NCBI RefSeq assembly: GCF_903642285.1
Contig: NZ_CAHJWJ010000009.1
Coordinates: forward strand, 1-64,000
DNA from: Sphingomonas bacterium
Lineage (GTDB): Bacteria; Pseudomonadota; Alphaproteobacteria; Sphingomonadales; Sphingomonadaceae
Length of the DNA stretch: 64,000 nucleotides
Reading direction: 5' to 3'
Below, in pieces: positions 1-64,000 of this stretch. The notes beneath the pieces are model-generated. The model did not search any database. It was not told the origin of the DNA and was given only the letters and a program-made list of their open reading frames with translations. The translations under genes were made by a program, and so were the position numbers. The stretch's first letter is position 1. Every line of letters begins with the position of its first letter.

Positions 1-1
1 T

Positions 2-457
2 CGTGCGAGCCAGGCGGCGCGGGTCATGGCGACCGCGGTCGTCGCCGCGGCGAACAGGGGCACCCCGCTTGCGAAGGCCGTCGCCGACAGCGGTGCGAAA
101 CTGCCCGCGCCGCGCCCGATCACCGCCACGCGCGCGCAGATCGCGGCCAACCCGCGCGCCGTCCCCGCGCCGCTCGCGCTGATGTTCTCGATGCCGGCGA
201 ACAGCACCAGGATGCTCGAAGCACCGGCCGGTGCCGGCTATTTCCTGGTGCGGGTGGATCGGGTCGTACCCGGCAATGCGACCGGCAACGCTGCCGTCAT
301 CGCCGCGACCCAGCGCGACATGGGCCACGGCGTCGGCGGCGAATATGTCGAGCAATTCATCAAGGCGGTCCGTGCGCAGGTCGGCGTGAAGACCGACCCG
401 GGTGCCGTCGCGAAAGTGCGCGCCGACCTGCTGGGGCAGACCAATTCCGGCAACTGA
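2..457 (+). CDS. C-terminal part of a SurA/PpiD-type peptidyl-prolyl isomerase (5' end outside window)
   Basis: The frame is open from base 2 to the TGA at 455-457, giving 151 visible residues of a protein that begins upstream of the window. The visible part has a beta-rich stretch (GYFLVRVDRVVPGNA) followed by a helical tail (YVEQFIKAVRAQVGV), as at the C-terminus of membrane-anchored periplasmic foldases of the PpiD/SurA-N group. In sphingomonads such a gene is usual just upstream of trpE. The catalytic parvulin domain is not visible, so the assignment rests on the tail and on gene order. The downstream trpE frame may overlap the end of this gene. Confidence 0.65.
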   Translation, partial: RASQAARVMATAVVAAANRGTPLAKAVADSGAKLPAPRPITATRAQIAANPRAVPAPLALMFSMPANSTRMLEAPAGAGYFLVRVDRVVPGNATGNAAVIAATQRDMGHGVGGEYVEQFIKAVRAQVGVKTDPGAVAKVRADLLGQTNSGN

Positions 458-1979
458 CCGGGCGGCGATCGGCGGCGGCAGTCGTACCGCGGAGGCCGTC
501 GCGGCGGTCGCCGGCGGGCAGCCCACGCTCGTGTGGCGGCGGACGATCGCGGACACCGAAACGCCCGTCGCCGCCGCGCTGAAGCTGATCGAGCCGGGGC
601 GCGGCGATTTCCTGCTCGAATCGGTCGAAGGCGGAACGACGCGCGGGCGGCATAGCCTGATCGGGCTCGCGCCGGACCTGGTGTTCCGTGCGGCCGGACA
701 GCAGGCGGCGATCAACCGACGCTGGGCGATCGACCGCGCGGCGTTCGAACCCTGTGCGCAGCCGACGCTCGCCGCGCTTCGGGCGTTGGTCGCGGAGATC
801 GCCGCCGACGTCCCAGCCGAGTTGCCACGTGCGCTGGCGTGTCTGGTCGGGTATTTCGGGTACGAGACGATCGGACTCGTGGAGACGTTGGCACAGCCGG
901 ATGCCAATCCGCTGGGCCTGCCCGACATGATGTTCGTGCGACCGTCGGTCATATTGGTGTTCGACCGGTTGACCGATGCGCTGTTCCTGGTCGCGCCGGC
1001 CTGGCCCGATCCTGCGCGCGACCCTGCCGCCATTGTCGCAGCGGCGGCGGAGCGTCTCGATGCCGTCGCCGCGCGGTTGGCGAGCGCAACGTTGCCTCCG
1101 CCGGCCCGGACCGATGCGCCATTGCCCGAATATACGCCCGCAATGACACCCGATCGCTACGCAGCGATGGTATCTCGTGCGCAGGACTATATCATAGCGG
1201 GGGATATTTTCCAGGTCGTGCTGGCGCAGCGGTTTTCGACGCCCTTTCCGCTTCCCGCGTTCGAACTCTATCGTTCGCTTCGGCGGATCAATCCATCGCC
1301 GTTCCTCTACCATCTCGACCTGCCTGGCTTCGCGCTGGTCGGCTCCAGCCCCGAAATCCTGGTTCGGGTGCGCGATGGAGAGGTCACGATCCGGCCGATC
1401 GCCGGCACCCGCCCGCGCGGCAGGACCGAAGCCGAAGACGAGGCCAACCGCGCGAGCCTGCTCGCCGACGCGAAGGAACGCGCCGAACATCTGATGCTGC
1501 TCGATCTGGGGCGCAACGATGTCGGGCGTTCAGCGTCACCCGGCAGCGTCCGGGTGACGGACAGCTACACGGTCGAACGCTATAGTCATGTCATGCACAT
1601 CGTCTCGAACGTCGTCGGGCGGCTGGCAGACGGCAGGGACGCGCTAGACGCGCTGTTCGCCGGGTTCCCGGCGGGCACCGTCAGCGGCGCGCCGAAGCTG
1701 CGAGCGTGCCAGATCATCGCCGAACTCGAACCCGAACGCCGCGGTGCGTATGCCGGCGGCGTCGGCTATTTCTCGCCGGACGGATCGATGGATTCGTGCA
1801 TCGTCCTCCGCACCGCAGTGGTGAAGGACGGCACGATCCATGCGCAGGCCGGCGCGGGCATCGTCGCCGAGAGTGTGCCCGAAAACGAGCAGCGCGAATG
1901 CGAAGCGAAGGCCGGCGCGATCCTGGCCGCCGCACGCGAGGCGCTCACCCGTGCGGGCAATGCCGGGTTCGGTCAATAG
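402..1979 (+). CDS. trpE: Anthranilate synthase component I
   Basis: Converts chorismate to anthranilate together with TrpG, using ammonia from glutamine; first step of tryptophan synthesis. The N-terminal domain carries LLES (near residue 71), the motif used for tryptophan feedback binding. The C-terminal chorismate-binding domain shows IAGTRPRGRT, LDLGRNDVGR, FPAGTVSGAPK and GAGIVAESVPENE. No ATG is available: the longest frame starts at GTG 402, overlapping the preceding gene by 56 bases, and the next in-frame GTG is 531. Family members usually start only about 15 residues before the PTLVWRR stretch, so the start is unsure. trpG follows about 570 bases later, separated by a gene on the other strand. 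Confidence 0.93.
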   Translation: MPSRKCAPTCWGRPIPATDRAAIGGGSRTAEAVAAVAGGQPTLVWRRTIADTETPVAAALKLIEPGRGDFLLESVEGGTTRGRHSLIGLAPDLVFRAAGQQAAINRRWAIDRAAFEPCAQPTLAALRALVAEIAADVPAELPRALACLVGYFGYETIGLVETLAQPDANPLGLPDMMFVRPSVILVFDRLTDALFLVAPAWPDPARDPAAIVAAAAERLDAVAARLASATLPPPARTDAPLPEYTPAMTPDRYAAMVSRAQDYIIAGDIFQVVLAQRFSTPFPLPAFELYRSLRRINPSPFLYHLDLPGFALVGSSPEILVRVRDGEVTIRPIAGTRPRGRTEAEDEANRASLLADAKERAEHLMLLDLGRNDVGRSASPGSVRVTDSYTVERYSHVMHIVSNVVGRLADGRDALDALFAGFPAGTVSGAPKLRACQIIAELEPERRGAYAGGVGYFSPDGSMDSCIVLRTAVVKDGTIHAQAGAGIVAESVPENEQRECEAKAGAILAAAREALTRAGNAGFGQ

Positions 1980-1989
1980 ACCGGTCGGA

Positions 1990-2433
1990 TCAGGGGACCT
2001 GGCTGGCCTCCGCCGCCCTGGCACGACGATCCGCAGCCCATTGCTGATTGGCTTGGAGCGCACAACCGCTCTGCCCGCCCGTCCCGACCGGCGAACAGGT
2101 ATCGGGCAAACCACCCGCCTCGCGCCCGATATGGTCGAGTTCCGCAGCGGTATTTGCCCAGCTTTGGCGCGAAGCCGGGATCGGGCCGGAATCACGAAGC
2201 GTCTTGGGAATGCGATAGGGTTCCGGGATCGTCGAGCAGACGACGATATCCGTCGCCGTCGATTCTGGGCATTTCTGCCCATTGGCCAAGGTAACGCTGC
2301 GAATGCGCTCCGGTGGCTTCCCGGTCTCCGCCTGCTTGTCCGGCGTCGCCGCCGTCGTGGCGGCGGGAACGGTCTGGGCCGATGCCATGGCGGGCAATGC
2401 CGTCAGCGCAATGGCGAATGATATACGGAACAT
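1990..2433 (-). CDS. Small secreted protein of unknown function
   Basis: 147 residues starting at ATG 2433, with an AGGAG ribosome binding site seven bases upstream. The first 20 residues ([20 protein letters not shown]) form a clear Sec signal peptide with an AxA cleavage site. The mature part has a Thr/Ala-rich linker, then a conserved-looking core [13 protein letters not shown] followed by PYRIPKTLR, a pattern I associate with small secreted proteins of sphingomonads, and two further cysteines (DTCSP, SGCAL) that could form disulfides. It lies between trpE and trpG on the opposite strand. Function unknown. Confidence 0.7.
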
Positions 2434-2554
2434 TTGCAATCTCCTGACAGCCACAACGTCTCGCACGTCGCATTGCTCCCTCCTGAATACGTCTGCATCG
2501 ATTTCACGAAACGGCGACATTGCGCCCGCGCCGCCTTCGTCTATGGCGGCGCGC

Positions 2555-3139
2555 ATGATCCTGGTGATCGACAACTACGACAGCTTCACCTGGAACCTGG
2601 TCCATTACCTGATGGAGCTGGGCGCGCCGGTCGAGGTCGTGCGCAACGACGCGATGTCGGCGGGCCAGGCGCTGTCCAGCGGGGCGGATGCGTTCCTGAT
2701 CTCGCCGGGGCCGGGCACGCCGACCGAGGCCGGTATCTCGCTCGATCTGGTCGCCGCCTGTGTCGATGCCGGACGGCCCTTGCTCGGCGTGTGCCTGGGC
2801 CATCAGGCGATCGGCCGGTATTTCGGCGGGCAGGTGGTGCGCGGCGGTCTGATGCACGGCAAGACATCGCCGATCGTCCATGACGGCACGGGCCTGTTCG
2901 CCGGGTTGCCCTCACCCTTCGTCGCGACGCGCTATCATTCGCTGATCGTCGAAGACGTGCCTGCGGACCTGATCGCCAATGCGCGAACGGAGGATGGCAT
3001 CGTCATGGGATTGCGCCACCGCACGCTGCCGATCCACGGGGTCCAATTCCATCCCGAAAGCGTCGCGACGGAACATGGCCACGCGATGCTGGCCAATTTC
3101 CTGGCGATCGCGGGCATGTCCGCGAAGGCGATCGCATGA
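2555..3139 (+). CDS. trpG: Anthranilate synthase component II (glutamine amidotransferase)
   Basis: Provides ammonia from glutamine to TrpE. 194 residues if started at ATG 2555 ([15 protein letters not shown], the normal family start); an ATG four codons earlier (2543) is possible. Class I amidotransferase features: oxyanion motif SPGPGTP (50-56), nucleophile Cys80 in GVCLGHQ, and catalytic His166/Glu168 in QFHPES. Its TGA overlaps the trpD ATG (ATGA), so trpG, trpD, trpC and moaC form a translationally coupled chain. The 121 bases between the secreted-protein gene and trpG must hold two divergent promoters. Confidence 0.95.
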
Positions 3140-4131
3140 CGACGATCGCGCTGCTGCCCGACCCGTCGTCGCCGCTTTCGCACGAAACCGCGCGGGCGGC
3201 CTTTGCCGACATGCTCGACGGGCACGCGAGCGAGGATGCGATCGCGAAATTTCTGATCGGACTGACCGACCGCGGCGAGACCGCGATCGAAATCGCCGAG
3301 GCCGCGCGCGCGCTGCGCCGACGGATGATCCCGATCGACGCGCCGGCCGGTGCGATCGACGTCTGCGGAACGGGCGGCGACGGCCATCACACCCTCAACG
3401 TATCGACCGCCGTCGCGCTGGTCGTCGCCGCTTGCGGCGTACCGGTCGCCAAGCACGGCAACCGCGCCGCTTCGTCCAAGGCGGGTGCAGCGGACACGCT
3501 GGAGGCTCTGGGGCTCGACCTGGAGATTGCGGGCGCGACCGCCGAGGCGAGTTTGTGCGACATCGGCATCGCCTTCCTCTTCGCCGCCAATCACCACCCG
3601 GTCATGCGGCGGATCACCCCGATCCGGCAGCGGATCGGCCGGCGGACGATCTTCAACCTGATGGGGCCGCTGGCGAACCCCGCCGGCGTGACGCGCCAGT
3701 TGATCGGCATCGCCCGCCCCGATTATGCGCCGCTCTATGCCGAGGCTCTGGCGCAACTGGGTAGCGAGGCCGCATTGGTCGTGTCGGGCGAGGAGGGGCT
3801 GGACGAACTGTCGGGCACGGGGCCGAGCGTTGCGGTGTCGGTCGGCACGGTCGATCTTTCGACGCTCATCACGCCGGAAGATGCCGGATTGTCCCGCCAC
3901 CCCGTGACCGCGATCCGCGGCGGGGACCCGGCGCACAATGCGGCGGCACTCCGGCGATTGCTGGGCCGCGAGGGCGGCGCGTATCGCGACTCGGTCCTGC
4001 TGAACGCCGCCGCCGCCCTCGTCGTCGCGGGTCGTACCGACGCATTGATCGATGGCGCCGCCATGGCCGCGGAGGCGATCGACGACGGCCGCGCCGCCGC
4101 GCTGCTCGACCGGTGGATCGCCTACCGATGA
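3136..4131 (+). CDS. trpD: Anthranilate phosphoribosyltransferase
   Basis: Transfers phosphoribosyl from PRPP to anthranilate. 331 residues, normal for the family. The glycine-rich PRPP loop [13 protein letters not shown] is at 78-90 and KHGNR, which contacts the phosphates, at 106-110; [10 protein letters not shown] lies near 175. It starts in an ATGA overlap with trpG and its TGA overlaps the ATG of trpC. Confidence 0.96.
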
Positions 4132-4904
4132 ACATGCTCGACCGCATCATCGAGACCAAACGCGCGGAGGTCGCTGCGCGCAAGGCCACGACCTCGCTCG
4201 CCGGTCTGGAAGCGGGCATAGCCGCGATGTCCGCGCCGCGTGGGTTTCGTGCCGCGCTCGATGCCGCACCGGGCCATGCGCTGATCGCCGAGATCAAGAA
4301 GGCGAGCCCGTCGAAGGGTCTGATCCGCGCCGATTTCGATCCGCCAGCGCATGCGCGCGCCTATCAGGCCGGCGGGGCGGCGTGCCTGTCGGTGCTGACC
4401 GACGAGGCGTGGTTCCAAGGCGCGGACAGCTATCTGGTCGCGGCGCGCGAGGCGGTCGCGATCCCGGTGCTGCGCAAGGATTTCATGATCGATCCCTGGC
4501 AAGTGACCGAAGCGCGCGCGATCGGCGCGGATGCGATCCTGATCATCGTCGCCGCTTTGGACGACGTGCGGATGGCGGAGATCGAGGCGTGTGCGATCGA
4601 TTGCGGCATGGACGTGCTGGTCGAGGTGCATGACGAGCGCGAACTGGGGCGGGCGCTGAAGCTGAAATCGCGATTGATCGGGGTGAACAATCGCGATCTC
4701 CGCGACTTCTCGATCGACTTTCAGCGGACCTACGAACTGGTCGGCAAGGCACCCGCCGGCTGTACCTTCGTCGCCGAAAGCGGACTGGCGACTCGCGCCG
4801 ATCTCGATTCGATGGCTGCGCATGGCGTGCGCTGTTTCCTGATCGGCGAGGCGCTGATGCGGGCAGAGGATATCGAAGCGGCGACCCGGGGATTGTTGGG
4901 ATGA
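4128..4904 (+). CDS. trpC: Indole-3-glycerol phosphate synthase
   Basis: Forms the indole ring from carboxyphenylamino-deoxyribulose phosphate. 258 residues from ATG 4128, which overlaps the trpD stop; a GTG at 4113 is possible but the coupled ATG is more likely. TIM-barrel signatures are present: [10 protein letters not shown] (55-64), [17 protein letters not shown] and VAESGL. There is no fused TrpF domain; trpF and trpAB must lie elsewhere. The TGA overlaps the moaC ATG. Confidence 0.96.
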
Positions 4905-5371
4905 ACGGCCTCACGCATCTGGACGCCGACGGTGCCGCGCGCATGGTCGATGTCGGCGGGAAGCCGGCGACGCGGCGCGAGGCCGTCGCGACCGGCCGTA
5001 TCACGATGTCCCCCGACGCGCTGCACGCCATCGCGGACGGCGCGACGAAGAAGGGCGACGTGCTCGCCGTCGCGCGCGTCGCCGGCATCATGGCGGCGAA
5101 GCGGACCAGCGAGCTGATCCCGCTATGTCATCCGCTGCCATTGTCCCGCGTGGACATCGCGCTGGCGATCGGTGAGGATTCGATCATCGTGACCGCGACC
5201 GCAGCGACCGAGGGACCCACCGGGGTCGAGATGGAAGCGCTGACCGCCGCAACCGTCGCGTTGCTCACGATCTACGATATGGCGAAGGCGATCGACCGGG
5301 CCATGACGATCGAGGGCATTCGCCTCTTGCGCAAGAGCGGCGGACGATCGGGCGACTGGACGACGCCTTAG
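4901..5371 (+). CDS. moaC: Cyclic pyranopterin monophosphate synthase
   Basis: Second step of molybdenum cofactor synthesis, converting the MoaA product to cyclic pyranopterin monophosphate. 156 residues, normal length. Conserved active-site segments: [12 protein letters not shown] (71-82, His77), [10 protein letters not shown] (105-114) and the YDMAKA segment (125-130) with the catalytic Asp and Lys. It is coupled to trpC by an ATGA overlap, a trp-moaC-moeA arrangement usual in sphingomonads, and moeA follows about 300 bases downstream. Confidence 0.96.
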
Positions 5372-5391
5372 CGTCGGAACCTATCCGCCGT

Positions 5392-5523
5392 TCAGATGAA
5401 ACCCAGCGCCGTTGCCAGAAACAGAGACGCGCAGATGGCGACGCCCGATCCGAACATCGTCGCGCCGTCGCTCATTCCGCGGTTGAGACACGTGCATACG
5501 ACCTGGCTGAAATGTTCCATCAT
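5392..5523 (-). CDS. Putative 43-residue small membrane protein
   Basis: A short reading frame starting MMEHFSQVVCTCLNRGMSDG, preceded by a strong AGGAG five bases before ATG 5523 (a second ATG is at 5520). The C-terminal half, from about residue 22 to the end, is a continuous hydrophobic stretch ending ASLFLATALGFI, so the product would be a single-pass or tail-anchored micro-protein. It lies on the opposite strand in the gap between moaC and moeA. No family recognised; the case rests on the ribosome binding site and the hydrophobic segment. Confidence 0.5.
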   Translation of the reverse strand: MMEHFSQVVCTCLNRGMSDGATMFGSGVAICASLFLATALGFI

Positions 5524-5670
5524 CCGCACTCCTGACCGACGGCACTCTATTGGCATCTCCGATCCGACCGCGATGGTGCGACTCGTCCCCGGCCGCGTCA
5601 AGACAGCGACGCTGCCCCATCATAGAGAAACCTTGCGCCATGCCCCGCCGCCCGCTTACGCCGCGCCAGG

Positions 5671-6864
5671 ATGACCGCCGCTCCTCCCCTTCGCCCCGTG
5701 GCCGACGCGCAGGCGCGTCTGTTCGCGATGGCGTCGCGCGTTTCGCGCGAGGACCTGCCGATCGCCCGCGCGGCGGGGCGCTGGACGCGTGCGCCGGTCG
5801 TGGCCCGGCGGACTCAGCCTGCCGCCGATCTGTCGGCGATGGACGGTTATGCGATCCGCTTCGCCGATCGACCAGGGCCCTGGCATGTCGTCGGGGAAAG
5901 CGCGGCGGGTCGACCGTTCGCGGGCGCGATGCTGCCCGGTCAGGCGGTACGCATCTTCACCGGTGCCGCGATGCCCGATGGCGGCGACAGCGTCCTGATC
6001 CAGGAAGAGGCCGGCCGCGACGGCATCATGCTCCATCTGGCAGGCGAAGGGCCGGTTCGGAAGGGCGGCAATGTCCGTCCGCGCGGGCTGGATTTCCACG
6101 AGGGCACCGTCCTGATCGAGAGGGGCGAGCGGATGACCCCGGCGCGGATCGCGGTCGCGGCCACCGGCGGCGCATCCACCATCGGCGTCGGCCGACGGAT
6201 CCGCGTGGCGATTGCCGCGACGGGCGACGAACTGGTGCCGGCGGGACATGCAACGGACGGCATGGCGCTTCCCGAATCGAACGGCATCATGCTCGCGGCG
6301 ATGCTGGCGAACGATGCCGTCGACGTCGTCGATCTCGGCATCCTGCCCGATCGGCTGGACGTGATGACCGACGCCTTTGCGGCGGTCGATGCGGATATGC
6401 TCGTGACGACGGGCGGAGCGTCGGTCGGGGATCACGATCTCGTCCGTCCCGCGTTGCTGGCGGCGGGCGGCACGATCGATTTCTGGCGGATCGCGCTGCG
6501 GCCCGGCAAGCCGATGATCGCCGGGCGGCTGAAGGATGCGATCGTGCTGGGACTGCCAGGCAATCCGGTTTCCGCCTTCGTCACCGCGACGTTGTTCGTC
6601 CGTCCGCTCGTCGCGTATATGGCGGGTGCCCGCGATCCGTTGCCGCGAACCCTATGCGTGACGCTCGGGGAGGCCCTGCCCCCGAACGGCCCGCGCACCG
6701 ATTATCTGCGCGGCGAAATCCGCGACGGGCTGGCTTACGCCTCCACCTTCCAGGACAGTTCGATGCTCCTGACGCTCGCACGGTCGAATTGCCTGATCGT
6801 GCGGCCCGGAGGCGCTCCGGCCGCGCTACGCGGCGACTTGGCGGACATCCTGGTCATCGCTTGA
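5671..6864 (+). CDS. moeA: Molybdopterin molybdenumtransferase
   Basis: Inserts molybdate into adenylylated molybdopterin. 397 residues. Motifs: SAMDGYAI near residue 55, [17 protein letters not shown] near 92-108, the MoCF-fold signature [11 protein letters not shown] near 250 and PGKPMIAG near 280. [11 protein letters not shown] marks the end of the third domain and the C-terminal beta-barrel domain is present. Started at ATG 5671. The lexA operator begins 14 bases after its stop. Confidence 0.95.
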
Positions 6865-6877
6865 CGACGCTGTTTAT

Positions 6878-6903
6878 GTTCCATATAGGTTCCGCGTCTG
6901 TTC
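6878..6903 (+). promoter_or_regulatory. LexA operator: three GTTC half-sites with exact 7-base spacing
   Basis: GTTC occurs at 6878-6881, 6889-6892 and 6900-6903, each pair separated by exactly seven bases. Alphaproteobacterial LexA binds the direct repeat GTTC-N7-GTTC, so this is two overlapping boxes sharing the middle half-site. It ends 16 bases before the lexA start, where autorepression would be expected. Confidence 0.85.
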
Positions 6904-6919
6904 TGGACGGAGGAACGCC

Positions 6920-7582
6920 ATGCTCACGCGCAAACAGCACGAACTCGTCTGCTTCATCAACGATCGTCTCAACGATACCGGCGTTTCGCCCTCGTTTGAG
7001 GAGATGAAGGACGCGCTGGACCTGAAATCGAAATCGGGCGTCCACCGCCTCATCTCGGCGCTGGAAGAACGCCACTTTATCCGCCGCCTGCCCAACCGCG
7101 CGCGCGCGCTGGAGATCTTGCGCATGCCCGAGCGGCCGGAACGCAAGGTCGCGCCGTCCCGCCCGACGAATATCCGCCCCGCCCCCGAACCTGCCAATGA
7201 CGTGGTCGAGATCCCGCTGCACGGGCGGATCGCGGCGGGTGTGCCGATCGAGGCGTTCGAGGGCAGTGCGATGCTCGCCGTGCCCGCGGCGCTCCTCGGA
7301 TCGGGCGAGCATTACGCGCTCGAAGTCGCGGGCGACTCGATGGTGGAGGCCGGCATACTCGACGGCGACTATGCGCTGATCCGCCGGACGGAGACGGCGC
7401 GCGACGGCGAGATCGTGGTCGCGCTGATCGACGACAGCGAGGCGACGCTCAAATATTTCCGGCGCGAGGGGGCGATGGTCCGGCTCGATCCGGCGAACCG
7501 CGCCTATGATCCGCAGCGTTATTCCCCGGCACAGATCCGCGTACAGGGTAAGCTTTCCGGCCTGTTGCGCCGGTACGATTGA
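6920..7582 (+). CDS. lexA: SOS repressor LexA
   Basis: Represses DNA-damage genes and is self-cleaved when RecA is activated. 220 residues. The N-terminal winged helix starts [10 protein letters not shown]; the cleavage site is Ala106-Gly107 ([11 protein letters not shown]); the Ser/Lys dyad is Ser140 (AGDSMVEAG) and Lys178 (EATLKYF). A GGAGG ribosome binding site precedes ATG 6920. The linker is slightly long compared with E. coli LexA, as is usual in Alphaproteobacteria. Its 3' end is overlapped by the convergent comEC frame. Confidence 0.97.
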
Positions 7583-9665
7583 GCCTGACGGGGTCGCGCC
7601 AGGGGTGACGGTCGCCGGGCTGTTCCACCGTCGTGACCGTAGCGCGCGATAGTAAGATCGCGATCCCTCCGGTCTTCGCGAGCATCGGCTTGTCCAGCTT
7701 GAGCCAGCGCGGGGTGCAGGTCCGCGGCAGGCGACGATCGCTGATCACGATATCGGCGTCACCGCATGCGGCGACGAAGGGTGCGATCGGCATCGGATAG
7801 GCGCTGCGCGTAGCGGCGATCCGCCAGCGACGGCCAGCGACGATCCGGTCCGCGACGCACATGTCGCGACTGCACCGCGTGCCGGGATCGTCGGACATCA
7901 GTCCCGCTTCGGCCAGCACGCCGCTATTCTCGCCGAGCGTCGCGCGGGCGTAATCGCCGGTCCGGTCCCGCAGCAGCGCCAGCCCGCCTCCGGCGGTGCG
8001 CAGCGCCACATGGCGGCCGTCCCCCGTCACCAGGAGGTCGGGCGCGCGCGTCGTCAACGACCAGCACGCGCCGACGATGATCGCCGCCGACCCCCACCAC
8101 CGCACCCGCGTCCGCCACAGCGCGAGCCACGTCATGCCCGCCATCATCAGCGCGAAGGTGCCGGTCGACATGGCGGGCAATGCGGTCACCGATCCCGGCG
8201 CCGCGGCGGTGATGTGCGCAATCCACAACAACAGCGCGAGCGACTTGGCGGTCAGCCACCAGAAGGGCGCGCCGAGCCCGGCCGTGTTGAACAATAGCGC
8301 CAGCGCCTCCACCGGCATGACGACGAAGGTCGTCAGCGGGATCGCGACGATGTTGGCGACCGCGCCGTAGACGCCCGCCTTGTGGAAATGGAACACCGCG
8401 ATCGGCATCAGTGCCAGTTCGACGACGATTCCCGTCAGCAGCAACGATCCGCCTTCGCGCAGGATGCGCCGCGCCCTCCGCTCCTCATGCGCGCCGAACA
8501 GCGCCGCGATCCGCGGATGTTCGTGAAGCGCCATGATCGACGTGACCGCGGCGAAGGACAGCTGGAAACTGGGCCCCGAGATCGACTCGGGCCAGAACAG
8601 CATGACGACGACCGCCCCCGCCGCCACGAGCCGCAGCGTCATCGCCTGCCGCCCCAGCGCCAGCGCCACCAGCACACCGAGCGCCGCCACGCACGACCGG
8701 ATCGTCGGCACCTCCGCCCCGGTCAGCAACGTATAGCCGATCGCCGCCACCGCCCCGGCCAGCGCGGCGATCAATGGCAGTCGCGTGTTGAGCGCCAGCC
8801 ACGGCGAGAGCGCGAGCAGCCGCAACACCACCAGCATCGTCGCCGCGACCGCCGCGGTGATGTGCAGCCCGCTGACCGACAATAGATGCGCAAGCCCCGC
8901 CTTGCGCAGCGCATCCGAGTCGGCCTGCGTGATCGACCCGACGTCGCCGGTGGCGAGCGACGCCGCGATGCCGCCCGCGCTGCCCGCGATATGATCGGTT
9001 ATGATTCGCGTCAGCCCGGCGCGAAGCCCGGAACTCGCACCGCCCGGCGTCACGATCGTCACCGGCGCGAAGCCGCGTCCGGTCGCGCCGATCTGCGCGA
9101 ACCACGCGGTCTGCGCGAAATCATAGGCACCGGGTACTGCGGGTCCGGGCGGGGGCAGCAACCGCGCTCGCAGCTTCAATACCGCCCCGGGGGTCAACCC
9201 GATCGGGGCATCGGCCGTCGCGAGATTGACCCGTATCCGCGGCGGCAATCTGGTCGGCTTGCCGCCAGCATTGGTAGCACCCGGCAGCGGCAGCAACGTC
9301 AGGCGCACGAGATCGCGCGCGGTCAGCGGCTCGATCCGCTCCACCCGCGCGGTCATCGATGCCACCACGGGTCCGCCCAGCACCGGTGCCGCGACGCGTT
9401 CCGAACGCGACCAGACCAGCCCGAGCCCAAGCGAGGCCGACAGTGCGGCGATCGCCACCGCTCGGGACGTCCGGTCGCCCCGCCCCGCGGCAGCCGCACC
9501 GGCCGCGATCGCCGCGAAGCACAGCGCCGCGATCGTCCAGTCGTGCGCGTCCGGCAGCAGGAACCAGGCGGCGACCCCCGCCCCCATCGCCACCGGCACC
9601 CACAAGGCAAGCTGGTCGCGCTCGGCCTCGAGCCAGGTTTCGAGGACCGCATACGCGCGCGACAT
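7449..9665 (-). CDS. comEC: ComEC/Rec2-type DNA uptake channel protein
   Basis: Polytopic inner-membrane protein of the ComEC family (DNA import across the cytoplasmic membrane). N-terminal membrane helices and an OB-like DUF4131 region come first, then the Competence domain with [10 protein letters not shown] and [12 protein letters not shown], then many helices and a soluble C-terminal segment resembling the metallo-beta-lactamase domain of ComEC but with no HxHxDH motif. ATG 9665 ([18 protein letters not shown]) is preferred because it matches family starts and leaves room for a divergent gltX promoter; an upstream start at 9734 is possible. The frame runs 134 bases into lexA on the opposite strand, and the last ~50 residues look non-conserved. 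Confidence 0.85.
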
Positions 9666-9761
9666 TCTCGCCCGCGCGCCGAATTGTCGGCGCGCGGGAC
9701 GCATGCTAGGGGCTGCCACGGCTGAACTGGCCATCGATCCTCAGTCTGGGAGCACGCGCGT

Positions 9762-11243
9762 TTGGGCGCAACCGTCGATACCGGCACGGGGGCACCCGCC
9801 GCCGAACCTGCCGCCAGTCCAAACGTCACCGGCGGCAAGGTCGTCACGCGTTTCGCGCCTTCGCCGACGGGATATCTGCATTTGGGCGGCGCGCGTACCG
9901 CGTTGTTCAACTGGCTCTATGCGCGTCATCATGGCGGCACTTTCCTGTTGCGGATCGAGGACACCGATCGCGCGCGGTCGACGCAGCAGGCGATCGACGC
10001 GATCCTTCAGGGGATGCACTGGCTCGGGCTCGATACCGACGCGGCACCCACCTATCAGTTCGCGCGGGCCGAACGCCATGCAGCGGTCGCGCATGCGATG
10101 GTCGCGCACGGTCACGCCTATCGCTGCTATCTGACACCCGACGAACTTGCTGCGATGAGGGCAGACGCACAGGCGGCGAAGAAACCGCTTCGCGTCCGCA
10201 GCCCCTGGCGCGACGCCGGCACCCAGGCCGCAGACCGCCCCTTCGTCGTCCGGCTGAAAGCCCCGCAGGACGGCGAGACGACGATCGACGACCGGGTGCA
10301 GGGCACGGTTACCGTCCGGAATGCCGAACTCGACGATCTCGTCCTGCTGCGATCGGACGGTACGCCGACCTATATGCTCGCGGTCGTGGTCGACGATCAC
10401 GACATGGGCGTGACGCACGTCATCCGCGGCGACGATCACCTGAACAACGCGTTCCGCCAGTTGCCGATCATCCGTGCGATGGACGCGATCGAGACGCGAG
10501 AGGGCTCGGGCGGCTGGCCCGATCCTGTCTACGCGCACATTCCGCTGATCCATGGATCGGACGGCGCGAAACTGTCCAAACGGCACGGCGCGGTCGGGAT
10601 CGAGGCGTACCGCGACGAGATGGGTATCTTGCCGGAAGCGCTCGACAATTACCTGTTGAGGCTCGGTTGGGGACATGGCGACGACGAGATCATTTCGCGC
10701 GACGATGCCGTCCGCTGGTTCGATCTGGCGGGCGTCGGAAAATCGCCATCGCGTTTCGACCTGAAGAAGCTGGAGAATCTGAACGGCCACTATATTCGCG
10801 AGGCCGACGACGCGCGGCTCGCGGCGCTGGTGGCGGGGATGGGCGGGTATCCCGATGCTACGCTGCTCGAACGCGCGATGCCGTCGTTGAAACCCCGCGC
10901 CGCCAATCTGAACGAATTGTCCGATAGCGCGATCTTCCTGTTCGCGACCCGCCCGCTCGTTCCCGACGAAGGCGCAGCAGCACTGCTGACCGCCGATGCG
11001 CGTATCATTCTCGTCGCCGCCCACGCCGCGCTTGACGCGGTGCACAACTGGGATACGGAAGCGCTCGAAGCCGCAGTGCGGCGGGTGGCGGAGGACCGGG
11101 CGGTGAAGCTCGGTCAGGTCGCGCAACCGCTTCGTGCCGCGCTCACCGGACGCAAGACCTCGCCCGGTATCTTCGATGTCCTTGCGCTGCTCGGGCGCGA
11201 GGAAAGCCTGGGTCGGATCGACGACGCCATGCGCGCCATTTAG
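9762..11243 (+). CDS. gltX: Glutamate--tRNA ligase
   Basis: Charges tRNA-Glu (and in many Alphaproteobacteria tRNA-Gln, later amidated). 493 residues from a TTG at 9762; no ATG or GTG precedes the conserved [17 protein letters not shown] segment, which holds the HIGH-like signature. The KMSKS-like loop is [13 protein letters not shown]. The C-terminal helical anticodon-binding domain is complete. The start codon is therefore unusual, with a weak GGGAG about nine bases upstream. gltA follows after 15 bases. Confidence 0.94.
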
Positions 11244-11258
11244 GGAAGGACGAACGCC

Positions 11259-12542
11259 ATGACCGACGCTGCAAAGATTGCCCTGGGCGACGCCAGTTTC
11301 GAATATCCCGTGCTGTCGGGCACCGTCGGTCCGGATGTCGTGGATATCCGCAAATTCTACGGCCAGACCGACGCTTTCACCTATGATCCAGGCTTCACCT
11401 CGACCGCGAGCTGCCAGTCGAAGATCACGTACATCGATGGTGATGAGGGCGTACTGCTCCACCGCGGCTATGCGATCGGCGAATTGGCCGAGCAATCCAG
11501 CTTCATGGAAGTCTGCTATCTGCTGCTCAACGGCGAACTGCCGTCGGCGGACGAATTGAAGGTCTTCAGCCGGACGATCACCCGTCACACGATGGTGCAC
11601 GAACAGCTTGCCACCTTCTTCCGCGGATTTCGCCGCGATGCGCATCCGATGGCGATCATGTGCGGCGTTGTCGGTGCGCTCAGCGCCTTCTACCACGATT
11701 CGACCGACGTCCATGATCCCGAACAGCGCGTGATCGCCAGCCACCGGCTGATCGCGAAAATGCCGACGCTTGCTGCGATGGCGTATAAATACAGCCTGGG
11801 GCAGCCCTTCCTCTATCCCGACAATTCGCTGAGCTACACCGGCAATTTCCTGCGCATGACGTTCGGCGTGCCTGCCGAGCCCTACGAGGTGAACCCGGTG
11901 ATCGAGCGGGCGATGGACCGCATCTTCATCCTACACGCCGATCACGAACAGAACGCCTCGACCTCGACCGTTCGCCTTGCGGGGTCGTCGGGGGCCAATC
12001 CGTTCGCATGCATCGCGGCGGGGATCGCCTGCCTGTGGGGGCCGGCGCATGGCGGGGCAAACGAGGCGGCGCTGAATATGCTGCACCAGATCGGCACGCC
12101 GGACCGCATTCCCGAATTCATCGCGCGGGCAAAGGACAAGAACGATCCTTTCCGGCTGATGGGTTTCGGCCACCGCGTGTACAAGAACTACGATCCACGC
12201 GCGACCGTGATGCAGCAGACGGTGCGCGAAGTGTTCGAGGAACTGAACGTCAGCAACCCGGTGTTCGACGTTGCGCTGCAGCTCGAGGAAATGGCGCTCA
12301 ACGATCCCTATTTCGTCGAGAAGAAGCTGTTTCCGAACGTCGATTTCTATTCGGGCGTCATCCTGTCGGCGATCGGGTTCCCGACATCGATGTTCACCGT
12401 GCTGTTCGCTCTCGCCCGCACGGTGGGCTGGGTGGCGCAGTGGAACGAAATGATCACCGATCCCGACCAGAAGATCGGTCGTCCGCGCCAGCTCTACACC
12501 GGCGCGACGCAGCGCACATACGCTCCTGTCGGTCAGCGCTGA
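11259..12542 (+). CDS. gltA: Citrate synthase (type II)
   Basis: Condenses acetyl-CoA and oxaloacetate in the TCA cycle. 427 residues, the length of the hexameric NADH-sensitive Gram-negative type. Catalytic motifs: [10 protein letters not shown] with the first active-site His, [12 protein letters not shown] with the second, [14 protein letters not shown], and the Asp-containing FYSGVIL segment. AAGGACGAACGCC precedes ATG 11259. The stop overlaps the next ATG by one base. Confidence 0.97.
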
Positions 12543-12751
12543 TGGGCGTTCTGCGTGGCGTCCTGATCCTGGTCGGCGCGCTTGCGATCTTGATGGGGTT
12601 GTTGTGGATCGGCCAGGGATCCGGCCTCGTCCACTGGCCGGCGTCCAGCTTCATGCTGGACCAGCGGCCCTGGGCCTATCGCGGGTTGGTGCTGGCCGGA
12701 CTCGGTCTAATGACGGTGCTGATCGCGCGCCGGATCGGTCTGCGCCGGTAG
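12542..12751 (+). CDS. Small two-helix membrane protein
   Basis: 69 residues starting at the ATG that overlaps the gltA TGA (TGATG), so probably translated by coupling with citrate synthase. Two hydrophobic segments (about residues 5-23 and 47-62) flank a short loop; the C-terminus is basic (ARRIGLRR). Such small proteins of unknown function often follow gltA in sphingomonads (recollection, not checked). Its 3' end overlaps the convergent kinase-like gene by 45 bases. Confidence 0.7.
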   Translation: MGVLRGVLILVGALAILMGLLWIGQGSGLVHWPASSFMLDQRPWAYRGLVLAGLGLMTVLIARRIGLRR

Positions 12752-14098
12752 CGTCAGCGTGAACGACGCGCCGGCGTCCGGCGCGCTTTCCACCGTCAGA
12801 TCGCCCGACATCGCACGTGCCAGCCGCCGCGCGATGTAGAGGCCGAGGCCGCTGCCACCCGGTTCGCTGGTATCGACACGCTCGAACTTGTCGAAGATTC
12901 GCGCCTGGTCTTCGGACGCGATCCCCTTGCCGGCATCGATCACGGTGACGGTCGCCAGCGTGCCATCGCCAGCCGCTCGCACGACCACCTGCGATCCACG
13001 CGGCGAATAGCGGACCGCATTGCCGATCAGATTGACCAGGATTTGCAGCGTGCGCCGGAAGTCTCCGGTCGCGGGAACCGCCAGATCGATCGGCGGCCGA
13101 TCGATCGCGACCCCCGCGTTCGCCGCGCGGACGCCGAGCAAACCAGCCGCTCGGCGCGCGACATCGGCAAGGTCGATCGAATCGCGGGGTAGCGTGAAAT
13201 CCGCCCCTTCCACCGCCTGCAGATCGACCAGATCGTCCACCAGCCCGAGCAGATGACGGCCCGCCCCCGCGATATCCGCGGCATAGTCCGCATAATCCTG
13301 GCGAAGGGGGCCGTCCGCTTGCGCGTTGATGCTGTCGGCGTTCGCGATGATCCGCGCGAGCGGCGTGCGCAACGCCTTGTCGAGCCCCGATGCGAACGCG
13401 GCGGACAAGGGCGGCGGGGCCGGCGGCGGCGGGGCGACCTCCTCCTCCGCCATCCGCGCGACACCGACATAGCCGGCAAAACCGCCTGCATCGTCGAGCC
13501 GGACCGACGCGGACAACAGAACGGATCGCCCATTGGCTTTCAGCGTCGCCGCGACCGAATCGATCGCTCGCCGCCGGGCGAAGGTGCCGAGCAGCGGCGT
13601 CGCCCCTTCGGCGATATGCAGCGAAAACAACGCGGTCAGCGGCTTGCCCAGGACCGCCAATGTGTCGAACCCATAGGCCGGCCCGGCGCTCAGCGTCACG
13701 AACGTCAGTCTTTGTGCGGCGTCGGTCTCCCAACGCCAATCGCCGCCGGCGCGAACGAAGTCGAACGCCGCGCGTCCGCTCGCGTGCGATGCCCCGCGCC
13801 ATGGCTGCACCTCGCGCCAGCCGCTCGCGGACAATCGGACCCGATCGCCCTCGGGCTGCGCGCGTACCCACAGATCGATATCCGCCTCGTCGGCCGCGAC
13901 CACGACGCCACGCGACACGACGATGCCGAGCCGCCGGGCGAGCCGCGCGATCGTCGCAAGTTGCGGCACCGCGAGCACCGCGCCGATCGTACCGCCGGCG
14001 CGGACGTTGAGGCTTGCGATCGCGGGATCGGCCTCGACCAGCCGCCCGTCACGATCGATCGTCGCATGCGCGACCGCCTGTCCGGGGATCGCGTTCAT
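12707..14098 (-). CDS. Histidine-kinase-like protein lacking the phospho-accepting histidine
   Basis: 463 residues, no membrane segment. The N-terminal half looks like a PAS-type sensory region. A dimerisation helix follows a Pro-rich linker but reads DKALRTPLARII where HisKA proteins have SHELRTPL, so Lys241 sits at the histidine position. The ATP-binding domain looks intact: N box NLIGNAVRYSP, G1 DAGKGI, F box IFDKFE, G2 GSGLGLYIARRL. It may bind ATP or a partner without autophosphorylating on His. It starts in an ATGA overlap with the DUF2336 gene, so the two are coupled. Confidence 0.8.
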   Translation of the reverse strand: MNAIPGQAVAHATIDRDGRLVEADPAIASLNVRAGGTIGAVLAVPQLATIARLARRLGIVVSRGVVVAADEADIDLWVRAQPEGDRVRLSASGWREVQPWRGASHASGRAAFDFVRAGGDWRWETDAAQRLTFVTLSAGPAYGFDTLAVLGKPLTALFSLHIAEGATPLLGTFARRRAIDSVAATLKANGRSVLLSASVRLDDAGGFAGYVGVARMAEEEVAPPPPAPPPLSAAFASGLDKALRTPLARIIANADSINAQADGPLRQDYADYAADIAGAGRHLLGLVDDLVDLQAVEGADFTLPRDSIDLADVARRAAGLLGVRAANAGVAIDRPPIDLAVPATGDFRRTLQILVNLIGNAVRYSPRGSQVVVRAAGDGTLATVTVIDAGKGIASEDQARIFDKFERVDTSEPGGSGLGLYIARRLARAMSGDLTVESAPDAGASFTLTLPAQTDPARDQHRH

Positions 14099-15201
14099 GC
14101 CGGATGCCTCGCCAGCGCCGCGAGCGCAGCGCGGAAATCCCGGTCGAGCGACAGCGGGGCCAGCGCCGCCGCCGCTTCCCCGGGATCGACTGCGGCGATA
14201 TCGTCGAGCGCATCGGCAAAGGCTTCGAGATCGCGTGCCGGGTCCGCATCCGCCAGCGCGAGCCCGATCCGCGCGATCGTCGGTCGGTCGAGCGCGAGCG
14301 CGCGCAGCGCCAGCCACAGGCGTTCGCCGTCGGGTTCGATGACGATCGCCCGCGCCGCATCATGGCCGATGCCCAGCGCGCAGGCGATGATCGCGACGAA
14401 GAACGCCAATTGGCGGTCGCCGATGGCCTCGATCAGCAACCCGGCCAGTTCGTCCGCGCGCGCATCGACCGCCACCGCCAGCCGCATCGCGACCGCATCG
14501 ACCCGTTCGCCCTCGTCATGCCCCGCGAGACTGCGCTGCGCCGCGTCGGCGATAGCGCGATCGGTTTCGCGGTCGCTGGTCCCGAGCGCCTCGCGGATAC
14601 CGGCGGCGATCCACCAGACGATCCGGTGATGGAGTTCGGCGGGAAGCTCGCTGTTCCCCGCGATCCCGCTGGCGTTCGCGCTGCGTCGCCGGCTCTCCGC
14701 GGCCAACAGCGCGGTCGCGGCCGCAGCGACGATGGTGTCGGGTACGCCCGCGAGCCGGACGATCAGGCTCGCTTCGTCCGGTCCGGCGACCGCGGTGGGC
14801 AGCGCGTCGGCGATCAGGTCGTGACGAACGCGCGCGAGCAATTCGTCGATCAGCGCGCGGTCGCGCAACAGCCCGGCCTTCGCGAGCCGGTTGGCGATAT
14901 CGCCGCCGCTGGTCAGCACCGTCTCCGCACGACCGGTCGCCCCGCGACCGACGAGCAGCCGCGCGGCATGTCGCCGGATATCCGCCTCGATCGCGGCGAC
15001 GATCCCGTTCAGCACGCGCGCCAGCATCAGGCGCGTGCGTTCGTCCAGCCTGTCGCCTTCGGGAAGGAAGAAATCCGCGATAGCGCCCGACAGCCGGGCA
15101 TCGGCACGGGCACGGGCACGCTCGGCACGCACCGCCGCGCTGCTCGTGCGACGGGCCGAGACGGCGCTCGCGGGATCCGGTTCGACCGACATGACGTGCA
15201 T
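14095..15201 (-). CDS. DUF2336 domain protein
   Basis: 368 residues, nearly all alpha-helical, in a repeat-like arrangement of short amphipathic helices (for example LLRDRALIDELLARVRHDLIADAL) that fits DUF2336, a HEAT-like family common in Alphaproteobacteria. The function of the family is not established. ATG 15201 is used; Met4 is an alternative. The stop overlaps the start of the kinase-like gene, and 21 bases separate it from the upstream membrane-protein gene; those bases hold a possible CtrA-type site. Confidence 0.75.
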   Translation of the reverse strand: MHVMSVEPDPASAVSARRTSSAAVRAERARARADARLSGAIADFFLPEGDRLDERTRLMLARVLNGIVAAIEADIRRHAARLLVGRGATGRAETVLTSGGDIANRLAKAGLLRDRALIDELLARVRHDLIADALPTAVAGPDEASLIVRLAGVPDTIVAAAATALLAAESRRRSANASGIAGNSELPAELHHRIVWWIAAGIREALGTSDRETDRAIADAAQRSLAGHDEGERVDAVAMRLAVAVDARADELAGLLIEAIGDRQLAFFVAIIACALGIGHDAARAIVIEPDGERLWLALRALALDRPTIARIGLALADADPARDLEAFADALDDIAAVDPGEAAAALAPLSLDRDFRAALAALARHPA

Positions 15202-15216
15202 GCTAACGCTCCGTCG

Positions 15217-15231
15217 TTAAAGTCAGGCTAA
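15217..15231 (-). promoter_or_regulatory. Possible CtrA-type site upstream of the DUF2336 gene
   Basis: Read on the minus strand the sequence is TTAG-N7-TTAA, one base off the TTAA-N7-TTAA consensus of the cell-cycle regulator CtrA, and it is centred about 23 bases before the DUF2336 start. Short AT-rich matches can arise by chance, though they are rarer in DNA this GC-rich. Confidence 0.25.
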
Positions 15232-16410
15232 GGCTTTCGAACGACAATCCTCGATTGCCGCCGAAAGCGTCGCCAGCGCGTAGATCGCAGCGGCACCGAG
15301 CGCCGCCAGCGGCAGCCCCACGGTCGTCAGGACCGTCGCGATCAGCAGATACGCAACCGGCTTTCCCCACCACAACCGCCGCCGTTTCTCGTCGATGGCA
15401 CGTTCGCCGAGCATCGCGAGTGCGACCAGCGACAGCGCGCAGATCCGCGCGGCACCATCGGCCGACCGCACGCTTTCGATCTGACCGAGCAGCAGCAGCG
15501 CGACCGCCGGGAGAACGATCGCCGCGATCGTCGCCGTCCGCGCGACCGCATCGTCGTCGCGCAATCGTGCCAGCGCGGCGGCGAGCGACAGTCCGATCGC
15601 ACCGAGCGTGGCGAGCATCAGTCCCGTCGCCACCAGCCCGAACGCCTCACCCGCCAGCCCGAACGCGCCGATCATCCCGGCCCCCGCCGCGACCGCGGTG
15701 CCCGCGACGTCGCGATCGACCAGCCGCGGCAGAAGCAGGCGGGCGATCGGTGCCACCACGAACCGGTCGAACCAGCCGCGCCGATCGGACACGATCGCCG
15801 CCAGCACCAGCCGGCCCCGCCCCGTCAGCGCCTGCGCGCTCCGTTCGATCCCATGTCCGTCGTGCAGCGCCGCCTCCGGCAGCAGGATATTGGCCGCCTG
15901 GGCCTGCGCGGCAATCCGGATCAGCGTCGACTGCACGTCGTACTCGCGGGGCAGCAGCGCGAGTTCGACGATCCGCCGCGGATCGAGCCGCGCGATCCCG
16001 GCCCAGGCCAGTTGCCCGCCGACTCGTTCGAAACCCGGCGACGCATCCTCCTGCGGCACGACCAGCAGCGCGTCTCCGCCCTCGCCCGCCAGCATCCTGA
16101 CCGTCGACGCCGTCGTGATCAGCCCGTCGCCGAGCATGAGGATCCGTGACAGCGGGTGCAGCTTCTCGACCGCCTCCGCCGCGGACCGTACCGCGTCGAC
16201 CGCCACGCCCCGCCGCCCGATCCGAGTCATCGCACCGATCAGCTGGGGGGTGAGCCGCGCCACCACGACGATGATCTGCGCCGCGCCGGCTTCGATCAGC
16301 AGCCGTGCCTGATATTCGATCAGGGTGACGCCCCCGAACGGCAGCGTCGCGGCCAATTGGCCCGGACGATCGTCCGCATCGTGCGTGGCGAGGAGCAGGC
16401 CGGCGAGCAT
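15223..16410 (-). CDS. Nucleotidyltransferase-like protein with membrane C-terminal half, probably degenerate
   Basis: 395 residues. The N-terminal ~130 residues read like a sugar-nucleotidyltransferase fold (TLPFGGVTLIEYQARLL, then AGAAQIIVVVA), but the usual GxGxR loop and lysine are missing. The middle part (GWFDRFVVAPIARLLLPRL) resembles the entry to a CDP-alcohol phosphotransferase domain, and about five or six hydrophobic helices follow. The expected DG-x2-AR-x8-G-x3-D-x3-D motif is absent; the closest match is DDAVAR. Inference: a decayed or repurposed relative of bifunctional inositol-phosphate cytidylyltransferase/phosphotransferase enzymes. It lies between the HPt-like and DUF2336 genes, same strand. 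Confidence 0.5.
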   Translation of the reverse strand: MLAGLLLATHDADDRPGQLAATLPFGGVTLIEYQARLLIEAGAAQIIVVVARLTPQLIGAMTRIGRRGVAVDAVRSAAEAVEKLHPLSRILMLGDGLITTASTVRMLAGEGGDALLVVPQEDASPGFERVGGQLAWAGIARLDPRRIVELALLPREYDVQSTLIRIAAQAQAANILLPEAALHDGHGIERSAQALTGRGRLVLAAIVSDRRGWFDRFVVAPIARLLLPRLVDRDVAGTAVAAGAGMIGAFGLAGEAFGLVATGLMLATLGAIGLSLAAALARLRDDDAVARTATIAAIVLPAVALLLLGQIESVRSADGAARICALSLVALAMLGERAIDEKRRRLWWGKPVAYLLIATVLTTVGLPLAALGAAAIYALATLSAAIEDCRSKALA

Positions 16411-16447
16411 CGTCGGCTGTTAGGGGAACCGATCCGCAAGCGATAGA

Positions 16448-16741
16448 TCAGAGCCGCGCGATCGTCCGCTTGAGTTTCGCGAGCAATGCGCGGTCGCCCG
16501 GGGTGCCGGACGCGGCGTCGGCGGCGAGCGCCATCAGCCGCACCGCGCCGAAACTCGCCGCCAACCCCTTCAGCCGCCACGCCGCGGTCCGCCATGCCTC
16601 GGCGTCCTGCGCCACCTCCATCGACGCCAGCGCCTTCACCGCCCCCTCGGCGAAAGCCAGCCGCAATTCGGCGATCAGCAGGGGTTCGTCGCCGACCGCG
16701 GCAGCGAGCGCCGCATCGATTGCTCCGGGATCATATGCCAT
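16448..16741 (-). CDS. HPt-like four-helix protein lacking the active histidine
   Basis: 97 residues, all helical. The core reads AAWRLKGLAASFGA and aligns with the HPt signature (A-H-x-LKG-x4-GA), but the phospho-accepting His is replaced by Trp55 (codon TGG). The fold therefore looks kept while phosphotransfer on His is not possible. It is the first gene of the leftward cluster that ends with the kinase-like protein, which has the same loss. The divergent 770-residue gene starts 103 bases away. Confidence 0.65.
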   Translation of the reverse strand: MAYDPGAIDAALAAAVGDEPLLIAELRLAFAEGAVKALASMEVAQDAEAWRTAAWRLKGLAASFGAVRLMALAADAASGTPGDRALLAKLKRTIARL

Positions 16742-16844
16742 CGTCCGACGCTACGATAACAGGTCTTAAGGCATGGTTTCGGCGGCGTTTCACGTTGGCG
16801 ACAAAACATGGTAAACCTGCGCTGCGGATACGAATGGGGGTTCG

Positions 16845-19157
16845 ATGATCGTGGACATACGCGCCGAACGCAGCCGTGCTGCGGCCGCGGGGGAGGAGCG
16901 GGCGTTGCCGATCGAACCCGCCGGCGACGCCGGATTCGGACCGGGTTTCGCCGAAGTGCCGCTCGACCTCGGCAGCTTCGCCGACCCCGCCGACGACGCC
17001 CCTCCCCCGGGTCGCGCGGTCGCCGCGATCGTCGCCGCACTGGCCGTTATCGGCTGGCTGGGCGGTGTGATGTGGCTGGCAGGACCCGCCATCCCCATGT
17101 TGCACGCCGCCGCGCTGGTCGAGTTCGTCGGCGCGCTCTGCGTCGTCCCGGCGCTCATCGGCGTGATCTGGCTGCTCGCGCTTCGCACCAGCCGAACCGA
17201 GGCGCGCCGCTTCGCCCGCACCGGCAGCGCGATGCGCGCCGAGGCGGCCAGCCTGGAACGAACGCTCGCGGTGATGTCGGCGTCGATCGCGGCGAACCGT
17301 GCGGCGCTCGGCGAACAGATCACGCAATTGATGAACACCGGCGATGTCGCGACCGAGCGGCTGGCGTCGATCGGCCGGCGGATGGCGGACGAGATCGCCG
17401 AAGCCGATCTGCACGCACGCGGACTGGCCGACGCCGCCGCCGCGGCGAAGGGCAGCATCGACATCGTCCTGGCCTCGCTGCCCCATGCGCAGTCGGAAAC
17501 GCGCGCCGTCGCCGCCTTGCTCGACCAGGCGGGGCTGAGCGCGAGCGAACAGGCCGCGGCGCTCGATGCGCAGATCGTCGCGCTGGCCACCCACGCCCGC
17601 GAGGCGGAGACGCTTGCCGACGGTGCGGCACAGCGGCTGGCGGCGCATATCACCCGCATGGAGGCGACCAGCGAGACCGCGGGCACGCGGCTGGAGGCAA
17701 CCGCCGCGGACATGTCGTCCGCGGTCGACGGGCTGCTCGGCCGCACCGCCGACGCGATCGACGAAGCGCGTAAGGGCATCGCGGCGCAGGGCGACGCGAT
17801 GCTGGCGATGGTCGGCGCGAACCAGGCGATGCTCGACAGCGGCGCACGGGCGAGCGCGGATGCGTTCGCCGAACGGATCGCCGACATCGAACGCGCGGTC
17901 GACGGCATCACCGACCGGCTGGACGCGCAGCGCCGCACCGGCGAATCGATCGTCGCCGGGCTCGACGACAGCATCGCCGCCACCGCGGACCGGCTCGGCG
18001 CGCTCCACACGCAGGGCATCGACCGGTCGCAGATCCTCGCCGCCTCGATCAGCGCGCTCGGCGGATCGGCGAATGCGATGACCGAGGCGCTGCGCACGGG
18101 CGATGCGATGGCGACCCGGACGATCGGCACCACCGAGTCGCTGCTGATCGCGCTCGACGCCGCCACGCGGGAAATCGACGAGACGCTGCCCGATGCGCTC
18201 GACCGGCTCGATACCCGCATCGCCGCCAGCAAGGCGATCGTCGTGCAGGCGAAACCCGAATTGCTGGCGCTCGTGACCGCCGCGGAAAGCACGCACGACG
18301 CGATCGAGGCGATCGCGGGCGTCATCGCCGACCAACGCCGCACGCTCGATCAACTGTCCAGCGCGCTGATCGATACGCTGACGCAAGGACGGAGCAAGGC
18401 GGACGCGCTCGGCCAAATGGTCGACGAGACGATCGGCCGCACCCATCGCTTCGCCGAAGAGGCCGCGCCACGCCTGATCGAGGCGCTGCTTCGCGTCCGC
18501 GATACCGCCGCGGTCGCCGCGGACAAGGCGCGCGAGACGCTGGCGACGGTCATCCCCGACGCCGCCGACGCATTGGAAGCCGCCAGCGTCGAGGCGATGC
18601 GCCGGGCGACGGGCGATACGGTCGAACGCCAGATCCGCGCGATCGGCGATGCGACCGATGCCGCGGTCGACGCCGCAACCCGCGCCACCGCGCGCCTGTC
18701 GATCCAGGTCCAGGCGATCGCCGACCAGACCGCGATCGTCGAGACGCGCATCGAGGACGCCCGCGCCGAACGCGAGGAGTCGGATCGCGATACCTTCGCG
18801 CGCCGGGTGTCGCTGCTGATCGAATCGCTCAATTCCGCGTCGATCGATGTCGCCCGCATCCTGGCTCCCGACATCTCCGACAGCGCCTGGGCGGCGTATC
18901 TGAAGGGCGACCGCGGCGTCTTCACCCGGCGTGCGGTCCGCGTGCTGGAGGCGGGCGAAGCGCGCGAGATCGTTCGGCTGTACGACGACGACACGGGCTT
19001 TCGCGATCACGTCAACCGCTACATCCACGATTTCGAGGCGATGCTTCGCGCGGTGCTGGCACAACGCGACGGATCGCCGCTGGGAGTGACGCTGCTGTCG
19101 TCCGACATGGGCAAGCTGTACGTTGCCCTGGCGCAGGCGATCGAGCGGTTGCGATAG
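16845..19157 (+). CDS. Large membrane-anchored helical (coiled-coil) protein of unknown function
   Basis: 770 residues. A cytoplasmic N-terminus of about 57 residues is followed by two membrane helices (about 58-80 and 88-113), then some 550 residues of Ala-, Asp-, Glu- and Ile-rich heptad-like sequence, and a more globular C-terminal domain (from about 650) with DISDSAWAAYLKGDRGVFTR and DDTGFRDHVNRYIHDFEAM. The architecture recalls the signalling stalk of chemoreceptors or polar scaffolds, but I see no MCP hairpin tip or HAMP motif. A GGGGG stretch lies a few bases before the ATG. Divergent from the HPt-like cluster. Confidence 0.75.
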   Translation: MIVDIRAERSRAAAAGEERALPIEPAGDAGFGPGFAEVPLDLGSFADPADDAPPPGRAVAAIVAALAVIGWLGGVMWLAGPAIPMLHAAALVEFVGALCVVPALIGVIWLLALRTSRTEARRFARTGSAMRAEAASLERTLAVMSASIAANRAALGEQITQLMNTGDVATERLASIGRRMADEIAEADLHARGLADAAAAAKGSIDIVLASLPHAQSETRAVAALLDQAGLSASEQAAALDAQIVALATHAREAETLADGAAQRLAAHITRMEATSETAGTRLEATAADMSSAVDGLLGRTADAIDEARKGIAAQGDAMLAMVGANQAMLDSGARASADAFAERIADIERAVDGITDRLDAQRRTGESIVAGLDDSIAATADRLGALHTQGIDRSQILAASISALGGSANAMTEALRTGDAMATRTIGTTESLLIALDAATREIDETLPDALDRLDTRIAASKAIVVQAKPELLALVTAAESTHDAIEAIAGVIADQRRTLDQLSSALIDTLTQGRSKADALGQMVDETIGRTHRFAEEAAPRLIEALLRVRDTAAVAADKARETLATVIPDAADALEAASVEAMRRATGDTVERQIRAIGDATDAAVDAATRATARLSIQVQAIADQTAIVETRIEDARAEREESDRDTFARRVSLLIESLNSASIDVARILAPDISDSAWAAYLKGDRGVFTRRAVRVLEAGEAREIVRLYDDDTGFRDHVNRYIHDFEAMLRAVLAQRDGSPLGVTLLSSDMGKLYVALAQAIERLR

Positions 19158-19502
19158 GGCGGATCGGACCGCGGCGGATGCCGTCCGGCCCCGAGTCGCG
19201 GCGCTACGGTTGCAACAAACGCAATCGGAAGTGGACGAACCACACGCTACGTCCGCGCGGAAACACCCCCGCGCGAAGATTTGGCGATCGAGCGAAGACA
19301 TGCGGCGGACGAGGGTGGCGACCATGCCGGCGATCGATCACGAAATGCGGTATGTAGGACAGCGGTTTCGAGTTCGACGGTGCGTTTGTGGCTATGTCCA
19401 CAGGGGGTGGTCAGCGGTCTGACCGCTTTCGAGGCTTCATCACAGGGTACCCGGCGGCTTTTAGCTGTCAACGCGAGGGCGAGCGGCTAACTTCCCGTGA
19501 TG
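19158..19502. other. 345-base stretch without a recognised gene
   Basis: It follows the 770-residue gene and precedes the stop codon of the SGNH hydrolase. No reading frame here has a plausible ribosome binding site and protein-like composition, and no tRNA or clear terminator is seen. Base composition becomes less GC-rich and less codon-patterned than in flanking genes, which fits a junction of accessory DNA. Confidence 0.4.
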
Positions 19503-20306
19503 TCAATCAGCTTTGGCCTCCTCATACTCCCTGACTTCTTGCCGAAGTGAAGCGGCTACCCCAACATCCAAACCCGAAGGTACGTAAGAGACCTGTCCGA
19601 CATCGCGCTTCGACAAGTCGCCGTAAAGTAGGAGGGCGAACAGATAACTGCCCGCAAGTGTAGGATGATTCCCATCCTCTGTCAGGGTCATCTTGGGAAA
19701 TGATCTCTGGGTTTGCGCCCATAGCTGACCGATATTGGCCAGCTTCGCACCGGTCCGCTCGCTGAGGGACTGCGACGCCGACTGCACTGCGGTGTAGTAC
19801 GCGTTGCGCCCGCTGCCATCTGGGTCACCATCGTCCCACAGCCTGGCGTCGTAATTCCAATTGACCACCAGCCGGACCGCAGGCGCGGTCGGACGCGCAG
19901 CTTCGATCAGGCGGGCCCCATAGGTCTGGAAGCTGCTGGCTTGCTCGTCGCTGGACTGCGCGCGGCTCTCCCCCTGCACGATCACGTCGTCCCAGTGCTC
20001 GCGGACAAGGTCGCGCACCTTCGGATCAACCCAGAGCGTTTCGAGGCTGGCCCCGGGCTCCGCTTCGGTTGTGATGTCGTAACGCTGGGGATCGCCGGCT
20101 GAATCTGCCATGCCACGGATCATGTCCGGCATTTCGTGATAGAAGGTGCGGCTGTTACCGAGTATGAGAACCTTGTGCGCGGGCCGGTGATCGAAGGAAT
20201 CTAACGCGTGAATGAATAAAGCATGCGCAGTCCTGGGTTGGGCGAACTCGAACCAGCTCACTGCACCGAAAAGCAGGAGCAACAACAACGGACGTACGTA
20301 TGTCAT
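19503..20306 (-). CDS. SGNH-hydrolase-like exported or membrane-anchored protein
   Basis: 267 residues. The first ~20 form a hydrophobic signal or anchor (MTYVRPLLLLLLFGAVSWFE). Block I is LILGNSRTFYH with Ser52 in a GNS setting in place of GDS, and the C-terminal catalytic pair is Asp211/His214 in TEDGNHPTLAG, the DxxH of SGNH esterases. The middle contains IVQGESRAQ and RLVVNWNY at the positions of the Gly and Asn blocks. Substrate unknown; members act on acyl esters of sugars or lipids. It lies in the less GC-rich 19.2-21.4 kb stretch. Confidence 0.65.
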   Translation of the reverse strand: MTYVRPLLLLLLFGAVSWFEFAQPRTAHALFIHALDSFDHRPAHKVLILGNSRTFYHEMPDMIRGMADSAGDPQRYDITTEAEPGASLETLWVDPKVRDLVREHWDDVIVQGESRAQSSDEQASSFQTYGARLIEAARPTAPAVRLVVNWNYDARLWDDGDPDGSGRNAYYTAVQSASQSLSERTGAKLANIGQLWAQTQRSFPKMTLTEDGNHPTLAGSYLFALLLYGDLSKRDVGQVSYVPSGLDVGVAASLRQEVREYEEAKAD

Positions 20307-20426
20307 GGCAAACCAAGTAGCTCATTCCGTTGAAAAAACGGTAACGTAAGACGACTGTTCGAACCTTATCATCGCGACCATCGCAGACATGGCGGTGATA
20401 ATCCTGATCATGCCGCCTTTGCCGGA

Positions 20427-20861
20427 TCAGCCAACCCATGCTGGACAGCGCTGCAGACTTCCTTCGGGCAGTGATAGGCCGTCAACCGCCATGATCCGCG
20501 TCGCTTTGCCTGCGCGCTGAACGGTAACCCCAACGCAATAGCCGTTGGGATTGGTGTGCTCGACCGGACCAAATGCGGAAAGATAATCGAACGCCGGAAT
20601 TTCGAACCGTCCGGGATAGTCACGCAATGAGATTCGATAGTCTGGTCCACCCCGCCCGTGATGGATTGACCCGGACCAGACGCGGAGGGTGCTTTCATAC
20701 GCGACCAGATGATCGCCGCGAAAGACGACCGCCTCTCGCATACGTTGTAAGAGGCCTAACGTCATCATCGAGCAGATGGCAGCGGTGACAACCGAAGAGG
20801 TTATGACGACCGTCACCAGCTGAGACTGAGCGGTCGCTGACGGAAGCCATGAGCAAGGCAT
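20427..20861 (-). CDS. Small protein with one membrane helix, unknown function
   Basis: About 144 residues if started at ATG 20861. One hydrophobic helix (LVTVVITSSVVTAAICSMMTL, roughly 15-35) is followed by a soluble domain rich in beta-type residues, with GPDYRISLRDYPGRFEIPAF and two or three cysteines. No family recognised. It overlaps the upstream small membrane-protein gene by 49 bases, so coupling or a frameshifted fusion of the two is possible. Start codon uncertain. Confidence 0.45.
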   Translation of the reverse strand: MPCSWLPSATAQSQLVTVVITSSVVTAAICSMMTLGLLQRMREAVVFRGDHLVAYESTLRVWSGSIHHGRGGPDYRISLRDYPGRFEIPAFDYLSAFGPVEHTNPNGYCVGVTVQRAGKATRIMAVDGLSLPEGSLQRCPAWVG

Positions 20862-21052
20862 AGGGCGCCCAAGCCAATGCCGACCACATAAGACCAGCTT
20901 TCCAGGCTTCTGGGCGGATAGAGCTCCTTGCCGGTATCGGTGAAGACCGCGACCAGCGACATCATCCCCCATAGGGAGATGATTAATATGGGCAGCCAGG
21001 AACCCATAAAGACCGGGACGGATGTGGCTTTCGTATCAGTATTGCCTGGCAT
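20813..21052 (-). CDS. Small two-helix membrane protein, unknown function
   Basis: 79 residues with two hydrophobic segments (about 19-38, LPILIISLWGMMSLVAVF, and 52-68, WSYVVGIGLGALCLA). It overlaps the next gene downstream on the same strand. Not recognised. It belongs to the loosely packed accessory-looking stretch. Confidence 0.45.
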   Translation of the reverse strand: MPGNTDTKATSVPVFMGSWLPILIISLWGMMSLVAVFTDTGKELYPPRSLESWSYVVGIGLGALCLAHGFRQRPLSLSW

Positions 21053-21400
21053 ACCGCAACTATGACTCGCAACAATGAAGAATAGATTAGGCGGTGATGG
21101 GCGTCGTTATAGGCTTGCGATGCGCCCTAATTTCCGATTGGGTAACACAAAAGATAGCACGCGGACCTTGCCGGAATAAGTCTTAGGCCAGCAGGAGTTG
21201 GGACGTGACGGTAGTGCCGTCGCCGCTGAACAGGCTTCCCGAACCCTATTCATCATTTGGTTGTCCAGAGTTGCTTGTCGAACATGCAAGACGGGGCCGA
21301 TGCGAGATCGTCGAAAGGTAGGTTTCGGAACGCCGTGCCGCCCTGAGAAACGTCCGAGTCTGACCGAAAGCACCCATTCGTCTTACCGAGCCTTGTCGGC
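21053..21400. other. 348-base stretch without a recognised gene
   Basis: It lies between the small membrane proteins and the end of the DUF1467 gene. The short open frames here have no ribosome binding site and look random. No RNA gene or repeat is recognised. In related genomes the gene next to DUF1467 is often proS (recollection), which suggests that this side of the DUF1467 gene is an insertion boundary. Confidence 0.35.
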
Positions 21401-21688
21401 TCACCCGCCCGCGAACGCTCGCTCGCTATCGTGGAAGACGTCGAAGGTCTGCGGCGTGATCCAGCCGAACGCATAGTTCAGCTGGAACAGCGCGAACAGT
21501 ATCGTCGCGACGACCGTGACCCGTTTCGCGATCCGCCCGACCAGGAATTCGTGCGGTGCGCTTTCGGCCTGGCCGGGGATCGGATCGCCGCCCGCCTCGC
21601 GCGTCGTGCGGACGCCGAACGGCAGGACGAGGAAGACCGAGAACGCCCAGAACAGGACGTAGATCGCGACCATCGACGTCCAGCGCAT
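21401..21688 (-). CDS. DUF1467 family membrane protein
   Basis: 95 residues with two membrane helices: an N-terminal one (MVAIYVLFWAFSVFLVLPFG) and one near residues 60-75, joined by a short loop with RTTREAGGDPIPGQAESAP, typical of DUF1467. Function unknown. It begins seven bases after the stop of rnj and is probably the last gene of that transcript. Confidence 0.85.
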   Translation of the reverse strand: MRWTSMVAIYVLFWAFSVFLVLPFGVRTTREAGGDPIPGQAESAPHEFLVGRIAKRVTVVATILFALFQLNYAFGWITPQTFDVFHDSERAFAGG

Positions 21689-21695
21689 CGCCCGG

Positions 21696-23333
21696 TCAGC
21701 CCTGGATCACCAGCACATCGACGATCGGCTTCTTGCCGGTCCACCGCGTCGCGACCTTGCGGACCGCAAGCCGCAGCGATTCGCGGAACTTCTCCGAATC
21801 GCGCGGGCGGTCCCGAAGAGCCTGCTCGACCCCCTGGACGACATCGTCGATGAACGCGGCACGATCCTCCTCGACGGGAATGCCCTGGAGGCGGACCTGC
21901 GGCGAACCGATCACACGCCCGTCGCGCCCGATCGCCACCGCCAGCGAAATCTGGCCGTTCAGCGCCAGCTTGCGCCGGTCGTTGATCGTGCCGCCGTCAG
22001 CGGGCAGGATCACGTCGCCGTCCAGCACCAGCCGTCCGACCTTCGCGGTGCCGATCTTCTTGGCGGGACCGGGCGCGAGGCGGATGATGTCGCCATCGGT
22101 CTGGACGATCGCCTGCGGAATGCCTTCGGACAGGCCGTAGCGCGCCTGCTCCATCAGGTGGCGCATCTCGCCGTGGACGGGGATCAGCTTCTCGGGCCGG
22201 ATCCAGTCGTACATCTGCGCCAGCTCCGGCCGGCCGGGATGCCCGGACACATGGACATGCGCCTGCCGCTCGGTGATCATCTCCACGCCCTTGCCGGCGA
22301 GGATGTTCTGGATGCGGCCGATCGCGACCTCGTTGCCGGGGATCTGCTTGGACGAGAAGATGACCGCGTCCCCGGCCTCGAGCTGGATCGTGTGGCTGCC
22401 GTCCGCCACGCGCGCCAGTGCGGCGCGCGCCTCGCCCTGGCCGCCGGTCGCGACGATCAGCACCTTGTCGCGCGGCAGCCGCATCGCCGCTTCGGGATCG
22501 ATCGTCTCGGGGAAACCCTTGAAGTACCCGCAGGCGCGGCCGACCTTCAGGATGCGGTCGAGCGAGCGCCCGGTGACGCACAGCTTGCGCCCGCTTTCCT
22601 TCGCGACCTCGCCAAGCGTCACCAGCCGCGCCGCGTTCGATGCGAACGAGGTGACGAGGACGCGGCCCTTCGCCTTGGCGACGGTCTCGGACAAGCCGAT
22701 CCGGACGCTGCTTTCCGACCCGGACGCCTCGGTGTTGAAGACATTGGTCGAATCGCAGACCAGCACCTCGACCCCGTCGTCGCCGATCGCGGCGAGTTGC
22801 GCCGCGGTCGCGGGATTGCCGATGATCGGCGCGGCGTCGAGCTTCCAGTCGCCGGTATGGAACACCCGGCCGACGGGGGTGTCGATCAGCAGCGCGTTCG
22901 CCTCCGGGATCGAATGCGACACGCCGACGAAGGTGAAACCGAACGGGCCGACCTTGAACGGCTTGTCGGGTTCGACGAGCTTCAGCGTCACGCGGTTCGC
23001 GATGCCCTCTTCCTCCAGCTTCCCGCGGATCAGACCGGCGGTGAAGGCGGTGGCGTAGAGCGGCACGCCCAGATCCTCGGCGAGGTAGGGCAGCGCGCCG
23101 ATATGATCTTCATGTCCGTGCGTCAGCACGATGCCGACGAGATCGCCCAGCCGTTCCTCGATGAAGGACAGATCGGGCAGGATCACGTCGATGCCGGGAT
23201 AGCCCGCATCCGCGAAGGTGATACCGCAATCGACCATCACCCATTTGCCCTGGCAGCCGTAGAGATTGACGTTCATGCCGATCTCGCCCGAGCCACCGAG
23301 CGCGCAGAACAGAAGTTCGTTCTTGGGAGTCAT
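21696..23333 (-). CDS. rnj: Ribonuclease J
   Basis: Metallo-beta-lactamase/beta-CASP RNase with endo- and 5'-3' exoribonuclease activity in RNA processing. 545 residues from ATG 23333. The zinc-binding HGHEDH motif is at 72-77; HTGDWKLD, VCDSTN and the C-terminal VSGHPGRPEL/IPVHGE segments complete the metal and beta-CASP sites. A longer open frame runs upstream through coaX in another frame but MTPKNELLFCALGGSGEIG is the family start. It lies 65 bases after coaX. Confidence 0.94.
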   Translation of the reverse strand: MTPKNELLFCALGGSGEIGMNVNLYGCQGKWVMVDCGITFADAGYPGIDVILPDLSFIEERLGDLVGIVLTHGHEDHIGALPYLAEDLGVPLYATAFTAGLIRGKLEEEGIANRVTLKLVEPDKPFKVGPFGFTFVGVSHSIPEANALLIDTPVGRVFHTGDWKLDAAPIIGNPATAAQLAAIGDDGVEVLVCDSTNVFNTEASGSESSVRIGLSETVAKAKGRVLVTSFASNAARLVTLGEVAKESGRKLCVTGRSLDRILKVGRACGYFKGFPETIDPEAAMRLPRDKVLIVATGGQGEARAALARVADGSHTIQLEAGDAVIFSSKQIPGNEVAIGRIQNILAGKGVEMITERQAHVHVSGHPGRPELAQMYDWIRPEKLIPVHGEMRHLMEQARYGLSEGIPQAIVQTDGDIIRLAPGPAKKIGTAKVGRLVLDGDVILPADGGTINDRRKLALNGQISLAVAIGRDGRVIGSPQVRLQGIPVEEDRAAFIDDVVQGVEQALRDRPRDSEKFRESLRLAVRKVATRWTGKKPIVDVLVIQG

Positions 23334-23398
23334 TGAAAGCTTTCGAAAAAGGAAATGGAAGCGCGCCCGCGGGCCGGTCGGCGCGAGCGCTGATTGCG

Positions 23399-24175
23399 TC
23401 ACATATGGGCGCGATCCCACAGCATCGCCAGCCCCTTGATCGTCAGGTCGGGTTCGATCACGTCGAACAGCGTGGTATGGCGCTCGAACAAGGTGGCGAG
23501 GCCACCGGTGGCGACGACCTTGACGGGCCGTCCGACCTCGATCTTCATCCGCGCGACCAGCCCCTCGATCATGGAAACATAGCCCCAATAGATGCCGATA
23601 TGCATCTGATCGGTGGTGTTGCGGCCGATGACGCTGGTATCCGACGGCGTCTCGATCGCGATGCGCGGCAGCTTGGCGGCGGCGGTGACGAGCGCGTCGA
23701 GCGACAGGTTGATACCCGGCGCGATGATCCCGCCCTTGTATGCGCCCGAATAGTCGACGAGATCGACCGTCGTGGCGGTGCCGAAATCGATGACGATCAG
23801 GTCGCCGGGATGCAGCGCATGCGCCGCGATCGTGTTGACCGCACGATCCGCGCCGAGCGACGCGGGTTCGTCGACGTCGATCGCGACGCCCCATTCCACG
23901 GGCGGCTTGCCCGCGATCAGCGCCTCGGTCCTGAAATATTTGCTGCTCAGCACCTGGAGATTGTGCAGCGCGCGCGGAACGACCGTCGCGACGATCACGC
24001 CGGTCACGTCGTCGCGAGTATAGCCTTCCAGCGTCAGCAGCTGGCTGAGCCAGACCGCATATTCGTCCGCGGTCCGCCTGGGATCGGTCGCGATCCGCCA
24101 GCGCGCCTTGACCCGGTCGCCCGCGACCAGCGCGAAGACGACATTGGTGTTCCCGGCATCGATCGCGAGCAGCAT
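23399..24175 (-). CDS. coaX: Type III pantothenate kinase
   Basis: Phosphorylates pantothenate, first step of coenzyme A synthesis. 258 residues from ATG 24175 ([16 protein letters not shown]), the ASKHA phosphate-binding start typical of CoaX. Further motifs: [39 protein letters not shown]. It starts 10 bases after the birA stop, an arrangement conserved with nuo-birA-coaX in many Alphaproteobacteria. Confidence 0.95.
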
Positions 24176-24185
24176 CGGCGGTACC

Positions 24186-24980
24186 TTACAGCAGGAAGAC
24201 GTCGGCGGCGTGAATGACACGCCGCTCGCCGCCCGCCAAGCGCAGCATGAGCGCGCCGTCCGCGTCGAGCCCGTCGAACAGCCCGTCGATCGCAGCGCCG
24301 TCCGGCAGCCGGGCGGTCAACGCGGTGCCTACGGGGTGCGCACGATCCAGCCAGCGGGCGCGGATCGGCGCGAGTCCTTCGCCGCGCCACCGATCCAGCC
24401 AGCGCGCGAACGCCTCGGCCAGCGTTTCGGCGAAGTCCGCGGGGGAGACCGTCGCGCCGCGATCCGCGAGGCTTGTCGTCGGACGGTCGGACAGATCGGG
24501 ATGATGCGCGAGGTTGACGCCGATACCGACGACCACTGCGTCGTCGGCGCGTTCGAGCAGGATGCCAGAGAGTTTCGCGCCGTCTAGGACGAGGTCGTTG
24601 GGCCATTTGAGCTCCAACTCACCCCGGCGAAGGCCGGGGCCCAGTTGGGAGAACGGTAATTGGCGAGCGCCACCCGCCGTCACATCGACCTTAGCGACTG
24701 AGCCCCGGCCTTCGCCGGGGTGGAGATATACGGACACTCCCTCCTCCACCGCCACCGCCGCCACGAGCGCCAGTGTCGCCGCAGCGGGATCGGTTCCCCG
24801 GAGCCGCACCAACGTACTCGCGTAGAAATTCCCAACCGGGGACACCCAGGCCCGCCCCAGCCGACCCCGACCCGCGGATTGTCGCTCGGCCCGCAACCAG
24901 ACCGCCTCGCCGGTGCCGCTCCGCGCGAGCGCCAGCATGTCGGCGTTGGTCGATCCCGTCTCCGCGACGGTACGGATCAT
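24186..24980 (-). CDS. birA: Biotin--[acetyl-CoA carboxylase] ligase with an in-frame repeat insertion
   Basis: Attaches biotin to the biotin carboxyl carrier protein. 264 residues, no N-terminal DNA-binding domain, so a ligase only. Motifs: TGSTNADML (8-16), [12 protein letters not shown] (34-45, biotinyl-AMP loop), [11 protein letters not shown] (124-134) and KLSGILLE. Between VYL (84-86) and ELELKWPND lies about 35 residues with no counterpart in typical BirA; they are encoded exactly by a palindromic repeat at 24620-24722. The insertion keeps the frame and falls just before the KWPND motif, probably at a surface loop. 13 bases after the nuoN stop. Confidence 0.92.
24620..24722. repeat. 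REP-type inverted repeat inside the birA coding sequence
   Basis: A perfect 21-base inverted repeat: left arm 24620-24640 beginning CACCCCGGCGAAGG, right arm 24702-24722 beginning GCCCCGGCCTTCG, separated by 61 bases. The arms match the core of the REP palindromes found between genes at 30056, 60254, 62392 and 63691. Here the element encodes residues 87-121 of BirA without a stop or frameshift. Confidence 0.9.
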
Positions 24981-24993
24981 GCGCAGCGCGATC

Positions 24994-26439
24994 CTAGAAA
25001 AGCGACTGTGCCGCCGCCATCGTCCAGCCGCCGATCAGCGGGATCGCCAGATAGCCGAAGGGCGAGATGAATATCGCCGCGATCGCGATCAGCCCCCCCT
25101 CGACCTTGTTCTCCACCGGCGGGAACGCGGTTGCGGGGTCGTCGAAATACATCGTCTTCACGATGCGCAGGTAATAATACGCCCCGATCACCGACGCCGC
25201 GATCCCGACCACCGCCAGCGGAAACAGCCCCGCCGCGACGGCCGCGTGGAACACCGCGAACTTCGCGTAGAAGCCGAACAGCGGCGGAATACCCGCCAGC
25301 GAGAACATGAAGATGGCCAGCGCCGCCGCCAGTCCCGGCCGGGTGCGCGACATGCCTGCAAGGTTGGCGATGCTCTCGACCGGCTGGCCGTCCTCCCCGC
25401 GCATCTGGAGCACGACCAGGAACGACCCGAGCGTCATCGCGACGTAGATCGTCAGATACATCAGCACGCTCGCCACGCCCTCCCGCGTGCCCGCCGCCAG
25501 ACCGATCAGCGCGAAGCCGACATTGTTGATCGACGAATAGGCCAGCAGCCGCTTGACGTTGCTCTGCCCGATCGCCGCGACCGCGCCGAGGATGATCGAC
25601 AGGAGCGCGGCGCAAATGACGATCTGCCGCCACTCATTGCTCGCCGGCCCCATCGCCTCGACCGCGACGCGGACGCTGAGCGCGAGCGCCGCGACCTTTG
25701 GTGCCGACGCGAAGAACGCGGTGACGGGGGTCGGCGCGCCTTCATAGACGTCGGGCGTCCACATGTGGAACGGCACCGCGGAGATCTTGAACGCCAGCCC
25801 TGCGAACACGAACACCAGCCCGAACAGCAGCCCCAGCGACTTCGACCCCGCATAGGCAGTCGCGATCCCGTCGAACATCGTCGTACCGCTGAACCCATAG
25901 ACCAGGCTGATCCCGTATAGCAGGATGCCGCTCGCCAGCGCGCCGAGCACGAAATATTTAAGCCCCGCCTCCGCGGATCGCCCGTCGCGCCGCATGAAGC
26001 TGGCCAGCACATAGGCCGAAAGACTCTGCAGCTCCAAGCCGACATACAGCGTCAGCATGTCCGCGGCGGAGACCATGATCCCCATGCCGGCCGCCGACAG
26101 CAGGATCAGCACCGGATATTCCGGGCGAAGATCGTCGCCCGTCGTCCGGCGGAAGAAGTCGGGCGCCATCACGATCGCGATCGCGGAGGCGATATAGACC
26201 AGGACCTTGGCGAACGCGGCGAACGCGTCGGCGCGGTACAGCCCGTCGAACGCCGGGCCGCCCGAGCCGGCCGGCCCGAGCAGGGCGATCCCCGCCCCCG
26301 CCAGCACGAACACCGACGCGATCGAGATGAACCGGGTCGATTGCTGGCCACCCCAGGCGGCCACCAGCATCAGCGCGACCGCGCCGAGCGACAGGATCAG
26401 CTCGGGCAAGGTCATCGTCAGACTTGCGAGATAATCCAT
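24994..26439 (-). CDS. nuoN: NADH-quinone oxidoreductase subunit N
   Basis: Antiporter-like membrane subunit of complex I, a proton-pumping module. 481 residues, about 14 helices, starting MDYLASLTMTLPELILSLGA at 26439; the start overlaps the nuoM stop by one base. Conserved parts: ELQSLSAYVLASF, KYFVLGALASGILLYG (with the key Lys), FKISAVPFHMWTPDVYEGAP, RLLAYSSINNVGF. Last nuo gene, followed by birA. Confidence 0.96.
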   Translation of the reverse strand: MDYLASLTMTLPELILSLGAVALMLVAAWGGQQSTRFISIASVFVLAGAGIALLGPAGSGGPAFDGLYRADAFAAFAKVLVYIASAIAIVMAPDFFRRTTGDDLRPEYPVLILLSAAGMGIMVSAADMLTLYVGLELQSLSAYVLASFMRRDGRSAEAGLKYFVLGALASGILLYGISLVYGFSGTTMFDGIATAYAGSKSLGLLFGLVFVFAGLAFKISAVPFHMWTPDVYEGAPTPVTAFFASAPKVAALALSVRVAVEAMGPASNEWRQIVICAALLSIILGAVAAIGQSNVKRLLAYSSINNVGFALIGLAAGTREGVASVLMYLTIYVAMTLGSFLVVLQMRGEDGQPVESIANLAGMSRTRPGLAAALAIFMFSLAGIPPLFGFYAKFAVFHAAVAAGLFPLAVVGIAASVIGAYYYLRIVKTMYFDDPATAFPPVENKVEGGLIAIAAIFISPFGYLAIPLIGGWTMAAAQSLF

Positions 26440-27959
26440 TACTGTGCCTCCGCTTGCGCGCGGGGCAAGAGTCGACCGGCCGTCGGGCGGCTGTCGCTGG
26501 GCGGCGCGGCGGGGTCGAGCCGTGCGAGCAGCACCCCGACATCCTTGCGCATCGGGCTGAGGAAGCTTTCGGGATAGATGCCCATCCACAGCACGACCGC
26601 CGCGATCGGCGCGAGCAGCCAAAGCTCGCGCCCGTCCATGTCCGTCATCGTGCGCACGTCGTCCGCCTTGATCTCGCCGAACGCCACGCGGCGATACAGA
26701 TACAGCATATATCCGGCACCCAGGATGATCCCCGTGGTGCAGAGCAACGCCGTCCAGGTCGACACCTGGTATGTCCCCATCAACGACAGGAACTCGGCGA
26801 CGAAGCCGCTCGTCCCCGGCAGCCCGATCGACGCCATCGTGAAGAACAGGAAGAACAGCGCATAGCGCGGCATGTTGATGCTCAACCCGCCATAGCGACT
26901 GATCTCGCGGGTGTGCAGCCGGTCGTAGATGACCCCGACGCACAGGAAAAGCGCGCCCGATACCAGCCCATGGCTGAGCATCATCAGCATCGCGCCCTCG
27001 ATCCCCTGCCGGTTGAACGCGTAGAGACCGATCGTCACGATCGCCATGTGCGCGACCGACGAATAGGCGATCAGCTTCTTCATATCGTTCTGCACCAGCG
27101 CGACGAGGCTGGTGTAGACCACCGCGATCGCCGAGAGCGTGAAGATCAGCCAGGTCAGCTGTCCGCTCGCGCCCGGGAACATCGGCAGCAGGAAGCGCAG
27201 AAACCCGTATCCGCCGAGCTTCAGCAGGACACCCGCCAGGATCACCGATCCCGCGGTCGGTGCCTGGACGTGCGCGTCTGGCAGCCAGGTGTGGACCGGC
27301 CACATCGGCATCTTCACCGCGAACGACGCGAAGAAGGCGAGCCACAGCCAGGTCTGGACATGGCCTGCGAAGTCATATTGCATCAGCGCCGGGATACTCG
27401 TCGTGCCCGCATGGATCGCCATGTACAGCATGGCGATGAACATCAGGACCGAGCCGAGCAGCGTATAGAGGAAGAATTTGTACGACGCGTAGATGCGGTT
27501 CGCGCCGCCCCAGATGCCGATGATGAGGTACATCGGGATCAGCCCGGCCTCGAAGAAGATGTAGAACAGGAACAAATCCTGCGCTGCGAAGGTACCGATC
27601 ATCAGCACCTCGGTCAGCAGGAACGCCGCCATATATTCGGGCACGCGCGTCGTGATCGCCCGCCAGCTCGCGCCGATGCAGATCGGCATCAGGAACACGC
27701 TCAGCATGATGAGCAGCAGCGCGAAACCGTCGATGCCGAGCGCCCAGTTGAAGCTGCCGAACACGGGCGCGTATTCGACGAACTGCCACTGCGCGCCGCC
27801 GATGTCGTAGGTGGACCACAGGACGATGCCGAGCGCGAGATCGATCAGCGTCGCTGCCAGCGCCAGCCGACGGGCATTGTCCGCCGACACGAACAGACAG
27901 ACGATCGCCGCAGCCATCGGGACCGCCAGCATGACGGAGAGGATCGGGAAACCGGTCAT
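26439..27959 (-). CDS. nuoM: NADH-quinone oxidoreductase subunit M
   Basis: Second antiporter-like subunit of complex I. 506 residues, about 14 helices. Motifs: FFEAGLIPMYLIIGIWGG (with the conserved Glu), KMPMWPVHTWLPDAHVQAP, KKLIAYSSVAHM and LYAFNRQGIEGA. The C-terminal tail is polar and Arg/Pro-rich. One base separates it from the nuoL stop; its own TAA overlaps the nuoN ATG. Confidence 0.96.
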   Translation of the reverse strand: MTGFPILSVMLAVPMAAAIVCLFVSADNARRLALAATLIDLALGIVLWSTYDIGGAQWQFVEYAPVFGSFNWALGIDGFALLLIMLSVFLMPICIGASWRAITTRVPEYMAAFLLTEVLMIGTFAAQDLFLFYIFFEAGLIPMYLIIGIWGGANRIYASYKFFLYTLLGSVLMFIAMLYMAIHAGTTSIPALMQYDFAGHVQTWLWLAFFASFAVKMPMWPVHTWLPDAHVQAPTAGSVILAGVLLKLGGYGFLRFLLPMFPGASGQLTWLIFTLSAIAVVYTSLVALVQNDMKKLIAYSSVAHMAIVTIGLYAFNRQGIEGAMLMMLSHGLVSGALFLCVGVIYDRLHTREISRYGGLSINMPRYALFFLFFTMASIGLPGTSGFVAEFLSLMGTYQVSTWTALLCTTGIILGAGYMLYLYRRVAFGEIKADDVRTMTDMDGRELWLLAPIAAVVLWMGIYPESFLSPMRKDVGVLLARLDPAAPPSDSRPTAGRLLPRAQAEAQ

Positions 27960-27960
27960 C

Positions 27961-30039
27961 TTACAGTCCGATCGCCCAGGTGACCGCAGCGGTAAGTCCG
28001 ATCAGCATGACGAAGGCATAGGTGTAGACATATCCCGTCTGGAGGCGTCCGGCGGCGCGGCTGCCCATCTGCACGACCCAGGCCGAACCGTCGGGGCCGA
28101 ACCGGTTGATCGTCTGTTCGTCGCCGCGGTGCCATAACAGACGCCCGATCGCGAAAGCCGGACGGACGAAGAGCAGGGCGTACAGCTCGTCGAAATACCA
28201 TTTGTGCAGCAGAAAATCATACAGCACCGCGAACTGCCCCGCGACGTGCGCGGGAAAATCGCGATTGCGGATATAGCCATACCAGGCGGTGAACAGCCCG
28301 AGCAGCATCGCGATCGCGGTGCCGAGCTTGATCGGCACGGGCACGCTTTCCATCGCCTCCATCAATTCCCCGCGGAACGCGACCGCGCCGTGCCAATAGG
28401 TCCGGCCTGCCATCGGCTCGATGAAGAATCCCTTGAACACGAACCCTGCCGCGACCGCACCGACTGACAATATCATCAGCGGGATCAGCATGTTGAGCGG
28501 GCTTTCATGCGGATGATAGCCGCCGGTGCCGACGGGAAGGTCATGCTGCCCCGGCGCATGCGCGTCGGGGGCATGACCGGCATGTTCGTCCGCCGCTTCG
28601 TCGTGATGCCCATGCGCCCCATCATGATCGTGGGCGTGCAGCGCGTGCTGGATATTCTCCGACTGCGCCCAGCGCGGCTGACCCCAGAAGGTCAGGAACA
28701 TCAGCCGCCACGAATAGAAACTGGTGAGCAGCGCGACGAGCACGCCGACGATCCACACGCCGACATTGCCCGACGCCCACGCGCCCTCGATGATCGCATC
28801 CTTCGAATGGAAGCCCGCGAACCCGATCTGCGGCAGGCCCCAGACGCCGGGAATGCCGACGCCGGTGATCGCGAGCGTTCCCGCCATCATGCCCCAGAAC
28901 GTCACCGGGATCTTCTTCCTGAGGCCGCCATAGAAGCGCATGTCCTGTTCGTGATGCATCGCGTGGATCACGCTACCCGCGCCGAGGAACAGCAGCGCCT
29001 TGAAGAAGGCGTGCGTGAAGAGGTGGAACATCGCGGAGCCGTACGCGCCGATGCCGGCCGCGAAGAACATGTAGCCGAGCTGCGAACAGGTCGAATAGGC
29101 GATCACCCGCTTGATGTCGGTCTGCACCAGCGCGACCGTCGCGGCGAACAGGCACGTCGCCGCACCGATCGTCGTCACGAACGTCAGCGCGGCCGGCGAC
29201 GTCTCGAACATCGGCGACAGGCGGCACACCATGAACACGCCGGCGGTCACCATCGTCGCAGCATGGATCAGCGCGGACACGGGCGTCGGCCCCTCCATCG
29301 CGTCGGGCAGCCAGGTGTGGAGGCCGAGCTGCGCCGACTTGCCCATCGCGCCGACGAACAGCAGCAGGCACAGCACCGTCATCGTATCCGCGCGGAACCA
29401 CAGGAAGCCGATCGTCGACCCGGCCATGTGCGGCGCGGCGGCGAGGATATCGGGGATCGACACCGTCTTGAAGACCAGGAACGTGCCGAAGATGCCGAGC
29501 ATGAAGCCCAGATCGCCGACGCGGTTGACGACGAAAGCCTTGATCGCCGCGGCATTGGCGGAGGGTTTCCTGAACCAGAAGCCGATCAGCAGGTAGCTCG
29601 CCAGCCCGACGCCTTCCCAGCCGAAGAACATCTGGACCAGGTTGTTCGCGGTCACCAGCATCAGCATCGCGAAGGTGAACAGCGACAGATACGCGAAGAA
29701 GCGCGGCTGGTCCGGGTCCTCCGCCATATAGCCCCAGCTGTACAGATGGACGAGCGCCGACACCGACGTGATGACGACGAGCATCACCGCGGTCAGTGCA
29801 TCGACGCGCAGCGCCCACGCGACATCCATGTCGCCCGACCGGATCCAGTCGAGCACCGGCTCCACCGTCGGGCCGCTGGTGCCGTTCAGATAGCCGAAGA
29901 AGATCGGCCAGGCGAGCGCGCAGGAGGCGAACAGCGCCGCCGTCGTCACGACCTTGGCAGGGACGTTCCCGATCGCGCGATTGCCGAACCCGGCGACGAT
30001 TGCGGCGAGCAGTGGCAGGAAGACGAGCAACTGGATCAC
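27961..30039 (-). CDS. nuoL: NADH-quinone oxidoreductase subunit L
   Basis: Distal antiporter-like subunit of complex I with the long lateral helix. 692 residues. Motifs: [55 protein letters not shown] and [20 protein letters not shown] His/Asp-rich loop ([20 protein letters not shown], residues ~475-495) lies near the C-terminal part and could bind metal, though such loops are common in sphingomonad NuoL. A REP palindrome separates it from nuoK. Confidence 0.96.
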
Positions 30040-30055
30040 ACGTTCAAAACCTTAC

Positions 30056-30139
30056 CGTCACCCCGGCCTTGTGCCGGGGTCCAGAGCCAAGCAGCGCCAC
30101 GCCCGTGACCCTGGACCCCGGCACAAGGCCGGGGTGACG
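30056..30139. repeat. REP-type palindrome pair between nuoK and nuoL
   Basis: A perfect 29-base inverted repeat (30056-30084 and 30111-30139) beginning CGTCACCCCGGCC and ending GGCCGGGGTGACG, with a 26-base spacer. It fills the gap between nuoK and nuoL and would form a strong hairpin in the nuo transcript, which could protect or pause it. Confidence 0.9.
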
Positions 30140-30154
30140 AAATAGACAACCGCA

Positions 30155-30463
30155 TCACCCCTTCATCCGGTTGACGTCGTCGACCGCGATCGTCCCGCGG
30201 CCGCGGAAATAGATGACGAGGATCGCCAGCCCGATCGCCGCCTCGCCCGCCGCCACCGTCAGCACGAACATCGCGAACACCTGCCCGACCAGATCGTGGA
30301 GATAGGCCGAGAAGGCGACGAAATTGATGTTCACCGCCAGCAGGATCAGCTCGATCGCCATCAGGATGACGATCAGGTTCTTGCGGTTCAGGAAGATGCC
30401 GAGCACCCCCATCGTAAACAGGATCGCCGCGACGACGAGATAATGGATAAGGCCGATCGTCAT
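30155..30463 (-). CDS. nuoK: NADH-quinone oxidoreductase subunit K
   Basis: 102 residues, three membrane helices, with the conserved glutamates in [14 protein letters not shown] and [12 protein letters not shown] that take part in proton transfer. Starts at ATG 30463 overlapping the nuoJ stop (ATGA). Confidence 0.96.
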
Positions 30464-31071
30464 ATCTCGACCCCCTGCCCGACCGTCGGCCGGGTATTGC
30501 GCGTCGCGTCCTGCGGCCGTCTGGCGACCTGGCGCGAGACGTTCTGCGCGCGGACGCCGCTGCGTTCGCGGTGGGTCAGCACGATCGCGCCGATCATCGC
30601 GACCAGCAGGACCAGCCCGGCACCCTCGAACACGAACAGATAGCGCGTATAGAGCAGATTGCCGATCGCCCGGATGTTGGGCACCGCATCGACGATCGGC
30701 GACGCGCGCCGGCCGAGCTGGATCGGCCCGGTACTCCACGCGCCGACCGCGATCAGCATCTCCGCCGCCAGCGCGACCGCGACCGCCAGTCCGATCCCGA
30801 AATAGCGCGCGATCCCGCTTCGCATCTCGGACACGTCGATGTCGAGCATCATCACGACGAACAGGAACAGCACCGCGACCGCGCCGACATAAACGATGAC
30901 GAGCAGCATCGCGATGAACTCCGCGCCGACGAGGACCATCAGCCCGGCGGCATTGAAGAACGCCAGGATCAGCCACATCACCGAATGCACGGGGTTGCGC
31001 GACGATATCGTCATCGCCGCGGACACGAGGATGACGAACGCGAAGAGGTAGAAGGCGATAGCCTGGATCAT
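30460..31071 (-). CDS. nuoJ: NADH-quinone oxidoreductase subunit J
   Basis: 203 residues from ATG 31071 ([12 protein letters not shown]). Five membrane helices; conserved [27 protein letters not shown], which forms the pi-bulge helix involved in coupling quinone reduction to pumping. A polar C-terminal tail of about 30 residues. A REP palindrome lies between nuoI and this gene. Confidence 0.95.
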
Positions 31072-31080
31072 GAGTTCGTA

Positions 31081-31168
31081 ACCCCCGCGAAAGCGGAGGC
31101 CCATCGCGCGACGGCGGTGGCAAGCCCGACGAGCAGGAACTGGATTCCCGCTTTCGCGGGAATGACGG
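31081..31168. repeat. REP-like palindrome pair, diverged, between nuoI and nuoJ
   Basis: Left half at 31081-31104 with CCGCGAAAGCGG, right half at 31140-31168 with CCCGCTTTCGCGGG followed by AATGACGG. Each half is itself a hairpin and the two halves are roughly inverted copies. Same layout as the 30056 element but with a different core and several mismatches, so an older or different subfamily. Confidence 0.75.
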
Positions 31169-31194
31169 TGGCAGGGTGAATCATGTCGCGCCGC

Positions 31195-31680
31195 CTACCG
31201 GTACGGCGCATCGGCGGCAAGGTTCGCCGCGATCGCGCCTTCCCAGCGGTCGCCATTATCGAGCAGCTTGGACTTGTCGTAGATCAGTTCCTCGCGCGTC
31301 TCGGTCGCGAAGTCCAGGTTCGGCCCCTCGACGATCGCATCGACCGGGCACGCCTCCGCACATAGCCCGCAATAGATGCACTTGGTCATGTCGATATCGT
31401 AACGCGTCGTCCGACGGCTGCCGTCGTCGCGCGGCTCGGACTCGATCGTGATGGCGAGCGCGGGGCACACCGCCTCGCACAATTTGCACGCGATGCACCG
31501 CTCCTCGCCATTGGGGTACCGGCGCAGCGCATGCTCGCCGCGAAACCGCGGGCTGAGCGGGTTGCGCTCATAGGGATAGTTGATCGTCGCTTTTGTCTTG
31601 AAGAAATACTTCAAGGTGAGCGCGTGCGCTTTGAGGAATTCCCACAGCGTGAAGGCCTTGACGTATTGCGCGACGCTCAT
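31195..31680 (-). CDS. nuoI: NADH-quinone oxidoreductase subunit I (2x 4Fe-4S)
   Basis: 161 residues. Two ferredoxin-type motifs, [12 protein letters not shown] (62-73) and [12 protein letters not shown] (101-112), bind clusters N6a and N6b that pass electrons to NuoB. A basic N-terminal amphipathic helix precedes them. ATG 31680 overlaps the nuoH stop. Confidence 0.97.
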
Positions 31681-32729
31681 GAACCGACCCCTACGCGCAT
31701 CCCCATCAGGACGCCGGACACCAAGAAAACCCAGAATAGCGAGAAGGGCAGGAAGATCTTCCATCCCAGCCGCATCAGCTGGTCGTAGCGATAGCGCGGC
31801 ACCGTCGCCTTCACCCAGCTGAACAGGAAGAAGAAGAACAGCATCTTGACGAACAGCCAGACGATGCCCGGAATCCAGTAGAGCGGCGCCCAGTCGACCG
31901 GCGGCAGCCACCCGCCCCAGAACAAGGTCGCGTTCAGCACGCACATCAGGATGACATTGGCATATTCGCCGAGCCAATAGAGCGCGAACGACATGCTCGA
32001 ATATTCGGTCTGATACCCCGCGACGAGTTCGCTCTCCGCCTCGGTCAGGTCGAACGGCGCGCGCTGCGTCTCCGCCAGCGAGGAGATGAAGAACATCACC
32101 GCCATCGGGAACAGCAGCGGGTTCACGATGAAGCCGTTGAGGTGCAGATAGACGTTCCGCTGCGCCATCACGATGCCGCTGAGGTTGAACGTCCCCGACC
32201 ACAAGACGACCGAGATCAGGATGAACCCGATCGCGACCTCGTAACTGACCATCTGCGCCGCCGCACGAAGCGCCGAGTAGAAGGGGTATTTCGAGTTCGA
32301 CGCCCAGCCCGCAAGGATGATGCCGTACACGCCGAGCGACGAGGTCGCGAGGACGTAAAGCAGCCCGACATTGATGTCCGCCAGCACCACCCCCGCCTGG
32401 AACGGCACCACCGCCCATACGATCAGCGCGACGGTGAAGGTGATGATCGGCGCGATCAGGAACAGCACGCGGTTGGCGGCGGACGGAATGATGGTTTCCT
32501 GCAGGAACACCTTCAGCCCGTCGGCAAAGCTCTGCATCAGGCCGAACGGGCCGACGACGTTGGGGCCACGGCGTAGCGCCATCGCCGCCCAGATCTTGCG
32601 ATCGGCATAGATGATCATCGCGACCGCGAGCATCAGCGGGAGCGCGATGACGAGGATGCCGACGATGGTCGCGACGAACCACGCCCAGCCGTAGGAGAAG
32701 CCGACGGTGGTGTTGAAGAAGGCGGTCAT
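31677..32729 (-). CDS. nuoH: NADH-quinone oxidoreductase subunit H
   Basis: 350 residues, eight or nine membrane helices, the subunit lining the quinone-binding tunnel. Motifs: ERK-equivalent [60 protein letters not shown] and [13 protein letters not shown]. The start ATG 32729 overlaps the stop of the retropepsin-like gene, so the two are coupled. Confidence 0.96.
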
Positions 32730-33127
32730 TTGCGAGTCATGCGGTGGCTCATCACCATCGCTCCAGGAATATCGGGGTTTTGGGGATTGGGGATCAACTG
32801 TTCCCGTCGCGGATCGATCAGTACGTCCATCGCCTGCATCGGTATCGCGCCGAGCAACACCATATCGCCCATCACCATCGCACCCGTGAACGCATGACGA
32901 CCGAACACCTCGACCTTTATCGGTCCGACATAATCCACGGACACCTTGCGGCCATCGGCGACAGTGACGATGCGCTGTTCGATTGCGGACAGCCTCAATT
33001 GCTTGGCTACCAGGGAGGGGATGCACAGATCGATCGACCCGGAATCAACCAAGGCGTTGGCATCAACCTCCTCGAGGTCGGGCTTGGCCGCGTTCGCCAG
33101 CCGAATATGCTGAAAGATGGTGCCCAT
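32726..33127 (-). CDS. Retropepsin-like aspartic protease domain protein
   Basis: 133 residues from ATG 33127. Contains [13 protein letters not shown], matching the catalytic D-[ST]-G-[AS] loop of clan AA aspartic proteases (single-domain, dimeric retropepsin type, COG5550-like), then the flap-like region and [26 protein letters not shown], the hydrophobic-hydrophobic-G and C-terminal strand of the fold. No signal peptide, so cytoplasmic. It overlaps nuoG upstream by one base and nuoH downstream by four bases, so it is fully embedded in the complex I operon. Substrate unknown. Confidence 0.7.
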
Positions 33128-35121
33128 TATTCTGCCGCCTCTGCGAAACCTTCGCCGTGCACCAGCTCCGCCGAACACCGCTGCATCGTCGGGCTCGCGC
33201 GACAGATCGCGTTGGTCAGGTAGAAATCCTTGATCGGATAGCCGGCCAGCACGCCCTCACCCTTTGCCTCGATCGACGGCACGGACCACTCGAACGTCGC
33301 CAGCATCTGATGCCGAAGCGCCGGCACCGCGGTATACATCTCCTCGCGAAGCCCCTCCAGACTGTCGAACGGAAGCGTCGCACCGAGCACTTCGGACAGC
33401 GCCCGGAAGATCGTCCAGTCCTCGCGCGCATCGCCCGGCGCGAACACCGCCCGCTCGCCGCGCTGTACCCTGCCCTCCAGGTTCACCCATGTCCCCGATC
33501 TCTCGGCATAGGTCACGCCCGGCAGGATCACGTCCGCCACCGCCGCGCCCTTGTCACCGTGATGGCCGACGAACACCTTGAACCCGGCGAACTTGCCGAA
33601 ATCCACCTCGTCCGCGCCGAGGAAGAAGCCGAGCTTTGCCCCCATCACGTCCGCGATCCCGCCCGCCTGTGCATAACCGAGCATCAGACCGCCCATCCGG
33701 CTGGCCGCCATATGGACGACGTTGAACCCGTTCCAGCCGTCCTTGACCAAGCCCAGCGGCTCGACCAGCGCGAGCGCGGCACCGTGGCCACCCTTCAAAG
33801 CCCCTCCGCCGACGATAACCATCGGCCGCTCGGCCTTGCCGAACGCCTCCATCACCATATCGGGCAGCGCACCGAGCAATGCCAGATCGTCGCCCAGCCA
33901 TTCGGCCTTGTACGTCAGGTCGGTCTCCGGCCCGATCGCGAAGACCTTCGCCCCCTTCTTGATCGCCTTGCGGACGCGCGTGTTCACCAACGGCGCTTCC
34001 CAGCGCAAATTGGTGCCGACCAGCAGGATCACGTCCGCCCGCTCGGTACCGGCGATCGTCGTGTTGAAATTCACCGCTGCAAGGCTCGACGTGTCATACG
34101 CCATCCCCGTCTGCCGCCCTTCGAGCAGCGTCGACCCCAGTTTCTCGACCAGCATCTTGGCCGCGAACATCGTCTCGCAATCGACCAGATCGCCCGCGAT
34201 CGCCGCGACGCTCGATCCGGCACCAACCGCCTTGATCGCCGCGAACGCCTCGTCCCAGGTCGCGGGCACCAGCTTGCCGTTCATCCGCACATAGGGCTTG
34301 TCGAGCCGCCGCCGCACGAGCCCGTCGACCGCATGGCGCGTCTTGTCGGTCGCCCATTCCTCGTTCACGTCCTCGTTGATCCGCGGCACGCAGCGCAGCA
34401 CCTGCCGACCGCGGCTGTCGAGCCGGATGTTCGTGCCGACCGCGTCCATCACGTCGATCGTCAGCGTCTTGCGCAGCTCCCACGGCCGCGCCTCGAACGC
34501 ATAGGGCTTCGACGTCAGCGCGCCGACCGGACACAGGTCGACGACGTTGCCCGACAATTCGCTCGTCACCGCCTCTTCGAGGTACGAGGTGATCTGCATG
34601 TTCTCGCCGCGGTAGATCGCACCGATCTCCTCGACGCCCGCCACTTCCTCGGCGAATCGGATGCAGCGCGTGCACTGGATGCAGCGGGTCATGACCGTCT
34701 TCACGATCGGCCCCATATATTTCTCGGTGACCGCACGCTTGTTCTCGTCGTAGCGCGAATGGCCGCGGCCATAGGCTATCGACTGGTCCTGAAGGTCGCA
34801 TTCGCCGCCCTGATCGCAGATCGGGCAGTCGAGCGGATGGTTGATGAGGAGGAATTCCATCATCCCCTCGCGCGCATTCTTCACCATCGGCGTATTGGTG
34901 AAGATCTCCTGTTTGTCCGCCGCCGGCAGCGCGCAGCTTGCCTGCGGCTTGGGAGGGCCGGGCTTCACTTCGACCAGGCACATCCGGCAATTGCCCGCGA
35001 TGCTGAGGCGCTCGTGATAGCAGAACCGCGGGATCTCCTTGCCGGCAAGTTCGCACGCCTGGAGCACGGTCGCGCCTTGCGGCACCTCGATCTCGACGCC
35101 GTCGACTTTGACTAGGGGCAT
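33127..35121 (-). CDS. nuoG: NADH-quinone oxidoreductase subunit G
   Basis: 664 residues. The N-terminal ferredoxin domain binds a 2Fe-2S and 4Fe-4S clusters: CYHERLSIAGNCRMC, CDQGGECDLQD and CIQCTRCIRF. A molybdopterin-oxidoreductase-like domain without cofactor follows. Part of the peripheral arm that carries electrons from NuoF. Its TAA overlaps the ATG of the retropepsin-like gene by one base. Confidence 0.96.
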   Translation of the reverse strand: MPLVKVDGVEIEVPQGATVLQACELAGKEIPRFCYHERLSIAGNCRMCLVEVKPGPPKPQASCALPAADKQEIFTNTPMVKNAREGMMEFLLINHPLDCPICDQGGECDLQDQSIAYGRGHSRYDENKRAVTEKYMGPIVKTVMTRCIQCTRCIRFAEEVAGVEEIGAIYRGENMQITSYLEEAVTSELSGNVVDLCPVGALTSKPYAFEARPWELRKTLTIDVMDAVGTNIRLDSRGRQVLRCVPRINEDVNEEWATDKTRHAVDGLVRRRLDKPYVRMNGKLVPATWDEAFAAIKAVGAGSSVAAIAGDLVDCETMFAAKMLVEKLGSTLLEGRQTGMAYDTSSLAAVNFNTTIAGTERADVILLVGTNLRWEAPLVNTRVRKAIKKGAKVFAIGPETDLTYKAEWLGDDLALLGALPDMVMEAFGKAERPMVIVGGGALKGGHGAALALVEPLGLVKDGWNGFNVVHMAASRMGGLMLGYAQAGGIADVMGAKLGFFLGADEVDFGKFAGFKVFVGHHGDKGAAVADVILPGVTYAERSGTWVNLEGRVQRGERAVFAPGDAREDWTIFRALSEVLGATLPFDSLEGLREEMYTAVPALRHQMLATFEWSVPSIEAKGEGVLAGYPIKDFYLTNAICRASPTMQRCSAELVHGEGFAEAAE

Positions 35122-35122
35122 G

Positions 35123-35832
35123 TCACTTCTTCTCAGGCGTGGGAACGGTCGCTGGGACCGGAGACGTTAGCCGGTGATACAAAGCTTCGGCCAGCGTCGC
35201 GCGAATGCCTTGACGGTTGGCCGTCAGCTTCACATTCGCAGCAAGACACGGACCCATCGAAGGGGACAGCGCATGAAGCGCTGCCAGTTCTTCATCGCTT
35301 TCGGGGTGCGTCGCAAGCACGGCCCTGATCCCCGCGGGATTGGTCGCGGCGACGCATATACCCATATCCTCGACAGCCGCTGCGCGGCCGGACACTGCTC
35401 CCCACGGGCTGACATAAACGCGCGTCAGCGGCAGCGCAGGCGGTGTCGAGCGTGCAAAGCGGCTTTCGATCAATGCCTCGGCGATCATGCCACGATATAG
35501 GTCGGTAGGAATATTCAATCGCTGTTCGTTACCGAACTCGGAGCTGATCTGCGAATTTGTACATTGAATTTCGCGCCCCAGATTATTCCGCGCGGCTGCG
35601 GTTCCCTTAGGATCGGTCAGCGCCAGATAGTCCGCACTTTGCGCCGATCGGCGATGTACGACACATTCGGCATAGAGGTGCGAGTCAACGACCGACTGCG
35701 CAACGGGCTTGCCGGAGGCAGTCTGCTGACGCTGCGCCACACGCGATCCGATTTCGGCTTCCTGCGCCGAAGCTGGCCCCGTAAGACTAGAGCAAATCGC
35801 GGCAGCGGCCAACAAGATCGTCCAATGCCAGC

Positions 35833-35836
<4 letters not shown>
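35123..35836 (-). CDS. Secreted protein of unknown function inside the nuo operon
   Basis: 237 residues from a GTG at 35836 that overlaps the nuoF TGA (GTGA). A signal peptide is clear ([20 protein letters not shown]). The mature part has two or three similar segments around cysteines ([33 protein letters not shown]), each followed by a short helix, so an internal duplication is likely. I associate such Cys-containing repeats with sphingomonad secreted proteins of unknown role. One base separates it from nuoG. Confidence 0.7.
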
Positions 35837-37123
<1,287 letters not shown>

Positions 37124-37134
<11 letters not shown>

Positions 37135-37402
37135 TAGTCGCCTCCAGTGCCTTCACCCGGCGTTCGACCTCGACGAAGTCCGCTCGCAGATTGTCGATGC
37201 TCGAATGAATGCTGGCCAAATGACCGATGAGCGACTGCTCGATCTGATTTTGACTGCTCAAGCGACGTTCGATGTTAGCAAGTCGATCTTCCATCTTGCC
37301 TTCGAACGTATCGATGCGCTGCTCCATCGTATCGAATCGAGCGTTGAGCCGACGAAACTGCTCGCCCATGAAATTCACGACGCCGTCGTTTTCCTCAGCC
37401 AT
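37124..37402 (-). CDS. Small coiled-coil protein inside the nuo operon
   Basis: 92 residues, soluble and strongly helical with heptads ([18 protein letters not shown], then [20 protein letters not shown] and [13 protein letters not shown]). Family not recognised. It overlaps nuoE at its 5' end by 8 bases and nuoF at its 3' end by 11 bases, so it must be co-translated with complex I subunits. Confidence 0.65.
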
Positions 37403-38069
37403 TCGCCCACGCCCCCCGATAATCGTGGTTCGCGTCCACCATTTCCTTCAGCGTCGTCGGCCCGCCTTCGGGGCAACTCGTCTGACGTCCGATCGTCGAG
37501 CCGGGTTTCGGATGCTCGCCCCTGGCCAGCGCATCGAGCACCGCGGCGGTACGATCGTAATCCAGGTCCTCGTAATTGTCGTCGTTGATCTGCACCATCG
37601 GCGCGTTGGCGCACACGCCCAGACACTCGACCTCGGTCAGCGTGAAGAGGCCATCGGGCGTCGTCCCGCCCTTGATTAGCCCACGGTTCTTGCACGCGGC
37701 GAGCACGTCATCGGAGCCGGCGAGCATGCACGGCGTCGTCCCGCAGACCTGCACGTGATAGCGCCCGACCGGCGCCAGGTTAAACATCGTGTAGAAGGTC
37801 GCGACCTCGTACACGCGCATGTACGGCACGCCGATCTGGCGTGCGACGAACTCGATGACGGGCACGGGCAGCCAGCCTTGCGTCTGCGTTTCCGCACCGA
37901 CCTGACGCTGGGCGAGGTCGAGTAGCGGCAACGACGCCGATTGCTCGCGCCCCTTGGGATAGCGGCCGAGGATTTCGTTCGCCTTGACCTGGTTCTCGTC
38001 CGTCCACGCGAACGCGCCCCAGCGGGCGCGGGTCTCGGCCTCGTCGGGGATACGGAAACTTTCAGTCAT
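37395..38069 (-). CDS. nuoE: NADH-quinone oxidoreductase subunit E (2Fe-2S)
   Basis: 224 residues from ATG 38069. Thioredoxin-fold 2Fe-2S subunit (cluster N1a): cysteines in CGTTPCMLAGS and ECLGVCANAP. The N-terminal helical part includes YMRVYEVATFYTMFN. Its start overlaps the AT-rich secreted-protein gene by 8 bases. Confidence 0.96.
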   Translation of the reverse strand: MTESFRIPDEAETRARWGAFAWTDENQVKANEILGRYPKGREQSASLPLLDLAQRQVGAETQTQGWLPVPVIEFVARQIGVPYMRVYEVATFYTMFNLAPVGRYHVQVCGTTPCMLAGSDDVLAACKNRGLIKGGTTPDGLFTLTEVECLGVCANAPMVQINDDNYEDLDYDRTAAVLDALARGEHPKPGSTIGRQTSCPEGGPTTLKEMVDANHDYRGAWANG

Positions 38070-38601
38070 AATCGGACTGCCAAAGTTCGACGTGCTGAAC
38101 GGAATCAGTGATCGGCTTGCCGGGCGCACTCATGCTAAGGATGACCAGAGTTCGCGGGCCAAAATTAGTACATTCATTTGCCTCACCCGGATTCAACCGT
38201 GGTATTCTTTTTCCCTGTTGATCAAAATCGGGCAAGCCTCTCCGCGATTCTGACAATCTAACGCGCTTTTGGAACATCATTACTAGCGAGTTACCTGAAT
38301 AAAAGCCGTTTATGGGCTTGGTCGGACACCCCCCTTTTATCATCAGTACGAGCTTTTGCTTTAGACTACGGTCCGCGTCAGCGACCGCTGTATTCTGAAC
38401 CGGCATACCATTTCGATTAACGGATATTTTGTCATCAAACAGTGCTAACAATTGGTCGTCAGACTCTACTTCCAGCGCTGCCGAAACCATCTTGTTGAGA
38501 CGAACCAGCTGATCAAATGGCGGCGGCGGACCAAGCCAAGCAGCCATGGTCGCGACTGTTGCGAACGACGCTGTAATGCAGGCCAATACTGGATAAGCCA
38601 T
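38062..38601 (-). CDS. AT-rich gene for a putative exported protein inside the nuo operon
   Basis: 179 residues from ATG 38601, two bases after the nuoD stop (TGA GG ATG). The N-terminus is a signal or anchor (MAYPVLACITASFATVATMA). The mature part (FDQLVRLNKMVSAALEVESD, IKGGCPTKPINGFYSG) is not recognised. Base composition is clearly more AT-rich than every neighbour and third positions are often A or T, so recent transfer is likely. It overlaps nuoE by 8 bases, which means it was taken into the operon without breaking coupling. Confidence 0.6.
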   Translation of the reverse strand: MAYPVLACITASFATVATMAAWLGPPPPFDQLVRLNKMVSAALEVESDDQLLALFDDKISVNRNGMPVQNTAVADADRSLKQKLVLMIKGGCPTKPINGFYSGNSLVMMFQKRVRLSESRRGLPDFDQQGKRIPRLNPGEANECTNFGPRTLVILSMSAPGKPITDSVQHVELWQSDYD

Positions 38602-38603
38602 CC

Positions 38604-39839
38604 TCACCGGTCGCACTCCCCGAACACGATATCCATCGCGCCCAGCACCGCGGTCGTGTCCGCCAGCATATGGCCCTTCATCATGAAGTCCATCGCCTGC
38701 AAATGGCTGAACGCGGTCGGGCGGATCTTGCAGCGATAGGGTTTGTTCGATCCATCCGCGACCAGATATACGCCGAACTCCCCCTTCGGACTTTCGGTCG
38801 CGACGTACACGTCGCCCGCGGGCACGTGATAGCCCTCGGTATAGAGCTTGAAGTGGTGGATCAGCGCTTCCATCGACTGCTTCATCTCGCCCCGCTTGGG
38901 CGGGACCACCTTGCGGTCGAGGCTGGCGATCGGTCCCTCGGGCATCTCGCGCAGACACTGCTTCATGATCTTCGCTGACTGGCGCACCTCCTCGACCCGC
39001 ACCATGAACCGGTCGTAGCAATCGCCGCGCGTGCCGACCGGCACCTCGAAGTCCATCCGGTCGTAGACGTCGTAGGGCTGCGACTTGCGCAGATCCCATG
39101 CGATGCCGGAACCGCGGATCATCGGGCCCGAGAAGCCCCATTTGATCGCGTCCTCGCGGCTCACCACCGCGATGTCGACATTGCGCTGCTTGAAGATTCG
39201 GTTGTCCGCGACGAGGCTGATCGCATCCTCGAACAATCGCGGCAGGCGCGTATCGAGCCAGTCGCCGATATCGGTCAGCAGCTTCAGCGGCACGTCCTGA
39301 TGCACGCCGCCGGGCCGGAAGTAATTGTGATGCATCCGCGCGCCCGACATGCGCTCGAAGAAGCCGTAGCAATCCTCGCGGACTTCGAACATCCAGAGGT
39401 TCGGCGTCATCGCGCCCACGTCCATGACGTGGCTGCCGAGGTTCAGCATGTGGTTCGAGATGCGCGTCAACTCGGCGAAGAACACGCGCAGATATTGCGC
39501 GCGCAGCGGTACTTCGAGATCGAGCAGCTTCTCGATCGCCAGCACGAAGCTGTGTTCCATGCACAGCGGCGAGCAGTAATCGAGCCGGTCGAAATAGGGC
39601 AGCGCCTGCATGTAGGTCTTGTATTCGATCAGCTTCTCGGTGCCGCGGTGGAGCAGCCCGACATGCGGATCGATCCGCTCGACGATCTCGCCGTCCAGCT
39701 CCATCACCAGCCGCAGCACGCCGTGCGCGGCGGGATGCTGGGGTCCGAAGTTGATCGTGTAATTCTCGATCGTGACGTCGCCGGTCGCGGGATCGACGGC
39801 ATCCTCGCGGCTCAGCACCTGGTCGACATAGTCGCTCAC
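38604..39839 (-). CDS. nuoD: NADH-quinone oxidoreductase subunit D (49 kDa type)
   Basis: 411 residues from GTG 39839, which overlaps the nuoC TGA. Related to hydrogenase large subunits and forms the quinone site with NuoB. Motifs: [43 protein letters not shown] and the C-terminal FGECDR. Not fused to nuoC. Confidence 0.96.
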
Positions 39840-40681
39840 TGGTTCTGTCCTCCATGCTTGCCTGGCGATACATCGGGATCGACGGGCCTGGAACCCGCAT
39901 CGCTCGATGGCTTGCCAGACCCCGTATCGTTGGTGCTTGCCATGTCTTTCTTCGCATAGCCTTCGCTGGGTGCGCTCGGCGCGCGCGTCGCCGACTTTGC
40001 CGAGTCCGCCTTCTGGACCGCATCCGCGGACAATGGCGTCGGCGCGCCCTTCGCCTCGGGCAATCCGCCCTTCTCGTCGCCTGGCAGGACGTAGCTCGCG
40101 CCCTCCCAGGGGCTCTGGAAATCGAAGGTACGGAAATCCTGGTCGAGCTGGACAGGCTCGTACACGACGCGCTTCTCCTGTTCGGAATAGCGCATCTCGA
40201 CATAGCCGGTCATCGGGAAGTCCTTGCGCAGCGGATGCCCGCGAAAACCGTAATCGGTCAGGATTCGCCGCAGATCGCGGTTTCCGGAAAAGAGTACGCC
40301 GTAAAGGTCGTAGACCTCGCGCTCCAGCCAGCCGGCGACCGGCCACAGATCGGTCACCGACGGCACCGGCCTGGTTTCGTCGGTCTGGACGTGGACGCGA
40401 ATACGGTGGTTTCGCGTGAGCGACAACAGACAATAGACGACCTCGAACCGCTCCTCGCCGCGATCGGGGTAATCGACGCCGGCGATCTCCATCAGCTGCT
40501 GATATTCCAGTCCCGGGGTATCGCGCAGGATCGTCAACGCGGGGACGATCGCGTCGCGGCGGACATGGAGCGCGATCTCGCCGACGCGCTCGACCGTGTC
40601 GACCAGATACACGCCGAGCGCGGCACGCGCCGCTTCGACCACGCCGTCGTTCGTCGTATAGGCGGGGGCCGGCGCTCTCAC
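39836..40681 (-). CDS. nuoC: NADH-quinone oxidoreductase subunit C with a long polar tail
   Basis: 281 residues; the 30 kDa-type domain ends around residue 200 with [20 protein letters not shown] and FQSPWEG. Beyond it is a tail of about 80 residues rich in Ala, Ser, Pro, Lys and Gly (for example [20 protein letters not shown]), longer than in most NuoC proteins and predicted to be disordered. ATG 40681 overlaps the nuoB TGA. Confidence 0.95.
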
Positions 40682-41244
40682 CGTTCCACGCTCCCGCTGC
40701 GTCGGATCTTCCGCTGCAACTGCATGATGCCGTACAGCAAAGCCTCCGCGGTCGGGGGGCAGCCGGGGACGTAGATGTCGACCGGCACCACCCGGTCGCA
40801 GCCGCGGACCACGCTGTAGCTATAATGGTAATAGCCGCCGCCGTTCGCGCAACTCCCCATCGAGATGACGTATTTGGGCTCCGACATCTGATCGTAGACC
40901 TTGCGGAGCGCAGGTGCCATCTTGTTGCACAGCGTGCCGGCGACGATCATCACGTCCGACTGGCGCGGGGACGCGCGCGGCGCGGCGCCGAAGCGTTCGA
41001 GGTCGTAGCGCGGCATGTTGACGTGGATCATCTCGACCGCGCAGCATGCGAGCCCGAACGTCATCCACCAGAGCGAGCCGGTGCGCGCCCATTGGAACAG
41101 ATCCTCGGTCGAGGTGACCAGGAAACCCTTGTCGGTCAGTTCCCCGTTCAGGCCGTCGAAATACGCCGGATCGGGTTTTACGATCGATGCGCTTTCGGGA
41201 TTGTTGACCAATCCGATCGGCCCGGAATGTGCCTCTATTCCCAA
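40678..41244 (-). CDS. nuoB: NADH-quinone oxidoreductase subunit B (cluster N2)
   Basis: 188 residues from TTG 41244, chosen because the conserved part ([19 protein letters not shown]) begins a few codons later and no ATG or GTG fits. Ligands of 4Fe-4S cluster N2 are in [19 protein letters not shown] and [11 protein letters not shown]. It overlaps the end of nuoA by 10 bases. Confidence 0.95.
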
Positions 41245-41609
41245 TCGAGCGCTCCCTTCTTCCAGGCATAGGCAAGACCCAATGCCAGTTCGGCGATGAA
41301 GCCCATCATCGCGAACCATGCGACCCACCCGAGATGGAAGACGCTGACCGCCCAGGGATAGATGAACGCCGCCTCCAGATCGAACACGATGAAGAGGATA
41401 GCGACGAGGTAGAACCGCACGTCGAACTGGCTCCGCGGGTCCTCGAACGCGGGGAAGCCGCATTCATATTCGCTCAGCTTCTCCGCATCCGGCTTGTGCG
41501 TGCCCGTCAGACGCGAGACGAGCATCGGCAGGAACACGAACGTGCTCGACAAGGCGAGCGCCACCCCCAGGAAAAGGAGGATCGGCAGATAGTGCGACAG
41601 GTCGACCAA
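41235..41609 (-). CDS. nuoA: NADH-quinone oxidoreductase subunit A
   Basis: 124 residues, three membrane helices, with the conserved [20 protein letters not shown] loop and [12 protein letters not shown]. First gene of the operon; it begins with TTG at 41609 and has no strong ribosome binding site. The 129 bases up to the monophosphatase gene should hold the operon promoter, though I cannot point to clear -35/-10 boxes. Confidence 0.95.
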
Positions 41610-41738
41610 GAGGCTTCTCGCAAGTGCGAAGGGAACAGGGCTGCCTTAGGAGGATGGGCGAAGGGGAGCAAGGCGTGGCAGGCGTCAGAATCGCGCGTAG
41701 TTGACCTCGATTGGTGCCTTTGATCGGAAGGCGGACCT

Positions 41739-42551
41739 TTACCGCAAGGCCCCCGCCACCAGCTTGTGAAGCTTGGAATGGATGCCGTCGTTCGCGGCCA
41801 GGAATTCGTTGCGTTCCATCGCGCGGTCGCCGCCGCGGAAATCGGTGACGAAACCGCCCGCTTCCTTCACCAGCAACAGTCCGGCGGCGACATCCCATGG
41901 CTGGAGGCCCGATTCCCAATAGGCGTCGTATCGCCCTGCCGCGACCCAGGCGAGATCGAGCGCGGCGGAACCGAAACGACGGATGCCCGCGACCTGCGGC
42001 GCGACAGCGCCGAAGATCCGGCTCCACTGCACGAAATCGCCATGCCCCATGAACGGGATGCCCGTCGCGACGAGGCATTCGGACAGCTCACGCCGCGCGG
42101 ACACGCGCAACCTTTGGTCGGTATGCCACGCACCCCGGCCCTTCTCCGCCCAGAAACTCTCGTCGGTCAGCGGCTGGTAGACGAGCGCGGTCGTGATCTC
42201 GCGCTTACCGTTCGCCATTGGCTCCTCGACCGCGATCGAGATGGAGAAATGCGGGATGCCGTGGAGGAAGTTCGAGGTGCCGTCGAGCGGATCGACGATA
42301 AAGCGCGGCTTGTTCGGATCGCCCGCGACCTCGCCGCGCTCCTCCATCAGGAACCCCCAGTCGGGACGGGCGTGGCTCAGTTCCTCATATAGAGTCTGTT
42401 CGGCGCGCTGGTCCGCCATCGACACGAAATCCGCGGGGCCCTTGCGGCTGACCTGCAGCTGCTGGACCTCGTTGAAGTCGCGCCGCAACCGCGGTGCCGC
42501 CTTGCGCGCGGCGCGTTCGATGACGGTCATGAGGCCGGAATGGCTGGGCAT
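41739..42551 (-). CDS. Inositol-monophosphatase family protein (SuhB-like)
   Basis: 270 residues. Mg-dependent phosphatase of the IMPase/SuhB family: metal-binding MEERGE (about 70-75), DPLDGTSNFLHG (about 87-98) and the C-terminal WDVAAGLLLVKEAGG. May act on inositol phosphate or play the SuhB role in rRNA transcription; the sequence alone does not decide. Follows efp on the same strand after a hairpin-rich spacer. Confidence 0.9.
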   Translation of the reverse strand: MPSHSGLMTVIERAARKAAPRLRRDFNEVQQLQVSRKGPADFVSMADQRAEQTLYEELSHARPDWGFLMEERGEVAGDPNKPRFIVDPLDGTSNFLHGIPHFSISIAVEEPMANGKREITTALVYQPLTDESFWAEKGRGAWHTDQRLRVSARRELSECLVATGIPFMGHGDFVQWSRIFGAVAPQVAGIRRFGSAALDLAWVAAGRYDAYWESGLQPWDVAAGLLLVKEAGGFVTDFRGGDRAMERNEFLAANDGIHSKLHKLVAGALR

Positions 42552-42565
42552 TTGCTTCTTCTTCC

Positions 42566-42690
42566 CCCCTCCCTTTCAAGGGAGGGGCTGGGGGTGGGTC
42601 GCGCCGTCAGGCACCGCGGGCAAAGCCCGCGTCGTCGGCCAAGCGATGCTTGCCGGCCGGTCGGCCGATTGTGCGATTAGCTTCGCTATT
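42566..42690. repeat. Hairpin-rich repeat between efp and the SuhB-like gene
   Basis: Starts with a perfect 10-base stem with a 2-base loop (CCCCTCCCTT/AAGGGAGGGG, 42566-42587), followed by GGGTGGGT, a GCGGGC-aaa-GCCCGC hairpin, GCCGGCCGGTCGGCC and ATTAGCTTCGCTATT (42676-42690). The last part and the order of blocks resemble the element at 52739-52932, so this is probably a dispersed repeat family. Confidence 0.65.
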
Positions 42691-42694
42691 CGTC

Positions 42695-43258
42695 TCAATC
42701 AGCACGACGAACGTACGTCTGCTCGTACACATCGACGACAATCTTCGTGCCCGCACCGATATGCGGCGGCACCATCACGCGGACGCCGTTGTCGAGGATC
42801 GCGGGCTTGTAGCTGGACGAGGCCGTCTGCCCCTTTACCACCGCGTCCGCCTCGACGATCATCGCTTCGATCGTATCGGGGAGCTGCACCGATATGGGGC
42901 GCTCGTCGTACAGTTCCATGACGACATCCATGCCGTCCTGCAGGAACGCCGCGGCGTCGCCGAGAATGCCCGCATCCAGCGTGATCTGTTCGTAATTGAC
43001 CTTGTCCATGAAGGTCAGCGTATCGCCGTCGCGGAACAGATACTGGAAATCCACGGTATCGAGCCGGACGCGCTCCAGGCTCTCGGCCGAACGGAAGCGG
43101 ACATTGTTCTTGCGGCCGTCGATCAGGTTTTTCAGCTCGACCTGCATATACGCGCCGCCCTTGCCGGGCTGGGTATGCTGGATCTTCACGGCGCGCCAGA
43201 TGCCGCCTTCATATTCGATGATGTTGCCCGGACGGATTTCGACCGCGTTGATCTTCAT
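42695..43258 (-). CDS. efp: Translation elongation factor P
   Basis: 187 residues, the normal length. Rescues ribosomes stalled at polyproline. The modification loop reads TQPGKGGAY with Lys33 at the position modified in E. coli by beta-lysylation; the modification enzyme is not in this window. ATG 43258. Confidence 0.97.
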
Positions 43259-43329
43259 GGGGATACCTGCTGGAAAGAACGACAAGGAAAGCCGGAGGGG
43301 GGAACCTCGCGGCAATCCGAGGCGGCGCA

Positions 43330-43926
43330 TTAGCCCGGCAGGTGCCCTGCCGCAAGCAAGGGGTAGGGATCGATGTCCTCGCCCTGCCACCAATGCTCCT
43401 CGGGCCGCATGCGCGTCAGCCCGAAATGAAGGTGGAAATTGCCAACCCCCGCATCGCCGGTATCGCCGACATAGCCGAGCGGATCGCCGGCCTTGACCGT
43501 CGATCCCTCACGGATATTCGCGGCATAGCCGGCCAGATGCGCGTAATAATAGGTCCAGCGACGATCCCGCGATCGGACGTACAATGTCGTGCCACCGCGT
43601 ACGCTGTGGAACAGCTTCTCCACCGTGCCGGCCGCAGCGGCGACGACCATCGTCCGCGCAGGTGCCGGGATATCGGTCCCGTGGTGCACCCGCGTGCCAC
43701 CTTCGCGCGGATCGCCCCAGTCGTCGCGCAGGTCGCCACGCGCAATCCCGGCGACCGGGACGATCAGCGCATCCCCTCCGCGTGACGGTGCGGCTACGAC
43801 GCGGGGCTCGACCGCGCGGATGCTGTCGCGGATCCGCACCGCGCTTAGGCCGAACGACGTCATCGACAGGAACGCCGCCACCGCGACCGCGATTACGCCG
43901 AGGACCCACCAGCCGACGCGGCTCAT
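43330..43926 (-). CDS. M23 family (LytM-type) peptidase
   Basis: 198 residues with an N-terminal membrane anchor ([17 protein letters not shown]). The LytM zinc site is complete: HHGTDIPA (H-x3-D), and HLHFGLTR (HxH). Such enzymes cut peptidoglycan peptide cross-links in the periplasm or regulate amidases. Preceded on the same strand by an L,D-transpeptidase, with four bases between them, so a small cell-wall operon. Confidence 0.92.
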
Positions 43927-43930
43927 TCGC

Positions 43931-44968
43931 CTATTCCTGGAAGATCGCCGGCGTCCCGGGGCGGATCATCATCGCCAGCCGCGCCGCGTTCCAGTTCGCC
44001 AGACGAACGCAGCCATGGCTTTCGGTCCGTCCGATCAGCGAAGGCTCCGGGGTGCCGTGGATGCCGTAATGTTCCTTCGACAAATCCAGCCAGACGACAC
44101 CGACCGGACCGTTCGGTCCCGCCGGCAGCATCGCCTTCTTCTCGCCCTTCTTGGCATCCCAGAACAGGGCCGGGTTGAAGTGGAATTTGGGATTATAGTC
44201 CGCGCCGTAGATCTTCCACGTTCCGAGCGGCAGCGGGTCGTGCGTGCTCCCCGTCGTCACCTGGAACTGCGCGACCAGCTTGCCGTTCGCGTCATAGGCG
44301 CGCAATACCTTGTCCGATTTGCTGACCACGACCTTGGCCGCCACCGGCTGCGTCGAATCGACGTTCAGCATCGCCAGCGTCGCGCGCCATTCGGGCTTCA
44401 GCTTCGGATCGTAATCCTGCCGATCCGGCAGCGCATCGGGGAACACGACCTTCGTCCCGACGGTCAGCTTCGTGTCGGCACTGTTGAGCGCCACCAGCGT
44501 TTCGGGCGTCGTGTGGAACCCCTCGGCCAGCTTCTCCATCGGCGTGCGGTAGTTGAGCGCGGGCAGCTTGGCCTGCGCATCCTCGCCATGCGGGATTTCG
44601 GGGGTATACTGATAGTCCAGCATCTCCTTCGTCAGCGCGATCTCGACCGTCGGCCGCCAATGGCGATAGGGGAACAGCGCCTTCAGCGTCGCCGCGTCGG
44701 GGTCGCCCGTCACGGGCAGCCCCTGACTTTCCTGAAATCCCTTGATCGCCGCCGTGAACGACATGCCGCGATGGCCGTCGAGGACACCCGGCGAAAACCC
44801 GAGATGGTCCAGGATCACCTGCACGTGCAGCACGTCCATATCGAGCTTCGCCGCGGAGGCGGCGGCCGGTGTCGGGGTGGCGACGGATGCAGGGGTCGCA
44901 GCGGGCGTCTGCGCCATGACGGATGCAGCCGCACCCAAAACGGATGCGACGATAATCGATTTTACCAT
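43931..44968 (-). CDS. L,D-transpeptidase (YkuD family)
   Basis: 345 residues from ATG 44968, with a GGGGAG ribosome binding site. Signal peptide (MVKSIIVASVLGAAASVMAQ), Ala/Thr/Pro linker, a peptidoglycan-binding domain (LDMDVLHVQVILDHLGFSPG to ALFPY), a LysM-like middle, and the YkuD domain ending GIHGTPEPSLIG and SHGCVRLANWNA with the catalytic Cys. Forms 3-3 cross-links or attaches proteins to peptidoglycan in the periplasm. Confidence 0.93.
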   Translation of the reverse strand: MVKSIIVASVLGAAASVMAQTPAATPASVATPTPAAASAAKLDMDVLHVQVILDHLGFSPGVLDGHRGMSFTAAIKGFQESQGLPVTGDPDAATLKALFPYRHWRPTVEIALTKEMLDYQYTPEIPHGEDAQAKLPALNYRTPMEKLAEGFHTTPETLVALNSADTKLTVGTKVVFPDALPDRQDYDPKLKPEWRATLAMLNVDSTQPVAAKVVVSKSDKVLRAYDANGKLVAQFQVTTGSTHDPLPLGTWKIYGADYNPKFHFNPALFWDAKKGEKKAMLPAGPNGPVGVVWLDLSKEHYGIHGTPEPSLIGRTESHGCVRLANWNAARLAMMIRPGTPAIFQE

Positions 44969-45030
44969 GACCTGCTCCCCGGAACTCATACGCTCCGCCA
45001 TCCAACACATAAAACATGGATAAGGTCCGG

Positions 45031-45708
45031 TCAGCCGAGCAAGGCCGTAAACGCGTCGATCGCCGCCCCTTCGTCGCCGCCCCAGACCGCGTTCGACACC
45101 GCGATGAAATCGGTGCCCGCGTCGATGAGCGTCCCCGCATTGGCAGGCGTGATCCCGCCGATGGCGACCGAAGGGATTTCGAAGATCGTCGCCCACCAGG
45201 ACAGGATCGACGGGTCCGGCCGGTGTTTCGTCACCTTCGTTTCGGTGGGATAGAAGGCACCGAACGCGACATAGTCCGCGCCATTCTCCCCCGCCTCCAT
45301 CGCCAGGTGGCGGCTGTCGTGGCACGTCACCCCGATCTGCGCCGTCGCGCCCAGTTCCGCGCGCGCCTCCCGGGGGTCGCCGTCGCCCTGCCCCAGATGT
45401 ACCCCGTCCGCACCCAGCCGTTTCGCGAGCGCCACGCTGTCGTTGACGATGAAGGCGACATCGGCGTCGGCGCAAATCCGTTGCAGCGGTTCGGCAAGCC
45501 GCGCTGCCTCGTGCTGATCGACATCCTTCACCCGGAACTGGAACGCCGCGACCGGCCCGGCACCGAGCGCACGCGCCAGCCGGTCGGGAAATGTACCGCC
45601 AACCGCGAGCGGCGAGACGAGATAGAGCTGGCACGGCGGCCGCCGCAGATCCCGGACGAAGGCCGCCGCGAAATCGGGGTCGAGCGGGCCGAGCGGGTCT
45701 TCAGTCAT
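45031..45708 (-). CDS. thiE: Thiamine phosphate synthase-like protein
   Basis: Couples the pyrimidine and thiazole halves of thiamine. 225 residues, TIM barrel with QFRVKD (usually QLRxK), FIVNDSVALAKRLGADGVHLGQGD, VTCHDSRHLAMEAGENGADY and IPSVAIGGITPANA. The first ~25 residues are a non-standard extension. No TPP riboswitch is visible upstream because the gene is coupled to the preceding membrane-protein gene (8-base overlap). Confidence 0.9.
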   Translation of the reverse strand: MTEDPLGPLDPDFAAAFVRDLRRPPCQLYLVSPLAVGGTFPDRLARALGAGPVAAFQFRVKDVDQHEAARLAEPLQRICADADVAFIVNDSVALAKRLGADGVHLGQGDGDPREARAELGATAQIGVTCHDSRHLAMEAGENGADYVAFGAFYPTETKVTKHRPDPSILSWWATIFEIPSVAIGGITPANAGTLIDAGTDFIAVSNAVWGGDEGAAIDAFTALLG

Positions 45709-46177
45709 CGGCCGCGCCTAGCCGCTCCATCGCCGCGACGAAAGCCGTGCGATCGTCGAGGCGATGCGCGACCGCATCGATCGACCGTCGCCCGACCCGT
45801 TGCGGCACGGCGAGTTCGACGACGATGTTGGGATAGGCGATCAACGCGAGATTGAGCGTCGCACGGCGTTTCACGAACGCGGCGTCCCATTGGCCGCGCA
45901 ACCCGGCGATGTCGCTCACGGGTATCGCGACCCTCTTTAGCGTCCCGGCGCGCATTACCAGCATCCCGGCATCCAGCGTCACCGGCAAGCGCCGGAACGA
46001 ACGGATACCCGCGACCAGCCAGACGATCGATGCGAGGGTCGCGATCGATAGGACGATCGCGACCGCGGGTTTCCACATCGCGAGCAGCGCGTGGACGACG
46101 ACGAACTCTATCGACGCCAGTCCGACCAGCACCCACATCATCGGCGCGACCGAGCGATGATAGGCGAAGTCCTGCAT
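45701..46177 (-). CDS. Membrane protein of unknown function (PH-like soluble domain possible)
   Basis: 158 residues with two membrane helices (about 12-33 and 36-57), then a beta-rich soluble part (VTLDAGMLVMRAGTLKRVAI, IAYPNIVVELAVPQRV) that resembles bacterial PH-like domains. Family not firmly recognised. It overlaps the thiE start. Confidence 0.6.
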   Translation of the reverse strand: MQDFAYHRSVAPMMWVLVGLASIEFVVVHALLAMWKPAVAIVLSIATLASIVWLVAGIRSFRRLPVTLDAGMLVMRAGTLKRVAIPVSDIAGLRGQWDAAFVKRRATLNLALIAYPNIVVELAVPQRVGRRSIDAVAHRLDDRTAFVAAMERLGAADD

Positions 46178-46215
46178 TCAGGGAGCGCCGAGTCCGGCGA
46201 GCGGCCGATCCGGCG

Positions 46216-46548
46216 TCACGACCTAAGCGCCCGTTCACGCAGCGCGAGGAAGATCGGCAGTCCGCTCGATCCGCCCACCAGAAGCGTCGCCGCGATCGCC
46301 ACCCATGCATGCCCCACCCTATCGCGCTTCGCCTGTACGATAACGAACAGGATCACGACGACTGCCGAGACGATGACATCAAAGGCGAAAAAACTGCTGA
46401 TCCGATTGACGAACAGATCGCCTAAGAAGCGACCGACATCCAGCCCGTTCGCCGCGACCCAAGACACGAACGGAACGAGCGGAAGCACGGTGCCGGCCAC
46501 CGCAAAGGCAATGTAGGCCGTCAGCAGCTTGCCGCGCCGCAATCTCAT
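46216..46548 (-). CDS. DUF2834-like membrane protein
   Basis: 110 residues with three membrane helices. The pattern AYIAFAVAGTVLPLVPFVSW, then FFAFDVIVSAVVVILFVIVQ, ending SSGLPIFLALRE, matches DUF2834. ATG 46548 overlaps the aldolase stop (ATGA). Function unknown. Confidence 0.75.
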   Translation of the reverse strand: MRLRRGKLLTAYIAFAVAGTVLPLVPFVSWVAANGLDVGRFLGDLFVNRISSFFAFDVIVSAVVVILFVIVQAKRDRVGHAWVAIAATLLVGGSSGLPIFLALRERALRS

Positions 46549-47453
46549 TCCTCGCCCAGATAGATGCGGATGATGCGATCCAGCATCGCCAGCGCCTCGT
46601 CGCGCGGGCGCTGGAAGGTGTTGCGGCCGATGATCGAGCCGTGACCGCCGCCGTCGCGGATGTCGCGCGCATCCTGGAACACCGAATCCTCGCCCTTCGA
46701 CGCGCCACCCGAAAAGACGTTGATCCGCCGCCCGGCAAAGCTCGCCTGAACCATATGCGCCACCCGCTTCGACTGGGTCGACCAATCGCCCTTGGCGTAG
46801 ATCGGCTTGGCTTCCTTTTGCTCGATATGATCGGTCGGCAACTTGGTCTTGATGATGTGCGCACCGAGCAACGCCGCCATATGCGCGGCATAGGCCCCGA
46901 CGTCGAGCGCGAGTTCGCCGTCCTTCGTCAGATCGCCGCCGCGCGGGTAGCTCCAGATCACGGTCGCGATGCCGGCCGCCTTCGCTTCTTCGGACAGCGC
47001 GCGGATTTCCTCCATCATGTCGAAGATCTTGTCCGACCCCGGATACAGCGTGAAGCCGATCGCCGCGCAGCCCAGCCGAACCGCATCCGCCACGCTGCCC
47101 GTGATCGCCTGATCGATCGAGGTCGCCCAGCTGTTCGAGCTGTTGACCTTCAGAATCGTCGGCATCTGCGCGCCGAACGTGTCGGCACCCGCCTCGATCA
47201 TGCCGAGCGGCGCGGCGAAGGCGGACAGCCCGGCGTCGATCGCCAATTGCCAATGGTAATGCGGATCATATCCGGCCGGGTTGATCGCGAAGCTGCGCGC
47301 GGGGCCATGCTCGAAACCCTGGTCGACCGGCAGGATCAGAAGCTTGCCGGTACCGCCCAATCGCCCCTGCATCAGGATCCGCGCGAGATTGGCCTTCACG
47401 GCAGGGCTGGTGGATTCGAATTTGTCGAGGATCGTCTTAACGGCGGGGGTCAT
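46545..47453 (-). CDS. Class I fructose-bisphosphate aldolase (DhnA/FbaB type)
   Basis: 302 residues. Schiff-base aldolase of the archaeal/DhnA class: LILPVDQGFEHGP, GADTFGAQMPTILKVNSSNS, WSYPRGG, HIIKTKLP (with the likely Schiff-base Lys) and VFSGGASKGED. Cleaves fructose 1,6-bisphosphate in glycolysis or forms it in gluconeogenesis. Near pgk and gap but separated from them by the TlpA-like gene and the toxin-antitoxin pair. Confidence 0.93.
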   Translation of the reverse strand: MTPAVKTILDKFESTSPAVKANLARILMQGRLGGTGKLLILPVDQGFEHGPARSFAINPAGYDPHYHWQLAIDAGLSAFAAPLGMIEAGADTFGAQMPTILKVNSSNSWATSIDQAITGSVADAVRLGCAAIGFTLYPGSDKIFDMMEEIRALSEEAKAAGIATVIWSYPRGGDLTKDGELALDVGAYAAHMAALLGAHIIKTKLPTDHIEQKEAKPIYAKGDWSTQSKRVAHMVQASFAGRRINVFSGGASKGEDSVFQDARDIRDGGGHGSIIGRNTFQRPRDEALAMLDRIIRIYLGEE

Positions 47454-47471
47454 CAGGTATCTCCTTGCGAT

Positions 47472-47798
47472 CTATAGAGAGAGCCAGCGCCGAAGCGCCT
47501 GGTCCACGGAAAACATCACCTCGTCGGGAACGTGGCCGATCAGTCCACCGATCCGTTCGCGCCTGATTGCCTGAACAAGGTCGATCTCGACCTCGCTATC
47601 CTTGAGCAGACCGTTGTCCCCGGTCGGTGAAAGCGAAATGCGGTACAGATGATCGCCCGACGTCGCGCCGGTAATCGGACATACGGTGATCCCCGGGTGA
47701 TAGGCATTGAACTCGTCGGCCTGTACGATCAGGCTCGGCCTGGGCTTGGTCGAGAAATCGCCACGGCCAAGCGCGGCGACGATATCGCCGCGTTTCAC
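47472..47798 (-). CDS. MazF/PemK family toxin
   Basis: 108 residues. Starts MKRGDIVAALGRGDFSTKPR, the typical RGD/E-KPRPxLVVQ start of MazF-type mRNA endoribonucleases, with CPITGATSGD, SEVEIDLVQAIRRERI and GHVPDEVMFSVDQALRRWL in the expected order. The start overlaps the antitoxin stop (ATGA). Possibly an active growth-regulating RNase; cleavage site unknown. Confidence 0.88.
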   Translation of the reverse strand: MKRGDIVAALGRGDFSTKPRPSLIVQADEFNAYHPGITVCPITGATSGDHLYRISLSPTGDNGLLKDSEVEIDLVQAIRRERIGGLIGHVPDEVMFSVDQALRRWLSL

Positions 47799-48061
47799 GA
47801 CCGATGCGGATCGGTGCCGGTCAGATCATTCAAATCGTCATCGGCCGCCGCCAATATCTCCCATGCCCGGTCTTCGTCGGTCCACCCCCGCGCTGCCGCG
47901 CGCAAGGACTGTCGCCGCGCTTCCGCCAGATATGCCTCGTCATGGCGTTCGACATAGCGCCGTACCGCCTCGCGGGCGATATCGCTCTTGCTGCGACCCT
48001 GCGACCGCGCGACCGCGGCGAGACGCTGTTCCAATTCACTATCGATCCTGACGCCCAGCAT
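47795..48061 (-). CDS. Ribbon-helix-helix antitoxin of the MazF/PemK-type pair
   Basis: 88 residues from ATG 48061. N-terminal RHH: MLGVRIDSELEQRLAAVA then GRSKSDIAREAVRRYVE, the DNA-binding part; the acidic C-terminus (AAADDDLNDLTGTD) should wrap and inhibit the toxin. Precedes the toxin in the usual order and with a 4-base overlap. Likely autorepressor with an inverted repeat upstream. Confidence 0.82.
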   Translation of the reverse strand: MLGVRIDSELEQRLAAVARSQGRSKSDIAREAVRRYVERHDEAYLAEARRQSLRAAARGWTDEDRAWEILAAADDDLNDLTGTDPHRS

Positions 48062-48082
48062 CGCGGGATGCTCCTGTTCAAC

Positions 48083-48093
48083 ATGTAAAACAT
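48083..48093. promoter_or_regulatory. Possible antitoxin operator (ATGT-aaa-ACAT)
   Basis: A short inverted repeat 22 bases before the antitoxin start in the divergent region shared with the TlpA-like gene. Such repeats are usual operators of RHH antitoxins, but a four-base arm is weak evidence. Confidence 0.3.
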
Positions 48094-48202
48094 AAGGCCG
48101 TCTTTCGCTTGGCGCAACCGTGGATGCCTCGTCGAAACGGGAAAGGACGGATTGACGAACGGCCGCAAATCCTATTCGCTGTGCTGGAACAGGGAGCAAA
48201 TG

Positions 48203-48718
48203 ATGAAGCGGCGAACGATCTCGACATTGATGTTCGCGGTGGCGGCGAGCCTGTCGGTGGGTGCCGCGGCGAAGGATCCCAAGATCGGTGCGCCCGCGCC
48301 CAGGTTCGAGCTGACGCTGATCGACGGCACGAAAGTCTCGTCCGACGAATTGCGCGGGCAGGTCGTCGTACTGAATTTCTGGGCGACCTGGTGCGGGCCG
48401 TGCAAGCGTGAGTTGCCTTTGCTCGACGCCTATTACCGTATCCAGAAGCCCCATGGCCTTCGCGTGTTCGCCGTGGCGACCGAAGACTCGCTACCGATGT
48501 ACCAGCTCAAGCCGCTCTTCGCCGCGCTGGCGATCCCCTCGGCACGGCGGATGAAGGGGCCCTATGGGGACATGCATGCGGTCCCGACGAACTTCGTGAT
48601 CGACCGCGCGGGCGTGGTGCGTTACGCGAAGGCGGGCGCGTTCGATCTGGACGCGATGAACACGCTGCTCGTACCGCTGCTCCGGGAACCCGTCCCGGCC
48701 CCCGCCCCCGTCACCTAG
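48203..48718 (+). CDS. TlpA/ResA-like periplasmic thiol-disulfide oxidoreductase
   Basis: 171 residues from ATG 48203 (an ATG directly before it, 48200, is possible; AGGGAG is at 48191-48196). A signal peptide ends AAA near residue 23; the thioredoxin-like domain has [12 protein letters not shown] with Cys64/Cys67 and a cis-Pro segment AVPTNFVID. The family reduces disulfides in the periplasm, for instance in cytochrome c maturation. Its stop TAG overlaps the convergent pgk stop by three bases (CTAG). Confidence 0.9.
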
Positions 48719-49905
48719 CGCTTGAGCGCAGCGACGCCGGGGAGGTCGCGCCCCTCCATCCATTCCAGGAACGCGCCCCCCGCGGTCGACACGAAGGTGA
48801 AATCTGCGGCGACCCCCGCCTGGTTCAGCGCAGCGACGGTATCGCCGCCGCCAGCGACCGACACCAGGCTGCCGTCCTGCGTCAGCGCGGCGGCCGTCCG
48901 CGCGAGGGCAACCGTCGCGGTATCGAACGGCGGCGTCTCGAACGCACCGAGTGGCCCGTTCCAAACCAGTGTCCGGCAATTCTTCAGAACGTCGGCCAGC
49001 GATTCGACCGCGGCGGGGCCGATATCCAGGATCATCTCGTCCGCCGCGACTTCATAGACGTTGACGATGCGCGTCGGGGGATCGGCCCTGAATTCCTTCG
49101 CGACCACCACGTCATAGGGCAGATGGACGGTGCAGCCGGCGCGGTCCGCGGTCGCCAATATGTCCTCCGCGGTCGCGGCGAGATCATGCTCGCACAGGCT
49201 CTTGCCGACATTTACCCCGCGCGCGGCAAGAAACGTGTTCGCCATTCCGCCGCCGATGATGAGGTGATCGACCAACCCGACGAGATGTTCGAGCACCGCC
49301 AGTTTGCTCGACACCTTCGCGCCGCCGACGACGGCCGCAACGGGATGCGAAGGGTCGCCGAGCGCCTTCTCCAGCGCGTCCAGTTCCGCCTCCATCGCGC
49401 GGCCGGCGAAGGCGGGGAGCCGATGCGCCAGCCCTTCGGTCGATGCGTGCGCACGGTGGGCGGCGGAAAAGGCGTCGTTGACGTAGAGATCGCCGAGCGC
49501 GGCGAAGCGGTCGATCGTCGCCGGATCGTTGGTTTCCTCGCCCGCGAAGAAGCGCGTATTCTCCAGCACCGCGATATCGCCCGGTCGCAGCGTCGCGACC
49601 GCGTCGGCCGCGCCGTCCCAGTCGACGAAGCGCACCGGTCGGCCGAGCACGCGCGAATAGGGTGCGGTCAAGGGCGCAAGCGACATCGACGGATCGCGCT
49701 GCCCCTTCGGCCGGCCGAAATGCGCGAGGATCAGAACGATCGCACCGCGGTCGGCCAGTTCGCCGATCGTCGCCAGGGTGGCGCGCAGCCGCGTGTCGTC
49801 GGTTATGTGCCCATCCGCCATCGGCACGTTCAAATCCTCACGGACCAGCACGCGCCGGCCGCGGATCTCACCCATATCGTCCAGTGTTCTGAAAGCCTTG
49901 GTCAT
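48715..49905 (-). CDS. pgk: Phosphoglycerate kinase
   Basis: 396 residues. Makes ATP from 1,3-bisphosphoglycerate. Motifs: VLVREDLNVPMADG, LAHFGRPKG, NTRFFAGEE, VVGGAKVSSKLAVLE and SVAGGGDTVAAL. Follows gap on the same strand with about 110 bases between, the usual gap-pgk order. Confidence 0.97.
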   Translation of the reverse strand: MTKAFRTLDDMGEIRGRRVLVREDLNVPMADGHITDDTRLRATLATIGELADRGAIVLILAHFGRPKGQRDPSMSLAPLTAPYSRVLGRPVRFVDWDGAADAVATLRPGDIAVLENTRFFAGEETNDPATIDRFAALGDLYVNDAFSAAHRAHASTEGLAHRLPAFAGRAMEAELDALEKALGDPSHPVAAVVGGAKVSSKLAVLEHLVGLVDHLIIGGGMANTFLAARGVNVGKSLCEHDLAATAEDILATADRAGCTVHLPYDVVVAKEFRADPPTRIVNVYEVAADEMILDIGPAAVESLADVLKNCRTLVWNGPLGAFETPPFDTATVALARTAAALTQDGSLVSVAGGGDTVAALNQAGVAADFTFVSTAGGAFLEWMEGRDLPGVAALKR

Positions 49906-50013
49906 GATAGCTCGATCCTGATCTCATCGTCGCAATCGAGACACCGTCCCTGCGGTCGTCAGGATACTCGACTTCGCCCGAAGCGACGGTTGGTGTGCTG
50001 CGTCCACCGCCGC

Positions 50014-51024
50014 CTATAGAAACGCCGCCATCGCGGTCGCGGTGTCGACCATGCGGTTCGAGAAGCCCCATTCATTGTCGTACCAGCTCAGCACACGGAC
50101 AAGCTTGCCGTCGATCACCGCGGTTTCCAGGCTGTCCACCGTCGAGGATTGCGGCGTGTGCATCAGGTCGATCGACACCAGCGGCTCGTCGGTATAGCCG
50201 AGAATACCCTTCAGCGGACCGTTTTCCGACGCCTCCTTCAGCACTGCGTTCACTTCCTCGCGTGTCGTGTCGCGCGACGGGGTGAAGGTCAGGTCGATCA
50301 TGCTGACATCGGGCACCGGCACGCGAATCGCGGAACCGTCCAGCTTGCCCTTCAATTCGGGCAGCACCTCGGCGACCGCCCGGGCCGCGCCCGTCGTGGT
50401 CGGGATCATCGACATCCCCGCGGCGCGTGCGCGGCGCAGATCGGGGTGGATCTGGTCGAGAATCTTCTGATCGTTGGTATAGGCGTGGACCGTCGTCATC
50501 AGCCCGCGCTCGATCCCGATCGTGTCGTTCAACACCTTGGCGACAGGCGCCAGGCAATTGGTCGTGCACGACGCGTTGGATACGATATTGTGATCCGCGG
50601 TCAGCTTGTCGTGATTGACCCCGAACACGACCGTCAGGTCGACGCCCTTGCCCGGCGCGGAGATCAGCACCTTCTTCGCGCCTGCATCGATATGCTTCCG
50701 GCACGCGACATTGTCGGTGAAGAAGCCGGTGCATTCCAGGACGATATCGACGCCCAGTTCCCTGTGCGGCAGGTTCGCCGGATCGCGTTGCGCGGTGACG
50801 CGGATATGCTTGCCGTCGACGACCAGGTCCTCGCCCTCGGCATGGACGTCGCCGGGGTAGCGGCCATGTATGCTGTCGCGGCTGAACAGCCAGGCATTCG
50901 ACGTCGCATCCGCCAGATCGTTGATCGCGACCAGGTCGATCGTGCCGTCGCCGCGCTCCAGGATCGCGCGCGCGACCAGGCGGCCGATCCGACCAAAGCC
51001 GTTGATCGCAATCTTCACCGTCAT
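50014..51024 (-). CDS. gap: Glyceraldehyde-3-phosphate dehydrogenase
   Basis: 336 residues from ATG 51024 ([16 protein letters not shown]); an ATG two codons earlier exists. Rossmann NAD-binding INGFGRIGR, catalytic Cys153 in [12 protein letters not shown], and [12 protein letters not shown] near the end. The 185 bases upstream contain a strong hairpin (CCGCGAG-tcg-CTCGCGG, 51110-51126). No tkt gene is adjacent, unlike in many relatives (recollection). Confidence 0.96.
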
Positions 51025-51215
51025 CGTCACAACCCCACAATTATCTGATTACAGGCTGTTTCCTGCGGCGCAGCAGCGACCGTTCACCGTCCTGCGCACG
51101 CACATCCCGCCGCGAGTCGCTCGCGGTCGGGCCTGCCTTCGCGGCGCGGATCGCGCGTGTCAACCTGTCGCGATTGGCATGTTGCAGCGGACCGGTGCCA
51201 TGCTATCGCGTGCCG

Positions 51216-51401
51216 ATGACGGATCAAACGAGTTCGGCCGCAGCGCGTATCGATGCGGCGATTGCAAGAATCGAGGCGGCGATCGGCGCGCGCGCCGATG
51301 CATCGGATGCGCTTGCCCGGCGTCATGCGGCGCTGAAGGCACGCATGGCGGAGGCGGTCAGCGCGCTTGACGACGTGATCGCACGCGGGGGCGCCGGCTG
51401 A
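51216..51401 (+). CDS. Small coiled-coil protein upstream of zapA
   Basis: 61 residues, helical and Ala-rich (ARIDAAIARIEAAIGARA, ALARRHAALKARMAEAVSAL). ATG 51216 chosen as the family-like start. Its TGA overlaps the zapA ATG. It probably works with ZapA, but that is inferred only from position. Confidence 0.65.
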   Translation: MTDQTSSAAARIDAAIARIEAAIGARADASDALARRHAALKARMAEAVSALDDVIARGGAG

Positions 51402-51709
51402 TGTCCGAAGTGACACTGTCGATCGGCGGGCGGTCGCATATCGTCGGCTGCCGCGACGGCGAGGAGGACCGCGTCCGCACGCTCGGCGCGATGATCGACG
51501 AACGCTGGGGGCCGGCGCAGCGCGCGGCGGGGGGGCTGAACGGCGAACGCGCGATGCTGTTCGTCGCGCTGATGCTGGCGGACGATCTCGACGAGGCACT
51601 GACCCGCCCGCCCGAGGGCGCGGCGGTCAGCGAGACGGCGCTGGCCCGGATCGCCGATCGTCTCGAAACGCTCGCGGCGACCCTTGAGCAAAGCCCGCCG
51701 ACATCCTAA
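51401..51709 (+). CDS. zapA: Cell division protein ZapA
   Basis: 102 residues. Promotes bundling of FtsZ filaments at midcell. N-terminal beta part (SEVTLSIGGRSHIVGCRDGE), then RVRTLGAMIDER and ERAMLFVALMLADDLDEA with a C-terminal helix for tetramerisation. It lies directly before the 6S RNA gene, the conserved zapA-ssrS arrangement. Confidence 0.9.
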   Translation: MSEVTLSIGGRSHIVGCRDGEEDRVRTLGAMIDERWGPAQRAAGGLNGERAMLFVALMLADDLDEALTRPPEGAAVSETALARIADRLETLAATLEQSPPTS

Positions 51710-51712
51710 GTC

Positions 51713-51878
51713 GGTGGCGGCGGGTTCTGCCCGGTACGAGCCTTTATTATCCCTGAGGCTATTCATCATCCATAGGGGGCTGTCCCTGTTAGGACCCTGG
51801 TCCAAAGCATATGGTCCCCACCTGACGTACCGTGCGTCAGTGGATAACCCGGCACACGGCCATGGTGGGCCCGCCACC
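51713..51878 (+). ncRNA. ssrS: 6S RNA
   Basis: About 166 bases between zapA and the folate cyclo-ligase, the conserved site of 6S RNA. Ends are complementary (GGTGGCGG at 51713 with CCGCCACC at 51871-51878), forming the closing stem. The middle contains the less paired, promoter-mimicking region expected for 6S RNA, which binds sigma70-RNA polymerase in stationary phase. Ends are approximate. Confidence 0.8.
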
Positions 51879-51987
51879 GCACGATGCGCATGTCGATAGC
51901 GGCGCTGTCGACAAGATGCGCCCGCACGATCGGACCCGGCGCGAGCCGAGCGTCGACGACGCGGCTTTGCCGCGGCGTGCTTCGCCG

Positions 51988-52536
51988 ATGACGGATAAGC
52001 GTACGCTCCGCGTGCAATTGCGCGCGCGCCGCGCCATGGCGATCGAGACGACGATCCCCGTCCCCTCCGCCTTCCGCGCACGCCTGTCACCCGGCCTAAC
52101 CGTTGCCTCCTATATACCGATCCGCGGCGAAGCGGACCCGTCGCCGCTTGCGCGTGCGGCGGTTGAGGCGGGATGTGCGATCCTGCTGCCGCATGTCGTC
52201 GATCGTGCGACGCCGCTGCGGTTTCTGGCCTGGGATACCGAGGCTGCGCTCGCCGCCGGGCCGTTCGGGCTGCATCAGCCCGCCGCCGATGCCACCGAGC
52301 ATGTGCCCGACATCGTCCTGACGCCGCTGGTCGGGTTCGACCGGCTGGGCAACCGGCTGGGCCAGGGTGCGGGGCATTACGACCGTGCGTTCGCCCGCCA
52401 TCCCGGTGCATGGCGGGTCGGCGTCGCGCTGTCGGTGCAGGAAGTCGACGCGCTTGCCGTCGATCCCTGGGACATGCCGCTCCACGCCGTCGCCACCGAG
52501 AAGGAATGGATCATGCTCGATAGGGTGCCGTCATGA
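51988..52536 (+). CDS. 5-formyltetrahydrofolate cyclo-ligase
   Basis: 182 residues from ATG 51988 (MTDKRTLRVQLRARRAM). Converts 5-formyl-THF to methenyl-THF with ATP. Motifs: ASYIPIRGEADPSPL near residue 35 and VGFDRLGNRLGQGAGHYDRA near 130, which is the nucleotide-binding signature. Its TGA overlaps the start of the DUF2842 gene. Confidence 0.93.
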   Translation: MTDKRTLRVQLRARRAMAIETTIPVPSAFRARLSPGLTVASYIPIRGEADPSPLARAAVEAGCAILLPHVVDRATPLRFLAWDTEAALAAGPFGLHQPAADATEHVPDIVLTPLVGFDRLGNRLGQGAGHYDRAFARHPGAWRVGVALSVQEVDALAVDPWDMPLHAVATEKEWIMLDRVPS

Positions 52537-52727
52537 CGCCGAGCTGGCGCAAACCCGCGGGTGCGCTTGCGATCGTCGCGTTGATCGTCGTCTGGTGCGG
52601 GTTGGTGGTGAGCTTGTCGGGGATCGTTGGGGGGTGGCACTGGGTGTTGCAGGCGGTGTTCTATTTGGTCGCCGGGATCGTCTGGATTGCGCCGTTGAAG
52701 CCCGTGCTGCGGTGGATGGAGCGCTAG
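52533..52727 (+). CDS. DUF2842 membrane protein
   Basis: 64 residues, two membrane helices with the DUF2842 pattern (PSWRKPAGALAIVALIVVW, GWHWVLQAVFYLVAGIVWI, then PLKPVLRWM). Function unknown. Coupled to the cyclo-ligase by an ATGA overlap. Confidence 0.85.
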   Translation: MTPSWRKPAGALAIVALIVVWCGLVVSLSGIVGGWHWVLQAVFYLVAGIVWIAPLKPVLRWMER

Positions 52728-52738
52728 CGACGAGACGG

Positions 52739-52932
52739 GCTGGCGTGAGCCAGCGCGCATGTCGCAAGCTCGGCCAGCGCAGCGAAGCGTGCCACAGGGC
52801 GCAGCTTCGCTGCGTCTGACGGCGTGCGGGGAAGGTGAGGAGGTCTGCGAAGAGCGCCGCGGCGAAGCCGCGTCGTCGGACGGGCTGACGCCGCCGGCCG
52901 AGCTTGCGCGTCTCGTTAATAGCTTCGCTATT
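52739..52932. repeat. Mosaic of short hairpins between the DUF2842 gene and tRNA-Asp
   Basis: At least four small perfect hairpins with 3- or 4-base loops: GCTGGC-gtga-GCCAGC (52739-52754), CGCAGC-ttc-GCTGCG (52800-52814), CGCGGC-gaa-GCCGCG (52858-52872) and AATAGC-ttc-GCTATT (52918-52932). No reading frame is credible here. Block order partly matches the element at 42566-42690. Confidence 0.65.
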
Positions 52933-52950
52933 TACGTGCGCGCTACGCTT

Positions 52951-53027
<77 letters not shown>

Positions 53028-53072
53028 TTGGAAAGCGTGAGGCGCGGCACCTATGCGAGGGTCGGTGGGCTG

Positions 53073-54317
53073 TCAACCGCGCGTTTCGTCCTCCTCGCCG
53101 CGCGGTCGCCTCCGCCCCCGCGACGGCTGGACCAGCGTGCCATGTTCGAACAGGAAGCCCGCGATGTCGGGCTTGCCCGCCGCCTGCAGGACGGTCTGCA
53201 CGATGATGAGCAGCGGTACCGCGAGCAGCGCCCCCGCCGTTCCCCAGACCCAGCCCCAGAAACTGAGCGAGATGAGGATCAGGAGCGGGCTGATCGTCAG
53301 CCGGTGGCCGACGACGAACGGCGTGATCGCATTCGCCTCCACCAGATGCAGCCCGTACATGATCGCCGGCGGCAACAGCGCGAGCCAGATGTCGTCGAAC
53401 GTCATCAGTCCGCCGACCGCGAGCAGAAACGCCCCGACGATCGGCCCGAAATACGGCACATAGTTCAACAGCGCGACGATGCCGCCCCACATCGCCGGAT
53501 ACGGCATTCCCACCCAGTACAACGCGATACCGGTGATGCAGCCGAGGATGATGTTGATGAGCGTGATCGTGCCGAGATACGCCGACACGTCGTCGACGAT
53601 GTCCTGGATCACCCGCGCGGTCGCCATCGCGCCGTCGAAGCTGGTGCGGCCGGTGATCGTCCGCCGGCGCATCCGCGTCCACCCTGACAGGAAGAAGAAC
53701 ACGATCAGCACGCCGAACACGAATTGCACGATCACGGTCGGCGCGGACGTCGCGGCGAGTTCCAGAATCGAACTGGGCGGCGCGACCGCGGCCGTCGGCG
53801 ACGATCGGATCGGGGCCGACGCCACCGTGCGGATCGCGCGATTGAGATATTTCTCCAGGTGCGAATACAGATCGAGCAGCGGTTTCAGATTGTCCTGAAT
53901 CTGCCCGATCCGGTTCGGCAACAGGCGGAAGAATTCGGTCGCCGGCACCAGGATCGCCGCGATGGCGATGTTGGCGACGATGAGGAACGCCAGGATGCAG
54001 AATATCGCGGCAAGCGGCGACGGCACATGACGCCGCTCCAGCCATTCGAGGATCGGCACCATGGCAACCGAAATCACCAGCGCGATCGTCAGCGGCAGGA
54101 AGAACTCCGCCCCCGATTTCAGCGCGAAAGGCGTCGCCAGCAGCAAGCCGATCGCGGCGGTCAGAGTCAGCGCGGCGAGCAGCCGGTCGCGACGCATCGC
54201 GATCCGCGTCGCCTCCTCGGCGGCCATGCCCGCGGGCACGCCCAGGATGCTATCGCCGACCAGGGGATCGGTTTCCGCCGCGGGCGGCCTGCCCTCGAAA
54301 TTGCCCAGATCAGCCAT
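53073..54317 (-). CDS. AI-2E family transporter (PerM/YdiK-like permease)
   Basis: 414 residues, about eight membrane helices. Family features: LPLTIALVISVAMVPILEWL near the start, a large periplasmic or cytosolic helical region around residues 130-200, then YLGTITLINIILGCITGIAL, NYVPYFGPIVGA and VEANAITPFVVGHRLTISPL. Substrates in this family vary and are mostly unproven. Polar Arg-rich C-terminus. Confidence 0.9.
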   Translation of the reverse strand: MADLGNFEGRPPAAETDPLVGDSILGVPAGMAAEEATRIAMRRDRLLAALTLTAAIGLLLATPFALKSGAEFFLPLTIALVISVAMVPILEWLERRHVPSPLAAIFCILAFLIVANIAIAAILVPATEFFRLLPNRIGQIQDNLKPLLDLYSHLEKYLNRAIRTVASAPIRSSPTAAVAPPSSILELAATSAPTVIVQFVFGVLIVFFFLSGWTRMRRRTITGRTSFDGAMATARVIQDIVDDVSAYLGTITLINIILGCITGIALYWVGMPYPAMWGGIVALLNYVPYFGPIVGAFLLAVGGLMTFDDIWLALLPPAIMYGLHLVEANAITPFVVGHRLTISPLLILISLSFWGWVWGTAGALLAVPLLIIVQTVLQAAGKPDIAGFLFEHGTLVQPSRGRRRPRGEEDETRG

Positions 54318-54370
54318 GGCCGCACCCTATCCGCATTTCCCGCCACGACAATCCCGGCTAGCATCGCCGG

Positions 54371-55834
54371 ATGAACCAATTCCTGCTGGTGATCGACGAA
54401 GGCACGACCTCGACGCGCGCCATGCTGTTCGACCGGGACGGCCGCTGCCACGCCAGCGAAGCCACCGAACTGACGCAATCTTATCCCCGCCCCGGCTGGG
54501 TCGAGCATGATGCGGCCGAAATCTGGCGCAAGACGCTGCGCGTCACCGCGGCGATGGTCGCGCAAGCGGGCGGCGCGGCGCGGATCGCGGCGATCGGCAT
54601 CACCAACCAGCGCGAGACGGTCGTCTTCTGGGACCGCGAGACCGGCGAGCCGCTGGCTCCCGCCATCGTCTGGCAGGATCGCCGAACCGCGGACATCTGT
54701 GCGCGGCTTCGTGACGAGGGACATGAGGCGACGGTACAGGCGAAGACCGGGCTGCTGCTCGACCCGTATTTCTCCGGCTCGAAGATCGGCTGGGCGATGC
54801 GCGAATGGCCGCAACTGGCGGCGGCGGGCGATCGGCTTGCGGTGGGCACGATCGAGAGCTGGCTCGTCTGGAAATTGACCGGTGGCATCCACATCAGCGA
54901 CGCGACCAACGCCAGCCGGACCACGCTGATGGCGATCGGCGGGGGCGGCTGGGACGACGAACTGATCGACCTGTTCGACGTGCCGCGCGGCGCGCTGCCC
55001 GAGATCGTCGATTGCGCCGGCCGCTTCGGCGAGACGACCGCGTTCGGCGCGGCGATCCCGATCTGTGGCCTTGCGGGCGACCAGCAGGCGGCGACGATCG
55101 GCCAGGCGTGCCTGACGCCGGGCGAAACCAAGGCGACGTTCGGCACCGGTGCGTTCGTGCTGACCCAGGCGGGCGCGAGCCCGCCCACCTCGCGCCACCG
55201 GCTGCTGTCGACGATCGCGTGGCAGCTGAAGGGCGAGCGCGCCTATGCGCTGGAAGGATCGGTGTTCGTCGCGGGCAGCCTCGTCAAATGGCTGCGCGAT
55301 ACGCTGGGGCTGATCGGCGACGTGCGCGAGACCGATGCGCTGGCCCGGTCGGTGTCGGACAATGGCGGCGTGTACCTCGTGCCCGCGCTCAGCGGCCTCG
55401 GCGCGCCGTGGTGGCGGCCGGATGCGCGCGCGGCGATCTCGGGCTTGAGCTTCGCGACCGGCAAGGCGCATGTCGTCCGCGCCGCACTGGAGGCGATGGC
55501 GCACCAGGCGCACGACCTGAAGACCGCCTTCGCCGCGGACGGCCAGGACTGGCAGACGCTGCGCATCGACGGCGGCATGGTGGCGAACGACTGGATGGCG
55601 CAGGACCTGGCGGACATGCTCGGCGTGACGGTCGAGCGACCGGCCATGGCCGAGACGACGGCGTTAGGCGCAGCGATGCTGGCGGGGGTCGGCGTCGGGA
55701 TGTTCGCCGACCTGACCGAGGCATCGGCGATGCGCGGCACGGTTGAGAACTTCACGCCCCAACTGGGCGCAGACGCGCGGCACACGCGACTGACGGGCTG
55801 GGCCGCAGCGGTCGGGGCCGCGGTCGGGGGTTAG
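54371..55834 (+). CDS. glpK: Glycerol kinase
   Basis: 487 residues. Phosphorylates glycerol to sn-glycerol 3-phosphate. FGGY-family motifs: LVIDEGTTSTRAMLFD at the N-terminus (the usual Q of DQGTTS is E), ITNQRETVVFWDRETG, WQDRR, KATFGTGAFVL and the C-terminal RIDGGMVANDWMAQ. No glpF or glpD is adjacent. Confidence 0.93.
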   Translation: MNQFLLVIDEGTTSTRAMLFDRDGRCHASEATELTQSYPRPGWVEHDAAEIWRKTLRVTAAMVAQAGGAARIAAIGITNQRETVVFWDRETGEPLAPAIVWQDRRTADICARLRDEGHEATVQAKTGLLLDPYFSGSKIGWAMREWPQLAAAGDRLAVGTIESWLVWKLTGGIHISDATNASRTTLMAIGGGGWDDELIDLFDVPRGALPEIVDCAGRFGETTAFGAAIPICGLAGDQQAATIGQACLTPGETKATFGTGAFVLTQAGASPPTSRHRLLSTIAWQLKGERAYALEGSVFVAGSLVKWLRDTLGLIGDVRETDALARSVSDNGGVYLVPALSGLGAPWWRPDARAAISGLSFATGKAHVVRAALEAMAHQAHDLKTAFAADGQDWQTLRIDGGMVANDWMAQDLADMLGVTVERPAMAETTALGAAMLAGVGVGMFADLTEASAMRGTVENFTPQLGADARHTRLTGWAAAVGAAVGG

Positions 55835-55878
55835 GCAGCCCCGTCCATTCCCGATAAGACCGCCTCCTACGCCGTGGC

Positions 55879-56184
55879 CTACCTCACCAAACTTGGGGGT
55901 GTCGGCGAGCCGCCGCCGTCGGTCGCCAACGATGCTGCTATCGACGACAGCAGCCCATGCGACCGCCAAAGCGACGTCGCGTCGCCATTCGCCTCCTCCG
56001 CCTGATCGAATTGCACGCTGACGGCTCGCTCGACGATGTCGACCGCCTCGCCCGTGCTCAACGTCGATGTCTCGCACAGTCCATGGATCAGGCTTTCGAC
56101 CAGCAATAGCGCGGCAAGGCCATGGGGATCGCCGGAAGGTTGCAAACTGTTCCGCGTCGTCGGATCATTGTCATTCGTGGTCAT
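55879..56184 (-). CDS. Small hypothetical protein divergent from the Crp/Fnr gene
   Basis: 101 residues from ATG 56184 (MTTNDND). A single helical domain with AALLLVESLIHGLCET and STGEAVDIVERAVSVQFDQA, then a disordered Pro/Ser tail. No family recognised. Divergent from the Crp/Fnr gene with 176 bases between, so the regulator could control it. Confidence 0.6.
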   Translation of the reverse strand: MTTNDNDPTTRNSLQPSGDPHGLAALLLVESLIHGLCETSTLSTGEAVDIVERAVSVQFDQAEEANGDATSLWRSHGLLSSIAASLATDGGGSPTPPSLVR

Positions 56185-56293
56185 AAAACGCCTCGTTGGC
56201 GGCAAGAGCGCGTATCCACGCTCAACTCGCGACGCCCGGGGAACCGGGTCGACAAACCTCCAATACCCCGTCCGATTTTCGACGACCACAATC

Positions 56294-56324
56294 TATAATA
56301 ACAATGAACAATAAGATTTGTTAT
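56294..56324 (+). promoter_or_regulatory. Putative -10 box and inverted-repeat operator upstream of the Crp/Fnr gene
   Basis: An AT-rich island in GC-rich DNA contains TATAAT (56294-56299) and an inverted repeat ATAACAA-N13-TTGTTAT (56298-56324), 37 bases before the chosen start. I see no good -35 box. The repeat could be bound by the regulator itself. Confidence 0.4.
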
Positions 56325-56360
56325 ATTACGAGTTCGCCATCATCGGTAAAACCGTCGCGC

Positions 56361-57083
56361 ATGAGCAATCAGTTCGTCCAGAAATTGAGCGGCTTAGCCG
56401 AACTGAGCCCCAATGACGTGGCGGCGCTCGAAGCGGCCACGGCGCGGCCTCGACGATACGCTGCAAGGCAGGATCTGATACGGGAAGGCGACGAGCCCGG
56501 GCCGATGTTCGTGGTGCTGGAGGGATGGGTCTGCCGATACAAGATCCTGCCGACGGGAACGCGGCAGATCGTCGCGTTCCTGATGCCGGGCGACGCCTGC
56601 GACTTGCACATCAAGCTGCTGGCGGAAATGGATCACAGCATACAGACCATTACCGCCGCGCGCGTCGCCACCATATCCCGGTCCGAGATCGATGCGCTGA
56701 TGGACAACCATCCAAACATCGCACGTGCGATGTACATCGCCCAGCTGGTCGACGAAGGCGTCATGCGCGCCTGGATCGTCAGCATCGGCCGCCGCACCTC
56801 CCCCCAGCGCGTGGCGCATCTGATCTGCGAATTGTACCTGCGCGCGCACAATGTCGGCATGACGACGGGCGAGTCGTTCGATCTGCCGATATCCCAGATC
56901 ATCCTCGCCGATGCGCTCGGCATGACCGCGGTCCATATCAATCGCGTGCTCAAGGAACTGCGGCTGGCGGGAGCGATGGCGGTGAACCGCGGCAGCGTCA
57001 CGATATCGAATCCGGTCAGGCTCGTCCAAATCGCGGGTTTCGATGAGAATTATCTGCATCGGCGACTGCGTCGGTTGATTTGA
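56361..57083 (+). CDS. Crp/Fnr family transcriptional regulator
   Basis: 240 residues from ATG 56361. An upstream ATG at 56304 is in frame but lies inside the putative operator. N-terminal cyclic-nucleotide-binding-like barrel (DLIREGDEPGPMFVVLEGW, VAFLMPGDACDLH), a long dimer helix, and a C-terminal helix-turn-helix (PISQIILADALGMTAVHINR, then VLKELR). The four-cysteine cluster of Fnr is absent, so the signal is not an Fnr-type FeS cluster. Convergent with the acyl-CoA ligase gene. Confidence 0.88.
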   Translation: MSNQFVQKLSGLAELSPNDVAALEAATARPRRYAARQDLIREGDEPGPMFVVLEGWVCRYKILPTGTRQIVAFLMPGDACDLHIKLLAEMDHSIQTITAARVATISRSEIDALMDNHPNIARAMYIAQLVDEGVMRAWIVSIGRRTSPQRVAHLICELYLRAHNVGMTTGESFDLPISQIILADALGMTAVHINRVLKELRLAGAMAVNRGSVTISNPVRLVQIAGFDENYLHRRLRRLI

Positions 57084-57130
57084 GTCGCACGGCGAGCGGG
57101 CGGTCCCGTGTCCGACCGGGGAGCGGTCGT

Positions 57131-58882
57131 CTAAGCCGCCACCCCCACCCGCTGGTCGAACAACGCCTTCAAGTCCTTTTTCAGGATCTTCCCGTTCGCG
57201 TTGCGCGGCAGCGTCGCCTCGACGAACCGAATCGCCACCGGGACCTTGAACCCGGCAAGCCGCTCGCGCACCCACGCCTGCAATTCCGACTCGGTCGCGT
57301 GCTCGCCGGGTGCCAGATGGACGACCGCGGCGGGTTCCTCGCCCAAGGTGCGGTGAGCCAGGCCGATCAGCGCGCAGTCGGTGACGGCGGGGTGCGCGTA
57401 GAGGGCGTTTTCGACTTCGATCGAATAGATATTCTCGCCGCCGCGGATCACGATGTCCTTCGCGCGGTCGACGATGGTGCAGAAACCCTCGTCGTCGATC
57501 GTTGCCAGATCGCCGGTGCGGACCCAGCCGTCGATGAAGGTCGCCGCGGTCGCTTCGGGCTTGTTCCAATAGCCGGCGACGATCATCGGGCCCCGCGCCC
57601 ATAATTCGCCGATGTCGCCGGGCGGCACTTCGCCGACGCCATCCTCGCCGACGATCTTCAGGTCCGCGACCGCGACCGCGGCCCCGGCGCTCGACGGTCG
57701 GTTGAGATAATCCTCCGCGACGTTGCTCGTCACCGTCGCCATCGTCTCGGTCATGCCCCAGCCATTCGTCGGCAGCGCGCCGAATTCGGCATGGATACGT
57801 CGCACCAGTTCGGGCGCGGACGGCGCACCGCCATAGGCGATCGAGTCGAGGCTGGAGAGATCGTAGTTCGCGCGGTCGGGATGTTCGAGCAACTGCCACG
57901 CGATCGTCGGCACGCCGCCGGTGACGTTCACCTTCTCCCGCTCGATCAGTTCCATCGCGCGGACCGTGTCCCAGCGGCGCATGAAGACCATCGATCCGCC
58001 GGTCGCGATCGTCCCCATCATCGCCGACGAACAGGCCGTGACGTGGAACAGCGGAATGACGGTCAGCGCGGTGCGCGGTGTCGGCTCCGGCGGCACGACC
58101 CCGCGCCGCAGCGCCGCGCGTGCCGAGGCATAGCCCGACGACAGGATATTGGTCATCAGGTTGCGGTGCGTGCCGAGCGCTCCCTTCGGCGCGCCGGTCG
58201 TACCGCTGGTGTAGAAGATCGTCGCCGGATCGTCGGGCGCGATCGCGGCGGTGGGGATCGCTCGATCGGGCAGGCGCGCCCAGTCGTGCGGGGTCCCGAT
58301 CGAATCCTCCAGTCGGAGGGCCCCCTCCCCCACCGCGGTCGAGGCACGGCTGACGATGATGTGACGCAGTCCGGGCAACGCGGGATAATGCGGCGCCAGG
58401 CGCGTATGGCGCTCGTCGTCGACGACCAGCACCGATGCGCCGGAGTCGGACAAGCCATATTCCAGCTCCGCCCCCGTCCACCACGCGTTGAGCGGCACGA
58501 CGATCGCGCCGAGGCTGGCCGCGGCGAAGAATATGACGGGCCATTCGGGCAGGTTGCGCATCGCCAGCGCGACGCGGTCGCCGCGCCGGACGTCCAATGA
58601 CAGCAGATGTTCGGCAAAGGCCGCGGTGGCGCGGTAATTCGCCTCATAGGTGACGCGCTCGTCGTCCAGGATGGTGAACAGCCGATCGCCATGCGCGCGT
58701 GCCGCGGTCGCGAGCCAGGCGAGCGAAGGCGGCGCGTTCTTCCACACCCGGGTCGGCACGCCGCGGATGGCGACCGTCTCCATTTCGAACTTCGCGCCCG
58801 GCGCGGTCAGCGCCGTGCGAGCGGCGTCCATCGACATGGCGGGCCACTCCGGATCGATCGCGACGATCGGGTCATCATTCAC
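57131..58882 (-). CDS. Class I adenylate-forming enzyme, probable acyl-CoA synthetase
   Basis: 583 residues. AMP-binding motifs: IFYTSGTTGAPKGALGTHRN (P-loop), GWGMTETMA, GELWARGPMIVAGYWNKPE, WVRTGDLATIDDEG, VDRAKDIVIRGGENIYSIEV and the catalytic Lys in NANGKILKKDLK. Activates a carboxylic acid, probably a fatty acid, to its CoA ester. Divergent from the serine hydrolase, beside beta-oxidation genes. Confidence 0.88.
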   Translation of the reverse strand: MNDDPIVAIDPEWPAMSMDAARTALTAPGAKFEMETVAIRGVPTRVWKNAPPSLAWLATAARAHGDRLFTILDDERVTYEANYRATAAFAEHLLSLDVRRGDRVALAMRNLPEWPVIFFAAASLGAIVVPLNAWWTGAELEYGLSDSGASVLVVDDERHTRLAPHYPALPGLRHIIVSRASTAVGEGALRLEDSIGTPHDWARLPDRAIPTAAIAPDDPATIFYTSGTTGAPKGALGTHRNLMTNILSSGYASARAALRRGVVPPEPTPRTALTVIPLFHVTACSSAMMGTIATGGSMVFMRRWDTVRAMELIEREKVNVTGGVPTIAWQLLEHPDRANYDLSSLDSIAYGGAPSAPELVRRIHAEFGALPTNGWGMTETMATVTSNVAEDYLNRPSSAGAAVAVADLKIVGEDGVGEVPPGDIGELWARGPMIVAGYWNKPEATAATFIDGWVRTGDLATIDDEGFCTIVDRAKDIVIRGGENIYSIEVENALYAHPAVTDCALIGLAHRTLGEEPAAVVHLAPGEHATESELQAWVRERLAGFKVPVAIRFVEATLPRNANGKILKKDLKALFDQRVGVAA

Positions 58883-58997
58883 GCATACATCTCCGAACTT
58901 GAAGGTCGGGTTTGCCCCGACGTCGATTTATGGCGAGGTTAGTGTTGATTCAGGGCGCGCTCAAGGCAATAGGGGCGACACGGTTAGAAACGAGGGT

Positions 58998-60245
58998 ATG
59001 GATCAGCGCGTGACGACGACCACCTCCCCCACCCGCGGGTTCGATGCCGGTCGGCTGGCGGCGATCGATGCGTTCGTGAAGGCACGCTATCTCGACAGCG
59101 GACTGCTGCCCCATGCGCAATTGCTGGTCGCACAAAGCGGCGAGATCGCGCATTTCTCACACCAGGGCGCAGGCCGTGCGACGGATTCGAAGGGCGGCGG
59201 CGCGACGATCGACGAATCGTCGCTGTTCCGGATCGCGTCGATGACCAAGCCGATCACCTCGATCGCATTCATGATGTTGGTGGAGGAGGGCAAGGTTGCG
59301 CTCGACACGCCGGTGCACCATGTCCTGCCCGAGCTGAAGGGCATTGGCGTCTACGATGGCGGTGGCGCGGGGGTACCGTTCCGGACGAAGCCGACCACCG
59401 AACCGATGCGGATGGCCGACCTGCTGCGGCATACCTCGGGGCTGACGTACAGCTTCCAGAACCGGTCGAACATCGATGCCGCGTACCGGACGGGACGGAT
59501 CGAAAGCTGGCATGGCCAGCTCGACTTGCAGGGACTGGTCGCCGCGCTAGCCGATATCCCGCTCGAATTCTCGCCGGGCACGGCGTGGAATTACTCGGTG
59601 TCGACCGATGTGCTCGGCGCGGTGGTCGAACGCGTTTCGGGGCAGGCGCTCGACGATTTCTTCCGCACGCGCATCTTCGCCCCGCTCGGCATGGACGACA
59701 CGTTCTTTGCGGTGCCGCCGGACAAGATCGACCGGTTGACCGATTGCTGGACGTTCGATCCGGCAAAGGGCCGCGTGATTTACGACCGCGGTGCGGAGAG
59801 CATCTGGAGCCGCCAGCCGAAAATGCTTTCGGGCGGCGGCGGGCTGGTGTCGAGCGCGCTGGATTACCACCGTTTCTGCCGGATGTGCCTTGGCGGCGGG
59901 ACGCTGGACGGCGTACGGCTGATCGGTCGCAAGACGCTGGAGCTTATGACGCAGAATCATTTGCCCGGCGGCGGCGATCTGGCGAGCCTGTCCAAATCGC
60001 TGTTCAGCGAGACCACCAATGCCGGCACCGGTTTCGGCCTCGGTTTCGCGGTCACGATCGATCCGGCGCGGTCGATGGTGCCCGGATCGGTCGGCGAATA
60101 TTATTGGGGCGGCATGTTCTCGACCGCGTTCTTCGTCGATCCGGTCGAGCAGGTGTCGATGGTCTTCATGACGCAATTGTCGCCGAGCACGCTTTACCCG
60201 ATCCGTCGCGAACTGAAGACGATGATCTACGCCGCACTGAATTAG
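58998..60245 (+). CDS. Beta-lactamase-family serine hydrolase (EstB/class C-like esterase)
   Basis: 415 residues from ATG 58998. Catalytic S-x-x-K is Ser81-Lys84 in [10 protein letters not shown]; the second motif is Tyr in [11 protein letters not shown] (YSV for YxN); the third region is [12 protein letters not shown] near the end. No obvious signal peptide, so probably a cytoplasmic esterase rather than a beta-lactamase. Divergent from the acyl-CoA ligase gene. Confidence 0.88.
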
Positions 60246-60253
60246 TCTTGCTT

Positions 60254-60337
60254 CGTCATCCCGGGCTCGTCCCGGGATCCAGAGTCGCTGACGATCCGCC
60301 TTGTGGCTCTGGATGCCGGGACGAGCCCGGCATGACG
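60254..60337. repeat. REP-type palindrome pair
   Basis: 31-base arms at 60254-60284 (CGTCATCCCGGGCTCG...) and 60307-60337 (...CGAGCCCGGCATGACG), near-perfect inverted copies with a 22-base spacer. Sits between the serine hydrolase and the multifunctional beta-oxidation gene. Confidence 0.9.
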
Positions 60338-60358
60338 GAATCTATCAGGAGCAATACC

Positions 60359-62374
60359 ATGACCAGCCCGATCCGCACCGAACGCCATGACGACGTCATG
60401 GTCATCATATCCGACAACCCGCCCGTCAACGCGCTCGGCGCGGCTGTCCGTCAGGGACTGGCGGCTGCGATCACCGAAGGTCTGGACGACGACGCCATCG
60501 CTGCGATGGTCATCCGCTGCGACGGTCGCACGTTCTTCGCCGGCGCTGACATCACCGAATTCGGCAAGCCGATGCAGGAGCCGGGCTTGCCGACCGTCGT
60601 CGACATGATCGAAGCGTCGTCAAAGCCGGTCGTCGCGGCGATCCACGGCACCGCGCTGGGCGGCGGATGCGAGGTCACGCTCGGCTGCCATTACCGTGTC
60701 GCAACCCCGTCGGCGAAGATCGGCACGCCCGAAGTGAAGCTCGGCCTGCTGCCCGGCGCGGGCGGCACGCAGCGTATCCCACGGATCGCCGGCGTCGCGC
60801 TCGCGCTGGAAATGACCGCGAAGGGTGATCCGATCTCCGCGAAGAAGGCGCTCGACGCCGGGCTGGTGGACAGGATCGTCGGCGAGGATACGCTGGCCGA
60901 GGATGCCATCGCCTTCGCGCGCGAGATGGCGGAGCACCGCCCCCTGCCCCGCGCGTCGGAGAAAATCGCGAAGCCCGACCCCGACGCCGTCGCCGCGTTC
61001 AGGAAGGAGAACGCCCGCCGCTTCCGCGGATTCGAGGCACCCGCCGCGAACATCGCCTGTGTCGAGAAGGCGGCGGACGGATCGAGCTTCGCCGACGGCA
61101 TCGCGTTCGAGCGGTCGGAATTCATGCGGCTGATGTCGGGCACCCAGTCCGCGGCGCAGCGCCATCTGTTCTTCGCCGAGCGCCAGGCCGCGAAGGTCGA
61201 CGACGTGCCGACCGACGTGAAGCTTCGCCCGATCAACAAGGTCGGCGTGATCGGTGCCGGCACGATGGGCGGCGGTATCGCGATGAACTTCTTGTCGGCG
61301 GGGGTCCCGGTGACGATCGTCGAGATGCAGCAGGAGGCGCTCGATCGCGGTGCGGGCGTCATCCGCAAGAATTACGAGGCGACCGCGGCGAAGGGCCGGA
61401 TGAAGCCCGAACAGGTCGAGGCCGCGATGGGCGCGCTGACGCCGACGCTCGATTTCGCCGCGCTCGCGGAATGCGACCTCGTCATCGAGGCGGTGTACGA
61501 GAATATGGACGTCAAGAAGGACATCTTCACGAAGCTCGACACGCTATGCAAGCCGGGCGCGATCCTGGCGTCGAACACGTCGTATCTGAACGTCGACGAG
61601 ATCGCCGCCTGCACCAAGCGTCCCGAAGACGTGGTCGGCATGCATTTCTTCTCGCCCGCCAACGTCATGAAACTGCTCGAAGTGGTCCGCGGCGAGAAGA
61701 CCGGACCCGACGTGCTGGCGACCGTCATGGCGCTGGCGAAAAAGATCAAGAAGGTCGCGGTGGTAGCCGGTGTCACCTACGGCTTCATCGGCAACCGCAT
61801 GCTGATGCCGCGCCAGGTCGAGGCGATGAAGCTGCTGATGGAGGGTGCCACGCCCGAACAGATCGACAAGGTCCATGTCGCGTTCGGGATGCCGATGGGG
61901 CCGTTCCAGATGAGCGATCTCGCCGGCGTCGATATCGGCTGGCACCGCGACCCGACCCGGATCGAAAGCATCCGCGACGCGCTCGCCGCCGAGGGACGCT
62001 GGGGGCAGAAAACGGGGAAGGGGTTCTACGATTACGACGAGAAGCGTCAGCCGACACCTTCGCCGCGCGTCGCCGAGATCGTCGCGGATTTCCGCGCGAA
62101 GACCGGCACGCCGCAGCACGAGATCACCGATCAGGAGATCGTCGAGCGCACGTTATACCCGATGGTCAACGAAGGCGCGCTGATCCTGGAAGAAGGCAAG
62201 GCGCAGCGCGCGTCGGACGTCGATGTCGTGTGGATCTACGGCTATGGCTGGCCGGTCTATCGCGGCGGCCCGATGTTCTGGGCGCAGAGCGAGGGATACG
62301 ACAAGGTCGTCGCAGGGCTCGAGAAGCACGGCTTCGCGGTCGCGGAGAGTCTGCGGGATGGGACGATCAAGTGA
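60359..62374 (+). CDS. Multifunctional enoyl-CoA hydratase / 3-hydroxyacyl-CoA dehydrogenase (FadB/FadJ-like)
   Basis: 671 residues from ATG 60359. N-terminal crotonase domain: [33 protein letters not shown] (oxyanion hole) and [16 protein letters not shown] with PEVKLG. From about 300 the NAD-binding domain [20 protein letters not shown], then [26 protein letters not shown] and the C-terminal dimerisation domain ([19 protein letters not shown]). Carries out two steps of beta-oxidation. Shorter than E. coli FadB (about 730). Confidence 0.93.
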
Positions 62375-62391
62375 CGACGTCGGGTCCCCTG

Positions 62392-62474
62392 CGTCACCCC
62401 GGCCTCGTGCCGGGGTCCAGAGCCCCAAGCGCGACGTCTGTGGCTCTAGATGCCGGGACAAGCCCGGCATGACG
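62392..62474. repeat. REP-type palindrome pair
   Basis: 31-base arms at 62392-62422 (CGTCACCCCGGCCTCGTG...) and 62444-62474 (...AAGCCCGGCATGACG) with a 21-base spacer. The two arms are of slightly different subtypes. It fills the gap before the acyl-CoA dehydrogenase gene. Confidence 0.9.
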
Positions 62475-62484
62475 GGAGAGTAGA

Positions 62485-63678
62485 ATGACCGACATCAGCA
62501 TCGACCAGTTCCGCACCGAAACACGCGCCTGGCTGGCGGACAATTGCCCGCCCGAAATGCGCGAGCCGCTGCGCAGCGACAAGGATGCCTGTTGGGGCGG
62601 CCGCAGCTACGATCCCGCCGCCAATCCGCCCCAGGCGGCATGGCTGAAGGTGATGGGTGAACGCGGCTGGACGGTCCCCGATTGGCCGACGACCTATGGC
62701 GGCGGCGGCCTGACCCCCGCGCAGACCAAGGTCCTGCGCGAGGAGATGGCGGCGATCCGCGCGCGCAATCCGCTCAATTCGTTCGGCATCTCGATGCTCG
62801 GGCCGGCGCTCCTGAAATACGGCACCGAAGCGCAGAAGCTGGACCACCTGCCCAAGATCGCGCGCGGCGAGATCCGCTGGTGCCAGGGCTATAGCGAACC
62901 CAATGCGGGCTCCGATCTCGCCGGCCTGGCGACATCGGCGGACGATGCGGGCGATCACTACGTCATCAACGGCCAGAAGGTGTGGACCAGTTACGCCGAC
63001 AAGGCCGACTGGATCTTCTGCCTGGTCCGCACCAGCAAGGAATCGAAGCAGGGCGGAATCAGTTTCGTGCTGTTCGACATGGCCTCCCCCGGCGTCTCGA
63101 CCAAGCCGATCCTGTTGATATCGGGCTATTCGCCGTTCTGCGAAACGTTCTTCGATGACGTGAAGGTGCCCAAAAACCAGCGCGTGCACGAAGAGAACAA
63201 GGGCTGGGACGTCGCGAAATACCTGCTCGGCCATGAGCGCGAGATGATCTCCGGCATGGGGCTGGCTTCGTCGAGCGGCAATCCGCTGATCGAGGGTGCG
63301 CTGGCGACGGTGGGTCTCGATCATGATGGCCGTCTTGCCGACCCTCTGCTGCGCGGCGCGATCGCTTTGTTCGAAGTGCGGGCGAAGGCGTTCGGGGCGA
63401 TGTCGGAACGCTTCATCGACCAGTTGAAGGCGGGCCAGGCACACCCCGCGCAGCCGAGCATGATGAAATATTACGGTACCGAATTGAACAAGAGCCGATA
63501 CGAACTGATGATGGCGGCGGGCGGATCGGACTCGCTGGAATGGGAAAGCGATGGCTCGGATGGCGGTCGCGATGCGCGCGCCTGGCTGCGGACGAAGGCG
63601 AATTCGATCGAGGGCGGGACGAGCGAGGTTCAGCTGAACATCATCGCCAAGCGGATCCTGGAATTGCCTGGGGCGTAA
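62485..63678 (+). CDS. Acyl-CoA dehydrogenase
   Basis: 397 residues. FAD-dependent first step of beta-oxidation or a related degradation pathway. Signature GYSEPNAGSDLAGLAT (near 135-150), WTSYADKADW, and the C-terminal SIEGGTSEVQLNIIAKRIL. The catalytic base of the medium-chain class is not seen at its usual place, so chain length is unclear. The third gene in a row of beta-oxidation genes; another acyl-CoA dehydrogenase follows. Confidence 0.92.
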   Translation: MTDISIDQFRTETRAWLADNCPPEMREPLRSDKDACWGGRSYDPAANPPQAAWLKVMGERGWTVPDWPTTYGGGGLTPAQTKVLREEMAAIRARNPLNSFGISMLGPALLKYGTEAQKLDHLPKIARGEIRWCQGYSEPNAGSDLAGLATSADDAGDHYVINGQKVWTSYADKADWIFCLVRTSKESKQGGISFVLFDMASPGVSTKPILLISGYSPFCETFFDDVKVPKNQRVHEENKGWDVAKYLLGHEREMISGMGLASSSGNPLIEGALATVGLDHDGRLADPLLRGAIALFEVRAKAFGAMSERFIDQLKAGQAHPAQPSMMKYYGTELNKSRYELMMAAGGSDSLEWESDGSDGGRDARAWLRTKANSIEGGTSEVQLNIIAKRILELPGA

Positions 63679-63690
63679 ACCAGTCCCCAC

Positions 63691-63773
63691 CGTCACCCCG
63701 GCCTTGTGCCGGGGTCCAGAGCAAACAGCGCCACGCCCGGAACCCTGGATCCCGGCACGAGGCCGGGATGACG
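63691..63773. repeat. REP-type palindrome pair
   Basis: Left arm 63691-63721 (CGTCACCCCGGCCTTG...) and right arm 63745-63773 (...GGCCGGGATGACG), imperfect inverted copies with a 23-base spacer. The left arm is nearly identical to that of the 30056 element, so these two belong to the same subfamily. Confidence 0.9.
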
Positions 63774-63783
63774 AGAAGATGAA

Positions 63784-64000
63784 ATGCCACTGTATCTGAC
63801 CGAAGACCAGACCGCCCTCCAGGATACGATCCGTGACTTCGTCGCCGACGCGGCCCCCGTCAGCCACATGCGCAAACTGCGCGACGACAAGGACCCGACC
63901 GGCTTCAGCCGCGACTTATGGAAGCAGTTCGCGGAAATGGGCTTTACCGGCATCCTGGTCGGCGAGGACCAGGGCGGGCTCGGCATGGGGCATGTCGAGG
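63784..64000 (+). CDS. Acyl-CoA dehydrogenase, N-terminal part (runs off the window)
   Basis: 72 residues visible from ATG 63784, starting MPLYLTEDQTALQDTIRDFV. LWKQFAEMGFTGILVGEDQGGLGMGH is the usual N-terminal helical domain of acyl-CoA dehydrogenases. The pair with the preceding acyl-CoA dehydrogenase is a common arrangement for heterodimeric enzymes of this family, as in steroid degradation, but could also be two separate enzymes. Confidence 0.88.
   Translation, partial: MPLYLTEDQTALQDTIRDFVADAAPVSHMRKLRDDKDPTGFSRDLWKQFAEMGFTGILVGEDQGGLGMGHVE

Follow-up and report, generated by a model that had tools for sequence, protein, structure and literature searches.

A CGTC-like REP dimer read in frame within the biotin ligase gene of a Sphingomonas genome, and recurrent palindromic insertions in BirA and SufC of its relatives

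The DNA analysed here, in the following called the window, is a stretch of 64,000 nucleotides from a Sphingomonas genome (G000), and it carries a birA gene that encodes a biotin--[acetyl-CoA-carboxylase] ligase (Table 1). The gene product matches Pfam PF03099 and PF02237 in a profile scan and TIGR00121 above the family cut-off, the latter in two stretches, and the biotin-ligase families are recognised across the palindromic insert described below and to either side of it. In an alignment of 48 BirA sequences, the KWPND motif as well as the columns G37, G39, R40 and G42 of the GRGRxG motif are invariant. A structure predicted by AlphaFold2 with this alignment (mean pLDDT 85.8) has solved biotin ligases as its top Foldseek matches: with both motifs and the BPL fold, the window protein has the features by which biotin protein ligases are recognised. 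A preliminary description of the locus had named the presence of a second birA as an argument against its reading; a protein search of G000 detected a single copy of the gene, and the other matches were further copies of the repeat. Both birA and sufC, the second gene considered in this study, are essential in well-studied bacteria.

According to that description, a perfect 21-base inverted repeat with a 61-base spacer lies within birA, leaves the reading frame open, and encodes residues directly in front of the KWPND motif. The coordinates and the open frame are borne out, and the perfect inner part indeed has 21 nt with a spacer of 61 nt; if imperfect pairing is allowed, the arms have the dimensions given in Table 1. 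The inner ends of the dimer read CCCAGT ... ACTGAG, those of the genomic family mostly CCCAGTTG ... CAACTGGG. The RNA form of the segment has a folding z-score of -6.6 relative to 200 shuffled sequences. The structure model that had been proposed as a check places the insert in a predicted disordered loop between the helix formed by residues 67-86 and the KWPND strand. Since AlphaFold2 predicts disorder for this part and the fold as a whole is matched by biotin ligases, the insert can be regarded as a predicted flexible loop on an intact enzyme.

Table 1. Features of the birA locus and related palindromic elements (window positions unless a locus is named)
Feature	Position	Strand	Basis or remark
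birA, biotin--[acetyl-CoA-carboxylase] ligase, 264 aa	24186..24980	-	open reading frame, no internal stop
KWPND motif, residues 125-129	24594..24608	-	invariant in 48/48 aligned BirAs
REP dimer (head-to-head), residues 87-121 in translation	24620..24722	-	inverted repeat; resembles 67 genomic dimers in structure, spacing and inner ends
REP arm 1, 26 nt	24620..24645	.	inverted-repeat search
Hairpin CCCCGGC-GAAG-GCCGGGG, 7-bp stem, 4-nt loop	24622..24639	.	
Residues 90-117, predicted disordered, pLDDT <50	24630..24713	-	AlphaFold2; between helix 67-86 and strand 122-125 (KWPND strand)
Inter-arm spacer, 51 nt, stop-free in birA frame	24646..24696	.	core-to-core distance 81
REP arm 2, 26 nt, 96% complementary to arm 1	24697..24722	.	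inverted-repeat search
Hairpin CCCCGGC-CTTC-GCCGGGG, 7-bp stem, 4-nt loop	24703..24720	.	
Five other head-to-head dimers of related type in the window	30056-30139, 31077-31167, 60254-60337, 62396-62470, 63695-63769		four with 5-nt loops
REP dimer in third reading frame, PPRRRPGP...GPRPAPGRR	L027:1501-1596		exosortase-associated acyl-CoA ligase, G000
sufC insert loci	L313-L326, L378, L413-L423		26 sampled Sphingomonadaceae genomes

The element belongs to a large family in its own genome. Its 18-nt core is found at 242 places of the 3.05-Mb G000 genome if up to three mismatches are allowed, as compared to 13 places for the reversed control. The own-genome loci examined contain 67 distinct head-to-head dimers (at most four mismatches per core), with a core-to-core distance of 77-82 nt in 63 cases and of 81 nt, as in the birA copy, in 17. 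Since this distance and the similar inner ends match, the birA element is a complete member of the genomic family. The preliminary description had moreover reported that the core recurs elsewhere in the window. This holds for elements of related type, of which there are five other head-to-head dimers, but not for the exact 18-nt core, which has no further match in the 64,000 nt at up to three mismatches. On two of the five (30056-30139 and 60254-60337), CGTC and GACG ends were seen on both sides. The two cores of the window copy are preceded by ACTCA and CTCCA rather than by an unpaired CGTC tag (or TGTC, CCTC), and by eye such a tag stands beside the core in one row of the 67 genomic dimers, L280. 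Similarly, the hairpins of the window copy (7 bp, loop of 4 nt) deviate from the 8-9 bp stems and loops of 4-5 nt of CGTC-tagged REPs, with which the element shares the predominant head-to-head dimer arrangement and a CCA-like tail (inner end CCCA). Because the tag is missing and the stem has 7 bp, we call the window element a CGTC-like REP dimer and not a formal member of the family.

On average, 4.4 of the six reading frames of the genomic dimers are open, versus 3.8 if the spacers are shuffled with preserved dinucleotides, and none of 200 shuffles reached 4.4. This hints at an avoidance of stop codons; as the dimer copies are related to each other, we draw nothing from the excess. With so many open frames in a GC-rich dimer family, an open frame by itself is weak evidence. 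A profile search for the Y1 transposase family PF01797 gave no match in G000 and a match in one of 32 other genomes of the genus, and as a marker of the mobilising agent this family provided nothing useful. The outer flanks of several G000 dimers are short inverted repeats (gcca/tggc, cccct/agggg), possibly a clue to the choice of the target or to an extension of the stem.

Two sets of birA loci were used for the comparison with relatives. The first comprises 80 loci chosen by similarity to the insert-bearing query; the second covers 148 of the 151 genomes of a genus sample (G020 and G122 gave no usable birA, G088 is absent). Because the first set is biased toward inserts, frequencies were taken from the second. 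Together, the overlapping sets contain 228 sequences, 45 of them duplicates and 183 distinct, and all 228 are in frame and free of stop codons over the aligned part. REP-derived inserts are present in the linker of BirA in 15 of the 148 genomes (L001, L119-L129, L143, L154, L204), or in 14 of 147 without the window genome: ten are two-hairpin dimers by a strict pattern, four have one hairpin, and one (L154) has a variant stem. Among 159 distinct uninserted linkers, 135 have 11-17 residues (full range 11-31), and the nearest clade of the tree, 15 other loci, lacks the repeat. The claim that typical BirA has no counterpart of the extra residues, and the prediction of an insertion of about 35 residues that is missing in relatives, are thus both supported.

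The BirA inserts fall into several subfamilies in two reading frames: one is of the type PGEGRGP..., another reads HSRERGNP...DPRVRGEDG with its relatives, and a third, VAPAKAGA...APASAGAT, is out of register with the first (all in translation). The insert of L051, which occurs in the first set only, is of the type ...GPGFRRDD and has CGTC tags, as have the inserts of L043 and L084. Stems of 8 bp are found in both hairpins of L122 and in one of the two of L043. The inserts of L055, L047 and L154 consist of a single perfect hairpin of 11, 14 and 17 bp, respectively, L080 has kept a single arm, and L087 has lost the REP hairpins, all of them with the frame preserved. In L154, L047 and L055, the hairpin stems seem to continue into the sequence of the host, as would result from the collapse of a dimer by template switching. 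L087 and L091, with decayed hairpins, were scored as inserted by homology, and L058, perhaps a remnant, as uninserted. A conserved 23-residue linker (VAGICQGTTDAS) that is not palindromic and contains no REP was observed in 14 loci among L156-L181. It is carried by G018, G034 and G092, three genomes that have 240-280 matches to the REP core pattern and no REP in the birA linker.

To place the inserts on a phylogeny, a tree of all 183 loci was built with FastTree from nuoN, coaX, rnj and the birA core with the insert excluded. The insert is present in 24 of the 183 tips, and 15 changes are required on this tree to account for its presence and absence. Judged by eye, no fewer than 11 separate lineages carry it among relatives with an empty site. 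Six of the 11 lie within one clade of 19 members with weakly supported deep branches, and their elements differ. In the FPGEGRG clade (L119, L126, L124, L127, L204, L087 and L091), the residues before the insert change along with it (EETVSTF versus DETARVF in the sisters), and these sequences make a transfer of an insert-bearing allele likely. For this reason the clade was counted as one lineage, and not all of the 15 changes can be taken as fresh insertions.

The dimers are concentrated in the linker of birA. The 183 loci contain 16 dimers in 6.6 kb of linker and 8 in the other 1.08 Mb, corresponding to a density ratio of about 300, and in the 148-genome sample there are 10 in the linker and 6 elsewhere. 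Within nuoN, coaX and rnj, as far as these genes were aligned at the 183 loci, there is none: all paired hairpins outside birA are located beyond the aligned stretches, at positions consistent with the gap between coaX and rnj and with the end of rnj. The nuoM span was not used for this control because the nuoM query overlapped with the homologous nuoN. Four unpaired hairpins occur in nuoN at one homologous place and probably represent a codon stretch and not an insert. By eye, no common target motif was seen in the flanks of the inserts.

Distant BirAs with the same segment but without the palindrome would contradict an insertion in this lineage. In a sample of the family, in which 136 of 139 genomes have a match (G000 and the genus member G010 are included, four rows are partial or split, and the lengths were compared by eye), no BirA exceeds a query with a short linker by more than 14 residues net. 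The class sample (126 of 133 genomes with a match, lengths again compared by eye) is less clear-cut: G305 and G380 have 26 and 22 net additional residues, the next genome 18, all counted over the whole match, and these two may represent a long, palindrome-free BirA loop in a distant genus.

For five pairs of insert-bearing BirAs, of which three were drawn from the same three species, synonymous and nonsynonymous divergence was determined. The core dN/dS is 0.067-0.084 for L123/L125, L123/L095, L120/L045 and L124/L127 (dS 0.26-0.55, dN 0.018-0.037) and 0.093 for L125/L095 (dS 0.301, dN 0.028), with the insert in place. L087 and L091 are nearly identical, and L043 and L122 are unequal in length. 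With a core dN/dS of about 0.07-0.09, the insert-bearing relatives are under purifying selection, as is typical of working enzymes. Within the inserts, the five pairs differ by 2-15 changes at a dN/dS near 0.45-1.2, too few changes for the individual ratios to be trusted; the dS of the insert is below that of the core in all five.

A second gene, sufC, is entered in the same manner. Five of the 151 genomes of the genus sample had no match better than 3e-7 and were dropped; at least 15 of the remaining 146 have an insert in SufC, 14 by alignment across the insert and G019 on reading. In a family sample (137 genomes with a good match, G000 included), an insert is present at the same point in at least 11 genomes of 10 other genera. 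The values of 15 of 146 and of 11 are lower bounds, since most other genomes were judged by the start of the alignment and not by sequence. On the tree, the first 14 cases of the genus (before G019) require 13-14 changes. All 26 SufC inserts examined (Table 1) are located at the same junction, with VTxGxxxF on one side and DLL or NLL on the other, and all 26 hold a head-to-head inverted repeat that exceeded each of 100 shuffles in 25 cases and was matched by 2 of 100 in L318. At least six kinds can be distinguished: CGTC-like REPs with 4-nt loops, CGTC-like REPs with 5-nt loops, and four kinds named after their translations, VRAEPVEA...PSTSSGRT, PLPSREGPGVG...PTPGPSLSGRGE (with a PLPLAGG relative), RHxERSDA...LLRSARND and FASSEVE...DFARDE. 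The VRAEPVEA arm has 14-118 matches in five carriers of the genus and 8-113 in five carriers of other genera, as compared to 0-1 in three closely related genomes without an insert; 18 matches were counted in G000, whose SufC holds a different repeat. These counts fit an insertion from the pool of each genome itself. The Walker and signature motifs are intact in seven aligned inserted SufCs. A tryptophan precedes [IVLA]DLL at the junction in all 15 inserted SufCs of the genus and in none of 35 uninserted sequences fetched, and in 2 of 11 outside the genus; it may reflect convergent compensation or an older shared allele in which the repeat has been turned over. In the clade of G079, G019 and G143, two repeat families occupy the one site, one of them also in a collapsed form. 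Of the two hotspots, SufC is the stronger one, and more repeat families have entered it.

How often such elements reside in genes of G000 was estimated from 78 distinct elements (65 dimers and 13 singles), in loci of mostly 3 kb and with those less than 450 nt from a locus end excluded. Of these, 38 lie in one or more open frames with at least 50 residues on each side, 51 frames altogether; 21 frames including birA were scanned, and the other 30 ranked lower by codon-position GC. At least three of the 78 elements are inside conserved genes, birA, sufC (L312) and the gene of the exosortase-associated acyl-CoA ligase (L027). The remaining 18 scanned frames have a protein family on one side only (eight) or none (ten).

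Taken together, it is quite probable that the birA segment is a full-length resident REP dimer that was inserted in frame and is now a loop of a working ligase, and that this loop is a recurrent landing site at which insertions are filtered by selection. Dimers from the resident repeat pool would insert into genes by some agent, with no Y1 transposase detected in G000. Selection would then remove most insertions in genes, and those that preserve the frame, bring no stop codon and fall into permissive surface loops would survive. The loop between the helix and KWPND is one such landing site, entered by different REP subfamilies in many Sphingomonas lineages, and some inserts have subsequently decayed, lost one arm or collapsed to a single perfect hairpin with the frame kept; SufC provides a second landing site for more repeat families. 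The sequences directly show insertions next to relatives with an empty site, their recurrence, the preserved frame, the origin of the element from the repeat family of the genome and the purifying selection on the ligase. The insert is presumably translated and accommodated by the folded enzyme in the cell. With respect to the mobilising agent, and to permissiveness rather than target preference as the factor that sets the sites, we infer the mechanism from the distribution of the inserts. Because the same spots have been entered repeatedly by different repeats, birA and sufC mark places that tolerate mobile DNA as new protein.

Could the palindrome be a chance feature of an ordinary BirA loop, or an error of assembly? 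Uninserted loops do vary in length, but the element matches a dimer family of 67 copies with a core far more frequent than its control, and comparable inserts are present in other assemblies; copy number and relatives already contradict this idea, which is hardly credible. More serious is the possibility that the mobilising process itself favours the two sites by sequence, local structure, replication strand or a small pre-existing palindrome, and that selection merely purges frameshifts. The roughly 300-fold density of dimers in the linker, the entry of unrelated repeats between the same residues of SufC and the absence of dimers from three neighbouring genes all speak for such a preference, and pure permissiveness strains to explain the repeated entry of the same loops while nuoN, coaX and rnj escape. 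However, the point of entry into BirA varies by several codons and two reading frames are used, the flanks share no motif visible by eye, and the REP-rich genomes G018, G034 and G092 have no REP in the linker, so that we regard target preference as a serious but rather unlikely rival.

An equally serious rival is that an older allele with an insert has spread and its repeat has been exchanged: one or a few old insertions would have been distributed by recombination, and the palindrome would later have been overwritten by resident repeats through nested insertion or gene conversion. The co-variation of flanking residues in the FPGEGRG clade of BirA, the tryptophan at the SufC junction of every inserted genus sequence, the two repeat families at one site in the clade of G079, G019 and G143, and an insert synonymous divergence lower than that of the core in five pairs, albeit from few changes, are all as expected from such a history. 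Yet in at least 11 birA lineages the inserted tips stand dispersed among relatives with an empty site, nearly each sufC case forms a lineage of its own, the repeats in SufC match the pool of the respective genome, and the residues just downstream of the SufC insert follow, by eye, the lineage and not the insert; we therefore consider this history improbable as the general explanation. Finally, the inserts might be kept for a benefit: for example, an mRNA hairpin could tune the nuoN-birA-coaX transcript, or the loop could change how the enzyme is regulated. The strong RNA hairpin, the recurrence in two housekeeping genes and the few synonymous changes within the inserts could be taken in this way. 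Against it, 133 of the 148 genus genomes do without a REP in the birA linker, inserts have decayed, been reduced to one arm or collapsed with the frame preserved (L080, L087, L047, L154), and the families and sequences involved are not related, a pattern more in line with tolerance than with a single common function; a selected benefit is thus very unlikely.

Returning to recurrent, filtered insertion as the preferred reading, it is tempting to speculate that Sphingomonadaceae have dedicated protein-coding landing sites in the loops of SufC and BirA. Unrelated dimers would insert there repeatedly from the resident pools by a common process that needs no Y1 transposase and recognises the architecture of the dimer and not its sequence, and loops of about 15-45 residues would be gained, swapped and lost. 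This extension is doubtful at present. Independent of it, two housekeeping genes with many parallel insertions make the question of how palindromes become protein countable, with frame, family, age and decay at one site, and loops of BirA and SufC in annotations of Sphingomonadaceae can be derived from repeats.

Palindromic repeats in frame have been known since the work on Rickettsia, mostly as scattered cases, and Sphingomonas is, unlike Rickettsia, no obligate intracellular parasite. REPINs are mobilised by RAYT (IS200/IS605-like) transposases. According to the portion of the survey text of Di Nocera 2013 that was available (PMC3733652), REPINs are of the GTAG type and linked to RAYTs. The birA element resembles them in that two inverted REPs about 80 nt apart form one unit; beside the window cores there is no GTAG, and G000 lacks PF01797. 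An NCBIfam scan of seven proteins at E 0.01, with protein models and no DNA model of the Rickettsia palindromic elements (RPE), gave only enzyme families among the matches listed. Neither 'sphingo' nor 'in-frame' has a match in the available text of the RepRanger 2025 paper (PMC12306157).

The CGTC REPs are among the nearest known counterparts. In the same portion of the 2013 survey, they are described for alphaproteobacteria including sphingomonads, among them Sphingomonas wittichii, with in-frame intragenic members inside genes of S. alaskensis, Erythrobacter litoralis, R. conorii and others; RPE-6 and RPE-4 of R. conorii are assigned to the CGTC superfamily as CGTC-1 and CGTC-4 (PMC3733652). 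The proposed likeness to the protein-coding palindromic elements of Rickettsia is thus supported, and the kind was already reported in alphaproteobacteria in 2013. Those REPs apparently have no dedicated transposase, and whether they still form or move, and by what, was left open in that survey (PMC3733652). Insertions that are specific to a lineage, in genomes in which no Y1 transposase is detected, bear directly on this question. No birA or sufC case is named in the available survey text (PMC3733652), and none of the matches listed in the open-licence literature reports palindrome inserts in these genes.

The elements studied here share with CGTC REPs the short GC hairpins, the head-to-head dimers, the mostly intergenic location with some genic copies in frame, and the presence of several families per genome (PMC3733652). 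Unlike CGTC REPs, most dimers of the genomic family have no CGTC tag, and neither has the window copy. As in the case of the RPE, housekeeping genes of an alphaproteobacterium carry palindromic repeats in frame, and the in-frame occurrence in several coding genes of one genome that characterises RPE is seen in G000 (birA, sufC and the acyl-CoA ligase); unlike RPE, the host is GC-rich, the elements are about 100 nt long with a variable spacer, and unrelated families occupy the same site. For CGTC REPs, one shared site was reported, recB of two Xanthomonas species, and other genes of the same functional category were hit at different sites (PMC3733652), whereas here unrelated families enter one site in many lineages. 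Thus, measured against the available survey text, intragenic CGTC REPs are already published (PMC3733652), and what is new here are protein-coding palindrome hotspots at the same site that are shared by unrelated repeat families.
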